From assembly GCA_012974425.1 (NCBI GenBank), contig JAAXQE010000110.1:1-40647 (forward strand): DNA of 40,647 nucleotides, read 5' to 3'. Source of the DNA: Geopsychrobacter sp. Lineage in GTDB: Bacteria > Desulfobacterota > Desulfuromonadia > Desulfuromonadales > Geopsychrobacteraceae. This document shows, one piece after another, positions 1-40,647 of the stretch (positions are counted from its first letter, which is position 1; every line of letters begins with the position of its first letter). The notes beneath the pieces were generated by a model. The model was not told the origin of the DNA and ran no database searches. It saw only the letters and a program-made list of their open reading frames with translations. A program made the translations under genes and the position numbers.

Positions 1-1289
1 TGAATCTGCTCAAGTTTTCTCAACAGGGTGCGGTAGGATATTCCGAGCCGACCAGCGGCGGAGGTTTTATTCTGCTGACACTCCTCAAGCATTTTCAAAA
101 TTACGGTGCGTTCGACCTGCGCGGTCATTTTTTTCATGAGTTCCGGAAGAGTATTCTCTTCCGCGAGTAAATCGTTGAGGAAGTCCATTGCCTCCGTTTT
201 CAGATTCTCTGATCCCCTATGTGGCGACTCTTCACCCGGCCCGGTGAATTTACCCAGAAGCACCATCTGCTTGATGTTATTTTCCAGTTCTCGAATATTC
301 CCCGGCCAGGAATAATTTTTCAAGATTTCAACTTCGTCGTCACTCAACATTCGAAATGGGTTGCTGAACTTTTCGCAATAAAACATAAGAAAATAATGGG
401 CCAATAGTGCCACATCCTCTTTGCGCTCTCTCAACGACGGCAGTTGGATGGGTATTTCGCAAAGACGGTAGTACAGATCCCGCCGGAAACTTCCTTCGGC
501 CACAGCTTTTTCTAGATCAAGGTTTGAAGTGGCAATAATGTTTGCCCGGACCGGAATGAGTTTATGCCCTCCGACGGGGATAAACTCTTTATCTTCAATG
601 ACACTCAGTAACTTTGCTTGAAGATGAGGTTGGATTTCCGAGACCTCATCGAGCAAAATGGTGCCCTCAGCAGCCAAGCGGAAATATCCCGGCGTGGAAC
701 ACGTAGCATCGGTGAAGGCCCCTTTTTCGTGTCCAAAAAGCTCACTCTCGAACAGAGAATCCGGGATACTGGGACAGTTAACCCTGATGAAAGGGTATTG
801 CGCCCCTCGACGCACGCTATGGATCAGTTTGGCCAGAACATTTTTCCCAGTCCCGGTTTCGCCTCTGATCAGGATGTTGAGCCCGGAAGAGTTGATTTTC
901 GGCAGGAGCGATTTAATTTCGAGCAATTGGGAGGAGATGCTCAACAGCCCCACCTCGGTTAAAAATGGCGTGTGTTCTTTTAGCTCGATCCTCAGAACCG
1001 TACAATGCTCCCGGATAGCCACATGATGAATAATCCCGACTCCGAGTGCATGACTGCTGCTTTCGCTTAGCGAGAGGCGCAAATCTACATGCTCATCAGG
1101 ACAGAGTTTCAGCTCCCCGGGTAAGGTTAGTGACAGGCCTGTTGGACTTGCGTCGAGCATCCGCGCGGAGACCCACAGCCCCTGCGTCTGTTCACAGCGT
1201 ATCTCCAGCGGCAGCAGTAAATCTTCTCGCTGCCGACAGCGTCGCTCATCATCTGCAACCATCTGAACTCCACCCGGCAAGAAGTACAT
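1..1289 (-). CDS. PilZ-domain sigma-54-dependent transcriptional activator (Fis-type HTH), 3' end cut by window edge
   Basis: The reading frame is open from the right-hand start to base 1 with no stop, so the last few residues lie outside the window. The N-terminus carries a PilZ signature: RCRQR (RxxxR, residues 17-21) followed by DASPTG (DxSxxG, residues 46-51), which in PilZ proteins binds c-di-GMP. Next comes an AAA+ sigma-54 interaction domain with Walker A GETGTGKN, the loop HEKGAFTDAT (normally GAFTGA) and Walker B ILLDE. A Fis-like helix-turn-helix (NKTSAAGRLGISYRTLLRKL) ends the visible part. There is no REC domain. I chose the ATG at 1289 because AAGGGG precedes it by six bases; an in-frame ATG at 1307 has no such site. 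The likely role is activation of sigma-54 promoters in response to c-di-GMP. The domain calls come from motifs read by eye. Confidence 0.88.
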   Translation of the reverse strand, partial: MYFLPGGVQMVADDERRCRQREDLLLPLEIRCEQTQGLWVSARMLDASPTGLSLTLPGELKLCPDEHVDLRLSLSESSSHALGVGIIHHVAIREHCTVLRIELKEHTPFLTEVGLLSISSQLLEIKSLLPKINSSGLNILIRGETGTGKNVLAKLIHSVRRGAQYPFIRVNCPSIPDSLFESELFGHEKGAFTDATCSTPGYFRLAAEGTILLDEVSEIQPHLQAKLLSVIEDKEFIPVGGHKLIPVRANIIATSNLDLEKAVAEGSFRRDLYYRLCEIPIQLPSLRERKEDVALLAHYFLMFYCEKFSNPFRMLSDDEVEILKNYSWPGNIRELENNIKQMVLLGKFTGPGEESPHRGSENLKTEAMDFLNDLLAEENTLPELMKKMTAQVERTVILKMLEECQQNKTSAAGRLGISYRTLLRKLEQI

Positions 1290-1870
1290 ATTCAACCCCT
1301 TAAACATGTCTGAGATAGAGGTTCTTGCTATACTTTTAATTTCCTTGCATCAAAAATATAAGTCAGGTCTTTGTATGGCTCTTTCCATCAAATGCAATAT
1401 CAGCGCAATCAGACCGTACTACGATTACAGGCACAACCTCTTTGTCTGTGATAAAACCTTTCAATCATTCCCTTTGCCAACTTCCCCCTGGGTCAGATTT
1501 TCTCCAGATAGAAGCTGTAGTTGCAAGCGATCATATATTTGTAACCCGTCTTCAGATGGACTCGCAGTTTTGCGACGTTTCACGCAAAAAAAAGATTTAT
1601 TTATAAGAGATGAGTGAGCTTCACATTTACAGAGATAACAACTGCATGATCTCAGAATGAGACAGAACGCTTGGGTGGGATAAGAACCAATTCCGTTAGC
1701 AGGTAGTTGCAGATGAACAGTGCCATTTCAGCCCAGCCCCACTCTGGACTAAAACCCCTTGTTTGCAAGCCTCCAAATCTCATCAGCAAACGACATGACT
1801 CAGCAAGCCTTAATGCCGATTACTGCTAAAAACCATTTTTACAACCATAACAGACACTATATGTATTTCA
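1290..1870. other. Non-coding stretch upstream of the PilZ-sigma54 gene
   Basis: About 580 bases with no convincing gene. Short plus-strand frames here have no ribosome binding site and no recognisable protein similarity. No clear -24/-12 or -35/-10 promoter and no strong hairpin was found. The stretch is A+T-richer than its neighbours. Confidence 0.5.
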
Positions 1871-2113
1871 ATGAGGATGGTAGCCATGGGACCTCTCTTG
1901 AAAAATATCGCTTTCATGAATAAGTTCTACAGAGAGTGGGGAACTGACCGACCAGTGATGGCCCCGATTGTGTGGACAGGTCGGGAGATTGTTCTGAAAG
2001 CAAATCGGGGTGTAGTTTTCAAGTTTCTAAGCAAGAGCGATCAATGGTTGAAAGTACTGCATGAATCAGGTGAAAATGGTTGGGTTCATGGTGACCTGGT
2101 TGGGAGGGGCTGA
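1871..2113 (+). CDS. Possible SH3b-like small protein or fragment
   Basis: An 80-residue frame whose second half resembles the end of a bacterial SH3 domain: it contains DQWLKVLHESGENGWVHGDL, with the typical W-x-K-V strand and the closing GWVH motif. Bacterial SH3 domains usually bind cell-wall or protein ligands. The N-terminal half has no signal peptide and is not recognisable. No Shine-Dalgarno sequence precedes any of the early ATG codons, and the frame stays open back to a stop at 1811-1813, so this may be a decayed piece of a larger gene. It stands alone in a 1.1-kb gene-poor stretch. Confidence 0.3.
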   Translation: MRMVAMGPLLKNIAFMNKFYREWGTDRPVMAPIVWTGREIVLKANRGVVFKFLSKSDQWLKVLHESGENGWVHGDLVGRG

Positions 2114-2452
2114 ACATCTCGATAACCCTTTGCTTTTGACCTTAGATTTGATATGTATCTGTCCGTGAATATCATATGGAAGATCCATGGCTAGGGTGGT
2201 ATAAGAATACCTATTTCAACTATTCAGCAAGATCTTGTTATCTATGAAAAAGCCCTATAGAATCGTTCTTAAGCCAATGCGTTAAGCTGATTTATTGAGT
2301 GAGTTTGGTGTTCGCTGATAAGGCATGGATGAGGGCTGTTGCCCTATTCATAAGCTGAAAATCGCGGGTTGTAATTTCGTTTCTCGCTCTAGTAAATATC
2401 CGCTCCGGACCGGTAAGGCTTCGGGGCTTTATATTTTTTAGCTTTTAGGATT
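2114..2452. other. Non-coding stretch upstream of yacG-queD-queE
   Basis: About 340 bases without a supportable gene. The part near 2390-2440 is G+C-rich with a run of T after it, but I could not draw a convincing terminator stem. I looked for a preQ1-I riboswitch, because queD and queE lie downstream, and did not find its conserved elements. The promoter of the downstream operon probably lies here but could not be pinned down. Confidence 0.4.
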
Positions 2453-2455
2453 ATG

Positions 2456-2644
2456 ATGGAGACTGTGGAAAGAATTATACGCTGCCCAAGGTGTGGCAAA
2501 ATGGCTGTCTGGCAGGATAATCCGTCCCGCCCTTTTTGCTCGGACAAATGTCGGCAGATCGACCTAGGCCGTTGGGCCAGCGAAGATTACGCGATCGCCG
2601 GTAAACCAGCGCCGCTCGCTGAGGATGAATCGTCAGAGTTTTAA
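2456..2644 (+). CDS. yacG: DNA gyrase inhibitor YacG-like zinc protein
   Basis: A 62-residue protein with one zinc site made of CPRC near the N-terminus and CSDKC about 17 residues later, followed by the family-typical [15 protein letters not shown]. YacG proteins in Enterobacteria bind GyrB and inhibit gyrase through this zinc finger; the length matches the family. Two adjacent ATG codons start the frame (2453 and 2456). AGGA at 2447-2450 is better spaced for the second, so I use 2456. The tail is acidic, as in other YacG proteins. It is followed by queD after 18 bases, suggesting co-transcription, although no functional link to queuosine synthesis is known. Confidence 0.85.
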
Positions 2645-2662
2645 ACCAGGAGACTTGTTAAT

Positions 2663-3034
2663 ATGTATCATCTTAAAATTATAAGTAACTTTGCCGCAGC
2701 ACATAGCCTGCTTAATTATCAGGGTGATTGCGAGAATCTGCATGGTCACAACTGGAAGATTGAGGTTGTAGTGGCCACTAAAGATCTTGACTCCGCCGGG
2801 TTGGGGATCGATTTTAAAATTCTCAAACGGCACACCAATGCGATTCTGGATCGCCTTGACCACAAACATCTGAATGATCTGGATTTCTTCCGTGAGCTCA
2901 GCCCGTCTTCGGAGAATATCAGCCGTTATATCTTTGAATCTCTTGAAGAAGAGCTCAAGGCCCCGGGGGTTGAGATCGATGCAGTGACCGTCTGGGAATC
3001 GGACAATGCCTGCGCGACCTACACCCGTGACTAG
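2663..3034 (+). CDS. queD: 6-carboxy-5,6,7,8-tetrahydropterin synthase QueD
   Basis: QueD converts 7,8-dihydroneopterin triphosphate to 6-carboxytetrahydropterin, the first committed step of preQ0/queuosine synthesis. The 123-residue protein has the zinc histidines of the PTPS fold: H in AAAHSL and HGH in CENLHGHNW. The catalytic Cys lies just before HGH. LDHKHLND and the late VWESDNACATY (with its substrate-binding Glu) also match the family. AGGAG precedes the ATG by nine bases. It overlaps the start of queE, so the two are probably translationally coupled. Length and motifs are complete. Confidence 0.95.
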   Translation: MYHLKIISNFAAAHSLLNYQGDCENLHGHNWKIEVVVATKDLDSAGLGIDFKILKRHTNAILDRLDHKHLNDLDFFRELSPSSENISRYIFESLEEELKAPGVEIDAVTVWESDNACATYTRD

Positions 3035-3767
3035 GGCCGACCTGATAGAAATATTCTCCTCCATTCAGGGAGAAGGCCCCCTTATCGGTTTCAGGCAGCT
3101 GTTTATCCGTTTTGCGCGCTGCAATCTGGCCTGCGATTACTGCGACACCCCCTTTAAGACGGTGCCAGAGTGTACGGTTGAGACCGCACCTGGCAGTGAG
3201 ACCTTCGTCGACTGGCAGAACCCGGTGTCGGATCGCCGCATTGAAGCTCTGGTCAGAGATTGGACCAGCAGTCAACCCGGTTTGCATCACTCAATCAGCC
3301 TGACCGGTGGCGAGCCACTGCTGCACGCTCAAGTATTGAGCGATTGGCTGCCGAAGCTGCGCAATTTCCTGCCGATCTACCTTGAGACCAATGGCACCCT
3401 GCCAGATCAGCTCTCTGCTCTGTTACCCCTGATCGATTTTATTTCAATGGATATCAAGCTGCCGTCGCTAGCAGGGCAGGGGGACCTTTGGGATGTTCAT
3501 CGTGAATTTCTGCAGATTGCCCGACAGAAGCAATGCTTCGTCAAGGTTGTGCTCGACCCGCAGACCCCGCGCGAAGAGGTTCTGCAAGCCGCAAAACTGG
3601 TAGCCGAAACGGCCCCGGAAAGCGAATTCATTCTGCAACCCTACACCGGCCCAGAGGGGATCAATCTCTCTACCCAGAATCTACTTGAAACTCAGCAGGC
3701 GGTAGCGACACTTCTTCCCCGCGTCCGAGTTATTCCGCAAACCCATAATTTTCTGGGAGTTCTGTGA
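3006..3767 (+). CDS. queE: 7-carboxy-7-deazaguanine synthase QueE (radical SAM)
   Basis: QueE is a radical S-adenosylmethionine enzyme that contracts the ring of 6-carboxytetrahydropterin to 7-carboxy-7-deazaguanine in the queuosine pathway. The cluster motif is CNLACDYCDT (CxxxCxxC), preceded by EIFSSIQGEGPLIGFRQLFI, which is the family's usual N-terminus. SLTGGEPLL is the SAM-binding GGE motif. The protein is 253 residues from the ATG, which lies 29 bases inside queD. A GTG at 3027 is an alternative start with an eight-base overlap. QueC and QueF are not in the window, so the pathway must be completed elsewhere. Confidence 0.94.
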   Translation: MPARPTPVTRADLIEIFSSIQGEGPLIGFRQLFIRFARCNLACDYCDTPFKTVPECTVETAPGSETFVDWQNPVSDRRIEALVRDWTSSQPGLHHSISLTGGEPLLHAQVLSDWLPKLRNFLPIYLETNGTLPDQLSALLPLIDFISMDIKLPSLAGQGDLWDVHREFLQIARQKQCFVKVVLDPQTPREEVLQAAKLVAETAPESEFILQPYTGPEGINLSTQNLLETQQAVATLLPRVRVIPQTHNFLGVL

Positions 3768-4495
3768 TGCTCTATATGCCAGAGATGACCATGGATGAGT
3801 TTTCGGCGGGTTTGCAGAAAACCCGCAGTGTGTTGATCCCCTTCGGCTCAACCGAGGAGCATGGTTCACATCTGCCCCTCGATACAGATACGCTGCATGC
3901 GATTGAGGTCGGCAAGAAGCTCAGTCACAAGCGTGATATCTTCATCGCTGCGCCTGTCCACTACGGGGTCTGCCGCTCCAGTTCCGAACACCCCGGCACG
4001 GTGTCGATCCGCAGCGAAACCCTCAAGGCTCTCTGCATAGATATCGTCTCTTCGCTCTATCAAAAAGGTCTGCGTAACTTCGTGCTGCTCAGCGGCCATG
4101 CCGGTGGCACACACATGGCGACCCTGACCGATGCCGGTGAATTTCTGCTGAATCAGTTTGCCGATCTGCGGATTGCGGTGTTGACTGAGTATATGCTGGC
4201 TGCCAGGGAGGGGCGTCATCTGATCGAAACCGAGGGGGATTCTCATGCCGGTGAGATCGAAACCTCACGTATCCTGCATTCCCACCCGCACCTGGTAAAA
4301 GGACGTGCAGCGCGTGAATTTCCCGATTTCCCGGTTGGGATTCTGGTTCGGAACAAACAGAAGTATTGGCCGGGAGGTGTCTGGGGCGACCCTGGCAAGG
4401 CCAGCGCCGAAAAAGGGGCCGCCCTCGAAGAATTGGTGGTGAATGCCCTCGCGCGGATGGTCGACCAACTGGAGCAGTTTGTGGAGCGGACCTGA
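3767..4495 (+). CDS. Creatininase-family metal-dependent amidohydrolase
   Basis: A 242-residue member of the creatininase / FAPy deformylase-like family. Metal-ligand motifs are visible: GSTEEHGSHLPLDTDT near residue 30, LLSGHAGGTH near residue 110, and EGDSHAGEIETSRIL near residue 155. Family members hydrolyse cyclic or formamide C-N bonds (creatinine, formamidopyrimidines) or act in mycofactocin maturation (MftE), so the substrate cannot be read from sequence. The ATG overlaps the queE stop (TGATG), and GGGAG lies seven bases upstream, so it is coupled to queE. That position suggests a link to deazapurine or pterin metabolism, but this is inference only. Confidence 0.88.
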   Translation: MLYMPEMTMDEFSAGLQKTRSVLIPFGSTEEHGSHLPLDTDTLHAIEVGKKLSHKRDIFIAAPVHYGVCRSSSEHPGTVSIRSETLKALCIDIVSSLYQKGLRNFVLLSGHAGGTHMATLTDAGEFLLNQFADLRIAVLTEYMLAAREGRHLIETEGDSHAGEIETSRILHSHPHLVKGRAAREFPDFPVGILVRNKQKYWPGGVWGDPGKASAEKGAALEELVVNALARMVDQLEQFVERT

Positions 4496-4520
4496 GCCTA
4501 TTTCTCAATAATCGGCTGTG

Positions 4521-5003
4521 TCACGCAAACTTCTTACGTAGCTCCTCTGCGACAATCGGAGGCACGAACTTGTCGATATCCCCACAATGGGAGGCCACCT
4601 CTTTTATGATCGAAGAACTTAAGTAGGCATTCTGGGGTGAAGTCATCATGAACAGGGTTTCGACCTGCTGACTGATCGAACGATTCATCTGGGCCAGCTG
4701 AAACTCATATTCAAAGTCCGAAACAGCCCTTAATCCGCGTAATATGACACTTGCTTCGCGCTCAACAACATAATCGACCAGCAAACCATCAAAGGTATCC
4801 ACTTCAAGCTGCTGATTGTCATCGACCAACTTGTTAATCAGTGCGAGCCTCTCCTGCACAGTAAACAGGCTGTTTTTCTCAGAATTCCGTGCAACCGCGA
4901 TAATGACGCGATCAAATATTTCGAGACCACGGTGGATGATATCCATGTGACCGTTGGTGATCGGATCGAAGGAACCGGGGTAGATAGCGATACGGCTTTT
5001 CAT
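4521..5003 (-). CDS. coaD: Phosphopantetheine adenylyltransferase CoaD
   Basis: CoaD transfers AMP from ATP to 4'-phosphopantetheine in the penultimate step of coenzyme A synthesis. The N-terminus RIAIYPGSFDPITNGHMDII holds the nucleotidyltransferase TxGH motif, and LSSSIIKEVA near the C-terminus is the second ATP-binding signature. From the ATG at 5003 it is 160 residues, the normal length. GAGG lies five bases before that ATG. An upstream in-frame ATG at 5024 overlaps rsmD and would add seven residues. It follows rsmD in a pair that is common across bacteria, and is convergent with the creatininase gene. Confidence 0.95.
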   Translation of the reverse strand: MKSRIAIYPGSFDPITNGHMDIIHRGLEIFDRVIIAVARNSEKNSLFTVQERLALINKLVDDNQQLEVDTFDGLLVDYVVEREASVILRGLRAVSDFEYEFQLAQMNRSISQQVETLFMMTSPQNAYLSSSIIKEVASHCGDIDKFVPPIVAEELRKKFA

Positions 5004-5016
5004 ACGGGCCTCACAG

Positions 5017-5586
5017 TTACTCATTATTGTCGGCTTTGTTCCATAGCAGATGGATCTTTGAACTGCCGTAGGTCCGTGTTTCGATCAGCTCGAGTGATTC
5101 CGGCAGTTCAAATGTTTCATCGACTCCCGATTCGGCAACGATTATTCCATTTTGTCGCAAGAGTTGCAAGGACGCTACCTGAGCCAGAATTTGCGGGATA
5201 TGATCCTGATTGTAGGGCGGATCCATGAAGATCAGGTCAAATGGCCCCTTGTGCGCCGCTAGAGACAAGGCCGCTAAGGCGGGTTGTTTTATCAGCGTTG
5301 CACAACTCTCCATCTTGCAGCGTGCTATGTTGTCGTGAATCAGGCGTGCGGCTTGCGGGCTTGAATCGACCAGCAGGGCGTATTTTGCCCCGCGACTCAA
5401 GGCTTCAAGACTCATGGCTCCGCTCCCGGCGAAGAGTTCAAGGACCTGTTTCTCCTGCAGGCTGGCAAACCGGCTGATCAGGATACTGAAGATAGCCTCA
5501 CGGGCCCGGTCAGAGGTTGGCCTGATGCCGCTCCCGCTAAAATCTGCAAGTTTACGCCCGCGGGCGCTGCCACTGATGATTCTCAT
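5017..5586 (-). CDS. rsmD: 16S rRNA (guanine(966)-N2)-methyltransferase RsmD
   Basis: RsmD methylates G966 of 16S rRNA in the small subunit. The 189-residue protein begins MRIISGSARGRKL, typical of the family, then RPTSDRAREAIFSIL. The SAM site is LELFAGSGAMSLEALSRGA, and the catalytic motif is FMDPPYN (DPPY). GAGG is five bases before the ATG. The stop lies 13 bases before the coaD start, so the two are probably one transcript. Confidence 0.95.
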   Translation of the reverse strand: MRIISGSARGRKLADFSGSGIRPTSDRAREAIFSILISRFASLQEKQVLELFAGSGAMSLEALSRGAKYALLVDSSPQAARLIHDNIARCKMESCATLIKQPALAALSLAAHKGPFDLIFMDPPYNQDHIPQILAQVASLQLLRQNGIIVAESGVDETFELPESLELIETRTYGSSKIHLLWNKADNNE

Positions 5587-5691
5587 TTCTGCCTCGTTCG
5601 TGTCTTATTTTGTCACAGCTCTTCTTTAACATAGCGGTATGCAGCTAGTTACAGCAAAATTAACAGATTTCATCTAAAGATTGGAGCCCGC

Positions 5692-6825
5692 ATGCGTCAA
5701 TCCGAACTTGCCAGTTATGCCGCCCGTAGTGCCGAGAGTCGCGGCCGGGTCTATGCCGAACCTTATAAGGACAAGCGACTCGCCTTTGAGCGTGATCGTG
5801 ATCGCATTATCCATTGTGCCGCATTTCGACGCCTGGAGTATAAGACCCAGGTTTTCGTTAATCACGAGGGTGATTACTACCGTACCAGGTTGACTCACTC
5901 CCTCGAAGTCGCTCAGATCGCGCGTGGCATCGCCCGCGCCCTGCATCTAAATCAGGATCTGGTTGAGACTTTGGCCCTGGCACATGATCTCGGCCATACC
6001 CCCTTCGGTCATACCGGGGAAGATGTCTTGAATCGACTGATGCAGGGGCATGGCGGCTTTGAGCATAACCGGCAGTCGCTGCGGATTGTCGACCTGCTCG
6101 AGGAGCGTTACCCCGAATTCAATGGTCTGAACCTCAGCTGGGAGGTCAGGGAGGGGATCATCAAGCACTCCTCCGATTACGATCAGGCCGGTTCTGATGC
6201 CGCGGCCGATTTTGAGCCGAGACAGCGGGCGACCCTGGAGGCTCAGGTTATCGATCTGGCTGATGAAATTGCCTACAACAACCACGATATCGATGATGGC
6301 TTGAAGGCGGGCTATATCAGCCTTCAGGCCCTCTCAAAAGTCGAACTCTGGCAGGCTACTTTTCGCAGAATAGGCGAGAAATATCCCCTCATAGACGAAA
6401 AGCGCCAGACCTTGCAGACTATCAGCTATCTGATTCATGATTTGATTCAGGATCTGGTCGATACGACAAGCAGCAATATCGCTAGCGCTGCGATCGGGTC
6501 GCTTGATGATTTACGTCGTCAACCTCAGAATCTGGCGTCTTTCAGCCCGGAGATGCGTCAGCTGAACCGGGAACTGAAGAAATTTCTCTATAAGAACCTT
6601 TATCGTCATCACAAGGTTGAGTTGATGCGGGTCAAGGCCGAGCGTTTTCTGACCCTGTTGTTCGAAAACTACACGAAAAATCCGACCTTGCTCCCGCTCG
6701 ATCACCAGATCAGCTTCGACGAACATGGCGCAGAACGGGTCATCTGCGATTATATCGCCAGTATGACCGATCGCTATGCTCAGGATGAATATAAACGACT
6801 CTATGAGCCTTTTGAGCGCGCCTAA
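5692..6825 (+). CDS. dgt: dGTPase-like HD-domain triphosphohydrolase
   Basis: Family members hydrolyse dNTPs to the deoxynucleoside and triphosphate. The HD metal site is visible: R-x-R-LTHSLEVAQI near residue 70 (first His), LAHDLGHTPFGHTGEDVL near residue 98 (HD pair), and later DLADEIAYNNHDIDDG (Asp ligand). The N-terminal FRRLEYKTQVF is the usual dGTPase signature. At 377 residues it is the shorter 'dGTPase-like' (type 2) class, not the 505-residue E. coli Dgt. GGAG precedes the ATG by five bases. It ends convergently against the YhbY gene. The true substrate range cannot be read from sequence. Confidence 0.9.
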   Translation: MRQSELASYAARSAESRGRVYAEPYKDKRLAFERDRDRIIHCAAFRRLEYKTQVFVNHEGDYYRTRLTHSLEVAQIARGIARALHLNQDLVETLALAHDLGHTPFGHTGEDVLNRLMQGHGGFEHNRQSLRIVDLLEERYPEFNGLNLSWEVREGIIKHSSDYDQAGSDAAADFEPRQRATLEAQVIDLADEIAYNNHDIDDGLKAGYISLQALSKVELWQATFRRIGEKYPLIDEKRQTLQTISYLIHDLIQDLVDTTSSNIASAAIGSLDDLRRQPQNLASFSPEMRQLNRELKKFLYKNLYRHHKVELMRVKAERFLTLLFENYTKNPTLLPLDHQISFDEHGAERVICDYIASMTDRYAQDEYKRLYEPFERA

Positions 6826-6844
6826 CCTAATGTAAGTGGGTTAG
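6822..6844. repeat. Inverted repeat between convergent genes
   Basis: CTAACC (6822-6827) and GGTTAG (6839-6844) form a six-base-pair stem that contains the stop codons of both convergent genes. It has no T-run, so it is at best a weak bidirectional terminator or 3'-end-protecting hairpin. Confidence 0.35.
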
Positions 6845-7137
6845 CTCTTGGGTAGTTTGATTTGAGGCTCTTGAGCGGGGCGATAAAGCAAGAAGGTGTG
6901 CCCCAGGATCTGGGCAACCGCTGAGCCTGTCCGCGCGGAGAGTTCGGCTGCAACCGATTTACGGTCCGACAGGCAGCCCTCCTGTAACCTGACTTTGATC
7001 AACTCATGCTGTTCAAGGGCCTCGTCGGTGGCATTGATCAGTTTCTGATTTACTTCTTCCTTACCGACCATAACGACCGGGTTCAGGTGGTGACCCAGCC
7101 CGCGTAAAAAACGTTTCTGCTTGCCTGTGATTTCCAT
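6841..7137 (-). CDS. yhbY: YhbY/CRM-domain RNA-binding protein
   Basis: A 98-residue stand-alone CRM domain, a family bound to pre-50S ribosomal particles in E. coli. It starts MEITGKQKRFLRGLGHHLNP, followed by the family loop VVMVGKEEV and HELIKVRL; a later VAQILGHTFLLYR closes the fold. The first Gly-rich loop reads MVGKEE, as in related YhbY proteins. I use the ATG at 7137 because AGGAG sits directly upstream with suitable spacing; an ATG at 7152 adds five residues. It is likely monocistronic. Confidence 0.9.
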   Translation of the reverse strand: MEITGKQKRFLRGLGHHLNPVVMVGKEEVNQKLINATDEALEQHELIKVRLQEGCLSDRKSVAAELSARTGSAVAQILGHTFLLYRPAQEPQIKLPKS

Positions 7138-7236
7138 TTTTATCTCCTGCATCCGGTTACTTAAGATGCTTATGGGTAAATTATGCGTTAGAACTTGAAT
7201 CAGCAGGCAGGGGGACTGCTGACACAGGGGGAGTCT

Positions 7237-7560
7237 TTATAGAACATAACCGGCCAGCCAGTAAAGGGCCATGCCGAGTAAAACTGTGCCGCCTAGACTT
7301 TTGGTTTTAAGGGCGAAGGCCAGAGTGGGGATGGCGACCAGAAATTCTGGCTTGCCGAGCTGTAATGTGCGGCCAGTAGAATCACAGAAGAGCAGGGGGG
7401 CGAGCAGGGCACTCAATATTGACACTGGAATCAGGCTCAGCCAGTCAACCAACCCTTGCGGCAGTTTCTTGTGGGCCAGATAGGCCAGAGGCAGAGCCCG
7501 TGGCAGGTAGGTTACGGCGCCCATCCCACAGAACAGGAAGAGATAATCACTGAAAATCAA
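7237..7560 (-). CDS. azlD: AzlD-family subunit of branched-chain amino-acid exporter
   Basis: A 107-residue hydrophobic protein with about four membrane segments, containing TYLPRALPLAYLAHKKLPQ and IPVSILSALLAPLLF, as in AzlD. With AzlC it forms a two-part exporter of branched-chain amino acids or their analogues. The start is a TTG whose second T is the first base of the azlC stop (TTGA). AGGAGG ends five bases before it, so the TTG call is well supported although no ATG is available at this point. The frame stays open much further upstream, but that part is the azlC antisense-phase shadow. Confidence 0.87.
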   Translation of the reverse strand: MIFSDYLFLFCGMGAVTYLPRALPLAYLAHKKLPQGLVDWLSLIPVSILSALLAPLLFCDSTGRTLQLGKPEFLVAIPTLAFALKTKSLGGTVLLGMALYWLAGYVL

Positions 7561-8258
7561 TGTTTCCTCCTGCTGTGCCGTACCAGGTAGCCCAGAGTAG
7601 CAGCCGTGATAGAGGCCCCGACGATGTAAGAATCTCCCGGAATTAAAAGATACCAGCCGACCGCTATTGAGGCCGCCAGGACTCCGGTCAGGATATATAT
7701 CGAACCTTGCAGTTGGAAAACCAGCAGGCAGATAAACATACCGGTCAGGGCATAGTCGATACCGAATGCTCCGGGCGGAACAAACTGGCCAAGCAGGGCT
7801 CCCGTTAGCGTTGCCAGAATCCAGACCGCATTCGCCAGGTGATTGGTCGCCAGGGCGCTCCAGCGACTCCAGGTCCCACTCCGAAAGCGGGTCATGTTGA
7901 CGGCAAAGCTTTCGTCGGTGATGCCATAGGCGAAGATGGCAAGAAACCTGCGACTGACACCAGCGAGGTGAACAGCAAGGGCTGAACTCATCAAAGCATG
8001 GCGCAGGTTGACGACAAAGGTGGTGAAGATGATGGCCGGTAACGATGCGCCGGCGGCTAGCATCGCCACACAAATGAACTGAGCGCTACCGGCAAAGACC
8101 AGAACCGACATCATCGCTACTGCCCACCAGGGGATTCCAGCTTTTTGGGCCAGAACGCCTAATGCCAGGCCGATGGGGAAGTAGCCGATGCAGATCGGCC
8201 AAGCGGCACTGGCACCCTCGCTGAGTGGTTTTGGCGTGTTTTGGGGCATAGTTTTCAT
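7557..8258 (-). CDS. azlC: AzlC-family branched-chain amino-acid permease
   Basis: A 233-residue inner-membrane protein with several hydrophobic segments and the AzlC signatures GYFPIGLALGVLA, FAGSAQFICVAML, and NLRHALMS followed by GITDESFAV. It is the large subunit of the AzlCD exporter (YgaZ in E. coli exports valine). The gene overlaps azlD by four bases. An in-frame ATG at 8249 is an alternative start; neither has a strong ribosome binding site. It diverges from the REC-PP2C gene, and the roughly 140-base gap holds promoters for both sides. Confidence 0.92.
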   Translation of the reverse strand: MKTMPQNTPKPLSEGASAAWPICIGYFPIGLALGVLAQKAGIPWWAVAMMSVLVFAGSAQFICVAMLAAGASLPAIIFTTFVVNLRHALMSSALAVHLAGVSRRFLAIFAYGITDESFAVNMTRFRSGTWSRWSALATNHLANAVWILATLTGALLGQFVPPGAFGIDYALTGMFICLLVFQLQGSIYILTGVLAASIAVGWYLLIPGDSYIVGASITAATLGYLVRHSRRKH

Positions 8259-8328
8259 AGGAACTCAGCATATGGATTTGAGATAAAAAAACAAGCGGAA
8301 AAGGGCATTCTTTTTCGCAGTTCATTAA

Positions 8329-8357
8329 TTGACAAAGCACCAATCGTGCGCAAGAAT
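8329..8357 (+). promoter_or_regulatory. Candidate sigma-70 promoter for the REC-PP2C gene
   Basis: A perfect -35 box TTGACA (8329-8334), a 17-base spacer, and AAGAAT (8352-8357) as a 4/6 -10 box. Transcription would begin about 35 bases before the ATG at 8401. It is based only on the match and spacing. Confidence 0.45.
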
Positions 8358-8400
8358 CTTAGGGCGTAGTTCCTGTTTATTAATTCATTGAAGGCAGGTT

Positions 8401-9555
8401 ATGACTTTGAGTCAAGGGGACAATCTGCAGACGATACTTCTGGTGGATGATAATCCGCTAAATCTGGATCTCCTCAAGGAGACCCTTGATGGAGCTGGCT
8501 ATCGTTTACTGGAAGCTATCAATGGTCCTACGGCCCTGGAGCTGGCTCGCAACGAAGTCCCTGATCTCATTCTGCTTGATATCATGATGCCCGACATGAA
8601 TGGCTTTGAGGTTTGCCGCAGGTTGCGTGCAGAGCCTTTGAGCTCTGATATCCCGGTTATCTTTCTCTCCGGTCTGGGCGACATGAAGGACAAGGTCCGG
8701 GGTTTTGAACTTGGAGCCGTCGATTATATTGCCAAGCCGTTTGACCTTGAAGAGGTGATTGCCAGAGTTAATACCCATTTAACCATAAACCAGCTGAAGA
8801 AGAAGGTGCAGAAACAGCGAGATGAGCTGGAGAGGGAACTGCAACAGGTCGCCGATGCTCAGCGTTCCCTCTTGTTAAAAGACTTACCCGATATCAGTGG
8901 TTTCCGCCTTGCGGTCATCTATGAGACCAGTCGCTATGCCGGCGGTGACCTGTTCGATGTGTTGCCATTGGGGGATGATTGTTGGGGAATTCTTGTTGCT
9001 GATGTCGAGGGGCACAGTAGTCGGGCGGCAGTGCTGATGGCAATGAGTTGTGCGTTGATGCGTTCTTTCTCCGGTGAAGCTACTGACCCTGCAGAGGTGT
9101 TGCACTATTTGAATTCTCAATTGTGCAAGGTGTCTAGTTCGCGCATGGTGACTGCAGTCTATGCGGTTTATGATGCGGAAAATATGACCTTGAAGCTGTC
9201 TCGAGCTGGCCATCTGCACCCGTTGCTCTATCGCCCTGCAACAGGAGTAAGCGAAATAATCAGCGAGGGGATCTTCCCGATGGGAATGAAATCCTATGCA
9301 GGGGAAAAGATTCCAGTCGAAGAAATTAAATTGCAGTCTGGTGATCATCTGCTTTTTTATACCGATGGAATTATTGAACGTCGAAATGCCGAAGATCAGA
9401 TGTACGGCCTTGACCGCTTGAAGGAGCAATTATCCAGGGCAGCGCTTGAACCCCCCAGGAGAAGTTTATGTAATATCCGTGATGATGTTGAAACTTTTGC
9501 CGGGGATCGGCCAGCGGATGACGATCAAACGCTATTATTGGCGATTGTCGATTAG
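8401..9555 (+). CDS. Response regulator with PP2C-type (SpoIIE/RsbU) phosphatase output
   Basis: A 384-residue two-domain signalling protein. The N-terminal REC domain has the acidic pair VDDN, phosphoacceptor D60 in LILLDIMMPDMNG, and K112 in DYIAKPFD. A coiled-coil linker follows (about 125-155). The C-terminal PP2C-like domain has GGDLFDVLPL, LVADVEGHSSRAAVLMA and FYTDGIIERRN, with metal-binding Asp residues present. Such proteins dephosphorylate an anti-sigma-factor antagonist, or another Ser/Thr phosphoprotein, once the REC domain is phosphorylated. No kinase, STAS antagonist or anti-sigma gene is next to it, so its partners are encoded elsewhere. AGG is close to the ATG. Confidence 0.92.
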   Translation: MTLSQGDNLQTILLVDDNPLNLDLLKETLDGAGYRLLEAINGPTALELARNEVPDLILLDIMMPDMNGFEVCRRLRAEPLSSDIPVIFLSGLGDMKDKVRGFELGAVDYIAKPFDLEEVIARVNTHLTINQLKKKVQKQRDELERELQQVADAQRSLLLKDLPDISGFRLAVIYETSRYAGGDLFDVLPLGDDCWGILVADVEGHSSRAAVLMAMSCALMRSFSGEATDPAEVLHYLNSQLCKVSSSRMVTAVYAVYDAENMTLKLSRAGHLHPLLYRPATGVSEIISEGIFPMGMKSYAGEKIPVEEIKLQSGDHLLFYTDGIIERRNAEDQMYGLDRLKEQLSRAALEPPRRSLCNIRDDVETFAGDRPADDDQTLLLAIVD

Positions 9556-9760
9556 TCAACTTATTGGGCCGCTTTGTTAAGTTAGTTTTGTCTGGTTCAG
9601 GACGCGACATCGTTTTTTTTATCGCGCATAACCGATCTTGAGCCTTAATCCCGATTATTTATCAGCGTGCCCGTGGATTTGCTCTGTTTCACAATTCCCC
9701 TCTTAACCGAAAAGCATTGCCTGTATCTGATAATCAGTGATATAGATTCTACGCGTGACG

Positions 9761-9793
9761 ACCACGGGGTTTGGCCCCGTGGTTTTTTGTTTT
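9761..9793 (+). terminator. Rho-independent terminator
   Basis: A perfect nine-base-pair stem ACCACGGGG / CCCCGTGGT (9761-9769 with 9775-9783), a five-base loop, and a T-rich tail TTTTTTGTTTT. It lies between the REC-PP2C gene and the ABC-F gene, about 200 bases after the former, and would end transcription from the left. Confidence 0.88.
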
Positions 9794-9826
9794 GGAACGA
9801 GCTGTTTTAAAGGAACTTAATACCCC

Positions 9827-11452
9827 ATGATCAGTGCATCAAATATCTGTCTAGCCTATGGCAAACGGACTATTTTTAAAAACGTCAATATCAAGTTCAC
9901 CCCTGGTAATTGCTACGGCCTTATTGGGGCCAATGGCGCCGGGAAAACGACATTTCTGAAGATTCTGGCGGGGGATATTGATGCAGACAAGGGGGAAGTG
10001 ACGATTGGTAAGGGGCTGCGTCTGGCCGTGTTGCGCCAGGATCAGTTCGCTTTCGATGAAGAGACCGTGTTCAATACCGTCATCATGGGTCATGCGCGTC
10101 TCTACGAGGTGATGGCTGAGCGCGAGGCGATCTACACCAAGAGCGACTTTACTGACGAGGATGGGGTTCGTTCTGGTGAACTTGAAGCCGAATTTGCCGA
10201 AATGAACGGCTACGAAGCTGAATCTGAAGCGGCAGTTTTGTTGAACGGCCTGGGGATTGCCGAAGAACTGCGTCAGAAAAAACTAAAAGAGCTGGAAGGC
10301 GGCGAGAAGGTTCGCGTGTTGCTCGCCCAGGCGCTGTTCGGTAACCCCGAAGTGCTGCTGCTGGATGAGCCGACCAACCACCTGGACCTCAGGTCGATTC
10401 AATGGCTCGAAGAGTTTCTCGGCCGCTTCCAGAATACGGTCATTGTTGTTTCTCATGACCGTCATTTCCTCAACCAGGCCTGCACCCATATCGCCGATAT
10501 CGATTTTGGGACCATTCGTACCTATGTCGGTAACTACGATTTTTGGTATGAGGCCAGCGAACTGGTATTGAAGCAGAAACAGGACGCCAACAAGAAGACC
10601 AGTGATAAGGCGAATGAGCTCAAAGATTTTATCGCCCGTTTCAGTTCAAACGCCAGTAAGGCCAAACAGGCGACCTCGCGCAAGAAATTGCTCGATAAGC
10701 TCGACATTGAAGAGTTGCCGATCTCATCACGTAAATATCCTTTTGTGATGTTCCAGCCCGAGCGACCCTGTGGCGATATCATCCTCGAAGTGAAGGACCT
10801 GACGGTTACTGTCGACGGCATCAAGGTTGTGGATAAGCTGAACCTGAATGTCAACAAGGGTGATAAAATCGCATTTGTTGGCAACAGTCTGGCCAAGTCG
10901 ACACTGCTGCAGGTTCTAACTGAAGAAATAAAGCCCGATAGCGGCAGTTTTCGCTGGGGGGTGACCATTACCAACTCCTATTTTCCCAAGGAGAACAGTT
11001 CTTATTTCGCCAAGGATCTGAGCCTTATTGAATGGCTTTGCCAGTATCCACCCCATGAAGGGGAGAACTTCGCCCGTGGTTTCCTGGGCCGCATGCTCTT
11101 CTCGGGTGATGAGGCGACCAAGATGACCAGCGTGCTCAGTGGTGGGGAGAAGGTGCGTTGCATGCTGTCGCGGATGATGCTGACCAATGCCAATGTGCTG
11201 ATATTCGATGAGCCGACCAACCACCTCGACCTGGAATCGATCACTGCACTCAATAACAGTTTGATCAGTTTTAACGAGGTAGTTCTGTTTACCTCGCACG
11301 ATCACAAGTTTGTCTCTACTCTGGCGAATCGGATTATCGAACTCACTCCTGGCGGAGTAATTGACCGCGTGATGAGCTTTGACGAATATCTTGATAATGA
11401 CTCTATTAATGCATTGCGTGAAGAGTTGTGCGCGGCTGATCTAAATCTTTAG
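9827..11452 (+). CDS. ABC-F family ATPase (YbiT-like), second Walker A degenerate
   Basis: A soluble protein with two ABC domains in one 541-residue chain and no membrane segment, hence the ABC-F class, whose members act on the ribosome E-site or give antibiotic protection. The first domain has GANGAGKTT, signature LEGGEKVRVLLAQALF and LLLDEPTNHLD. The linker (about 240-290) is charged and helical. The second domain has LSGGEKVRCMLSRMML and IFDEPTNHLD, but its Walker A reads VGNSLAKST and not GxNGxGKST, losing the glycines around the lysine. Its overall sequence order follows YbiT. AAGGA lies upstream of the ATG. It sits alone, with a terminator before it and decayed DNA after it. Confidence 0.92.
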   Translation: MISASNICLAYGKRTIFKNVNIKFTPGNCYGLIGANGAGKTTFLKILAGDIDADKGEVTIGKGLRLAVLRQDQFAFDEETVFNTVIMGHARLYEVMAEREAIYTKSDFTDEDGVRSGELEAEFAEMNGYEAESEAAVLLNGLGIAEELRQKKLKELEGGEKVRVLLAQALFGNPEVLLLDEPTNHLDLRSIQWLEEFLGRFQNTVIVVSHDRHFLNQACTHIADIDFGTIRTYVGNYDFWYEASELVLKQKQDANKKTSDKANELKDFIARFSSNASKAKQATSRKKLLDKLDIEELPISSRKYPFVMFQPERPCGDIILEVKDLTVTVDGIKVVDKLNLNVNKGDKIAFVGNSLAKSTLLQVLTEEIKPDSGSFRWGVTITNSYFPKENSSYFAKDLSLIEWLCQYPPHEGENFARGFLGRMLFSGDEATKMTSVLSGGEKVRCMLSRMMLTNANVLIFDEPTNHLDLESITALNNSLISFNEVVLFTSHDHKFVSTLANRIIELTPGGVIDRVMSFDEYLDNDSINALREELCAADLNL

Positions 11453-11708
11453 GCCTGTGGTACGCTGGGTACCGATGTTTCGTCGGCGCAGACTGCGTCA
11501 GAGACTTCAGTGCCCCTCACTTCAGTCGTGCAGTTAATTCCTCTACCCGGCACGGATAAACGCCAATATCTGTGCCGGGTGCTTTGACCTGTTTGCCAAC
11601 TACTCACAGATTCTATTTCAAGAAACTGCATCATCGATTTATTCTCTTCTTGCCCCTCCATACCCTTCTGTTAAGCTTTCGTTGTGGCAGGATATTTAGT
11701 TGTTAATT
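11453..11708. other. Gene-free stretch between ABC-F gene and transposase relic
   Basis: No supportable gene. It contains the inverted repeat listed separately. Short frames on both strands have no ribosome binding site and no recognisable similarity. Confidence 0.45.
11545..11580. repeat. Inverted repeat after the ABC-F gene
   Basis: ACCCGGCAC (11545-11553) and GTGCCGGGT (11572-11580) form a perfect nine-base-pair stem, with GAT/ATC extending it inside. It has no T-run, so it could be a rho-dependent 3'-end hairpin of the ABC-F mRNA, or a palindromic protein site. Confidence 0.5.
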
Positions 11709-12144
11709 AGGGTTCTTCCGCAGAATCTGTGGGTAAAATTCAGGGCAAGGGCGCCTGAGCCGAAGGGAAAAGTCACCTGACCACCACCTACGCTTGGTTT
11801 CTTGCCAAATGGGCGAGACGACTCTCGTGGAAAGAGACGGCCGAGGTCTTCCAGACCAAATGGGACAACGTTTACCGCTCTGTCAAGATAGCCGTTGCCT
11901 GGGGGCTGGCCAACCGCAACCTCGACAATATAGGCGCAATCGGCATCGACGAAATCTGTTGGCGGAAGAAAGGTTCCAAGTTTCTGACGTTGGTCTACCA
12001 GATCGACAACAACTGTAAGAGACTCCTCTTGGTCGGTAAAGATCGTACGAAGAAAACCTTGATTGATTTCTTCGATGAGTTTGGCCCCGAGCGTTCGTCT
12101 TTGTTACGTTTCGTCTGCACCGACATGTGGAAACCGTATTTGCT
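11709..12144 (+). pseudogene. ISL3-family transposase relic (truncated at both ends)
   Basis: In one frame from 11759 the sequence reads AEGKSHLTTTYAWFLAKWAR, then LSWKETAEVFQTKWDNVYRS, AIGIDEICWRKKGSKFLTLV and FVCTDMWKPYL. This is the middle of an ISL3-type DDE transposase, with the first catalytic Asp in GIDEI and the second in CTDMW. The N-terminal zinc-binding part is missing, and a TGA at 11756-11758 stands where the family usually has Trp. Sequence similarity ends abruptly after WKPYL, and the DNA passes directly into the end of an EAL gene. The stretch GGTTCTTCCGCAGAATCTGT near 11709-11730 looks like an ISL3-type terminal repeat, a tentative call. It cannot encode an active transposase. 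Confidence 0.85.
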
Positions 12145-12354
12145 GGCCTGGACATCATCGCTGAGGGGGTTGAGACTGAAGGCCAACTTGATTTTTTGTA
12201 AAAAGAGGGGTGTCCACAGGTTCAAGGTTTTTTGTTCGGCAAACCGATGCCACCCGATAATTTCATGCTCTGGTTTCAGGAGCGCCAGAAAACAGATTTA
12301 AGGCCCTGCTTATCCAATTGTGGATTTGCGTCCTGTTCTGCCATTGATTTGTAG
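12142..12354 (+). pseudogene. 3' remnant of an EAL-domain (c-di-GMP phosphodiesterase) gene
   Basis: In the frame one base behind the transposase, bases from 12142 read AGLDIIAEGVETEGQLDFL, then a TAA stop (12199-12201), then KEGCPQVQGFLFGKPMPPDN and FMLWFQERQKTDL, ending at TAG 12352-12354. This is the typical end of an EAL domain: the AEGVET motif, the Q-G-x-L-F-G-K-P-M/L-P strand, and a short tail. Everything before AEGVET, including the EAL motif itself, is missing, and the internal stop is a second lesion. The fragment begins within a few bases of the transposase break, so a deletion probably joined an inserted element to the 3' end of the interrupted gene. Confidence 0.8.
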
Positions 12355-12497
12355 AATAAGTTTATTTTGTTAATCTCTCTGGATTCAATTTGTAAGTGCA
12401 AAGTTTCGGAAGTTGCAATTTTACTCTCCATGGACCATATTTAAATGAAGATAAATATTTCATCCTTGGGTACGCCAAAGCTGAGTTGATTTGCAAT

Positions 12498-12731
12498 ATG
12501 AAACTTCTGCATAACCTTCCTTACCAGCCATTGCTAATCATTGCGATTATGCTCGGATTGGCACCATTTACACCCGCACCGCATGTGGTAGATAAACTCA
12601 AAATGCTGTTCGCTGGTACATTGACCCGCCCAATAGATATATTCGATCTTTTTTTTCATCTCGCTCCGGCGATTCTATTATTGGTCAAGTGGCTCTCTGG
12701 GGCTAAGGGGTCCGCTAGGGTAAGTTCCTGA
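12498..12731 (+). CDS. Small two-TM membrane protein ('RND transporter'-labelled small family)
   Basis: A 77-residue hydrophobic protein with two membrane segments: LLIIAIMLGLAPF near residues 12-24 and IFDLFFHLAPAILLLVKWL near residues 47-65. The middle carries PHVVDKLKMLFAGTLTRPID, a pattern I recognise from small proteins that databases tend to label RND transporter, although they are far too short to be one. Function unknown. The frame is open further upstream, but the ATG at 12498 is the natural start; the ribosome binding site is weak. Base composition is A+T-rich upstream, like the decayed region it sits in. Confidence 0.65.
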   Translation: MKLLHNLPYQPLLIIAIMLGLAPFTPAPHVVDKLKMLFAGTLTRPIDIFDLFFHLAPAILLLVKWLSGAKGSARVSS

Positions 12732-12806
12732 GTATATGCCATTCTAGCAGACTGAAAATGGAAGTATCACTTAATGCCGTTCATTTCACATAAATTGGAG
12801 ATATTG

Positions 12807-12983
12807 ATGGATCAATTGATTTTAGTATGGGTTGTTTTTGCCGCTGCGGCTGCCTCGATGGCCAAGAGCAAGGGGCGTAACATTTATCTGTGGATTGCTA
12901 TCAGCTTGATGATTGGCCCCTTTGCTGTATTAATCGTTGCCTTGCTGAAAACTACGCCACGCGGCGATTCAGAGTATTTTTGA
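12807..12983 (+). CDS. Small hypothetical membrane protein
   Basis: A 58-residue protein starting MDQLILVWVVFAAAAASMAK, with two hydrophobic stretches separated by KSKGRNIYL (the second being WIAISLMIGPFAVLIVALL), so a two-pass membrane hairpin with basic residues in the loop. GGAG lies seven bases before the ATG. An upstream ATG at 12774 would add eleven polar residues and is less likely. No family was recognised. The next gene follows after three bases, suggesting co-transcription and perhaps a shared function. Confidence 0.6.
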   Translation: MDQLILVWVVFAAAAASMAKSKGRNIYLWIAISLMIGPFAVLIVALLKTTPRGDSEYF

Positions 12984-12986
12984 TAA

Positions 12987-13181
12987 ATGAAACCTGTCAA
13001 GCCAGAACAGTCTGTTTTTGCTGAAGCCCGGCAGAATATGTCTGCCGATATGGAGAAATTCCTGCCAGAGAAGCTGCGCGGAGGTAAGGGGAGGTGGAAA
13101 TTCGCCCTTTTGCTTGCAGCGTTCGAGCTGATTGTCCTCGGAGTGGTCGGGAAGTTTCTTTATGACTGGTTGACAGGCTAA
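12987..13181 (+). CDS. Small hypothetical protein with C-terminal membrane anchor
   Basis: A 64-residue protein with a polar, charged N-terminal half (MKPVKPEQSVFAEARQNMSA onward) and a single C-terminal hydrophobic helix FALLLAAFELIVLGVVGKFL ending YDWLTG. It looks like a tail-anchored or monotopic membrane protein. It follows the previous small membrane gene by three bases. No clear ribosome binding site, so it may be translated by re-initiation. Family not recognised. Confidence 0.55.
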   Translation: MKPVKPEQSVFAEARQNMSADMEKFLPEKLRGGKGRWKFALLLAAFELIVLGVVGKFLYDWLTG

Positions 13182-13334
13182 AGCAACTATGTAGTGTGCA
13201 ATTGTCGGAGATATCATTGATTCACGTTTTAAATTTCACCCGCCCAAAAGCTACGATCTCAATCTCCACCCTCCCGGATTTTGCGTCACTGACAATATAG
13301 ATATTGACTCTGGCGATAGCCAGCGCGTTGCTAG

Positions 13335-13627
13335 GACAATCTTCTTTCGGTGATGACTGTAGGCTGCCAGCGCTCGGTGCCTGTGGCCCTCTGTTACTTT
13401 CTGGAGAAAAGCGATTTCGTTTCAGCTATCCGCCTCGCGGTTTCACTGGGGGGGATGCGGATACCCTGGCTGCGATTGCTGACAGTGTTGCTGAGGCTTT
13501 CTATGGCGGAGTCCTTGCCAATATGCGAGATACCGCTTTTGGATATATCGATCCCTTTTTGCTGCAAATCGGGCGAGATTTTTCGACAAATTTCTACGCG
13601 CAACAGAATAAGATAGCGCAGCCCTAG
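13335..13627 (+). pseudogene. Frameshifted 3' remnant of an ADP-ribosylglycohydrolase gene
   Basis: Two overlapping frames join to give the end of a DraG-type ADP-ribosylglycohydrolase. The first, up to about 13452, reads CQRSVPVALCYFLEKSDF then VSAIRLAVSLGG. The second continues GGDADTLAAIADSVAEAFYG, then GVLANMRDTAFGYIDPFLLQ. GGDADT matches the late metal-binding GGD(S/T)DT motif of the family. The frame changes in a run of seven G (13447-13453); eight G would give one continuous frame. The N-terminal two thirds, including the early metal site, are absent, with a stop at 13332, so even with the extra base this is a fragment. Confidence 0.8.
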
Positions 13628-13713
13628 CAGTCTTTAATGCCGCTGGCGGAACTCATTTTTTTCTGTTAATATCCGTTATCTCTTTCATCTCTTTCATTAG
13701 TTTCGAGGCTTAG

Positions 13714-14286
13714 ATGCAAAATCGCCAGTTCATGTATTTACAGATTCTGACCGCATCGCGCATCTTTATCGCTGCAATTCTGGCTGCTGTCTTTGCCGCT
13801 TACGGTGTCAGCGCCTGGACTATTCTTGTGGCTGCAATCCTAGGCGGCATGGCTGAATTAACTGATCTGTTTGATGGCATGATGGCACGTAAGTATGATC
13901 TGACCAGTGATTTCGGTAAGTTTTTCGATCCCTACACCGATTCTATCGCCCGTTTGATCATGTTCTTTGCGTTGGCCCATGTAGGACTTGTGCCGCTTTG
14001 GTTGCCGGTTTTTATGGCATTGCGCGATGTATCGGTTAGCTATATTCGCCTCTTTGCGATGAAATCCAATGTCGTAATGGCGTCACGCCTGTCTGGCAAA
14101 GTCAAGGCCTGGGCCCAGGCCGTTGGATTCTTCCTGCTGCTGCTGATTGGTCTACTTGGTCGTTTTGATTTCGATGTCGCTATGCTGGTGCCATATGTTG
14201 CCATGATTATTTTGCTGGTAACCCTCTGGTCGCTGGTCGATTATGCTGGTTATCTATTTGTTCTGGTGAAAAAGAACAAGAGCTGA
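13714..14286 (+). CDS. pgsA: CDP-alcohol phosphatidyltransferase, probably PgsA
   Basis: A 190-residue membrane enzyme with several hydrophobic segments and the complete CDP-alcohol phosphatidyltransferase motif D-G-x2-A-R-x8-G-x3-D-x3-D: DGMMARKYDLTSDFGKFFDP then YTD. These Asp residues hold the two metals. Length and the AELTDLFDG approach are typical of PgsA, which makes phosphatidylglycerol phosphate from CDP-diacylglycerol and glycerol-3-phosphate. The following gene encodes a HAD phosphatase that could remove the phosphate. GAGG precedes the ATG. Phosphatidylserine synthase or another CDP-alcohol enzyme is a less likely alternative. Confidence 0.87.
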   Translation: MQNRQFMYLQILTASRIFIAAILAAVFAAYGVSAWTILVAAILGGMAELTDLFDGMMARKYDLTSDFGKFFDPYTDSIARLIMFFALAHVGLVPLWLPVFMALRDVSVSYIRLFAMKSNVVMASRLSGKVKAWAQAVGFFLLLLIGLLGRFDFDVAMLVPYVAMIILLVTLWSLVDYAGYLFVLVKKNKS

Positions 14287-14327
14287 AAAAGGCTTTTTGT
14301 CTTTTTTCGATTGTTATGGAGGAAGCT

Positions 14328-14906
14328 ATGAATCATGTCCTCTATGGACTGATTGCCGGACATCGTCAGCGCCTTGTGCTCGGCCGCCTGTTGTTGGAGG
14401 CTGCTGACGTTGCTACGGTTGACGTGGATCTCGCTAAGTTACATGCAGGGGGCCTTCGTGCACTTGTTTTTGATTTTGACGGTGTCCTTGCTCCCCATGC
14501 CGCCGCTGAGCCTTCAGTTGAAACACAGTCGGTCTTGTCACAGGCCCTACAGCTTTTTGGCCCCGGGCATATATACATCCTCAGCAATAAGCCCTCAGTC
14601 GAACGACTCGCATACTTTAAGCAGTATTTCCCGGGCATTGTATTCATTGGCGGGGTTCGTAAGAAACCTTATCCCGATGGCTTAAAGAAGGTTGCTGCTC
14701 TCGGCGGTTATGCTTCAGACCAGATAGCCCTGCTTGATGATCGACTCATGACCGGCGGCCTTGCATGTATCCATGCGGGGAGTAAATTTGTCTATATTTC
14801 AAAGCCTTTGTCAGATTTCTCTCGACACCCTATTAAGGAATCCTTCTTTGCCTTATTGCGTCTGTTGGAGGTGTCACTGACGCGATTTGCATCCCTGAAG
14901 GGTTAG
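14328..14906 (+). CDS. YqeG/Gep4-like HAD phosphatase, candidate phosphatidylglycerolphosphatase
   Basis: A 192-residue HAD-superfamily phosphatase. Motif I is VFDFDGVLAPH (nucleophile and acid/base Asp), motif II YILSNKPS (Ser), motif III the Lys in KKPYPDG, and motif IV ALLDDRLMTGG (metal Asp pair). The arrangement, and LDDRLxTG in particular, matches the YqeG / HAD-IIIA group, whose yeast relative Gep4 is the mitochondrial phosphatidylglycerolphosphatase. The gene begins 41 bases after pgsA, so a two-step phosphatidylglycerol module is a good inference. I use the ATG at 14328, with GGAGG just upstream; an ATG at 14316 is inside that site. The last 30 residues are hydrophobic and basic and may touch the membrane. 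Confidence 0.82.
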   Translation: MNHVLYGLIAGHRQRLVLGRLLLEAADVATVDVDLAKLHAGGLRALVFDFDGVLAPHAAAEPSVETQSVLSQALQLFGPGHIYILSNKPSVERLAYFKQYFPGIVFIGGVRKKPYPDGLKKVAALGGYASDQIALLDDRLMTGGLACIHAGSKFVYISKPLSDFSRHPIKESFFALLRLLEVSLTRFASLKG

Positions 14907-14985
14907 ATTTTTTTATCATATTTATGATGTGACCTGCATTGAGATTCACTGTTTCTCTTTGTAGAGATATGACGGAGGACGCGTT

Positions 14986-15390
14986 GTGTTTGACTGCAGC
15001 ATAGAGGAATTTCGAAAGTTTGTTCTAGGGACCGCGAATCTCTGTGGCGACGGCATGGTCACCTCAGAGTATTGCCGTTTTTTCAAAATTGATTTCAACT
15101 CCAGTCGCAGCCAACTGCTTGAATCATACGCCGATTTCTCCGCATGTTGTAGCTGGCTCTCCGGTTGCCGCTTCGATGATTATGCGACTCACTATTCCCC
15201 CGGTTCTGACCGTCTACTCTCTCAGTTGAATAAGGCTCTTGGACGTCCTGTCCCGCATGGTGCTTTGATTGCCGCAGTTCTCTATCTCGAACTCCCTCAT
15301 GTGATCCCAGGGACCTCCCCTGGAATCGCAGTAGGAGTTTCACGCTTCTGTTCGCGTTTGCAGGGGCAGGCTCTGAACCCAGTATGCTAG
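14986..15390 (+). CDS. Hypothetical protein, cysteine-containing
   Basis: A 134-residue protein starting at GTG, with GGAGG (in GACGGAGGAC) about eight bases upstream, which decides the start. I do not recognise a family. It has no signal peptide or clear membrane segment and contains at least six cysteines, including the pairs ACCSWLSGC near residue 55 and a C-terminal Cys. A central motif HYSPGSDRLLSQLNKALGRP is polar and helical. It follows the HAD phosphatase after about 80 bases and precedes the Lrp gene's own promoter, so it is probably the last gene of the pgsA unit. Confidence 0.65.
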   Translation: MFDCSIEEFRKFVLGTANLCGDGMVTSEYCRFFKIDFNSSRSQLLESYADFSACCSWLSGCRFDDYATHYSPGSDRLLSQLNKALGRPVPHGALIAAVLYLELPHVIPGTSPGIAVGVSRFCSRLQGQALNPVC

Positions 15391-15462
15391 CCCTTTGATT
15401 CTGCTTAAGCCAAACTCCTTTCGTTTGATGCCTTAACACGAAATATTTGAGCGTTCCACACC

Positions 15463-15491
15463 TTGACTTTGTTCGGTCATCTGAATAATAT
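15463..15491 (+). promoter_or_regulatory. Candidate sigma-70 promoter for a leaderless lrp-family mRNA
   Basis: TTGACT (15463-15468) as -35, a 17-base spacer, and TAATAT (15486-15491) as -10. The expected transcription start falls at about 15497-15499, at the ATG of the next gene, and no Shine-Dalgarno sequence lies upstream of that ATG. Confidence 0.5.
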
Positions 15492-15497
15492 TCTCAA

Positions 15498-15962
15498 ATG
15501 ATGAATGAAGAGCGAACATTCGACGAGATTGACCTTAATATTCTGGAGATCCTTCAGGGAAAGGCGCGAATCCCCAACGCTGAAGTCGCCCGCCAGGTTG
15601 GTATGGCCCCCTCGGCTATTCTGGAGCGGATCCGTAAGCTTGAGCAGCAGGGGGTAATTCAGGGCTACGAAGTTAGACTCAATCCGGCCAACTTTGGTCA
15701 GGGGTTGGTTGCTTTTGTTCAACTCCAGGTAACTGGTGCGGTGGATGTCGGTCAGCAGCTTATGGATATTCCTGGTGCGCAGGAAGTTTTCCAGATCAGT
15801 GGTGACAACAGTTATCTGGTCAAGCTACGCGTCACTTCGCTCAAGGAGTTGGGGCGTTGCTTGCGTGAGGATTTTGCCGCGATCGATAGCGTTTCGAATG
15901 TCAGTGCCCAGATAGTCCTCGATATTCTTAAAGAAACCCGAAAAATAAACTTGAATCAATAA
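15498..15962 (+). CDS. Lrp/AsnC-family transcriptional regulator
   Basis: A 154-residue regulator: an N-terminal helix-turn-helix (EIDLNILEILQGKARIPNAE, then VARQVGMAPSAILERIRKLE) and a C-terminal RAM/AsnC ligand domain (VAFVQLQVTG, VFQISGDNSYLVKLRV). Such proteins form octamers whose DNA binding responds to amino acids. It lies 21 bases before lysA, so an autoregulatory loop sensing lysine or diaminopimelate is plausible, but this is inference. The start ATG has no ribosome binding site and may be read from a leaderless transcript. Confidence 0.93.
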   Translation: MMNEERTFDEIDLNILEILQGKARIPNAEVARQVGMAPSAILERIRKLEQQGVIQGYEVRLNPANFGQGLVAFVQLQVTGAVDVGQQLMDIPGAQEVFQISGDNSYLVKLRVTSLKELGRCLREDFAAIDSVSNVSAQIVLDILKETRKINLNQ

Positions 15963-15983
15963 TTTCCTAAGGAGCTACTCACC

Positions 15984-17255
15984 ATGCCAATGTCTCAAGA
16001 TTTTAAATCCCGCCTGCAACCAGTCATCGAAGAGATCGCTACCCACTACGGGACCCCTTTTCATATCTATGATGAGGTCGGTATCCGCCAGACGGGCGAA
16101 GATTTGAAGGCCGCCTTTAGCGGTATCGAAGGCTTTCAGGAGTATTATGCAGTCAAGGCGTTGCCGAATAAAAAGATCCTGCAGCTCATGCAGGATATGG
16201 GTTTCGGCTTCGACTGCAGCTCAATCCCAGAGCTGATTCTCAGCCGTGAGGTTGGGGCGACGGGTGAGCAGATCATGTTCACTTCGAATAACACCACCGT
16301 AGATGAGTTCAATTTTGCCGCCCAGGATGGCGGCTGCATCCTCAACCTGGATGATATCTCACTGCTCGACAAGGTACCGCAACTGCCAGAGTTGGTTTGC
16401 TTCCGTTACAACCCTGGTCCGCGCCGTACCGGCAACGTGATCATCGGCAACCCGGTTGAAGCCAAGTATGGTGTGACTCATGATCAGGTCGTAGAGGCAT
16501 ACGCAAAAGCGCGCGAGAAGGGTGCGACACGTTTCGGCCTGCATACCATGGTCGCCTCGAATGAACTCGATTACAGCTACATGGTTGAAACCTCGCGCAT
16601 GCTGTTAGAGATTTCCGCAGTGGTTGAGAAAGAGCTCGGTATCCGCTTCGAATTCCTGAATATCGGTGGTGGTTTCGGTATTCCGTACCGCCCTGAGCAG
16701 CAGGCCCTCAATCTTCAGGCGATGGCGCAGGAGATCACGGCGCTGTTCGACCAGTTCAAGGCCAGCCATGGCTATGCGCCAAAGATGGTGATGGAGAGCG
16801 GCCGTTACATGACCGGTCCCCACGGGGCCCTGGTGACGCGTGCGATCAACCATAAACAGACCTATCGCAATTATGTCGGCGTTGACAGCTGCATGTCTGC
16901 CCTGATGCGCCCGGCACTCTATGAGGCCTATCACCATATCGACGTGATCGGCAAGTCTGACCAACCGCAGGATCAGATCTATGATGTGGTCGGATCTCTG
17001 TGTGAGAATAATGACAAATTTGCCGTGCAACGCGAACTGCCCAGGATAGAAGAGGGCGATCTGTTGATGATCCATGATACCGGTGCTCATGGTCAGGCCA
17101 TGGGCTTTCAGTACAATGGTCGTCTGCGTCCCAAGGAGCTGCTCTTGTGTGAAGATGGGAGTGTTGAGCTGATTCGGCGAGCTGAGACCAATGAGGATTA
17201 CTTCGCGACCATGAATTTTGTGGCAGATAAATTCAGCCCGCTAGACAAAGGTTAA
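15984..17255 (+). CDS. lysA: Diaminopimelate decarboxylase (PLP fold type III)
   Basis: LysA decarboxylates meso-diaminopimelate to lysine. The PLP lysine is in YYAVKALPNKKIL near residue 58. The glycine-rich phosphate loop is LNIGGGFGIPY, the substrate Arg/Tyr region is ESGRYMTGPHGALVTRAI, and the catalytic Cys from the partner subunit is GSLCENNDKFA (usual CESGD variant). The 423 residues are normal for the family. AAGGAG lies before the ATG. It is preceded by an Lrp-type regulator and followed by rlmD with only three bases between. A related type-III decarboxylase (ornithine, carboxynorspermidine) is possible but less likely. Confidence 0.87.
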   Translation: MPMSQDFKSRLQPVIEEIATHYGTPFHIYDEVGIRQTGEDLKAAFSGIEGFQEYYAVKALPNKKILQLMQDMGFGFDCSSIPELILSREVGATGEQIMFTSNNTTVDEFNFAAQDGGCILNLDDISLLDKVPQLPELVCFRYNPGPRRTGNVIIGNPVEAKYGVTHDQVVEAYAKAREKGATRFGLHTMVASNELDYSYMVETSRMLLEISAVVEKELGIRFEFLNIGGGFGIPYRPEQQALNLQAMAQEITALFDQFKASHGYAPKMVMESGRYMTGPHGALVTRAINHKQTYRNYVGVDSCMSALMRPALYEAYHHIDVIGKSDQPQDQIYDVVGSLCENNDKFAVQRELPRIEEGDLLMIHDTGAHGQAMGFQYNGRLRPKELLLCEDGSVELIRRAETNEDYFATMNFVADKFSPLDKG

Positions 17256-17258
17256 TTG

Positions 17259-18566
17259 ATGTCTGATGGGCTGGTCGGTCCACTAGAGATCAAATCACTC
17301 GCCTTTGGCGGTAGCGGGGTCGGGCGTTTCGATGGCCGCGTCATCTTCGTCCCGGGCACTGTGCCTGGTGATCTTGTCTGGGTGCGCCTGACGCGCGCCA
17401 AGAAGCGCTATGCCGAAGCCGAAGTCGTTCGTTTTGAGCAGGAATCGCCACAACGTTGTCAGCCAGCTTGCCCGGTGTTTGGAGACTGTGGCGGTTGCCA
17501 ATGGCAGATGCTGCCCTATGCAGAGCAGTTACGCCACAAGGAACAGATCTTTCGCGACAGCCTGCAACGTCAGGCTGGTGTGAGTGAGGAGTTGATTACT
17601 CCCATCCTGGAGTCACCCGTAGAATGGCATTACCGCAGTCGGGTACAGTTTAAGGTCCATCTGCGCGCCGATGGTCGGCTGACGATCGGGTTTTTTCGAC
17701 CAGGCAGTCATTTCGTGGTTGACGTTCAGGCGTGCCCTGTCGCTGCCCCGGTCTTTAATCGTATATTGCCTGCCATCCGTGAACTTCTGCAACAGAGCAC
17801 TTTTGCTGCCCAGATCTCGCGGATCGACATGGAGGTCGGGGTGCATGAGCAGCTCCGCCTGGTCATGCACTATTCGGGGCGAGACAGCGCCGGGCTGATC
17901 GAATGTTTAGGGCCACTGCAGCAGACGCAGGCGCATGCTCTTTTCCTCCAATCCGGATCAAAATCGAGCCTGCGGCATATCCTGGGACCACGCGAGCTGC
18001 AGATCGAAGTCGATTCGCCGCCACTGCAACTCGCTTATGGCGCCGGTGGATTTGCCCAGATCAATCTAGTTCAGAATCTTCGGATGGTTGAAGAAGCCTT
18101 GCGTCTGGCCGCACCGCAGAAAGGCTGGCGCATCCTTGACCTTTACTGCGGGATGGGTAATTTCAGTCTGCCTTTTGCGCGCCGGGTAGAGTCTCTGGTT
18201 GCGGTTGAAGAACATGCCGGTTCAATTGCCCAAGGTAAACTCAACGCCCAGGCCAATAACATAACCAACGTCGACTTTATCGCCCGCCCCGCCCAAGGGG
18301 CCTGCGCCGCATACTCTGGCGAGAGAGGATTCGATCTGGTCCTGCTCGACCCGCCACGCTGTGGGGCAAGAGAGGTCGTAGCCGATCTGCTCAAGCAACG
18401 GGTCAGGCGGATCCTCTATGTCTCCTGTGACCCGATGACTCTGGCGCGTGATCTGAAAATATTGTTGGACGCTGGTTACCGTTTAATTGAGAGTCGCCCG
18501 CTCGATATGTTTCCACAGTCTTATCACCTGGAAAGCCTCTCGTTGCTGGAATTACCGGTTGAGTAA
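17259..18566 (+). CDS. rlmD: 23S rRNA (uracil-5-)-methyltransferase RlmD
   Basis: A TRAM-domain RNA methyltransferase of 435 residues. The N-terminal TRAM part (IKSLAFGGSGVGRFDGRVIF) binds RNA. The iron-sulfur ligands are CPVFGDCGGCQWQ (Cx5CxxC) and a later Cys in VQACPV. The SAM site is LDLYCGMGNFSLPFA; LLDPPRCGAREVV and ILYVSCDPMTLARDL hold the catalytic Asp and Cys. In E. coli RlmD methylates U1939 of 23S rRNA, and TrmA-like or RlmCD activity cannot be excluded. The ATG at 17259 is used in preference to the overlapping TTG, because lysA ends at 17255. Confidence 0.9.
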   Translation: MSDGLVGPLEIKSLAFGGSGVGRFDGRVIFVPGTVPGDLVWVRLTRAKKRYAEAEVVRFEQESPQRCQPACPVFGDCGGCQWQMLPYAEQLRHKEQIFRDSLQRQAGVSEELITPILESPVEWHYRSRVQFKVHLRADGRLTIGFFRPGSHFVVDVQACPVAAPVFNRILPAIRELLQQSTFAAQISRIDMEVGVHEQLRLVMHYSGRDSAGLIECLGPLQQTQAHALFLQSGSKSSLRHILGPRELQIEVDSPPLQLAYGAGGFAQINLVQNLRMVEEALRLAAPQKGWRILDLYCGMGNFSLPFARRVESLVAVEEHAGSIAQGKLNAQANNITNVDFIARPAQGACAAYSGERGFDLVLLDPPRCGAREVVADLLKQRVRRILYVSCDPMTLARDLKILLDAGYRLIESRPLDMFPQSYHLESLSLLELPVE

Positions 18567-18624
18567 GGTTCACGCCTGGGGTGGGAATCTAGCGAAAACG
18601 GGAGGAGTTCGCTGGACTGCAACA

Positions 18625-18676
18625 CGCGGTTTGTCGACCGCTCCCCTTGACGGTGATATCGGTTTATTTAACCGCG
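18625..18676. repeat. Long-range inverted repeat between rlmD and the DUF2148 gene
   Basis: CGCGGTT (18625-18631) and AACCGCG (18670-18676) are perfect seven-base inverted copies 38 bases apart, in an otherwise non-coding 200-base gap. They could form a structured RNA or a regulator site; there is no T-run. Confidence 0.35.
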
Positions 18677-18764
18677 CTGGGACTTGCTGATTATTAAATA
18701 TTTGGACTAGTTTGATTTTTACCTAAAACGTCTTCGCTCGCAGGTTTAATTAAAGGAGTATTAA

Positions 18765-19295
18765 ATGTTGCAGTTAAATACAGAGATTGAGACCCCAGGT
18801 CTGCTTGAGGTCGCCCGTCAGGTTTGTCTGGCCGCACGCACCGCCCCAAAGGGTCGTGGTAAGGACCTCTTGACAACCGCAATCGTTACTGGTGATGAAA
18901 AAAACTCGATAGCTGCGCGCATGCGTGAAATTGGTAAACGTTGTGAACTGCCATTTTTTATGCGTGATGCCGAAAATATTGATAATGTAGAGTTGCTTAT
19001 TTTGATTGGTACGCGGAAGGAGCCACTCGGGCTTCCTGATTGTGGCTTTTGTGGATTCACGGATTGTCGGTCCATGCTGGCTGCTGGTGGCTTTTGTAGC
19101 TTCAATGTCGGTGATTTAGGGATTGCGCTCGGTTCTGCGGTGAGTCGTGCGGCTGATATGCGCATTGATAATCGTATCATGTATACTGTCGGCAAGGCTG
19201 TGCTTGAGTTAGGTCTGCTCGATGAGTCGATCCGACTGGTTTACGGGATCCCCTTGTCGGCAACAGCAAAGAGCCCGTTTTTTGATCGCGGATAG
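18765..19295 (+). CDS. DUF2148 ferredoxin-domain protein
   Basis: A 176-residue protein of the DUF2148 family. The C-terminal half contains DCGFCGFTDCRSM and GGFCSFNVGDLGIALGSAV, four conserved Cys that probably bind an iron-sulfur cluster, as in the family. The N-terminal half (VARQVCLAARTAPKGRGKD) is a nitroreductase-like fold segment seen in the same family. No substrate is known. AAGGAG precedes the ATG. It is probably a separate transcript from rlmD and stands before glnB; an anaerobic redox role is inferred only from the cysteines. Confidence 0.87.
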   Translation: MLQLNTEIETPGLLEVARQVCLAARTAPKGRGKDLLTTAIVTGDEKNSIAARMREIGKRCELPFFMRDAENIDNVELLILIGTRKEPLGLPDCGFCGFTDCRSMLAAGGFCSFNVGDLGIALGSAVSRAADMRIDNRIMYTVGKAVLELGLLDESIRLVYGIPLSATAKSPFFDRG

Positions 19296-19472
19296 TTATT
19301 GCTGGGCTCGAAGTGATTAAAATATGCACAATGGACTGAATGTTGCTGCTGATAATTTGTGCAGAACCTCTTGGGGCTTCAAGCCAGATCCGCACCTAGG
19401 TTTTGATCAAATCATTCGTTTTGGTCCAGAGTTAGCCCGTTTCGATTGTTGATAGATAAATTTTCTATCCGT

Positions 19473-19488
19473 GGGCATATATACTGCA
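19473..19488 (+). promoter_or_regulatory. Candidate sigma-54 promoter for glnB-glnA
   Basis: GGGCATATATACTGCA fits the -24/-12 pattern: GG at 19474-19475, exactly ten bases, then GC at 19486-19487 (consensus TGGCAC-N5-TTGCA). It lies about 95 bases before glnB. Nitrogen genes are often under sigma-54, which supports it. No NtrC-type activator site was identified. Confidence 0.5.
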
Positions 19489-19557
19489 TTTGGTGCCACA
19501 TGCGTTTCGGGTTGAGTTTTGGCTCAAGCCGAATGAGGCTGGAGATATACTTAATAG

Positions 19558-19920
<363 letters not shown>

Positions 19921-19970
19921 TCTTAGTTCACGACTGATTTTTTAAGTTTAATCACACAGGAGAATTAACA

Positions 19971-21380
19971 ATGACAGCACAAGAGGCATTGCAGTTTAGC
20001 GAAGACAACGGCTGCAAGATGGTCGATTACAAATTTCTCGATTTCGTTGGCGTTTGGCAACATTTTTCGACCCCGACAACCGAGCTTAGCGAAGATACTT
20101 TTGAAGAGGGCATCGGTTTCGATGGTTCTTCAATTCGCGGCTGGCAGCCGATTCACCAGTCTGATATGTTGCTCATCCCGCAGCCTGAAACAGCAATGGT
20201 CGACCCTTTTATCCAGGTCCCGACTTTGAGCCTGATCTGTAACATTGTTGATCCGATCACCCGTGAAGGTTACAGCCGTGACCCACGCTTCATTGCTCAA
20301 AAAGCTGAAGCCTATCTGAAGTCGTCCGGCACGGGTGACACCGTCTATGTTGGCCCTGAGCCTGAGTTCTTCGTTTTTGACGATGTGCGCTTCGCTTCTA
20401 GTGCCAATGAGTCTTTCTATAGTGTCGATTCGGTCGAAGGTATCTGGAACAGCGGTCGTGAAGAATTCCCTAACCTCGGTTATAAACCGCGTCACAAGGA
20501 AGGTTACTTCCCTTGCGCTCCGACCGACAGTATGGTCGATTTGCGGAATGAAATGGTTGAAGTACTGCAGAGCGTAGGAATGCGCATTGAGGCCGTTCAC
20601 CACGAGGTCGCCTCGGGTGGTCAAAACGAAATTGATATGCGCTTCGATTCACTGCTCGCCATGGGCGACACCCTGCAGTGGTTTAAATACATCGTCAAGA
20701 ATGTGGCTTTCCGAAATGGCAAGTCGGCGACCTTCATGCCGAAACCAATTTACGGTGATAACGGCTCGGGAATGCACTGTAATATGTCGATCTGGAAAGA
20801 TGGTAAGAACCTCTTTGCTGGCGATGGTTACGGTGGCCTGTCGAAGATGGCTCTCTACTTCATCGGCGGGATTATCAAGCACGCTAAATCACTCAATGCC
20901 TTCACCAACCCGAGCACTAACAGCTACAAGCGTCTGGTTGCGGGCTACGAGGCTCCGGTCAATCTGGCTTATTCAAATCGTAACCGCTCTGCGGCACTGA
21001 GGATTCCGAACACCACGAACGAAAATGCGACCCGTGTTGAGTGCCGTTTCCCTGATCCGGCAGCCAACGGCTATCTCTGCTTTTCAGCTTTGATGATGGC
21101 TGGTCTTGATGGTATCGAGAATAAGATCGATCCGGGTCAGCCGATCGACAAGGATCTCTACGGTCTGTCGCCTGAAGAGTTGAGCGATATCCCACATGTT
21201 GCGGGGACCTTGGCCGAGGCGTTGAATGCTCTTGAGGTCGACCATGACTACCTGCTCAAGGGTGATGTTTTCACTAAGGATGTTATCGACATGTGGATCA
21301 GCTACAAGCGCGAGGCTGAAGTTGATCCAGTCCGCATGCGTCCTTGTCCTGAAGAGTTCGCACTCTATTACGACTGCTAA
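19971..21380 (+). CDS. glnA: Glutamine synthetase type I (GlnA)
   Basis: GlnA forms glutamine from glutamate and ammonia with ATP, as a dodecamer. The 469 residues match the type I-beta length. Visible motifs are [10 protein letters not shown], the metal-binding [23 protein letters not shown], the ATP site [12 protein letters not shown], and [11 protein letters not shown]. Tyr397 in [11 protein letters not shown] is the adenylylation site, so GlnE-type control is expected. AGGAG lies before the ATG, 50 bases after glnB. The C-terminal flap ends normally. Confidence 0.97.
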
Positions 21381-21398
21381 TATTTTCCAGCAGTCAGT

Positions 21399-21437
21399 TA
21401 AAAAAGCCTTCGACAGTATGTCGGAGGCTTTTTTTTT
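21399..21437 (+). terminator. Rho-independent terminator after glnA
   Basis: A stem AAAAAAGCCTTCGACA ... TGTCGGAGGCTTTTTTTT (one T·G or mismatch inside), followed by eight T. It ends the glnB-glnA unit and separates it from the ferredoxin gene. Confidence 0.9.
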
Positions 21438-21515
21438 GATACAGGTCAATGACTGCCACGGATTTAAAGGTTATTCTCTCTGGAAAACAATCAATAACTA
21501 ATTGGAGGATAGAAA

Positions 21516-22280
21516 ATGGCTTTACGTGAGATGGTCGTAATCGACGAAGAAAAATGTGACGGTTGCGCACTCTGTGTCCCATCCTGTGCCGAGGGCGCAA
21601 TTCAGATCATTGATGGCAAGGCCCGGCTGGTTTCAGACAACCTCTGTGATGGTCTGGGGGCCTGTCTTGGGGACTGCCCGCAGGGAGCAATCACCATTGA
21701 AAAACGCGAAGCGGATGAATTTGACGAAGAGGCGGTCGAGATGCGTCTGAAGGAGATCGGTCGCGTGGCGGAGGCTCATCACCCAGCGCCTGCACCTGTT
21801 GCGGCTGGCGGTTGCCCTTCAACCCGTATCCAGACCTTTTCCGGTTGCCCTTCTGCGCAGGCTCAGTCTGTTGCTCCGCAGAAAACTTCCACAGATGATG
21901 TCGCCGGACAGCGCCCTTCTGAGCTGCGGCAATGGCCGGTTCAGCTGCATCTGGTCCCGCCGACAGCTCCTTTTTTGCAGGGAGCCGACCTTTTGCTGGC
22001 CGCAGATTGTGTCGCCTTTGCCTATGCCGATTTTCACAAGGACATGCTTAAGGACAAGGCCTTGCTCATCGCTTGTCCCAAACTGGATGACGGGCAGGCA
22101 TATATTGAAAAATTGAGTCAGATGTTTGCCAATGGTGGAATTAAGTCATTGACCGTCGCGATTATGGAGGTACCCTGTTGTGGTGGCCTTACCGCCATTG
22201 TACGTCAGGCATTGGCCAAGAGTGGCGCAAATATCCCCCTGGAAATCGTAACCGTAGGGGTTGGTGGAGAACTTAAATAA
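21516..22280 (+). CDS. 4Fe-4S dicluster ferredoxin-like protein with C-terminal cysteine domain
   Basis: A 254-residue cytoplasmic iron-sulfur protein. The N-terminal bacterial ferredoxin domain holds CDGCALCVPSC (CxxCxxCxxxC) and CDGLGACLGDCPQGAI (CxxxxxCxxxCP), the usual two clusters with a slightly altered second motif. A flexible region with GGCPS and SGCPSAQ follows (about 95-120). The C-terminal part contains LLAADC, LIACPKLDD and MEVPCCGGLT, a second Cys-containing domain probably binding another cluster. Similar proteins occur near hybrid cluster protein genes in related anaerobes. GGAGG is seven bases before the ATG. It opens the HAO-like locus, so electron delivery there is possible, as inference. 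Confidence 0.86.
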   Translation: MALREMVVIDEEKCDGCALCVPSCAEGAIQIIDGKARLVSDNLCDGLGACLGDCPQGAITIEKREADEFDEEAVEMRLKEIGRVAEAHHPAPAPVAAGGCPSTRIQTFSGCPSAQAQSVAPQKTSTDDVAGQRPSELRQWPVQLHLVPPTAPFLQGADLLLAADCVAFAYADFHKDMLKDKALLIACPKLDDGQAYIEKLSQMFANGGIKSLTVAIMEVPCCGGLTAIVRQALAKSGANIPLEIVTVGVGGELK

Positions 22281-22315
22281 CCATTGTTAGAAGAGTACGC
22301 GAAGGAGGAGAGTTT

Positions 22316-22405
22316 TTGAATCACTCCTGCCGCTGTGAATCGTGTGAATATAGTTTTTATTTAAGCTGCGGAGTCAAATTTTGTGCTTTAATCGGAACAT
22401 GCTGA
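22316..22405 (+). CDS. 29-residue cysteine-rich candidate small protein
   Basis: A short frame starting TTG at 22316 and ending TGA at 22403-22405, too short for ordinary gene finding. AAGGAGGAG (22302-22310) lies five bases before the TTG. The predicted peptide has six cysteines in 29 residues: CRCESC near the N-terminus, then SCGVKFC and a final GTC. No hydrophobic leader is obvious. Its stop overlaps the ATG of the lipoprotein gene by seven bases, consistent with coupled translation. It could be a metal-binding microprotein or a leader that senses metal or redox state. The ribosome binding site is the main evidence. Confidence 0.4.
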   Translation: MNHSCRCESCEYSFYLSCGVKFCALIGTC

Positions 22406-23514
22406 AAATTCTTTTGAGCCTATCTCTTGTTCTTATGGTCGGCTGTACCAGTAGTATCCTGCCGCTGGAGATTAGCGGAAGTAATCTCCAGGTTCGTCCA
22501 ATCGCGCGCGTCTCTGCTGCTGGTCCTATGGCTATCTCTGCCGATGGCCGAATGGTTGCTTGGGGCGGCAAGGTACTGACTCTCGTCGATCTAGAGACGA
22601 ATCAGCGATTTGAGCCACTTTCTCTGGCCCCAGATTCTCTGTGCTGGTCTCCCGATGGGTCGTTGCTGGCTGCTGCTCTTTATCACGATGGTCAGGCGCA
22701 GCTTCAAGTCTTGGATCGCAATGGCAGGCTGGTTTTCGAGCAGACACTCCCCGGTCGGGTCTTCCGCTTGCGTTGGTCGCAGGCGGGAGGCTTGATGGCC
22801 GGCGCCCTTCAGGCGGACAGCTATAAATTCGGAACCCATGTCACTGAGCACTTGCTTCGTTGGGATGATCTCTGGCAGGTCACAGATATACCCCTGTACG
22901 AAACTACGCTCATGCCGATTACTATGGCACGATTGGGTGAGCATCTATATCAAACCTTTGATTTCGACCTTTCACCCTTGGGGGATGAGGTGCTTTATAC
23001 GAGAGTTCACGCCCCGCCAGCATTTTCCTCAACCCGTCACTTAATCCTGCATAACCTTCGGTCTGGTGAAGAAAGGCAGGTAGCGAATTTACCTCTGCTC
23101 GGTGGCACTGGTCGACTGGCTGCAGATGCTGAGTCTGTCTTGGTTGTTGATGGTCAGGGGACGATCAAGAAACAGGATCTATGGAGTGGTGCCCTTCGGC
23201 AGCAGTGGCCAGGAAGCCGTTTTGACTACTCGGCCGCTACCGATTTGTTGATTGCGGATGGCCGCCTCTTTCTGGATCAGCTTGAATTCTTCGACCTGCC
23301 CGAGGCGAGTTCGGCACAATTTTCATTAGGTGGGAAGTTCATACTGATTGCATGGCATAAGAGCCTCTACCGGCTAGAAGGTTATTCGGTTGCTGCGGTG
23401 CCAGAGCTAGAGCCTGAAATTTTGGAGCGGTTATTGAAACTGCGGTATCTGCGTAGTCGCGGCTTGATTGAACCGAATGAATACCTGGATGCCAAGGAGA
23501 AATTAGCGCGATGA
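22399..23514 (+). CDS. Outer or periplasmic lipoprotein, beta-propeller-like, C-terminal SHOCT-like segment
   Basis: A 371-residue secreted lipoprotein. The N-terminus MLKILLSLSLVLMVGC is a signal peptide II with lipobox LMVGC and Cys16. The middle contains repeated blocks such as AISADGRMVAWGGKVLTLVD and LCWSPDGSLLAAALYHD that resemble WD40/TolB propeller blades. The last about 30 residues (LLKLRYLRSRGLIEPNEYLD onward) resemble a SHOCT domain, a short helical pair normally found at the end of oligomeric membrane-associated proteins. It overlaps the cytochrome gene by four bases (ATGA), so the two are translated together. The exact function is unknown; a scaffold for the cytochrome is an inference. 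Confidence 0.8.
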   Translation: MLKILLSLSLVLMVGCTSSILPLEISGSNLQVRPIARVSAAGPMAISADGRMVAWGGKVLTLVDLETNQRFEPLSLAPDSLCWSPDGSLLAAALYHDGQAQLQVLDRNGRLVFEQTLPGRVFRLRWSQAGGLMAGALQADSYKFGTHVTEHLLRWDDLWQVTDIPLYETTLMPITMARLGEHLYQTFDFDLSPLGDEVLYTRVHAPPAFSSTRHLILHNLRSGEERQVANLPLLGGTGRLAADAESVLVVDGQGTIKKQDLWSGALRQQWPGSRFDYSAATDLLIADGRLFLDQLEFFDLPEASSAQFSLGGKFILIAWHKSLYRLEGYSVAAVPELEPEILERLLKLRYLRSRGLIEPNEYLDAKEKLAR

Positions 23515-24776
23515 TAAGAATTCTTTGTTTTCTTTTTGTGCTTATTTCCACCCCGGTCTTTGCCGAAGAGCGCGGAAGTGACTGCCTCTCCTGTCACCAG
23601 CAAGATTCCGCCAATCGTCAGCTTCTCGCCAGCAGCCATGCTGGCAAATTGCTTTGTGCCGATTGCCATGGCGAAGATCATGCTGCGATCGATCGGGGAG
23701 AGAGCTTTGTCGGAGCTGATGTCTGTGGCCGATGTCATGCCCTGCAACTCAAGGAACATCGCAACAGTCGTCATGGTATGGCCTTACATACGGGCTGGGG
23801 TTGTACCCGGAATGAGCCGGAGCGGGACAAGCAGGAGTGTGCCTTCTGTCACCAGCAGGGCAGCAGTCTACCCATATCAACAGTCCAGTGTGCGCGTTTT
23901 ATCAAGCAGAGCAGTGAAATGGGGCAGATCGGTTGCAATCGCTGTCATATGGTCGAGAATTCCTGTGGCAGTTGCCATGGTAATCATATGACCGATGCTA
24001 AAATTGTGCGTGACCCGGCGGTTTGTGCCAAATGCCACATGGGACCTGATCACCCCCAATGGGAGGCGTGGCAGACCTCGCAGCATGGCACGCTTTACGG
24101 CAGCATTGGTGAGCCGGATGCCCCCGCTTGTCAAACCTGCCATATGCCTCTCGGCACGCACGATGTCTCGGGCGGGTTAACGGCTCCGCCCAGTGGCAAG
24201 CCCTATGCGCAACAAAAAGCTGCTGCACAACGTAATGAGATGCTCGACCTCTGTCAGAGCTGTCATGCCCGCAGCTTTGCCGCGCGTGATCTGCAAATGG
24301 CTGATGCCGTTCGCCTGCAGACGCTGAAGCTGGTTGCTGAAGCGCGCACAATCATCCGGGACCTGGATGATCGGGGTCTACTCGATCCACAACCAAAAAA
24401 CAGAATCGAGCATCCGCAGCGTGGTCAGGAGCTTGTCCTGGATGGGGCGATGCTCTACGAAGACATTTCACATATTGAGAGCCTCTTCTTTCGGCTGAAT
24501 AAATATGCTGCGGCCAAGACATTCAAGGGGGCCTATCATCAGAATCCTGCTTATACCCACTGGTATGGTAACGCCGAAGTGAAACTGCTGCTTAACGATA
24601 TCAAGGGGGAGGCCCGGCGTCTGCGCGAGCGCGTCAGTCAGCCAGGGATGACTGTGGATGAACCCCAGGATGAGAAGGCCCTTGAGGTGCTGCAGAAAAG
24701 GTACCAGCGGGGTGAACTGAGTGACGCAGATTATGCCGAAAAGAAGCGCCAGGTTCTTGAGCAGATTCTTCAGTAG
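23511..24776 (+). CDS. HAO-like multiheme cytochrome c with C-terminal SHOCT-like segment
   Basis: A 421-residue secreted cytochrome. Residues 1-18 are a signal peptide (MIRILCFLFVLISTPVFA). Nine CxxCH heme sites are visible, with first Cys at about 25, 49, 72, 110, 142, 152, 172, 207 and 248. The order CHMVENSCGSCHGNHMTD, VCAKCHMGPDHPQWEAW, CQTCHMPLGTH and the tail KGAYHQNPAYTHWYGNAE match the hydroxylamine oxidoreductase (HAO) family, in which hemes handle hydroxylamine, nitrite or hydrazine; HAO itself has eight. The last about 30 residues (LQKRYQRGELSDADYAEKKR onward) resemble SHOCT. A reductive role is likely in this anaerobe, but the activity cannot be read from sequence. Confidence 0.88.
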   Translation: MIRILCFLFVLISTPVFAEERGSDCLSCHQQDSANRQLLASSHAGKLLCADCHGEDHAAIDRGESFVGADVCGRCHALQLKEHRNSRHGMALHTGWGCTRNEPERDKQECAFCHQQGSSLPISTVQCARFIKQSSEMGQIGCNRCHMVENSCGSCHGNHMTDAKIVRDPAVCAKCHMGPDHPQWEAWQTSQHGTLYGSIGEPDAPACQTCHMPLGTHDVSGGLTAPPSGKPYAQQKAAAQRNEMLDLCQSCHARSFAARDLQMADAVRLQTLKLVAEARTIIRDLDDRGLLDPQPKNRIEHPQRGQELVLDGAMLYEDISHIESLFFRLNKYAAAKTFKGAYHQNPAYTHWYGNAEVKLLLNDIKGEARRLRERVSQPGMTVDEPQDEKALEVLQKRYQRGELSDADYAEKKRQVLEQILQ

Positions 24777-24788
24777 AGATTGTTGACG

Positions 24789-25121
24789 ATGGATAAGGAG
24801 ACCAAGGATCTGGGGGTGCTTGCGCTGTTCACCAGTGTTTACTGCGCGGCTCATCATTCAGAACAAAAACGGGAGACCGTTGATCTGGGGCTGCCAGACT
24901 CTGGGAAGTACCGTTATTGCCCGGCCTGTTCCGAGTTGCTGCGCTATGCAATTGAGCGCCGCAAGCGCTGTCCGCTCGACCCAAAGCCGACCTGCAAGCA
25001 TTGTCAGGTCCACTGTTATCGGGCTGGACATCGTGAAAAGGTTCGCGCCATCATGCGCTATTCTGGCAAGACCTTGATCCTGCGCGGCCGTCTCGATCTG
25101 CTCTGGCACTATCTCTTCTGA
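24789..25121 (+). CDS. ygbA: YgbA family protein (nitrous oxide-stimulated promoter family)
   Basis: A 110-residue cytoplasmic protein of the YgbA family. Several cysteines are conserved: YCPACSELLRYAIERRKRCP then CKHCQVHCYRAGHREKVR, and the end SGKTLILRGRLDLLWHYLF. In E. coli ygbA is induced by nitric oxide under NsrR and is linked to nitrosative stress, but its chemistry is unknown. It begins 12 bases after the cytochrome gene, placing it in the same unit. I use the ATG at 24789; two TTG codons upstream are in frame. No NsrR-type site was found. Confidence 0.88.
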   Translation: MDKETKDLGVLALFTSVYCAAHHSEQKRETVDLGLPDSGKYRYCPACSELLRYAIERRKRCPLDPKPTCKHCQVHCYRAGHREKVRAIMRYSGKTLILRGRLDLLWHYLF

Positions 25122-26063
25122 TTATTTAACATGATGGACGCTGTGTACGATGCGTGATTTGTCCTGCGCACAGATACTTGTCCCAGGACAATGACCTGCG
25201 GTGCAGGGTTCGATATGGATAGTGACATCGGCACCTAATATCGCTCGTTCGATCCCTTCTTCAAGTTGATCGGCAATGTCATGTGCTTCCTTGACGCTCA
25301 TCTGGCTGCAAACCTCAAGATGAAAATCCATGATCTTGCGTGACCCTGCGCGTCTGGTCCGCAGGTTGTGAAAACCGGCCAGGGGTAGATTCTGGGCTGC
25401 AATGACCTCTCGTACCTGATGCTTGATCTCCTCGGGCAGTTCATGGTCGAGCATGTCGTGCAGGGCGTGTCGGACGAGCTTGAACGCTTCGGAGAGGATA
25501 TAGGCTGCAACCAGGATTGACAGGGTCGGGTCGAGCCAGGGCAGGTCGAACCAGCGGATCACCAGCATCCCGCCCAGCAGGCCGAGATTGCTGAAGATGT
25601 CCATCCGAAAATGGAGCGCATCTGCCGCCAGGGCCGATGAGTCGGTCTTGATCGCGGCCTGTTTCAGGTAGCGGGAGATTCCCCAAGCTGCCAGGGCGCC
25701 AAAGGCAAGGATGCCGATCCCCTGATCAACGTCCAGACTCTGCGTGCCGGTGTAGAGTCGGTTGCCCGCCTCATACACAATCCAGCCACCGGTCGCGAGG
25801 ATAACCAGCGCTTGAAACAGGGTGGCCAGGGTCTCGAATTTTCCATGGCCAAAGGGATGGCTCTCATCGGCCGGTTGGTCGGCATGACGGATGGCGATAA
25901 GGTTAACCCCCGACATCACAATGTCGAGCAATGAATCGACTGCCGAGGCCAGAACCGCCATCGAGCCACTGGTGATAGCAACCAGAAATTTGATGATCGC
26001 CAGCAGCACTGCCGCAACGATAGAGATACTTGCCGCACGTATTTTGGGATTACTCGGAAACAT
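25122..26063 (-). CDS. Cation diffusion facilitator family metal efflux protein
   Basis: A 313-residue inner-membrane transporter with about six membrane segments and a cytoplasmic C-terminal domain. The metal site is ASAVDSLLDIVMSG (D43 and D47), and HPFGHGKFETLATL follows the second segment. A later D-x-x-x-D equivalent sits in LAADALHFRMDIFSN. The CDF family exports zinc, iron or manganese by proton antiport; FieF-like relatives are closest by eye, but the metal is not decidable. The C-terminal tail is rich in Cys and His (GHCPGTSICAQDKS then VHSVHHVK), perhaps an extra metal site. It is convergent with ygbA with no gap. Confidence 0.93.
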   Translation of the reverse strand: MFPSNPKIRAASISIVAAVLLAIIKFLVAITSGSMAVLASAVDSLLDIVMSGVNLIAIRHADQPADESHPFGHGKFETLATLFQALVILATGGWIVYEAGNRLYTGTQSLDVDQGIGILAFGALAAWGISRYLKQAAIKTDSSALAADALHFRMDIFSNLGLLGGMLVIRWFDLPWLDPTLSILVAAYILSEAFKLVRHALHDMLDHELPEEIKHQVREVIAAQNLPLAGFHNLRTRRAGSRKIMDFHLEVCSQMSVKEAHDIADQLEEGIERAILGADVTIHIEPCTAGHCPGTSICAQDKSRIVHSVHHVK

Positions 26064-26066
26064 CTG

Positions 26067-26579
26067 CTATCTCAGCGAACAGGCCTGGTCCCAGGCGCTG
26101 TACCCATCATCCTGTAATTGGTGAAAGTCTTCAATCCGCTCACTGAAGAACGCGGCCTGCTGTGCAGTTGCGGCGATCTGTTTTGCTACTTCAGTATCAA
26201 TCAGATCCTGCTTGGCACAATAATCATAAAAAAGCGCCGTGCCCCGCAGCATCGGTTCAAGCTCGGCGTTGTTCGGTTCCAGATTGCTGATAATATACCA
26301 GTTTCCACCGAATTGACGCAGCTGTTCGGCAGTTGCGCTGAAGATATTCTGTCTTCTGGCCCCGATCAGAAATTCGCGCAGAAAATAATCGGCCCCAGCT
26401 GCAAGCCGGCCAGCGGTAAGCTCCTCAAGTTGTTGTTCGTTGAGTAGCCAGCGGTGAAAGTATTTCAGCAGTTGTGTGCAGCCGCGATCCGCCTGGATCT
26501 CAGAATCGAGGCTGTCGATTGTGTAGTTCTGTGGGTTGATCAGGGTAGAGAAGGGGATATTATCGGTACTTTGGGCCAT
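26067..26579 (-). CDS. Hypothetical protein
   Basis: A 170-residue, mostly helical soluble protein beginning MAQSTDNIPFSTLINPQNYT, with GGAG nine bases before this ATG. No family was recognised. It contains LLKYFHRWLLNEQQLEELTA and a later ALFYDYCAKQDLIDTE; there are no membrane segments, no signal peptide and few cysteines. The frame is open 52 codons further upstream, but those have no ribosome binding site and overlap the mutS upstream region. It lies upstream of the CDF gene by three bases, so they may be co-transcribed, and diverges from mutS. Confidence 0.7.
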   Translation of the reverse strand: MAQSTDNIPFSTLINPQNYTIDSLDSEIQADRGCTQLLKYFHRWLLNEQQLEELTAGRLAAGADYFLREFLIGARRQNIFSATAEQLRQFGGNWYIISNLEPNNAELEPMLRGTALFYDYCAKQDLIDTEVAKQIAATAQQAAFFSERIEDFHQLQDDGYSAWDQACSLR

Positions 26580-26765
26580 TTTCAAGTTCTCCAAGGTGGT
26601 TTGACAGTGCTTTTGCATCATAAACAACTGGTACTTAAACGGCAAGGCGGCAGAGAGTTGATGTTTGCTTGACTGCACAGTTTCTGTTAAGATCGCCGGC
26701 TCATATTGGCCTGTTTGGCTGGTCCGGTGAAACATTACAACTATTAGAAAAAACAGGTTTATTTG

Positions 26766-29381
26766 ATGTCTGCAGCAACCCCAGTGATGCGTCAGTTTTT
26801 AGAGATCAAGTCCCAATATCAAGATGCAATCCTCTTTTTTCGTCTCGGTGATTTTTATGAGATGTTCATGGATGATGCGGTTACCGCCTCGCGGGTCCTT
26901 GGAATCACCCTGACCTCGCGCAATAAGGGGGTCAAGGACGCTATCCCGCTCTGCGGAATCCCCTACCACAGCAGCCAGGCCTATATCGCCAAACTGGTCA
27001 GTAACGGTTATAAGGTCGCGATCTGCGAACAGATCGGAGATCCGAAGACCACCAAGGGCATCGTTGAGCGCGCGGTCGTTAAGGTCGTGACCCCTGGCCT
27101 GGTCACCGATACCGATACCCTTGAACCTAAAGAGAATAACTATCTGTTGGCTTTGGTTGGTGAAGTCGAAACCGGTTATGGCCTGGCGCATATCGATATC
27201 ACCACCGGTGATTTTCGCGTCACTCATCTCGATAACCCGGAGAAGGTCATCGGTGAACTGGCCTCTTTGCAGCCGCGTGAAATCCTGCTGCCGAGTGAAT
27301 TTGAGGGAGATGGTCTGCAGCAACTTTTTCTGCGTAACCTCGATGGGATGCTGGTCAATCGCTTGAATGATTGGGAGTTCGAGTCTGACCGAGCCAGCGA
27401 AATACTCTGCAGTTTCTTTAATTGTTCAAGCCTGCAGGCCTTCGGTTGCCAGGATCTTCCCCAGTCGATTCGCGCCGCTGGCGGGCTGCTCTCTTACCTG
27501 CAACGCACCCAGTTGGATGACCTCCGCCATATCCGTGGTCTCAACACCTATCATACGCGCGATCATATGGTCCTCGACGAGTCGACGCGGCGCAACCTGG
27601 AACTGACTGCTACCTTACACGGCGGTCGTAAAAAGGGTTCGCTGCTCGGTGTCCTCGACCGCACCCTGACGGCGATGGGCGGTCGCTTGTTGCGCCAGTG
27701 GATTCATTATCCGCTCATCGACAAGGAGCAGATCATCCGGCGGCAGGATGCTTTGCAGGAGCTACTCGATGACTCGATCGGCCGTATTGATCTGGGCAGT
27801 CTGCTCGATGGGGTTTACGATCTTGAGCGTCTGAATGGCAAGATCTCGATGGCGAGTGCCAATGCCAAAGATATAGTTGCGTTGCGCGATTCGCTGCAAC
27901 GTTTGCCTCAGATCGATGATCTGTTGCGTGAGCGCGAATCGGATCTGTTGCAAACCCTGCGGGTTAATATCGATCTGATGCCTGATCTGGTTAATGAAAT
28001 CAGTCGTTCTATCGTTGATGACCCTCCTTTTCTCCTGCGTGATGGCGGGATTATTCGCGACGGTTACAACGCCGAGCTTGATGAACTGCGCAGTATCAGC
28101 CGTGAAGGCAAGGGCTGGATCGCCCGACTCGAACAGCAGGAGAAGGAACGCACCGGTATCAGCGCCATGAAGGTCAAGTACAATAAGGTTTTCGGTTACT
28201 TTATCGAAGTTCCAAGGCGCTTTTCAGATGAGATGCCCGAGGATTACCAGCGCAAGCAGACCCTGGCTAACGCCGAACGCTTCATTACGCCGGCTCTCAA
28301 GGAATATGAAGAGAAGGTGCTGGGTGCCGAAGAGCGTATGGTTGAGATTGAATACGACCTGTTTCAACAGATCAGGAAGGCGACCGCTGAACAGGGTGCC
28401 AAGATTCAACAAACCGCAGATGCCCTGGCCCAACTCGATGCTCTGTTGTCTCTCACCGATCTGGCCCATGACCGTCAGTATGTACGCCCGCAGATCGATG
28501 ATTCTGATCTCCTGGTAGTTGAAGGCGGACGCCATCCGGTTGTAGAACAGATGAGCCTGCAGGAGCCCTTTGTCCCGAACGATGTCTGTCTCGATCTGCA
28601 GGAGAACCAGCTGTTGATTATTACCGGTCCCAACATGGCTGGTAAATCGACTTTTATGCGCCAGGTCGCGCTGATCACCCTGATGGCCCAGATGGGTAGC
28701 TTTGTGCCGGCGGTTAAGGCGCATATCGGTGTGGTTGATCGTATCTTTACTCGGGTTGGAGCCAGTGATAATCTGGCCAAGGGCGAGTCGACTTTTATGG
28801 TCGAGATGAATGAAACCGCGAATATTTTGCGGCACGCCACCAGTAAGAGCCTGATTATCCTCGATGAAATCGGGCGTGGCACATCGACCTTCGACGGAGT
28901 CAGTATTGCGTGGTCGGTCGCCGAGTACCTGCACGACAACGCGGAAGTCGCCGCGAAGACGCTCTTTGCGACGCACTATCACGAACTGACCGAACTCTGC
29001 CTGACCCGCAGCCGGATTAAGAACTTCAATATTGCGGTCAAGGAGTGGAACGATCAGATCATCTTCCTGCGCAAGATTGTTGCTGGTGGCGCCAGCCGTT
29101 CCTACGGTATCCAGGTTGGTCGTTTGGCGGGTTTGCCCCAACCCGTGATCGAACGGGCCAAGGAGATACTGCACAATCTTGAGGCCGGTGAATTTACCAG
29201 TGGCCAGCAACCGCGGATCGGCCGCGGCAAGGGACAGCCTGTCGCCAAGGTTGAAGCTCAGTTAGCGCTTTTTACAACTGCGGCTGATCCGCTAAGGGAT
29301 CGGCTCAGTAGCCTCGATGTCAGTAGAACCACCCCGCTTGAAGCCTTGAGCCTGCTGGATGAATTGAAGAAACTACTTTGA
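26766..29381 (+). CDS. mutS: DNA mismatch repair protein MutS
   Basis: MutS recognises mismatches and recruits MutL. The protein is 871 residues, typical for the MutS1 group. The mismatch-reading Phe-x-Glu is in [15 protein letters not shown] (residues about 24-38). The ATPase domain has Walker [16 protein letters not shown], the DNA-activated loop [15 protein letters not shown] and Walker [17 protein letters not shown]. The C-terminal HTH and dimerisation part are present. The ATG at 26766 follows an in-frame TTG at 26763. The gene ends overlapping the amidase start. Confidence 0.97.
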
Positions 29382-29386
29382 AGATC

Positions 29387-31081
29387 ATGCGACTTAAAAT
29401 TTTACAGCTGGTTCTCCTGTTGCTCTTTTGCGTCGCGACCCTTGCGGTTGCGGCTGGAAAACAGGATTACCAGCAGATACGCGAAAGCTATAAGGCGCTT
29501 ATCGGCTCAGCGCAGGACCAGCGCCAGCGCCACAATTGGCTAAGGCTTATTGCCCGGTTTGAGAGCTTTGTCGCCTCGCCTTCCGCTGGCTCGCGTCAGG
29601 ACGATGCACTCTTCCTGCTGGGGCGGACCTGGCATGGCTTGTCGCGTGCATCTGGCAGCAGCAAGGATGCGCGCAGGGCGATCGATGCCTATCGCGATTT
29701 GGCGAAAAAATTTCCCAAGAGTAATTTGTCAGATGATGCCCTTATCTTTGCTGCCGAGTTAGCTACAGATTCTTTTGCCGATCGATCAGAGGCATACAAT
29801 TACTACCTTCAGATTACAACGAGTCTCCCCCCCGGGGACAAACTCGAAGAAGCGGAGTCGCGTCTCAAGCGTTTAGCTTATGCTGCGCCAGATACCCCGT
29901 CTGCAACGCCGCAAACGACACAACAATCCCTAACCGCGAAGCCGAACCTGACGACTGTGCGGGTCTGGAGTAGTCCGGAATATACCCGTGTCGTTCTCGA
30001 TCTGAGTCACCCTGTTCGGTATGAGTCACACCAGCTGAAAGGGAAGAAGCCGCGCATCTATGTCGATCTCAATGGGGTCGATATCGCGAGCAGTGTTCCT
30101 GAGCAGCAGCAGGTTGAAGATGGGATTGTTTCGCAGGTTCGGAGTAGTCAGCTTAATAAGTCTGAGACAAGAGTCGTCCTTGATCTGGCCACTTTGAGTG
30201 ATTATCAGGTGTTTGCCCTGGAAAACCCTGATCGTATCGTTATCGATGTGCGTAAACCTTCAGTTGTGGGGCAGCGGCAGGCAGAAATCCGCGCGGCATC
30301 CCAGCCAGAGAAGGACTCGATCGCAGGGATCTTGGCCGAAGTTCCTGAGAATCTACTACCAAACATCCATGTCCCTCAGCACAATACCAAGGCGGGGATT
30401 AATCTGATAGTGGTTGATGCCGGTCACGGTGGCAAGGATCCCGGAGCTGTCGGGCGTAATAAGACCCTTGAGAAAGATATAACCCTGCAGATGGCTAAAA
30501 AACTGGCCACCGAACTGCGCAAACAACTGGGTTGCAAGGTGCTGTTGACGCGCAGTGATGATCGTTATTTGACGTTGCAGTCACGTACCGCCTATGCCAA
30601 CAAGGTCGGTGCCGACCTGTTTCTCTCCCTGCATGCCAACGCCAGTGTCAATCGTTCGGCCTACGGGTTAGAGACCTACTATTTGAATCTGTCGAAGAAT
30701 GACCAGGCGGCAGGGGTCGCCGCACGTGAGAATGGGACCTCGCTGGCCGAGGTCGGTAACCTGGAGGCGATTCTCTTCGATCTGATGGCAAATGCGAAAA
30801 TCAATGAATCGAGCCGACTCGCCGCCGAGATTCAGCAGTCTCTGGTGAAGTATTTGACTCCTAAGTTTTCACGCATCAAGGATTTGGGTGTACGCCAGGG
30901 CCCTTTTCATGTCTTGCTTGGGGCCACCATGCCATCGGTTCTGGTTGAGACCGCCTTTATTAGCAACAGCCGTGAAGAGAAGCGCCTGCAGACTGCTGAT
31001 TATCAGAACAAGGTGGCAAAGGCGATTGTCATCGGCGTTAAGGGCTACAGTGCCACACTCAGTAAGGTTGCCAGTCGGTGA
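29387..31081 (+). CDS. amiC: N-acetylmuramoyl-L-alanine amidase, AmiC type
   Basis: A 564-residue periplasmic enzyme that cuts the amide between muramic acid and the stem peptide, used in cell separation. The N-terminus MRLKILQLVLLLLFCVATLA is a signal peptide. A helical region with TPR-like character (about 30-170) follows. Then comes an AMIN domain (about 190-295, with TVRVWSSPEYTRVVLDLS) for septal targeting. The catalytic Amidase_3 domain (about 340-560) has zinc ligand His in VVDAGHGGKDPGAVG, Glu in KTLEKDITLQ and the later His in LSLHANAS. A TTG at 29378 overlapping the mutS stop is an alternative start. The gene precedes glnD by a four-base overlap. Confidence 0.92.
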   Translation: MRLKILQLVLLLLFCVATLAVAAGKQDYQQIRESYKALIGSAQDQRQRHNWLRLIARFESFVASPSAGSRQDDALFLLGRTWHGLSRASGSSKDARRAIDAYRDLAKKFPKSNLSDDALIFAAELATDSFADRSEAYNYYLQITTSLPPGDKLEEAESRLKRLAYAAPDTPSATPQTTQQSLTAKPNLTTVRVWSSPEYTRVVLDLSHPVRYESHQLKGKKPRIYVDLNGVDIASSVPEQQQVEDGIVSQVRSSQLNKSETRVVLDLATLSDYQVFALENPDRIVIDVRKPSVVGQRQAEIRAASQPEKDSIAGILAEVPENLLPNIHVPQHNTKAGINLIVVDAGHGGKDPGAVGRNKTLEKDITLQMAKKLATELRKQLGCKVLLTRSDDRYLTLQSRTAYANKVGADLFLSLHANASVNRSAYGLETYYLNLSKNDQAAGVAARENGTSLAEVGNLEAILFDLMANAKINESSRLAAEIQQSLVKYLTPKFSRIKDLGVRQGPFHVLLGATMPSVLVETAFISNSREEKRLQTADYQNKVAKAIVIGVKGYSATLSKVASR

Positions 31082-33780
31082 ATAAAATATTCCAACGCGA
31101 CATCGCGCAATTCGACTTGCTTGCGCTTCTCAATCAAGCCGGCAGCTTTGAGGATGCGCGTCCGCAACTGCTTGAAGCCAGTCGCAACTTTCTTAACCTG
31201 CAGACCGCGGCTATTTGCCGATTTCATCGTTCTGGTGCCGGTGGGCGTGCTGTTACGCAGGCCCTGACTCTGCTCTTCGACACTCTTAATCGTCAGCTCT
31301 ATTCTGCCGCCGCCTGGCAAGTCGAGAGTACCTCGGTCGCACACTGCTCGCTCTTTGCGCTTGGGGGCTATGGCCGATCTGAGATGAATCCACGCTCAGA
31401 CCTCGACTTGATGTTCTACTACACCGAAGGGGGCAAGCAGGCTGCGGAGAAGATCTCGGACCGGATGCTCTATCTTCTTTGGGATTTAAACCTGGACGTT
31501 GGTTACTCGGTGCGTTCTGCCAGTGATTGCCTCGAGCAGGCCAGTCAGGACATAACCGTGCGGACTGCGATGCTCGATGCGCGTTTTCTGATTGAGAATC
31601 TGCCTGTGTGGAACGATTTTTTCGCGCGCGTGTTTCGACATGTTCAGGGCGATAACACCCAGAATTTCATCAAGGCAAAGCTAGAAGAAAACCAGGAGCG
31701 GCGGCGCAAGTATGGCTCTTCTGTCTATCTGCTCGAGCCGAATATCAAAGAGGGTGAGGGGGGGCTGCGTGATCTGCATGCAGCGCTCTGGATTGCTCAG
31801 ATCAAATTTAAGGCCAGATCATTGTGTGATTTGGTCGTTAAGGGTGTTTTGAATGGAAAAGAAGCGGAAGAGATCGAGTCTGCTTACGATTTCCTCTGGA
31901 AAATACGTAATGAATTACATTTTTTAGCAACGCGCAAAAGTGACCAGATTCAGTTTGACCATCAAAGCAAGATCGCTGATTTCCTTGGTTATAAAGACAA
32001 CAAACGGGCACCGGCGGTTGAGCAGTTCATGCAGAACTACTACACCCATGCGGCTTTTGTGGAACATCTGGCCAGCAGTCTGATCATCAAGGCGACGCAG
32101 CGCGATGAGGCGAAGCCGGGCGTGCTTGGTTTCTTTGTCAGGCGTAATCTGGAAGACGGTTTTTCGATTCTACGCGGTGAGATCCGCTGCGATTCGGACG
32201 AAAGGTTTAGAGAAAACCCTGCTCTGATCATGAAAGCGTTTGAGCTGGCGCAACGCCACGATGCAGAATTGAGTGTGTCGCTTAAGTTGCACATACGTGA
32301 GAACCTCAATCTGATCAATGATCGTGTGCGTCGCTCGAAGGAGATAAACGAATCCTTTTTGCGCATTTTGCGCTATCCCAAGAGGGTCGGGAGTTCCTTG
32401 CGTCAGATGCACCATCTGCATCTTCTCAATCATTTTATCCCCGAATTTAAACGGATCTTTTGCAAGGTTCAATTCGATCTTTATCACATCTATACCGTGG
32501 ATATCCATAGCCTCTTCGCTATTGAGGAGATCTGCCGTTTATGGGAGGGGGAATACGACACCGATTATCCACTCCTTGCGCGCCTTGCCAAGGATGTAGC
32601 AAAACGTGAACTGCTGCTCCTGGCTGTCCTGTTGCATGACATCGGCAAGGGGGAGGGGAAGGACCATGCTACTCAGGGCGCGTCGATGATCCCGACTATT
32701 GCCAGACGTCTTGGCCTGAATCGGGAGGATAGTTTAAGATTACAGTTTCTCGTGCAGAATCACTTGGCTATGGTGCATATTTCCCAACGCCGTGATCTGC
32801 ACGACAGGCGGACAATTACTGATTTTGCCGCTCGGATGAGCGGGATGAGTGAAAACCTGCGGATGCTCTATCTGTTGACCTTTGCCGATGTGCGTTCTGT
32901 CGGGCCCGATGTCTGGAGCGAGTGGAAGGGGCAATTGCTGCAGGAACTTTACGAGAAGACCTACGATCTGCTTGAAAAAGGCGATTTTTTCCATGAGAAA
33001 CGCTCTGAGAAGGTCCGGAATCGTAAGCGTAAGGTGCGTAGCGCGTTACTTGAAGATTTCCCGGATTCGCGGGTGAATCGCTGCATCGCCAATCTCAGTA
33101 CGCGTTATCTCCTCAGTTATCACTCCGTTGAGATCATCAAGCATCTGCAGCTCTCCTTGGGCCGCGGGAAGCAGACCCTGGCGCTGGATGTTGAACAGCA
33201 TTCTGAGCATAATTATACTCAAGTTACCTTGGCAACCCTCGATTCGCCCGGTCTCTTCGCGCAGATTGCCGGTGTTATGTCGGCGCACGCGATAAATATT
33301 CTCGGCGCTCAGATCCATACCCGTAAAAATGGTCTGGTCCTGGATGTCCTGCAGGTTGATAGCGCAACGGGTGCCGCGGTTGAGGATGCTGAGAAATGGC
33401 AACGCGTTGAGAGGGATCTCGCTGGAGTTCTCGAGGGGCGCGTATTTATCGAGGATCTGCTCGCGCGTAAAAAGATCCCGGGTTTTATGCTTAAGCGTGA
33501 GAAGCCTCAGCGTCCAAGCCGGATCGATATCTCCAATGATGTGTCTGATCAGTACACGGTCATCGATATCTACGCACATGATCGGATCGGCCTGTTGTAC
33601 GATATCACGCACACCTTGACTGAACTCGGTCTTTATATTGCGGTCTCGAAGATTTCCACCAAGGTTGATCAGGCCGCTGACGTATTCTATGTTCGTGATA
33701 TCTTCGGCCAGAAAATTGGTCAGCCTGAAAAGCTGCAAAAGATAGAAGATGATCTGCTGGCGTGCCTCGAACTTGCTTGA
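31078..33780 (+). CDS. glnD: Bifunctional [protein-PII] uridylyltransferase/uridylyl-removing enzyme GlnD
   Basis: GlnD senses glutamine and adds or removes UMP on P-II. The 900 residues include the nucleotidyltransferase site LGGYGRSEMNPRSDLDLMF (residues about 95-113, with catalytic Asp108 and Asp110). The HD hydrolase site is LLHDIGKGEGKDHATQG near residue 519. Two C-terminal ACT domains follow: TLDSPGLFAQIAGVMSAH near residue 718 and YAHDRIGLLYDITHTLTEL near residue 832. It starts with GTG in a four-base overlap with the amidase gene, and is an unusual neighbour for mutS and xerD but common in related genomes. It would act on the GlnB encoded at 19582. Confidence 0.96.
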   Translation: MNKIFQRDIAQFDLLALLNQAGSFEDARPQLLEASRNFLNLQTAAICRFHRSGAGGRAVTQALTLLFDTLNRQLYSAAAWQVESTSVAHCSLFALGGYGRSEMNPRSDLDLMFYYTEGGKQAAEKISDRMLYLLWDLNLDVGYSVRSASDCLEQASQDITVRTAMLDARFLIENLPVWNDFFARVFRHVQGDNTQNFIKAKLEENQERRRKYGSSVYLLEPNIKEGEGGLRDLHAALWIAQIKFKARSLCDLVVKGVLNGKEAEEIESAYDFLWKIRNELHFLATRKSDQIQFDHQSKIADFLGYKDNKRAPAVEQFMQNYYTHAAFVEHLASSLIIKATQRDEAKPGVLGFFVRRNLEDGFSILRGEIRCDSDERFRENPALIMKAFELAQRHDAELSVSLKLHIRENLNLINDRVRRSKEINESFLRILRYPKRVGSSLRQMHHLHLLNHFIPEFKRIFCKVQFDLYHIYTVDIHSLFAIEEICRLWEGEYDTDYPLLARLAKDVAKRELLLLAVLLHDIGKGEGKDHATQGASMIPTIARRLGLNREDSLRLQFLVQNHLAMVHISQRRDLHDRRTITDFAARMSGMSENLRMLYLLTFADVRSVGPDVWSEWKGQLLQELYEKTYDLLEKGDFFHEKRSEKVRNRKRKVRSALLEDFPDSRVNRCIANLSTRYLLSYHSVEIIKHLQLSLGRGKQTLALDVEQHSEHNYTQVTLATLDSPGLFAQIAGVMSAHAINILGAQIHTRKNGLVLDVLQVDSATGAAVEDAEKWQRVERDLAGVLEGRVFIEDLLARKKIPGFMLKREKPQRPSRIDISNDVSDQYTVIDIYAHDRIGLLYDITHTLTELGLYIAVSKISTKVDQAADVFYVRDIFGQKIGQPEKLQKIEDDLLACLELA

Positions 33781-33793
33781 ATATTGGGAGCTT

Positions 33794-34681
33794 ATGGATC
33801 AATATCTCGACATATTCATGAGCTATCTTATTGTTGAAAAAGGACTTTCGACAAATACCATTGAGGCCTATGGACGTGATCTGCGGCGCTACCTTGACTA
33901 TCTTGAAAAAAATGGGGCAGCGGCTGTTGATGGAATCTCGCAGACACAGGTGCTCGATTTTCTCGGTGCCCTGAAGGAAGCAGGCCTTTCGCCACGTAGC
34001 CGTGCGCGATTTTTAAGTTCTATCCGTGGTTTCCATCGTTTTTTAATGGACGAAAAATACTCAGCCATAGATCCAACCCTTTTGCTTGAGTCACCGCGCA
34101 CAATTCGTTCTTTGCCGCGCCTGTTGTCAACCCAGGAGGTTGAGTCATTATTGGCCGCACCTTGCGGTTCCGAACCTCTGGCGTTACGTGATCGCGCCAT
34201 GTTTGAGGTTCTCTACGCCACCGGCCTGCGGGTTTCCGAACTGGTTGGATTGAGGCTTTCCGATATTAATCGGGATATCGGCTGCCTGTCGACGCTGGGC
34301 AAGGGGAGCAAACAGCGCCTGGTGCCGCTCGGCGAGGTTGCAATGTGTGCCCTGGAGGAGTATCTTGCCGACGGGCGGGCCCAATTGAAACCTGCGACCG
34401 ACTGCCAATATCTTTTTTTGAATCGACGGGGTAGCAGTCTTAGCCGTCAGGGTTTCTGGAAAATTCTGAAAGGGGCGGCGCTTAAGTCCGGCATCGGCTG
34501 TGCGATATATCCGCATATGCTTAGGCACTCCTTTGCTACACATCTGCTCGAGAATGGTGCAGACTTGCGTGCCGTGCAGGTCATGTTGGGGCACGCCGAC
34601 ATCGCGACGACCCAGATATATACGCATGTTATTCGCGAACGACTCAAGCAGGTTCACCAGCAGTTTCATCCCCGCGGATGA
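33794..34681 (+). CDS. xerD: Tyrosine recombinase XerD
   Basis: XerD, with XerC, resolves chromosome dimers at dif. The 295-residue protein has a SAM-like core-binding N-terminus (GLSTNTIEAYGRDLRRYLDY) and the catalytic set R in ATGLRVSELVGL, K near LGKGSKQRLVPLG, H-x-x-R in HMLRHSFATHLLE, H in LGHADIATTQ, and nucleophile Y in IYTHV. It ends QFHPRG, as XerD does. GGGAG lies just upstream of the ATG. A longer in-frame ATG exists at 33749, inside glnD. No dif site was identified in the window. Confidence 0.93.
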   Translation: MDQYLDIFMSYLIVEKGLSTNTIEAYGRDLRRYLDYLEKNGAAAVDGISQTQVLDFLGALKEAGLSPRSRARFLSSIRGFHRFLMDEKYSAIDPTLLLESPRTIRSLPRLLSTQEVESLLAAPCGSEPLALRDRAMFEVLYATGLRVSELVGLRLSDINRDIGCLSTLGKGSKQRLVPLGEVAMCALEEYLADGRAQLKPATDCQYLFLNRRGSSLSRQGFWKILKGAALKSGIGCAIYPHMLRHSFATHLLENGADLRAVQVMLGHADIATTQIYTHVIRERLKQVHQQFHPRG

Positions 34682-34723
34682 CTGTGGACTTGTGTAACTT
34701 TAAACCTATAGGGATAGGGCAGC

Positions 34724-35920
34724 ATGAAGTATCTGATACTTTTGGGTGATGGTATGGCCGATGAGCCGATTGGTTCTCTTGGTGGCAAGACTCCGCTTCA
34801 GTTTGCGCAGACACCCAACATGGACCGGCTTGCGGACTGTGGCACGCTTGGTTTGGCAGCGACCGTTCCCGACGGCTTTCCGCCCGGTAGCGATGTTGCG
34901 AACCTTGCCGTTTTTGGCTACGACCCGGCCGACTCCTACTCGGGGCGCGCACCGCTTGAGGCCGCCAGTATGGGGGTCGAGCTCGGCCCGGACGATGTCG
35001 CTTTCCGTCTGAATCTGGTCTGGCTGGAAGCCCATTATGGCAAGCTCTATATGGGCGATTTCTCGGCAGGTCACATCGGAACCGAAGAGTCTGCCCGGCT
35101 GGTTAATGCCTTGCAGGCTGAATTGGGTGATGAGCAATTCAGCTTCCATCCCGGCATCTCCTATAGGCACCTGCTGGTCTGGCATGGTGGCAAGGATACC
35201 CTGCGCTGTACTCCGCCCCACGATATCAGTAGTCAGAGCATTGAGGGCCACCTCCCTGAAGGGGAGGGTTGCGCGCAGCTCATCGATCTGATGAACTCTG
35301 CCCAGATGATTCTGGCCAACCATCCGGTTAATAAGGCACGCACTGAACGAGGCGATGCTCCTGCCAATTCAATCTGGCTGTGGGGGCAGGGCAGACGGCC
35401 CAAGATGGCAACCTATCAGGATCTTTACGGGATCCGTGGCGGAGTCATCTCTGCGGTCGATCTGATTCGCGGGCTTGGTGTTTGTGCAGGTCTTGAGGTT
35501 ATACTGGTCCCCGGGGCGACCGGTTATATCGATACCAACTATCTCGGCAAGGGAGAGGCTGCGATTGAGCTCCTCAAGCATGCCGATTTCGTTTATCTGC
35601 ATGTTGAGGCGCCCGACGAGGCTGCCCACGGTGGCCTCCTTGATGAAAAAATCAAGGCGATAGAGAATTTTGATGAATTGGTCGTGGGGACAATCGTGGA
35701 CGCAATCGAGCAGATCGGCGATTGTCGGATCTTGGTGTTGCCTGACCATCCTACCCCGGTTGAGCTGCGCACCCACACCGCGAAACCGGTCCCCTATATC
35801 CTCTTTGATAGCCGCAATCCTGACGAACGGCGGACTGGTGGCTATTCTGAGGAGACGGCCGAAGCGACCGGGGTGCAATGTGCCGGACATCACCTGCTGC
35901 CACAGCTTCTGGAGCGGTAA
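34724..35920 (+). CDS. apgM: Cofactor-independent phosphoglycerate mutase, archaeal type
   Basis: The enzyme interconverts 3- and 2-phosphoglycerate without 2,3-bisphosphoglycerate. The 398 residues fit the alkaline-phosphatase-superfamily aPGAM class: MKYLILLGDGMADEPIGSLG begins the metal site, with Ser in PPGSDVANLAVFGYDP. Later metal sites are DEAAHGGLLDEKIKAIE and LVLPDHPTPV with HTAKPVPY. GDRIWLWGQG-like NSIWLWGQGRRPKM is also characteristic. It stands alone in the strand between xerD and holC; 42 bases separate it from xerD. Confidence 0.93.
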   Translation: MKYLILLGDGMADEPIGSLGGKTPLQFAQTPNMDRLADCGTLGLAATVPDGFPPGSDVANLAVFGYDPADSYSGRAPLEAASMGVELGPDDVAFRLNLVWLEAHYGKLYMGDFSAGHIGTEESARLVNALQAELGDEQFSFHPGISYRHLLVWHGGKDTLRCTPPHDISSQSIEGHLPEGEGCAQLIDLMNSAQMILANHPVNKARTERGDAPANSIWLWGQGRRPKMATYQDLYGIRGGVISAVDLIRGLGVCAGLEVILVPGATGYIDTNYLGKGEAAIELLKHADFVYLHVEAPDEAAHGGLLDEKIKAIENFDELVVGTIVDAIEQIGDCRILVLPDHPTPVELRTHTAKPVPYILFDSRNPDERRTGGYSEETAEATGVQCAGHHLLPQLLER

Positions 35921-35964
35921 ATTTTTAATTAAGCTTGGTTTCATGACTGGTGGAGTTGGTTCGA

Positions 35965-36381
35965 ATGGCGGAAGTTCGCTTTGTTAAACTGGATAAAGCC
36001 GAGAAAGCACTGCATCTGTGCCGCATCGCAGATGAACACTTCTTGGCGGGCTCACGGATTCTGGTTGTGGTTAATGATGAAAATCGTGCCGTGACCCTAG
36101 ACCGCTTCATGTGGGTCTGGGATAGGGGTTCTTTTTTGCCCCATTCGCTGAACAATGGCACCGTAGATTGTATGGATGAGCCCGTGGTTATATCTGCTGC
36201 GGAACAAAATCCGAATCAGGCCAAGGTGTTGATAATGGGGACTCCCTGTACTGATGAATTCATTTCTCGTTTTGATCTGGCCTTCGATTTTGCTGAAACC
36301 TACGACAAGCAACTTGCCGAGTCGGCCCGGGTTCGTTTTCGTCACTACCGCAGGCTAGGCTATAATCCCACAATGTACTGA
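35965..36381 (+). CDS. holC: DNA polymerase III chi subunit (HolC)
   Basis: A 138-residue protein of the HolC family, which links the clamp-loader to single-strand DNA-binding protein. It has VRFVKLDKAEKALHLCRIAD, FLAGSRILVVVNDENRAVTL and the family loop MWVWDRGSFLPHSL; the rest is a Rossmann-like fold with RVRFRHYRRLGY near the end. The ATG at 35965 is used; GTG at 35950 in the same frame is part of the preceding ribosome binding site (GGTGGAG). No holD is nearby. Confidence 0.85.
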   Translation: MAEVRFVKLDKAEKALHLCRIADEHFLAGSRILVVVNDENRAVTLDRFMWVWDRGSFLPHSLNNGTVDCMDEPVVISAAEQNPNQAKVLIMGTPCTDEFISRFDLAFDFAETYDKQLAESARVRFRHYRRLGYNPTMY

Positions 36382-36465
36382 CTTATTATGTCGCTCGGAC
36401 TGTCCCTGCGCTTGTCGGTTTGGGCCTGATCGCGCTTAATCCCACTGAGAGATATTTATTAAAAT

Positions 36466-37218
36466 ATGGACGCTTTGTTTAACCTGGAAAATATCTGTGT
36501 GGTTCTGGTCGAATCTCAGGGCCCACGCAATATCGGCTCTGTCTGTCGTGCGATGAAGAACTTTGGCTTGCGTGATTTGCGCCTTGTCAATCCTCAGACA
36601 GATCATCTGTCCCACGGGGCGCGTCAAATGGCGGTTAAGGCGACTGACCTGCTGGAGGATGCCAGGATCTACGCTTCGCTTGCCGATGCACTGCACGACT
36701 GCGTCACCGCATTCGGCACGACGCGTCGTTTCGGCAAGTATCGCGAGGATATGCTCCTGCCGGATGAGGCGGCTACTATGGCTCTGCCTCTCAGTACTGA
36801 TGGGCCCATTGCCCTTGTCTTCGGCAGGGAAGATAGTGGCCTCCACACCGCTGAGCTCGATCTGTGTCAGCATTTTGTTACTATCCCGACCGATGAGGCG
36901 TTGCCGTCGATGAATCTGGCGCAGGCCGTCGCCTTATGCCTCTACGAATTACGCAGGGCTCAGGGAAAGATCCAGATTGCGGATAATGGCAAGGCTCTTG
37001 CCGGTGTGCAGAATATGGAGAAGATGTACGCTCACATGGAAGAATCATTGATGAGCTGTGGTTTTTTAAATCCGCAAAATCCGGATCATATCATGCGCGC
37101 CTTTCGGCGCATCTTTGCCCGGGCCGGTCTTGACGATCGTGAGGTTCGTATCCTGCACGGCCTCTGGAGCCAGATCGATACATTGAATGACCAGTTGCCG
37201 GTGTCTTCCGATGGCTGA
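36466..37218 (+). CDS. trmJ: tRNA (cytidine/uridine-2'-O-)-methyltransferase TrmJ
   Basis: TrmJ methylates the 2'-O of nucleotide 32 in some tRNAs. The 250-residue SPOUT protein has the TrmH/TrmJ signatures VVLVESQGPRNIGSVCRAMK (motif 1), ALVFGREDSGLHTAELDLC (motif 2) and PSMNLAQAVALCLYELRR (motif 3), forming the knot that binds SAM. The C-terminal helix IFARAGLDDREVRILHGLW is typical. The gene overlaps the next by eight bases. Confidence 0.92.
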   Translation: MDALFNLENICVVLVESQGPRNIGSVCRAMKNFGLRDLRLVNPQTDHLSHGARQMAVKATDLLEDARIYASLADALHDCVTAFGTTRRFGKYREDMLLPDEAATMALPLSTDGPIALVFGREDSGLHTAELDLCQHFVTIPTDEALPSMNLAQAVALCLYELRRAQGKIQIADNGKALAGVQNMEKMYAHMEESLMSCGFLNPQNPDHIMRAFRRIFARAGLDDREVRILHGLWSQIDTLNDQLPVSSDG

Positions 37219-37543
37219 GTTGTTGGTCAAGCGTGTGGAAATTGTCGAGGGTTTGGTCCTCGAATTCAATGATCGCAGTAATCGCTACTTCGGGGATTAT
37301 CACCGTATCTTGATAGAGATTGATGCTCTGGTTGACGCCGGAGATGGCCCGATCCGCTTACGCTATCAGCGGCCCCTTAAGCGAATGGGGGTCTGCAGTA
37401 GTAACGCTGGCCATGAAACCGAGTTGCTTATCGAACAGTTTCTGGCCACGACGGGCTCCTATATGCGCGAATCTGGATTTACGCAAAAACTGTTGAAGAG
37501 CGTTAAGCGACCCGGGCAACGACTTTGGAAACTTCTCACCTGA
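37211..37543 (+). CDS. Hypothetical protein downstream of trmJ
   Basis: A 110-residue soluble protein starting MAELLVKRVEIVEGLVLEFN inside the trmJ end, so it is translationally coupled. It contains DRSNRYFGDYHRILIEIDAL and later RLRYQRPLKRMGVCSSNAG, with a C-terminal basic helix. I do not recognise a family; it looks like a small conserved protein, perhaps RNA-binding because of its basic nature. No signal or membrane segment. It is the last gene before the rimP leader. Confidence 0.7.
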   Translation: MAELLVKRVEIVEGLVLEFNDRSNRYFGDYHRILIEIDALVDAGDGPIRLRYQRPLKRMGVCSSNAGHETELLIEQFLATTGSYMRESGFTQKLLKSVKRPGQRLWKLLT

Positions 37544-37640
37544 GAAACCTTGAACGGAGCGAGCTTTCTTCGGCTTTCCCCTTGCGTTTAATCTTCTGCT
37601 GTGCTAAAACTTCAGCGTTTCCTGCTTGTACCACCTAGAA

Positions 37641-37666
37641 AGTGAGCCATCGGCTCGCTTTTTTTG
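37641..37666 (+). terminator. Terminator hairpin just upstream of rimP (candidate attenuator)
   Basis: AGTGAGCC (37641-37648), loop ATC, GGCTCGCT (37652-37659; one G·T pair), then seven T. It lies only 18 bases before the rimP start, so it either ends the trmJ unit or regulates rimP-infB. An upstream AGCGAGC (37558-37564) is complementary to the 3' arm and could compete with it. Confidence 0.82.
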
Positions 37667-37683
37667 TTATTTGGGAGTCTGGT

Positions 37684-38166
37684 TTGAGTCGAGTAATTGA
37701 GAGGGTTGAGCAGCTATTACAGCCGGTCGCTGAAGATCTCGCCCTGGAGTTGGTTGACGTTGAGTATCAGCGTGAAGAACGTGGCTGGGTGTTGCGAATT
37801 TTCCTCGACAAGGCTGGTGGGGTCAATCTGGACGATTGTGCTCGGGCTAGTCGAGAGTTCAGCACTCTGCTTGATGTCGAAGATATTGTCGATGCTGCTT
37901 ACGGTCTCGAAGTCTCTTCGCCTGGACTTGAGCGCCCGCTTAAGAAGCTCGCCGATTTCGAACGCTTCTCGGGTCAGCCGGCAAAGATCAAGCTCTGTCG
38001 TGCCTGTGATCCTGATGAGCGCGGTCATAACCGCAAGGTCTTCTCGGGTGTGTTGCAGGGTGTTCGGGATGAGCGGGTCGTTTTGCTGCAAACCGATAAA
38101 AAGGGTGGTGAGGTCGTTTTTGACCTTAGGGATATAGATAAGGCTAATCTGGTCTTCGAATTTTAA
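37684..38166 (+). CDS. rimP: Ribosome maturation factor RimP
   Basis: RimP helps 30S subunit assembly. The 160-residue protein has LLQPVAEDLALELVDVEYQR, LRIFLDKAGGVNLDDCA and YGLEVSSPGLERPLKKLADF, all family-specific. The start is TTG at 37684: GGGAG lies seven bases before it, and the longer in-frame start at 37642 falls inside the terminator stem. It heads the rimP-nusA-ylxR-infB cluster, the standard order in many bacteria, in which the group is regulated as one transcript. Confidence 0.93.
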   Translation: MSRVIERVEQLLQPVAEDLALELVDVEYQREERGWVLRIFLDKAGGVNLDDCARASREFSTLLDVEDIVDAAYGLEVSSPGLERPLKKLADFERFSGQPAKIKLCRACDPDERGHNRKVFSGVLQGVRDERVVLLQTDKKGGEVVFDLRDIDKANLVFEF

Positions 38167-38241
38167 TAAGAGATCTGTTCACTGTTTCGGGTTCGACCGT
38201 TCGGGCTCCGGATAAATACAACCGATTAAAGGGGAAAAGTG

Positions 38242-39414
38242 ATGGTGGGTAATCTGAATCACATCATCGATCAGGTAGTTAAAGACAAGGGTATCGACCG
38301 TGGAGTATTGGTTGAGGCCCTGGAGTCTGCTGTCCTGAGCGCCGCTAATAAGAAATATCGCAATACGCGCGATCTTGAGGCTCACTATAATGAAGAGATT
38401 GGCGATGTAGAAGTTTTCGAATTCGTCACCGTGGTAGATGATGTTGTTGATTCCTATAAGGAGATCGATCTTGGCGAAGCCAAAGAGGTCGACCCTGATG
38501 TAGAAGTTGGTGATTCTCTTGGTATGATGCTCGAGGCCAGTGGCTTCAGTCGTATCGCTGCGCAGACTGCCAAGCAAGTTATTATCCAGAAAGTTCGTGA
38601 GGCCGAGCGTGAAGGTGTCTTTAACGAATTCAAGGATCGGATCGGTGAAGTCGTCAATGGCATCGTGCGTCGTTACGAGCGTGGCGATCTGATTGTTGAT
38701 CTCGGCCGCGCTGAGGCGCTGTTGCCGTCACGTGAGCAGGTTCCACGCGAGAACTACCGTCAGTCTGATCGCGTTCGGGCATATATTTCTGAGGTCAAAA
38801 TGTCGACCAAGGGCCCACAGATCATTCTTTCCCGGACCCATCCAGGTCTGTTGATTTCTCTCTTTAAGTCTGAGGTCCCAGAGGTTGCAGAGGGGATCGT
38901 TGAAATAAAGGGTGCGGTCCGTGAGCCGGGGAACCGGGCCAAGATTGCGGTTGTCTCGCATGATGTTGATGTTGATCCGGTTGGTGCCTGTGTTGGGATG
39001 CGCGGTTCGCGTGTCCAGAACGTGGTAACTGAACTGCGTGGTGAGCGGATCGATATTATTCCATGGAGCCCTGACACGGCTCGTTTTGCCTGTGCCGCGC
39101 TGGCCCCGGCTGAAGTCTCTCGTGTCTATATTGACGAAGATGGGCAGTCGCTTGAAGTGATCGTTCCTGATGATCAGTTGTCACTGGCCATTGGCAAGAA
39201 AGGCCAGAATGTCCGTCTTGCTGCCATGTTGATTGGCTGGCGGATAGACATCAAGAGTGAATCTCGTGCTCAAGAAGAAGAGCAGGAGGAGTCTGCTTCT
39301 GCGAATGCAGAAGATGTAAGCGTTGTTGAAGAGGTAGAGGTTGCAGCTGAAGAGCCATCAGGGACCGAGGTCACTGAGGTTGAAGCCGACGAACTGGACG
39401 AGGATCAGGGTTGA
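38242..39414 (+). CDS. nusA: Transcription termination/antitermination factor NusA
   Basis: NusA binds RNA polymerase and nascent RNA, affecting pausing and termination. The 390-residue protein contains the N-terminal domain ([20 protein letters not shown]), an S1 domain ([20 protein letters not shown]) and two KH domains ([40 protein letters not shown]). The C-terminus is a short acidic tail without the AR repeats of E. coli NusA, as in many delta-type bacteria. GGGG is seven bases before the ATG (a GTG at 38239 is in frame). It overlaps the ylxR fusion by four bases. Confidence 0.96.
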
Positions 39415-40007
39415 GTAAGCGCTGCCGCGAACCAGAGCGGACTTGCGTGGGATGCCGCGTATCGCAACCCCAGGCAAGTTTGGTAAGATACGTTCTGTCT
39501 CCGCAGCAACAACTACTGATCGATTATCGGCATAAGCTGCCCGGTCGTGGTGTTTACACCTGCTGCGAAATTGAATGTGTTGTCAAGGCCATTGAGCGTA
39601 AGCAGCTGCAGCGCAGCTTAAAAGCAGAGCAGCTGCAGGTCGGTCCCGATCAGCTTGTTGCTTCGATAATTGAAACCTTGGTGCAGCGGATTGAGAATCT
39701 GATCGGCATGGCTCGTAAGTCGGGTCAGGTTGTTTCTGGCAGCCAGGCGGTTTTAAATGGTATAAAACGGAATGAAGGCTTTGCCTTGGTTCTGTTAAGT
39801 GATGATGTCTCAACTGGCATTTCGAGTAAGATCTTCGGTGCGGCACAAAGCCAGCACGTGGATGTTTTTCAAATGTTCAGCAAGGGCAGAATCGGTGAGA
39901 TATTGGGGAAGGGTGAGCGCAGCGTTGCGGCTTTGCAAGCCGGAAAACTGGCAAGAGCGATAAAGCTCGAAGTGCAACGTTATAAGCGGATGTCAAGGGA
40001 GAATTGA
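39411..40007 (+). CDS. YlxR (RnpM) domain fused to ribosomal L7Ae-like domain
   Basis: A 198-residue protein combining two domains that are separate genes (ylxR and ylxQ) in Bacillus. The N-terminal YlxR domain has [20 protein letters not shown] and [15 protein letters not shown], including the GRGxY signature; YlxR binds the RNase P RNA in Firmicutes. The C-terminal L7Ae part has [20 protein letters not shown] and [17 protein letters not shown], a kink-turn RNA-binding fold. The start is TTG in a four-base overlap with nusA. The next ATG (infB) overlaps its stop. Role probably in rRNA or RNase P biology. Confidence 0.87.
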
Positions 40008-40628
40008 TGGGCACCAAACGGGTATATGAACTGGCTAAGGAAATGGGCCTCGAAAATAAGGAACTGCTTGCCAAGTTGGACGAGGCTGGAATTGAGGTGA
40101 AATCTCACTCCAGCTCACTGTCTGCTGAGGATCTCGCAGCGTTCCAGGATTCTTCTGCACCGACCGCAGAGAAGGTCGAGGATAAAATCGAAGAGAGCCT
40201 GATTAAGCCGGGGATCATCCGTCGGCGGCGCACCGTTGTGAGTACGCCCGCCCCTGAACCAGCTCCCGAGCCGGTTGCGGTTGAGGCGGCAGCTCCGGTG
40301 GTAACCGAGGCGGCTGCTCCGGTGGTAACCGAGGCGGCTGCTCCGGTGGTAACCGAGTTTAGCGCCAAGGCGCCTGAAACTGCGAAAGTTGACGTCTCTG
40401 CTGAGCCAGCAGCGGCTACCGAACAATCGGGGCCCGCGGCGCCGGGTGCAGAACCTGCCAAGGCTAAAATCCCAGATCAGCCTGCTGAGGCGAGTGCCAA
40501 TCGCGCCAGGATTCTTGGTCGTGTCGAGCTGCCGAAGCCTAAGCCACCTGCTCAGCGTAGGCCGGCTCCCGGTCAGCGACCCGCTGCGGGTCAACGTCCT
40601 GCACCTGGTCAGCGTCCAGCACCTGGTC
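40007..40628 (+). CDS. infB: Translation initiation factor IF-2 (5' part, truncated at contig end)
   Basis: Only the N-terminal about 207 residues are present. [20 protein letters not shown], then LLAKLDEAGIEVKSHSSSLS, is the IF2_N domain that begins IF-2. It is followed by the usual Ala/Pro/Val linker with repeats. The GTPase core lies beyond the window. The true sequence ends at 40628; the last 19 bases are sequencing adapter, so the frame after RPAPGP is artificial. ATG at 40007 overlaps the previous stop by one base. Confidence 0.93.
40286..40357 (+). repeat. Three tandem 24-base units inside infB
   Basis: Three direct copies of a 24-base unit encoding AAAPVVTE (first copy differs by one or two bases: GCA/GCT), at 40286-40309, 40310-40333 and 40334-40357. 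The repeat is in frame and lies in the flexible linker of IF-2. Copy number is likely to vary between strains. Confidence 0.9.
40559..40628 (+). repeat. 18-base tandem repeats at the contig end
   Basis: Degenerate 18-base units encoding RPAPGQ (three and a half copies) run right up to the adapter. A repeat at this point probably explains why the assembly stopped here. Confidence 0.8.
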
Positions 40629-40647
40629 CTGTCTCTTATACACATCT
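40629..40647 (+). other. Nextera transposase adapter (sequencing artefact)
   Basis: CTGTCTCTTATACACATCT is the 19-base mosaic-end adapter used in Nextera library preparation. It is not genomic. On the minus strand its translation gives MCIRDR, a known hallmark of adapter contamination in predicted proteins. Confidence 0.98.

Follow-up and report, generated by a model that had tools for sequence, protein, structure and literature searches.

A putative nitrosative-stress operon of the HcpR regulon with a nine-heme HAO-family cytochrome and a propeller lipoprotein in Geopsychrobacter sp.

The stretch of DNA analysed here (40,647 nucleotides from Geopsychrobacter sp., hereafter the window) contains four genes on one strand that probably form an operon of the HcpR regulon directed against nitrosative stress (probability roughly 0.6). 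The locus is best seen as a new module within this known regulon, and its genes probably help the cell to cope with toxic nitrogen oxides, because relatives keep them close to hcpR and its DNA sites. At slightly short of even odds, we propose that two of the products form an undescribed envelope reductase, composed of a nine-heme relative of HAO and a propeller lipoprotein, which would be induced by HcpR, act outside the cytoplasm to eliminate NO, hydroxylamine or nitrite, and complement Hcp-FrdX and YgbA inside. To our knowledge, little is established about how anaerobes of this group handle NO and nitrite outside the cytoplasm.

Organisation of the locus

The reading frames of the locus are the following:
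21516 to 22280, + strand: FrdX-like ferredoxin gene, with a Fer4 match (2.4e-8), two 4Fe-4S motifs and a conserved C-terminal domain with MEVPCC
22316 to 22405, + strand: cysteine-rich mini-ORF of 29 amino acids with a TTG start, judged not to be a gene
22399 to 23514, + strand: lipoprotein gene with an ATG start, encoding a propeller (residues 26 to 331) and a SHOCT-like hairpin (residues 339 to 370)
23511 to 24776, + strand: nine-heme HAO-family cytochrome c gene (PF13447), with a signal peptide and a SHOCT segment at residues 390 to 416
24789 to 25121, + strand: YgbA-family gene, with an ATG start as in relatives and an in-frame TTG at 24780 as alternative start

The ferredoxin and lipoprotein genes are separated by 118 bases, the lipoprotein and cytochrome genes overlap by 4 bases, and 3 or 12 bases lie between the cytochrome and YgbA genes. 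Assignment to the YgbA family is supported by PF11756 (1.7e-20, 73.8 bits; cut-off 25) and NF007714 (122.1 bits; cut-off 88). The original prediction had described a cluster of five genes, of which these four stay together and the mini-ORF drops out. The latter had no tblastn match at 1e-3 in 15 loci and no counterpart in the equivalent gap of three congeners, and it covers the position at which two of these three carry the lipoprotein's HcpR-type site. It was rejected as a gene, being unconserved and overlying an apparently decayed lipoprotein promoter.

Among the four proteins, only the lipoprotein and the cytochrome have export signals, recognised by eye, and YgbA and the ferredoxin are expected to work in the cytoplasm. 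This limits the periplasmic reactive-nitrogen chemistry originally envisaged to the exported pair.

Conservation and HcpR-type sites

In 136 genomes of the order, the cytochrome (E <= 1e-60) was detected in 28 and the lipoprotein (E <= 1e-20) in 35, which include all 28. The lipoprotein is present in 28/28 cytochrome genomes as compared to 7/108 others (Fisher p 7e-23, indicative only because the genomes are related). Both genes are adjacent on one contig in 27 of the 28, and in the remaining genome (G004) the pair is split by contig ends; ygbA adjoins the cytochrome gene in 24 of the 28 carriers. We also hand-picked 60 ygbA loci from 94 genomes with ygbA, which contain hcpR in 41 and frdX homologs in 36 cases. 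Their commonest layout is hcpR-ygbA-frdX (19/60), and in 7/60 hcpR and ygbA are separated by an inserted lipoprotein-cytochrome pair. Recurrence of the gene set in other Desulfuromonadales, a check set by the original prediction, is borne out, and the anticipated proximity to hcpR holds in 41 of the 60 fetched loci, the window genome having hcpR on a different contig.

The notion that these genes are neighbours by chance, without forming a functional unit, can draw on the variable gene order, as frdX comes first in the window genus and last in other genomes. Yet the genes keep their company while the order changes, the pairing is complete (28/28) and the sites are shared, which leaves this explanation with a negligible probability.

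For regulatory sites, the published pattern TTGAC-N4-GTCAA and half-site variants were scanned, with the reversed pattern as control. The 60 ygbA loci (351 kb) contain 63 HcpR-type sites versus 2 for the control. Such a site is located at most 350 bases upstream of ygbA in 23/60, and anywhere in the locus in 35/36 frdX-bearing loci versus 4/24 others. A set of 39 cytochrome loci, four of which overlap with the 60, contains 30 sites versus 2 in the control, and a site is found at the unit start in 14/17 loci with ygbA or frdX versus 1/22 without them. No HcpR-type site was found in L198-L205, a group of eight ygbA loci from a single genus, seven with hcpR, nor in L057, which carries ygbA and the cytochrome gene. 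HcpR control of the gene family is considered very likely.

The window itself contains the following putative promoter elements:
21436 to 21449, + strand: candidate HcpR-type site TTGATACAGGTCAA, with one mismatch to TTGACnnnnGTCAA and 66 bases to the ferredoxin ATG
21472 to 21477, + strand: -10-like hexamer TATTCT, recognised by eye, matching TATAAT at 4/6 positions
22351 to 22393, + strand: apparent lipoprotein promoter remnant, with a decayed HcpR site (22351-22364) and a -10-like TTAATC (22388-22393)

The HcpR consensus palindrome was taken from Rodionov 2005 (PMC1274295). Assuming a transcription start at about 21484, the centre of the first site would be at -41.5, and the spacing of TATTCT would fit a class II CRP/FNR-activated promoter; a sigma-70 scan listed neither this hexamer nor any promoter ahead of the operon. 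Two congeners, L023 and L025, have the identical 14 letters ahead of their ferredoxin genes, with a different sequence downstream of them; in the third congener, L022, they are absent within 250 bases upstream of this gene. The decayed site corresponds in position to sites of L022 and L023, 48 bases ahead of the ATG, and 22351 to 22393 may be what is left of the lipoprotein's own promoter. Taken alone, the window site proves little, because it departs from the palindrome at one position and the window genome contains 15 matches to TTGAY-N4-GTCAA, as compared to up to 5 for the control. Sites ahead of the units had been suggested as a check, and they were encountered both in the window, with the mismatch at 21436-21449, and in relatives, where they precede the FrdX, lipoprotein-cytochrome and YgbA units; HcpR control of the window copy is likely.

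The window genome encodes an HcpR ortholog (contig C157:57-713) with 62% identity to the L052 regulator and the recognition helix TVSETLSR; its gene and both hcp genes are on contigs other than that of the locus. The two hcp contigs contain no exact HcpR-type site and one of them a one-mismatch site, and nrfA is preceded by a perfect site that begins 195 bases ahead of its ATG. In 7/8 genomes searched (G002, G005, G007, G040, G047, G048 and G050), the motif is located 100-235 bases ahead of the stretch matched in one hcp gene; for the additional hcp copies of G040 and G050 no site was listed. The best PDB relative of HcpR is the DNR protein, an NO regulator. If alignment positions are equated with CRP numbers, as we assume, the regulators encoded beside ygbA have Ser at the Arg180 position in 40/41 and Glu181 in 41/41 cases. 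Ser at this position is described for delta-proteobacterial HcpR in PMC1274295.

The glnB-glnA genes end 135 bases upstream of the locus and are also upstream in L023 and L025, and the locus could accordingly be a continuation of this operon dedicated to nitrogen assimilation. However, the HcpR-type site intervenes, as does a hairpin that leads into nine T (21406-21437, by eye; a scan listed a hairpin at this place for the minus strand alone), and no glnA was detected next to the cluster in L022 and L026-L034. The assimilatory reading was rejected by synteny and is very improbable. The cytochrome was also considered as a possible replacement for NrfA. In a search that includes weaker relatives, NrfA is present in 9/28 cytochrome carriers versus 54/108 others (p 0.14); that the two do not track each other was counted against the nitrogen-oxide reading.

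The pair also exists by itself. In 22 of the 39 cytochrome loci, including Geomonas, Geobacter and Nitrospirae (L061-L067), neither ygbA nor frdX is adjacent, and an HcpR-type site at the lipoprotein gene is missing from 21 of them. This also applies to G038 (L029/L038), outside the 39, which brings the count to 1/23 with a site. By eye, the neighbours of the pair in some Nitrospirae and Geomonas loci include nothing nitrogen-related. Because the pair nearly always lacks the site when ygbA and frdX are not adjacent, its original role may not be NO defense. Metal reduction is a trait of this lineage, and the pair might serve electron transfer in the envelope or the reduction of metals or electrodes, having joined the HcpR island for another reason, e.g. 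to sustain respiration when other hemes are poisoned by NO; any nitrogen-oxide turnover would then be incidental. We consider this alternative unlikely, though not negligible; what argues against it is that the pair, equipped with its own site, was inserted between hcpR and ygbA. A Bacteroidota locus with nrfA, nrfH, FrdX, two eight-heme HAO-like cytochromes, a hemerythrin and an Rrf2 regulator, all within 9 kb and on one strand, is counted in support of the nitrogen-oxide reading as an independent case.

The nine-heme cytochrome and its lipoprotein partner

The cytochrome matches PF13447 (3.9e-22, 79.2 bits; cut-off 21.9), as do 14/14 orthologs, and carries a SHOCT segment (PF09851, 6.2e-7), which was detected in 10/14 orthologs at E <= 0.01. 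Nine CXXCH motifs are present in 40/40 clade members, the window protein included. Three elements are central to its assignment:
23838 to 23852, + strand: extra heme motif C110AFCH114, flanked by the invariant C98 and C127
23934 to 23948, + strand: heme motif C142NRCH146, equivalent to HAO heme 4 (P460 site) by profile alignment to C229-H233 of 4fas
24048 to 24053, + strand: D180-H181, equivalent to the HAO pair D267-H268 and invariant (14/14) in the ortholog alignment

The extra motif is the fourth in order, between HAO hemes 3 and 4. Together with the heme-4 motif, C98 and C127 it occurs in 40/40 clade members, and both motifs are found in 0/49 outgroup rows. In sequence comparisons, the extra motif marks a well-supported clade that is separate from octaheme HAO. 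The label 'HAO-like cytochrome' is thus correct at the superfamily level, whereas the protein belongs to a distinct clade with nine CXXCH motifs instead of the eight of HAO. The Asp-His pair D267-H268 has a catalytic role in HAO, and the invariance of the heme-4 motif and of this pair in the alignment was counted for the nitrogen-oxide reading. A structural model of the cytochrome (pLDDT 58) was too poor to place hemes, and in the open-licence literature no paper with measured chemistry for the nine-heme clade was found.

A C-terminal site that aligns in two ways bears on the direction of catalysis, as oxidative enzymes of the HAO family have a Tyr cross-linked to heme 4. Kuenenia and Nitrosomonas HAO are the best PDB relatives of the cytochrome. 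In the Kuenenia alignment a C-terminal Tyr pairs with position 352, occupied by Tyr in the window protein (Y352) and in 36/39 clade rows reaching it; a His-to-Tyr change within Desulfobacterota is reported in part of PMC12758564. These observations would suit an oxidative enzyme like true HAO, HOX or HDH, which would oxidise hydroxylamine or hydrazine derived from nitrite reduction and deliver electrons to the periplasmic pool. In contrast, Tyr467 of Nitrosomonas HAO aligns with H350, which is His in 39/39 clade rows, and the same source links reductive enzymes to a His at this key position. Y352 is moreover replaced by Ile or Leu in L027, L028, L029 and L032. Oxidative function is considered improbable, and the odds of a reductive nitrogen-oxide catalysis by the cytochrome are even.

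The lipoprotein has a signal sequence with the lipobox ..LMVGC (by eye). Its propeller matches are weak and under Pfam cut-offs; its model (pLDDT 90.9) consists of a seven-bladed WD40-type propeller (residues 26-331) and a C-terminal helical hairpin (residues 339-370). Foldseek and VIA-align returned only WD40 propellers among the matches listed (Z 21.7-23.3). The claim of a SHOCT tail holds in part: PF09851 matches 5/12 orthologs at E <= 0.5 (best 5e-4) and the hairpin is modelled, but the window copy gives no match at E 0.5. We regard it as probable that lipoprotein and cytochrome act as one complex.

The nitrogen-oxide reading of the original prediction is supported by linkage and regulation, and we infer reduction of NO, hydroxylamine or nitrite as the chemistry. 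In the proposed mechanism, NO, or nitrite via NO, would activate HcpR and switch on the operon. The cytochrome would be exported, mature with nine c-hemes and dock on the lipoprotein, probably at the outer membrane, with the propeller, the SHOCT tails or both as contact. It would receive electrons from periplasmic cytochromes, and its heme-4 site with the Asp-His pair would reduce the nitrogen oxide. In the cytoplasm, FrdX would supply electrons to Hcp and YgbA would aid recovery. If true, an exported enzyme joins the HcpR response, YgbA gains a regulatory home beyond the enterobacterial NsrR regulon and a gene label from 2004 is corrected. It would also provide a two-gene target for working out the function of a nine-heme HAO relative and a new branch in which the reductive/oxidative split of HAO-like enzymes is testable.

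Comparison with known systems

The octaheme HAO family (1fgj, 4fas, 4n4j, 6h5l) shares with the window cytochrome the PF13447 region, the heme-4 site and the D267-H268 pair. Unlike these enzymes, the window cytochrome has nine CXXCH motifs, two extra invariant cysteines, a SHOCT tail and a constant lipoprotein partner.

OcwA of Thermincola potens, as described in parts of PMC6703420, has nine hemes and belongs to the same HAO/NrfA-type fold family. It is a terminal reductase at the Gram-positive cell surface, with slow nitrite reduction and hydroxylamine turnover, which favors the electron-transfer alternative considered above. However, its additional heme is the one numbered 2 in relation to HAO, not one between hemes 3 and 4, and its His-His motifs at open hemes are missing in the window protein, which has no adjacent histidines. 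Based on these two features, orthology to OcwA was rejected.

A further close system is the delta-proteobacterial HcpR regulon (Rodionov 2004, PMC545781; Rodionov 2005, PMC1274295), which in the passages available has the regulator type, the palindrome and the FrdX ferredoxin in common with the locus family; the propeller lipoprotein and the nine-heme cytochrome are absent from these passages. The pair was likewise not found in the open-licence literature; an earlier listing may exist elsewhere, e.g. in RegPrecise. Table 10 of PMC545781 lists two Desulfuromonas sites, whose 18 letters are those before ygbA and frdX in L236. Of the two genes concerned, the first carries the label 'Cytochrome c (heme-binding protein)', whereas the gene following this site in L236 is ygbA. 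The FrdX homolog of L236 has the published frdX1 site letters, which supports the FrdX assignment.

E. coli YgbA belongs to the same protein family as the window YgbA. According to the relevant part of PMC5320621, ygbA rises in nitrate-treated anaerobic cultures and is dispensable for the NO-scavenging activity tested. Its control differs between the two groups, as ygbA is regulated by NsrR in E. coli, whereas the Desulfuromonadales loci carry HcpR-type sites.

Gene content and linkage of the locus

Four genes are encoded on one strand in the window, with glnB and glnA (the latter called by its translation) upstream and a cation-efflux gene on the minus strand downstream:

21516-22280, + strand, fdx, a FrdX-like ferredoxin gene (counterpart of frdX in relatives)
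22399-23514, + strand, propeller lipoprotein gene
23511-24776, + strand, multiheme cytochrome gene
24789-25121, + strand, ygbA

The original prediction had listed a fifth item, a cysteine-rich mini-ORF of 29 aa with a TTG start (22316-22405). It was rejected as a gene, because it has no counterpart in the equivalent gap of three same-genus relatives and overlies the position of the HcpR-type site (a palindrome of the published motif) that precedes the lipoprotein gene in two of these relatives.

In the lipoprotein model, which is confident (pLDDT 90.9), residues 26-331 form a seven-bladed WD40-type propeller and a helical hairpin comes after it; the structure-search matches listed are WD40 propellers. 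The SHOCT domain matches the lipoprotein in 5/12 orthologs (E 0.5) and the cytochrome in 10/14 (E 0.01); thus, the two partners seem to share similar C-terminal ends.

A survey of 136 genomes from the order found the cytochrome in 28 genomes and the lipoprotein in 35. All 28 cytochrome genomes contain the lipoprotein, which is adjacent in 27 and split off by contig ends in G004, and ygbA follows the cytochrome in 24 (exceptions: G038, G045, G057 and G058). The anticipated recurrence of this neighbourhood in other genomes was observed. The 49 outgroup loci of the cytochrome comparison (L068-L116) showed no lipoprotein in the DNA fetched for them. Seven genomes carry the lipoprotein without the cytochrome: in G013, G014, G027 and G031 it precedes ygbA by 86-253 bases and no cytochrome gene intervenes, and the remaining three are G056, G078 and G129. 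At loci L197, L208, L209 and L211, the lipoprotein gene is immediately upstream of ygbA and the cytochrome is absent, which may reflect either cytochrome loss or a separate lipoprotein role.

The HcpR island and its predicted sites

Layout and sites were analyzed in 60 of the order's ygbA loci. hcpR, encoding the nitric-oxide regulator, was expected near these genes and is indeed present in 41/60; frdX occurs in 36/60, either one in 50/60, the lipoprotein in 12/60 and lipoprotein plus cytochrome in 8/60.

Layout of 60 ygbA loci (number of loci)
hcpR-ygbA-frdX: 19
hcpR-ygbA: 12
ygbA alone: 9
ygbA-frdX: 8
all five genes: 6
lipoprotein + cytochrome + hcpR, no frdX: 1
lipoprotein + cytochrome + frdX, no hcpR: 1
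lipoprotein without cytochrome: 4

When the lipoprotein-cytochrome pair and the regulator are both present, the order is hcpR-lipoprotein-cytochrome-ygbA(-frdX), and frdX is placed first in the window genus. By eye, an HD-domain phosphohydrolase-like protein follows frdX in L039, L047, L052 and L058, and a thioesterase-like protein also does so in L039 and L047.

The best solved relative of the HcpR-type regulator is the DNR protein. Its recognition helix contains Ser-Glu (Ser in 40/41, Glu in 41/41 hcpR genes) at the position of Arg-Glu in CRP. Rodionov et al. link loss of the CRP-type Arg to the motif TTGACnnnnGTCAA (PMC1274295). A search with this motif and with variants in which one half-site has T instead of C returned 63 sites in the 60 ygbA loci versus 2 for the reversed pattern. 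A site is located within 350 bases upstream of ygbA in 23/60 loci, and somewhere in 35/36 frdX-bearing loci versus 4/24 others. When 39 cytochrome loci were scanned (four also among the 60), predicted sites at the unit start, as anticipated, were found in 14/17 loci with ygbA or frdX, but in only 1/22 without. Among the 17, L024 and L028 end at a contig edge before the lipoprotein promoter, while L057 is a true miss.

The pre-lipoprotein site begins 47-49 bases before the ATG in 10 of the 12 loci displayed; for L023, L055, L058 and L060 among these ten, the chosen ATG lies downstream of the frame's first possible start codon. Because an A+T-rich -10-like stretch immediately precedes this ATG, the spacing suggests leaderless lipoprotein transcripts.

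The lipoprotein's own site appears to have decayed in the window, and the scan listed no terminator-like hairpin between fdx and the lipoprotein gene. The site at 21436 has the right distance for driving the whole operon as a predicted promoter element, but by itself it would not convince, because the window genome contains 15 matches to the degenerate pattern versus up to 5 for the control. A second TTGATGCGGGTCAA at 6622-6635, inside the open frame 5692-6825, is probably due to chance. Elsewhere in the window genome, a perfect site (L185:2903-2916) starts 195 bases before nrfA, and a one-mismatch site precedes one of two hcp genes. In 7/8 genomes searched, one hcp has the motif upstream of its matched region, at a distance of 100-235 bases; further hcp copies in G040 and G050 had no site among the matches listed.

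The nine-heme cytochrome

The cytochrome starts with a signal peptide, carries nine CXXCH motifs and a PF13447 region, and ends in a SHOCT tail. Its designation as HAO-like is supported by PF13447 and by the closest solved structures, the Kuenenia and Nitrosomonas hydroxylamine oxidoreductases (profile of 14 orthologs), but it departs from HAO by its ninth motif. In the profile alignment, the C142 motif corresponds to HAO heme 4 and D180-H181 to D267-H268, while the additional motif C110-H114 is located between HAO hemes 3 and 4. The extra motif, the heme-4 motif, C98 and C127 occur together in 40/40 clade members, and both motifs in 0/49 outgroup rows. A single branch (support 100/97) separates the clade from all other rows in a tree of 82 sequences; the 39 clade rows (truncated L042 omitted) form two groups, with 32 Desulfuromonadales-type and 7 Nitrospirae members. 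A second HAO-like family (frames of roughly 430-490 aa, about 30-39% identity to the window cytochrome; L016-L021 and others) is widespread among genomes of the same family, and most of these genomes have no nine-heme cytochrome.

The cross-linking Tyr of oxidative HAO aligns to H350 in one alignment and to Y352 in the other; position 350 is His in 39/39 rows reaching it and position 352 is Tyr in 36/39. Since PMC12758564 connects His at this position with reductive enzymes, we lean towards a reductive rather than an oxidative cytochrome.

Probable nitrogen-oxide context and earlier descriptions

Judging from regulation and linkage, the best context for these genes is nitrogen-oxide stress, and the cytochrome would then act on a nitrogen oxide. 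As a whole, we favor an HcpR-regulon nitrosative-stress operon with a putative nitrogen-oxide-reducing cytochrome, at a probability of roughly 0.6. The originally proposed reactive-nitrogen chemistry gains from linkage and HcpR-type sites, but 22/39 loci, including Geomonas, Geobacter and Nitrospirae, contain the pair without adjacent ygbA/frdX, and 21 of these 22 lack a site. This counts against the enzyme reaction and leaves some room for a rather unlikely alternative, in which the pair is an electron-transfer module drawn into the HcpR island. Independently of the nitrosative-stress operon proposed here, the FrdX/HAO-like association is repeated in a Bacteroidota locus (L097, 1135-9783), where one strand encodes nrfA, nrfH, an Rrf2 regulator, a 340-aa protein, frdX, a methyltransferase-like protein, two eight-heme HAO-like cytochromes and a hemerythrin; the HAO subgroup there is another one.

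In the literature as far as accessible, no description of the lipoprotein-cytochrome module was found. Table 10 of Rodionov 2004 (PMC545781) lists a Desulfuromonas site at -83 before a 'Cytochrome c (heme-binding protein)' and a second at -96 before frdX1. Both 18-letter sites are present letter for letter in L236 (2944-2961 and 3383-3400), and it is ygbA that follows the first of them, which appears to be the gene so labelled. Therefore, the ygbA-frdX part had already been noticed in 2004, under a label other than YgbA.
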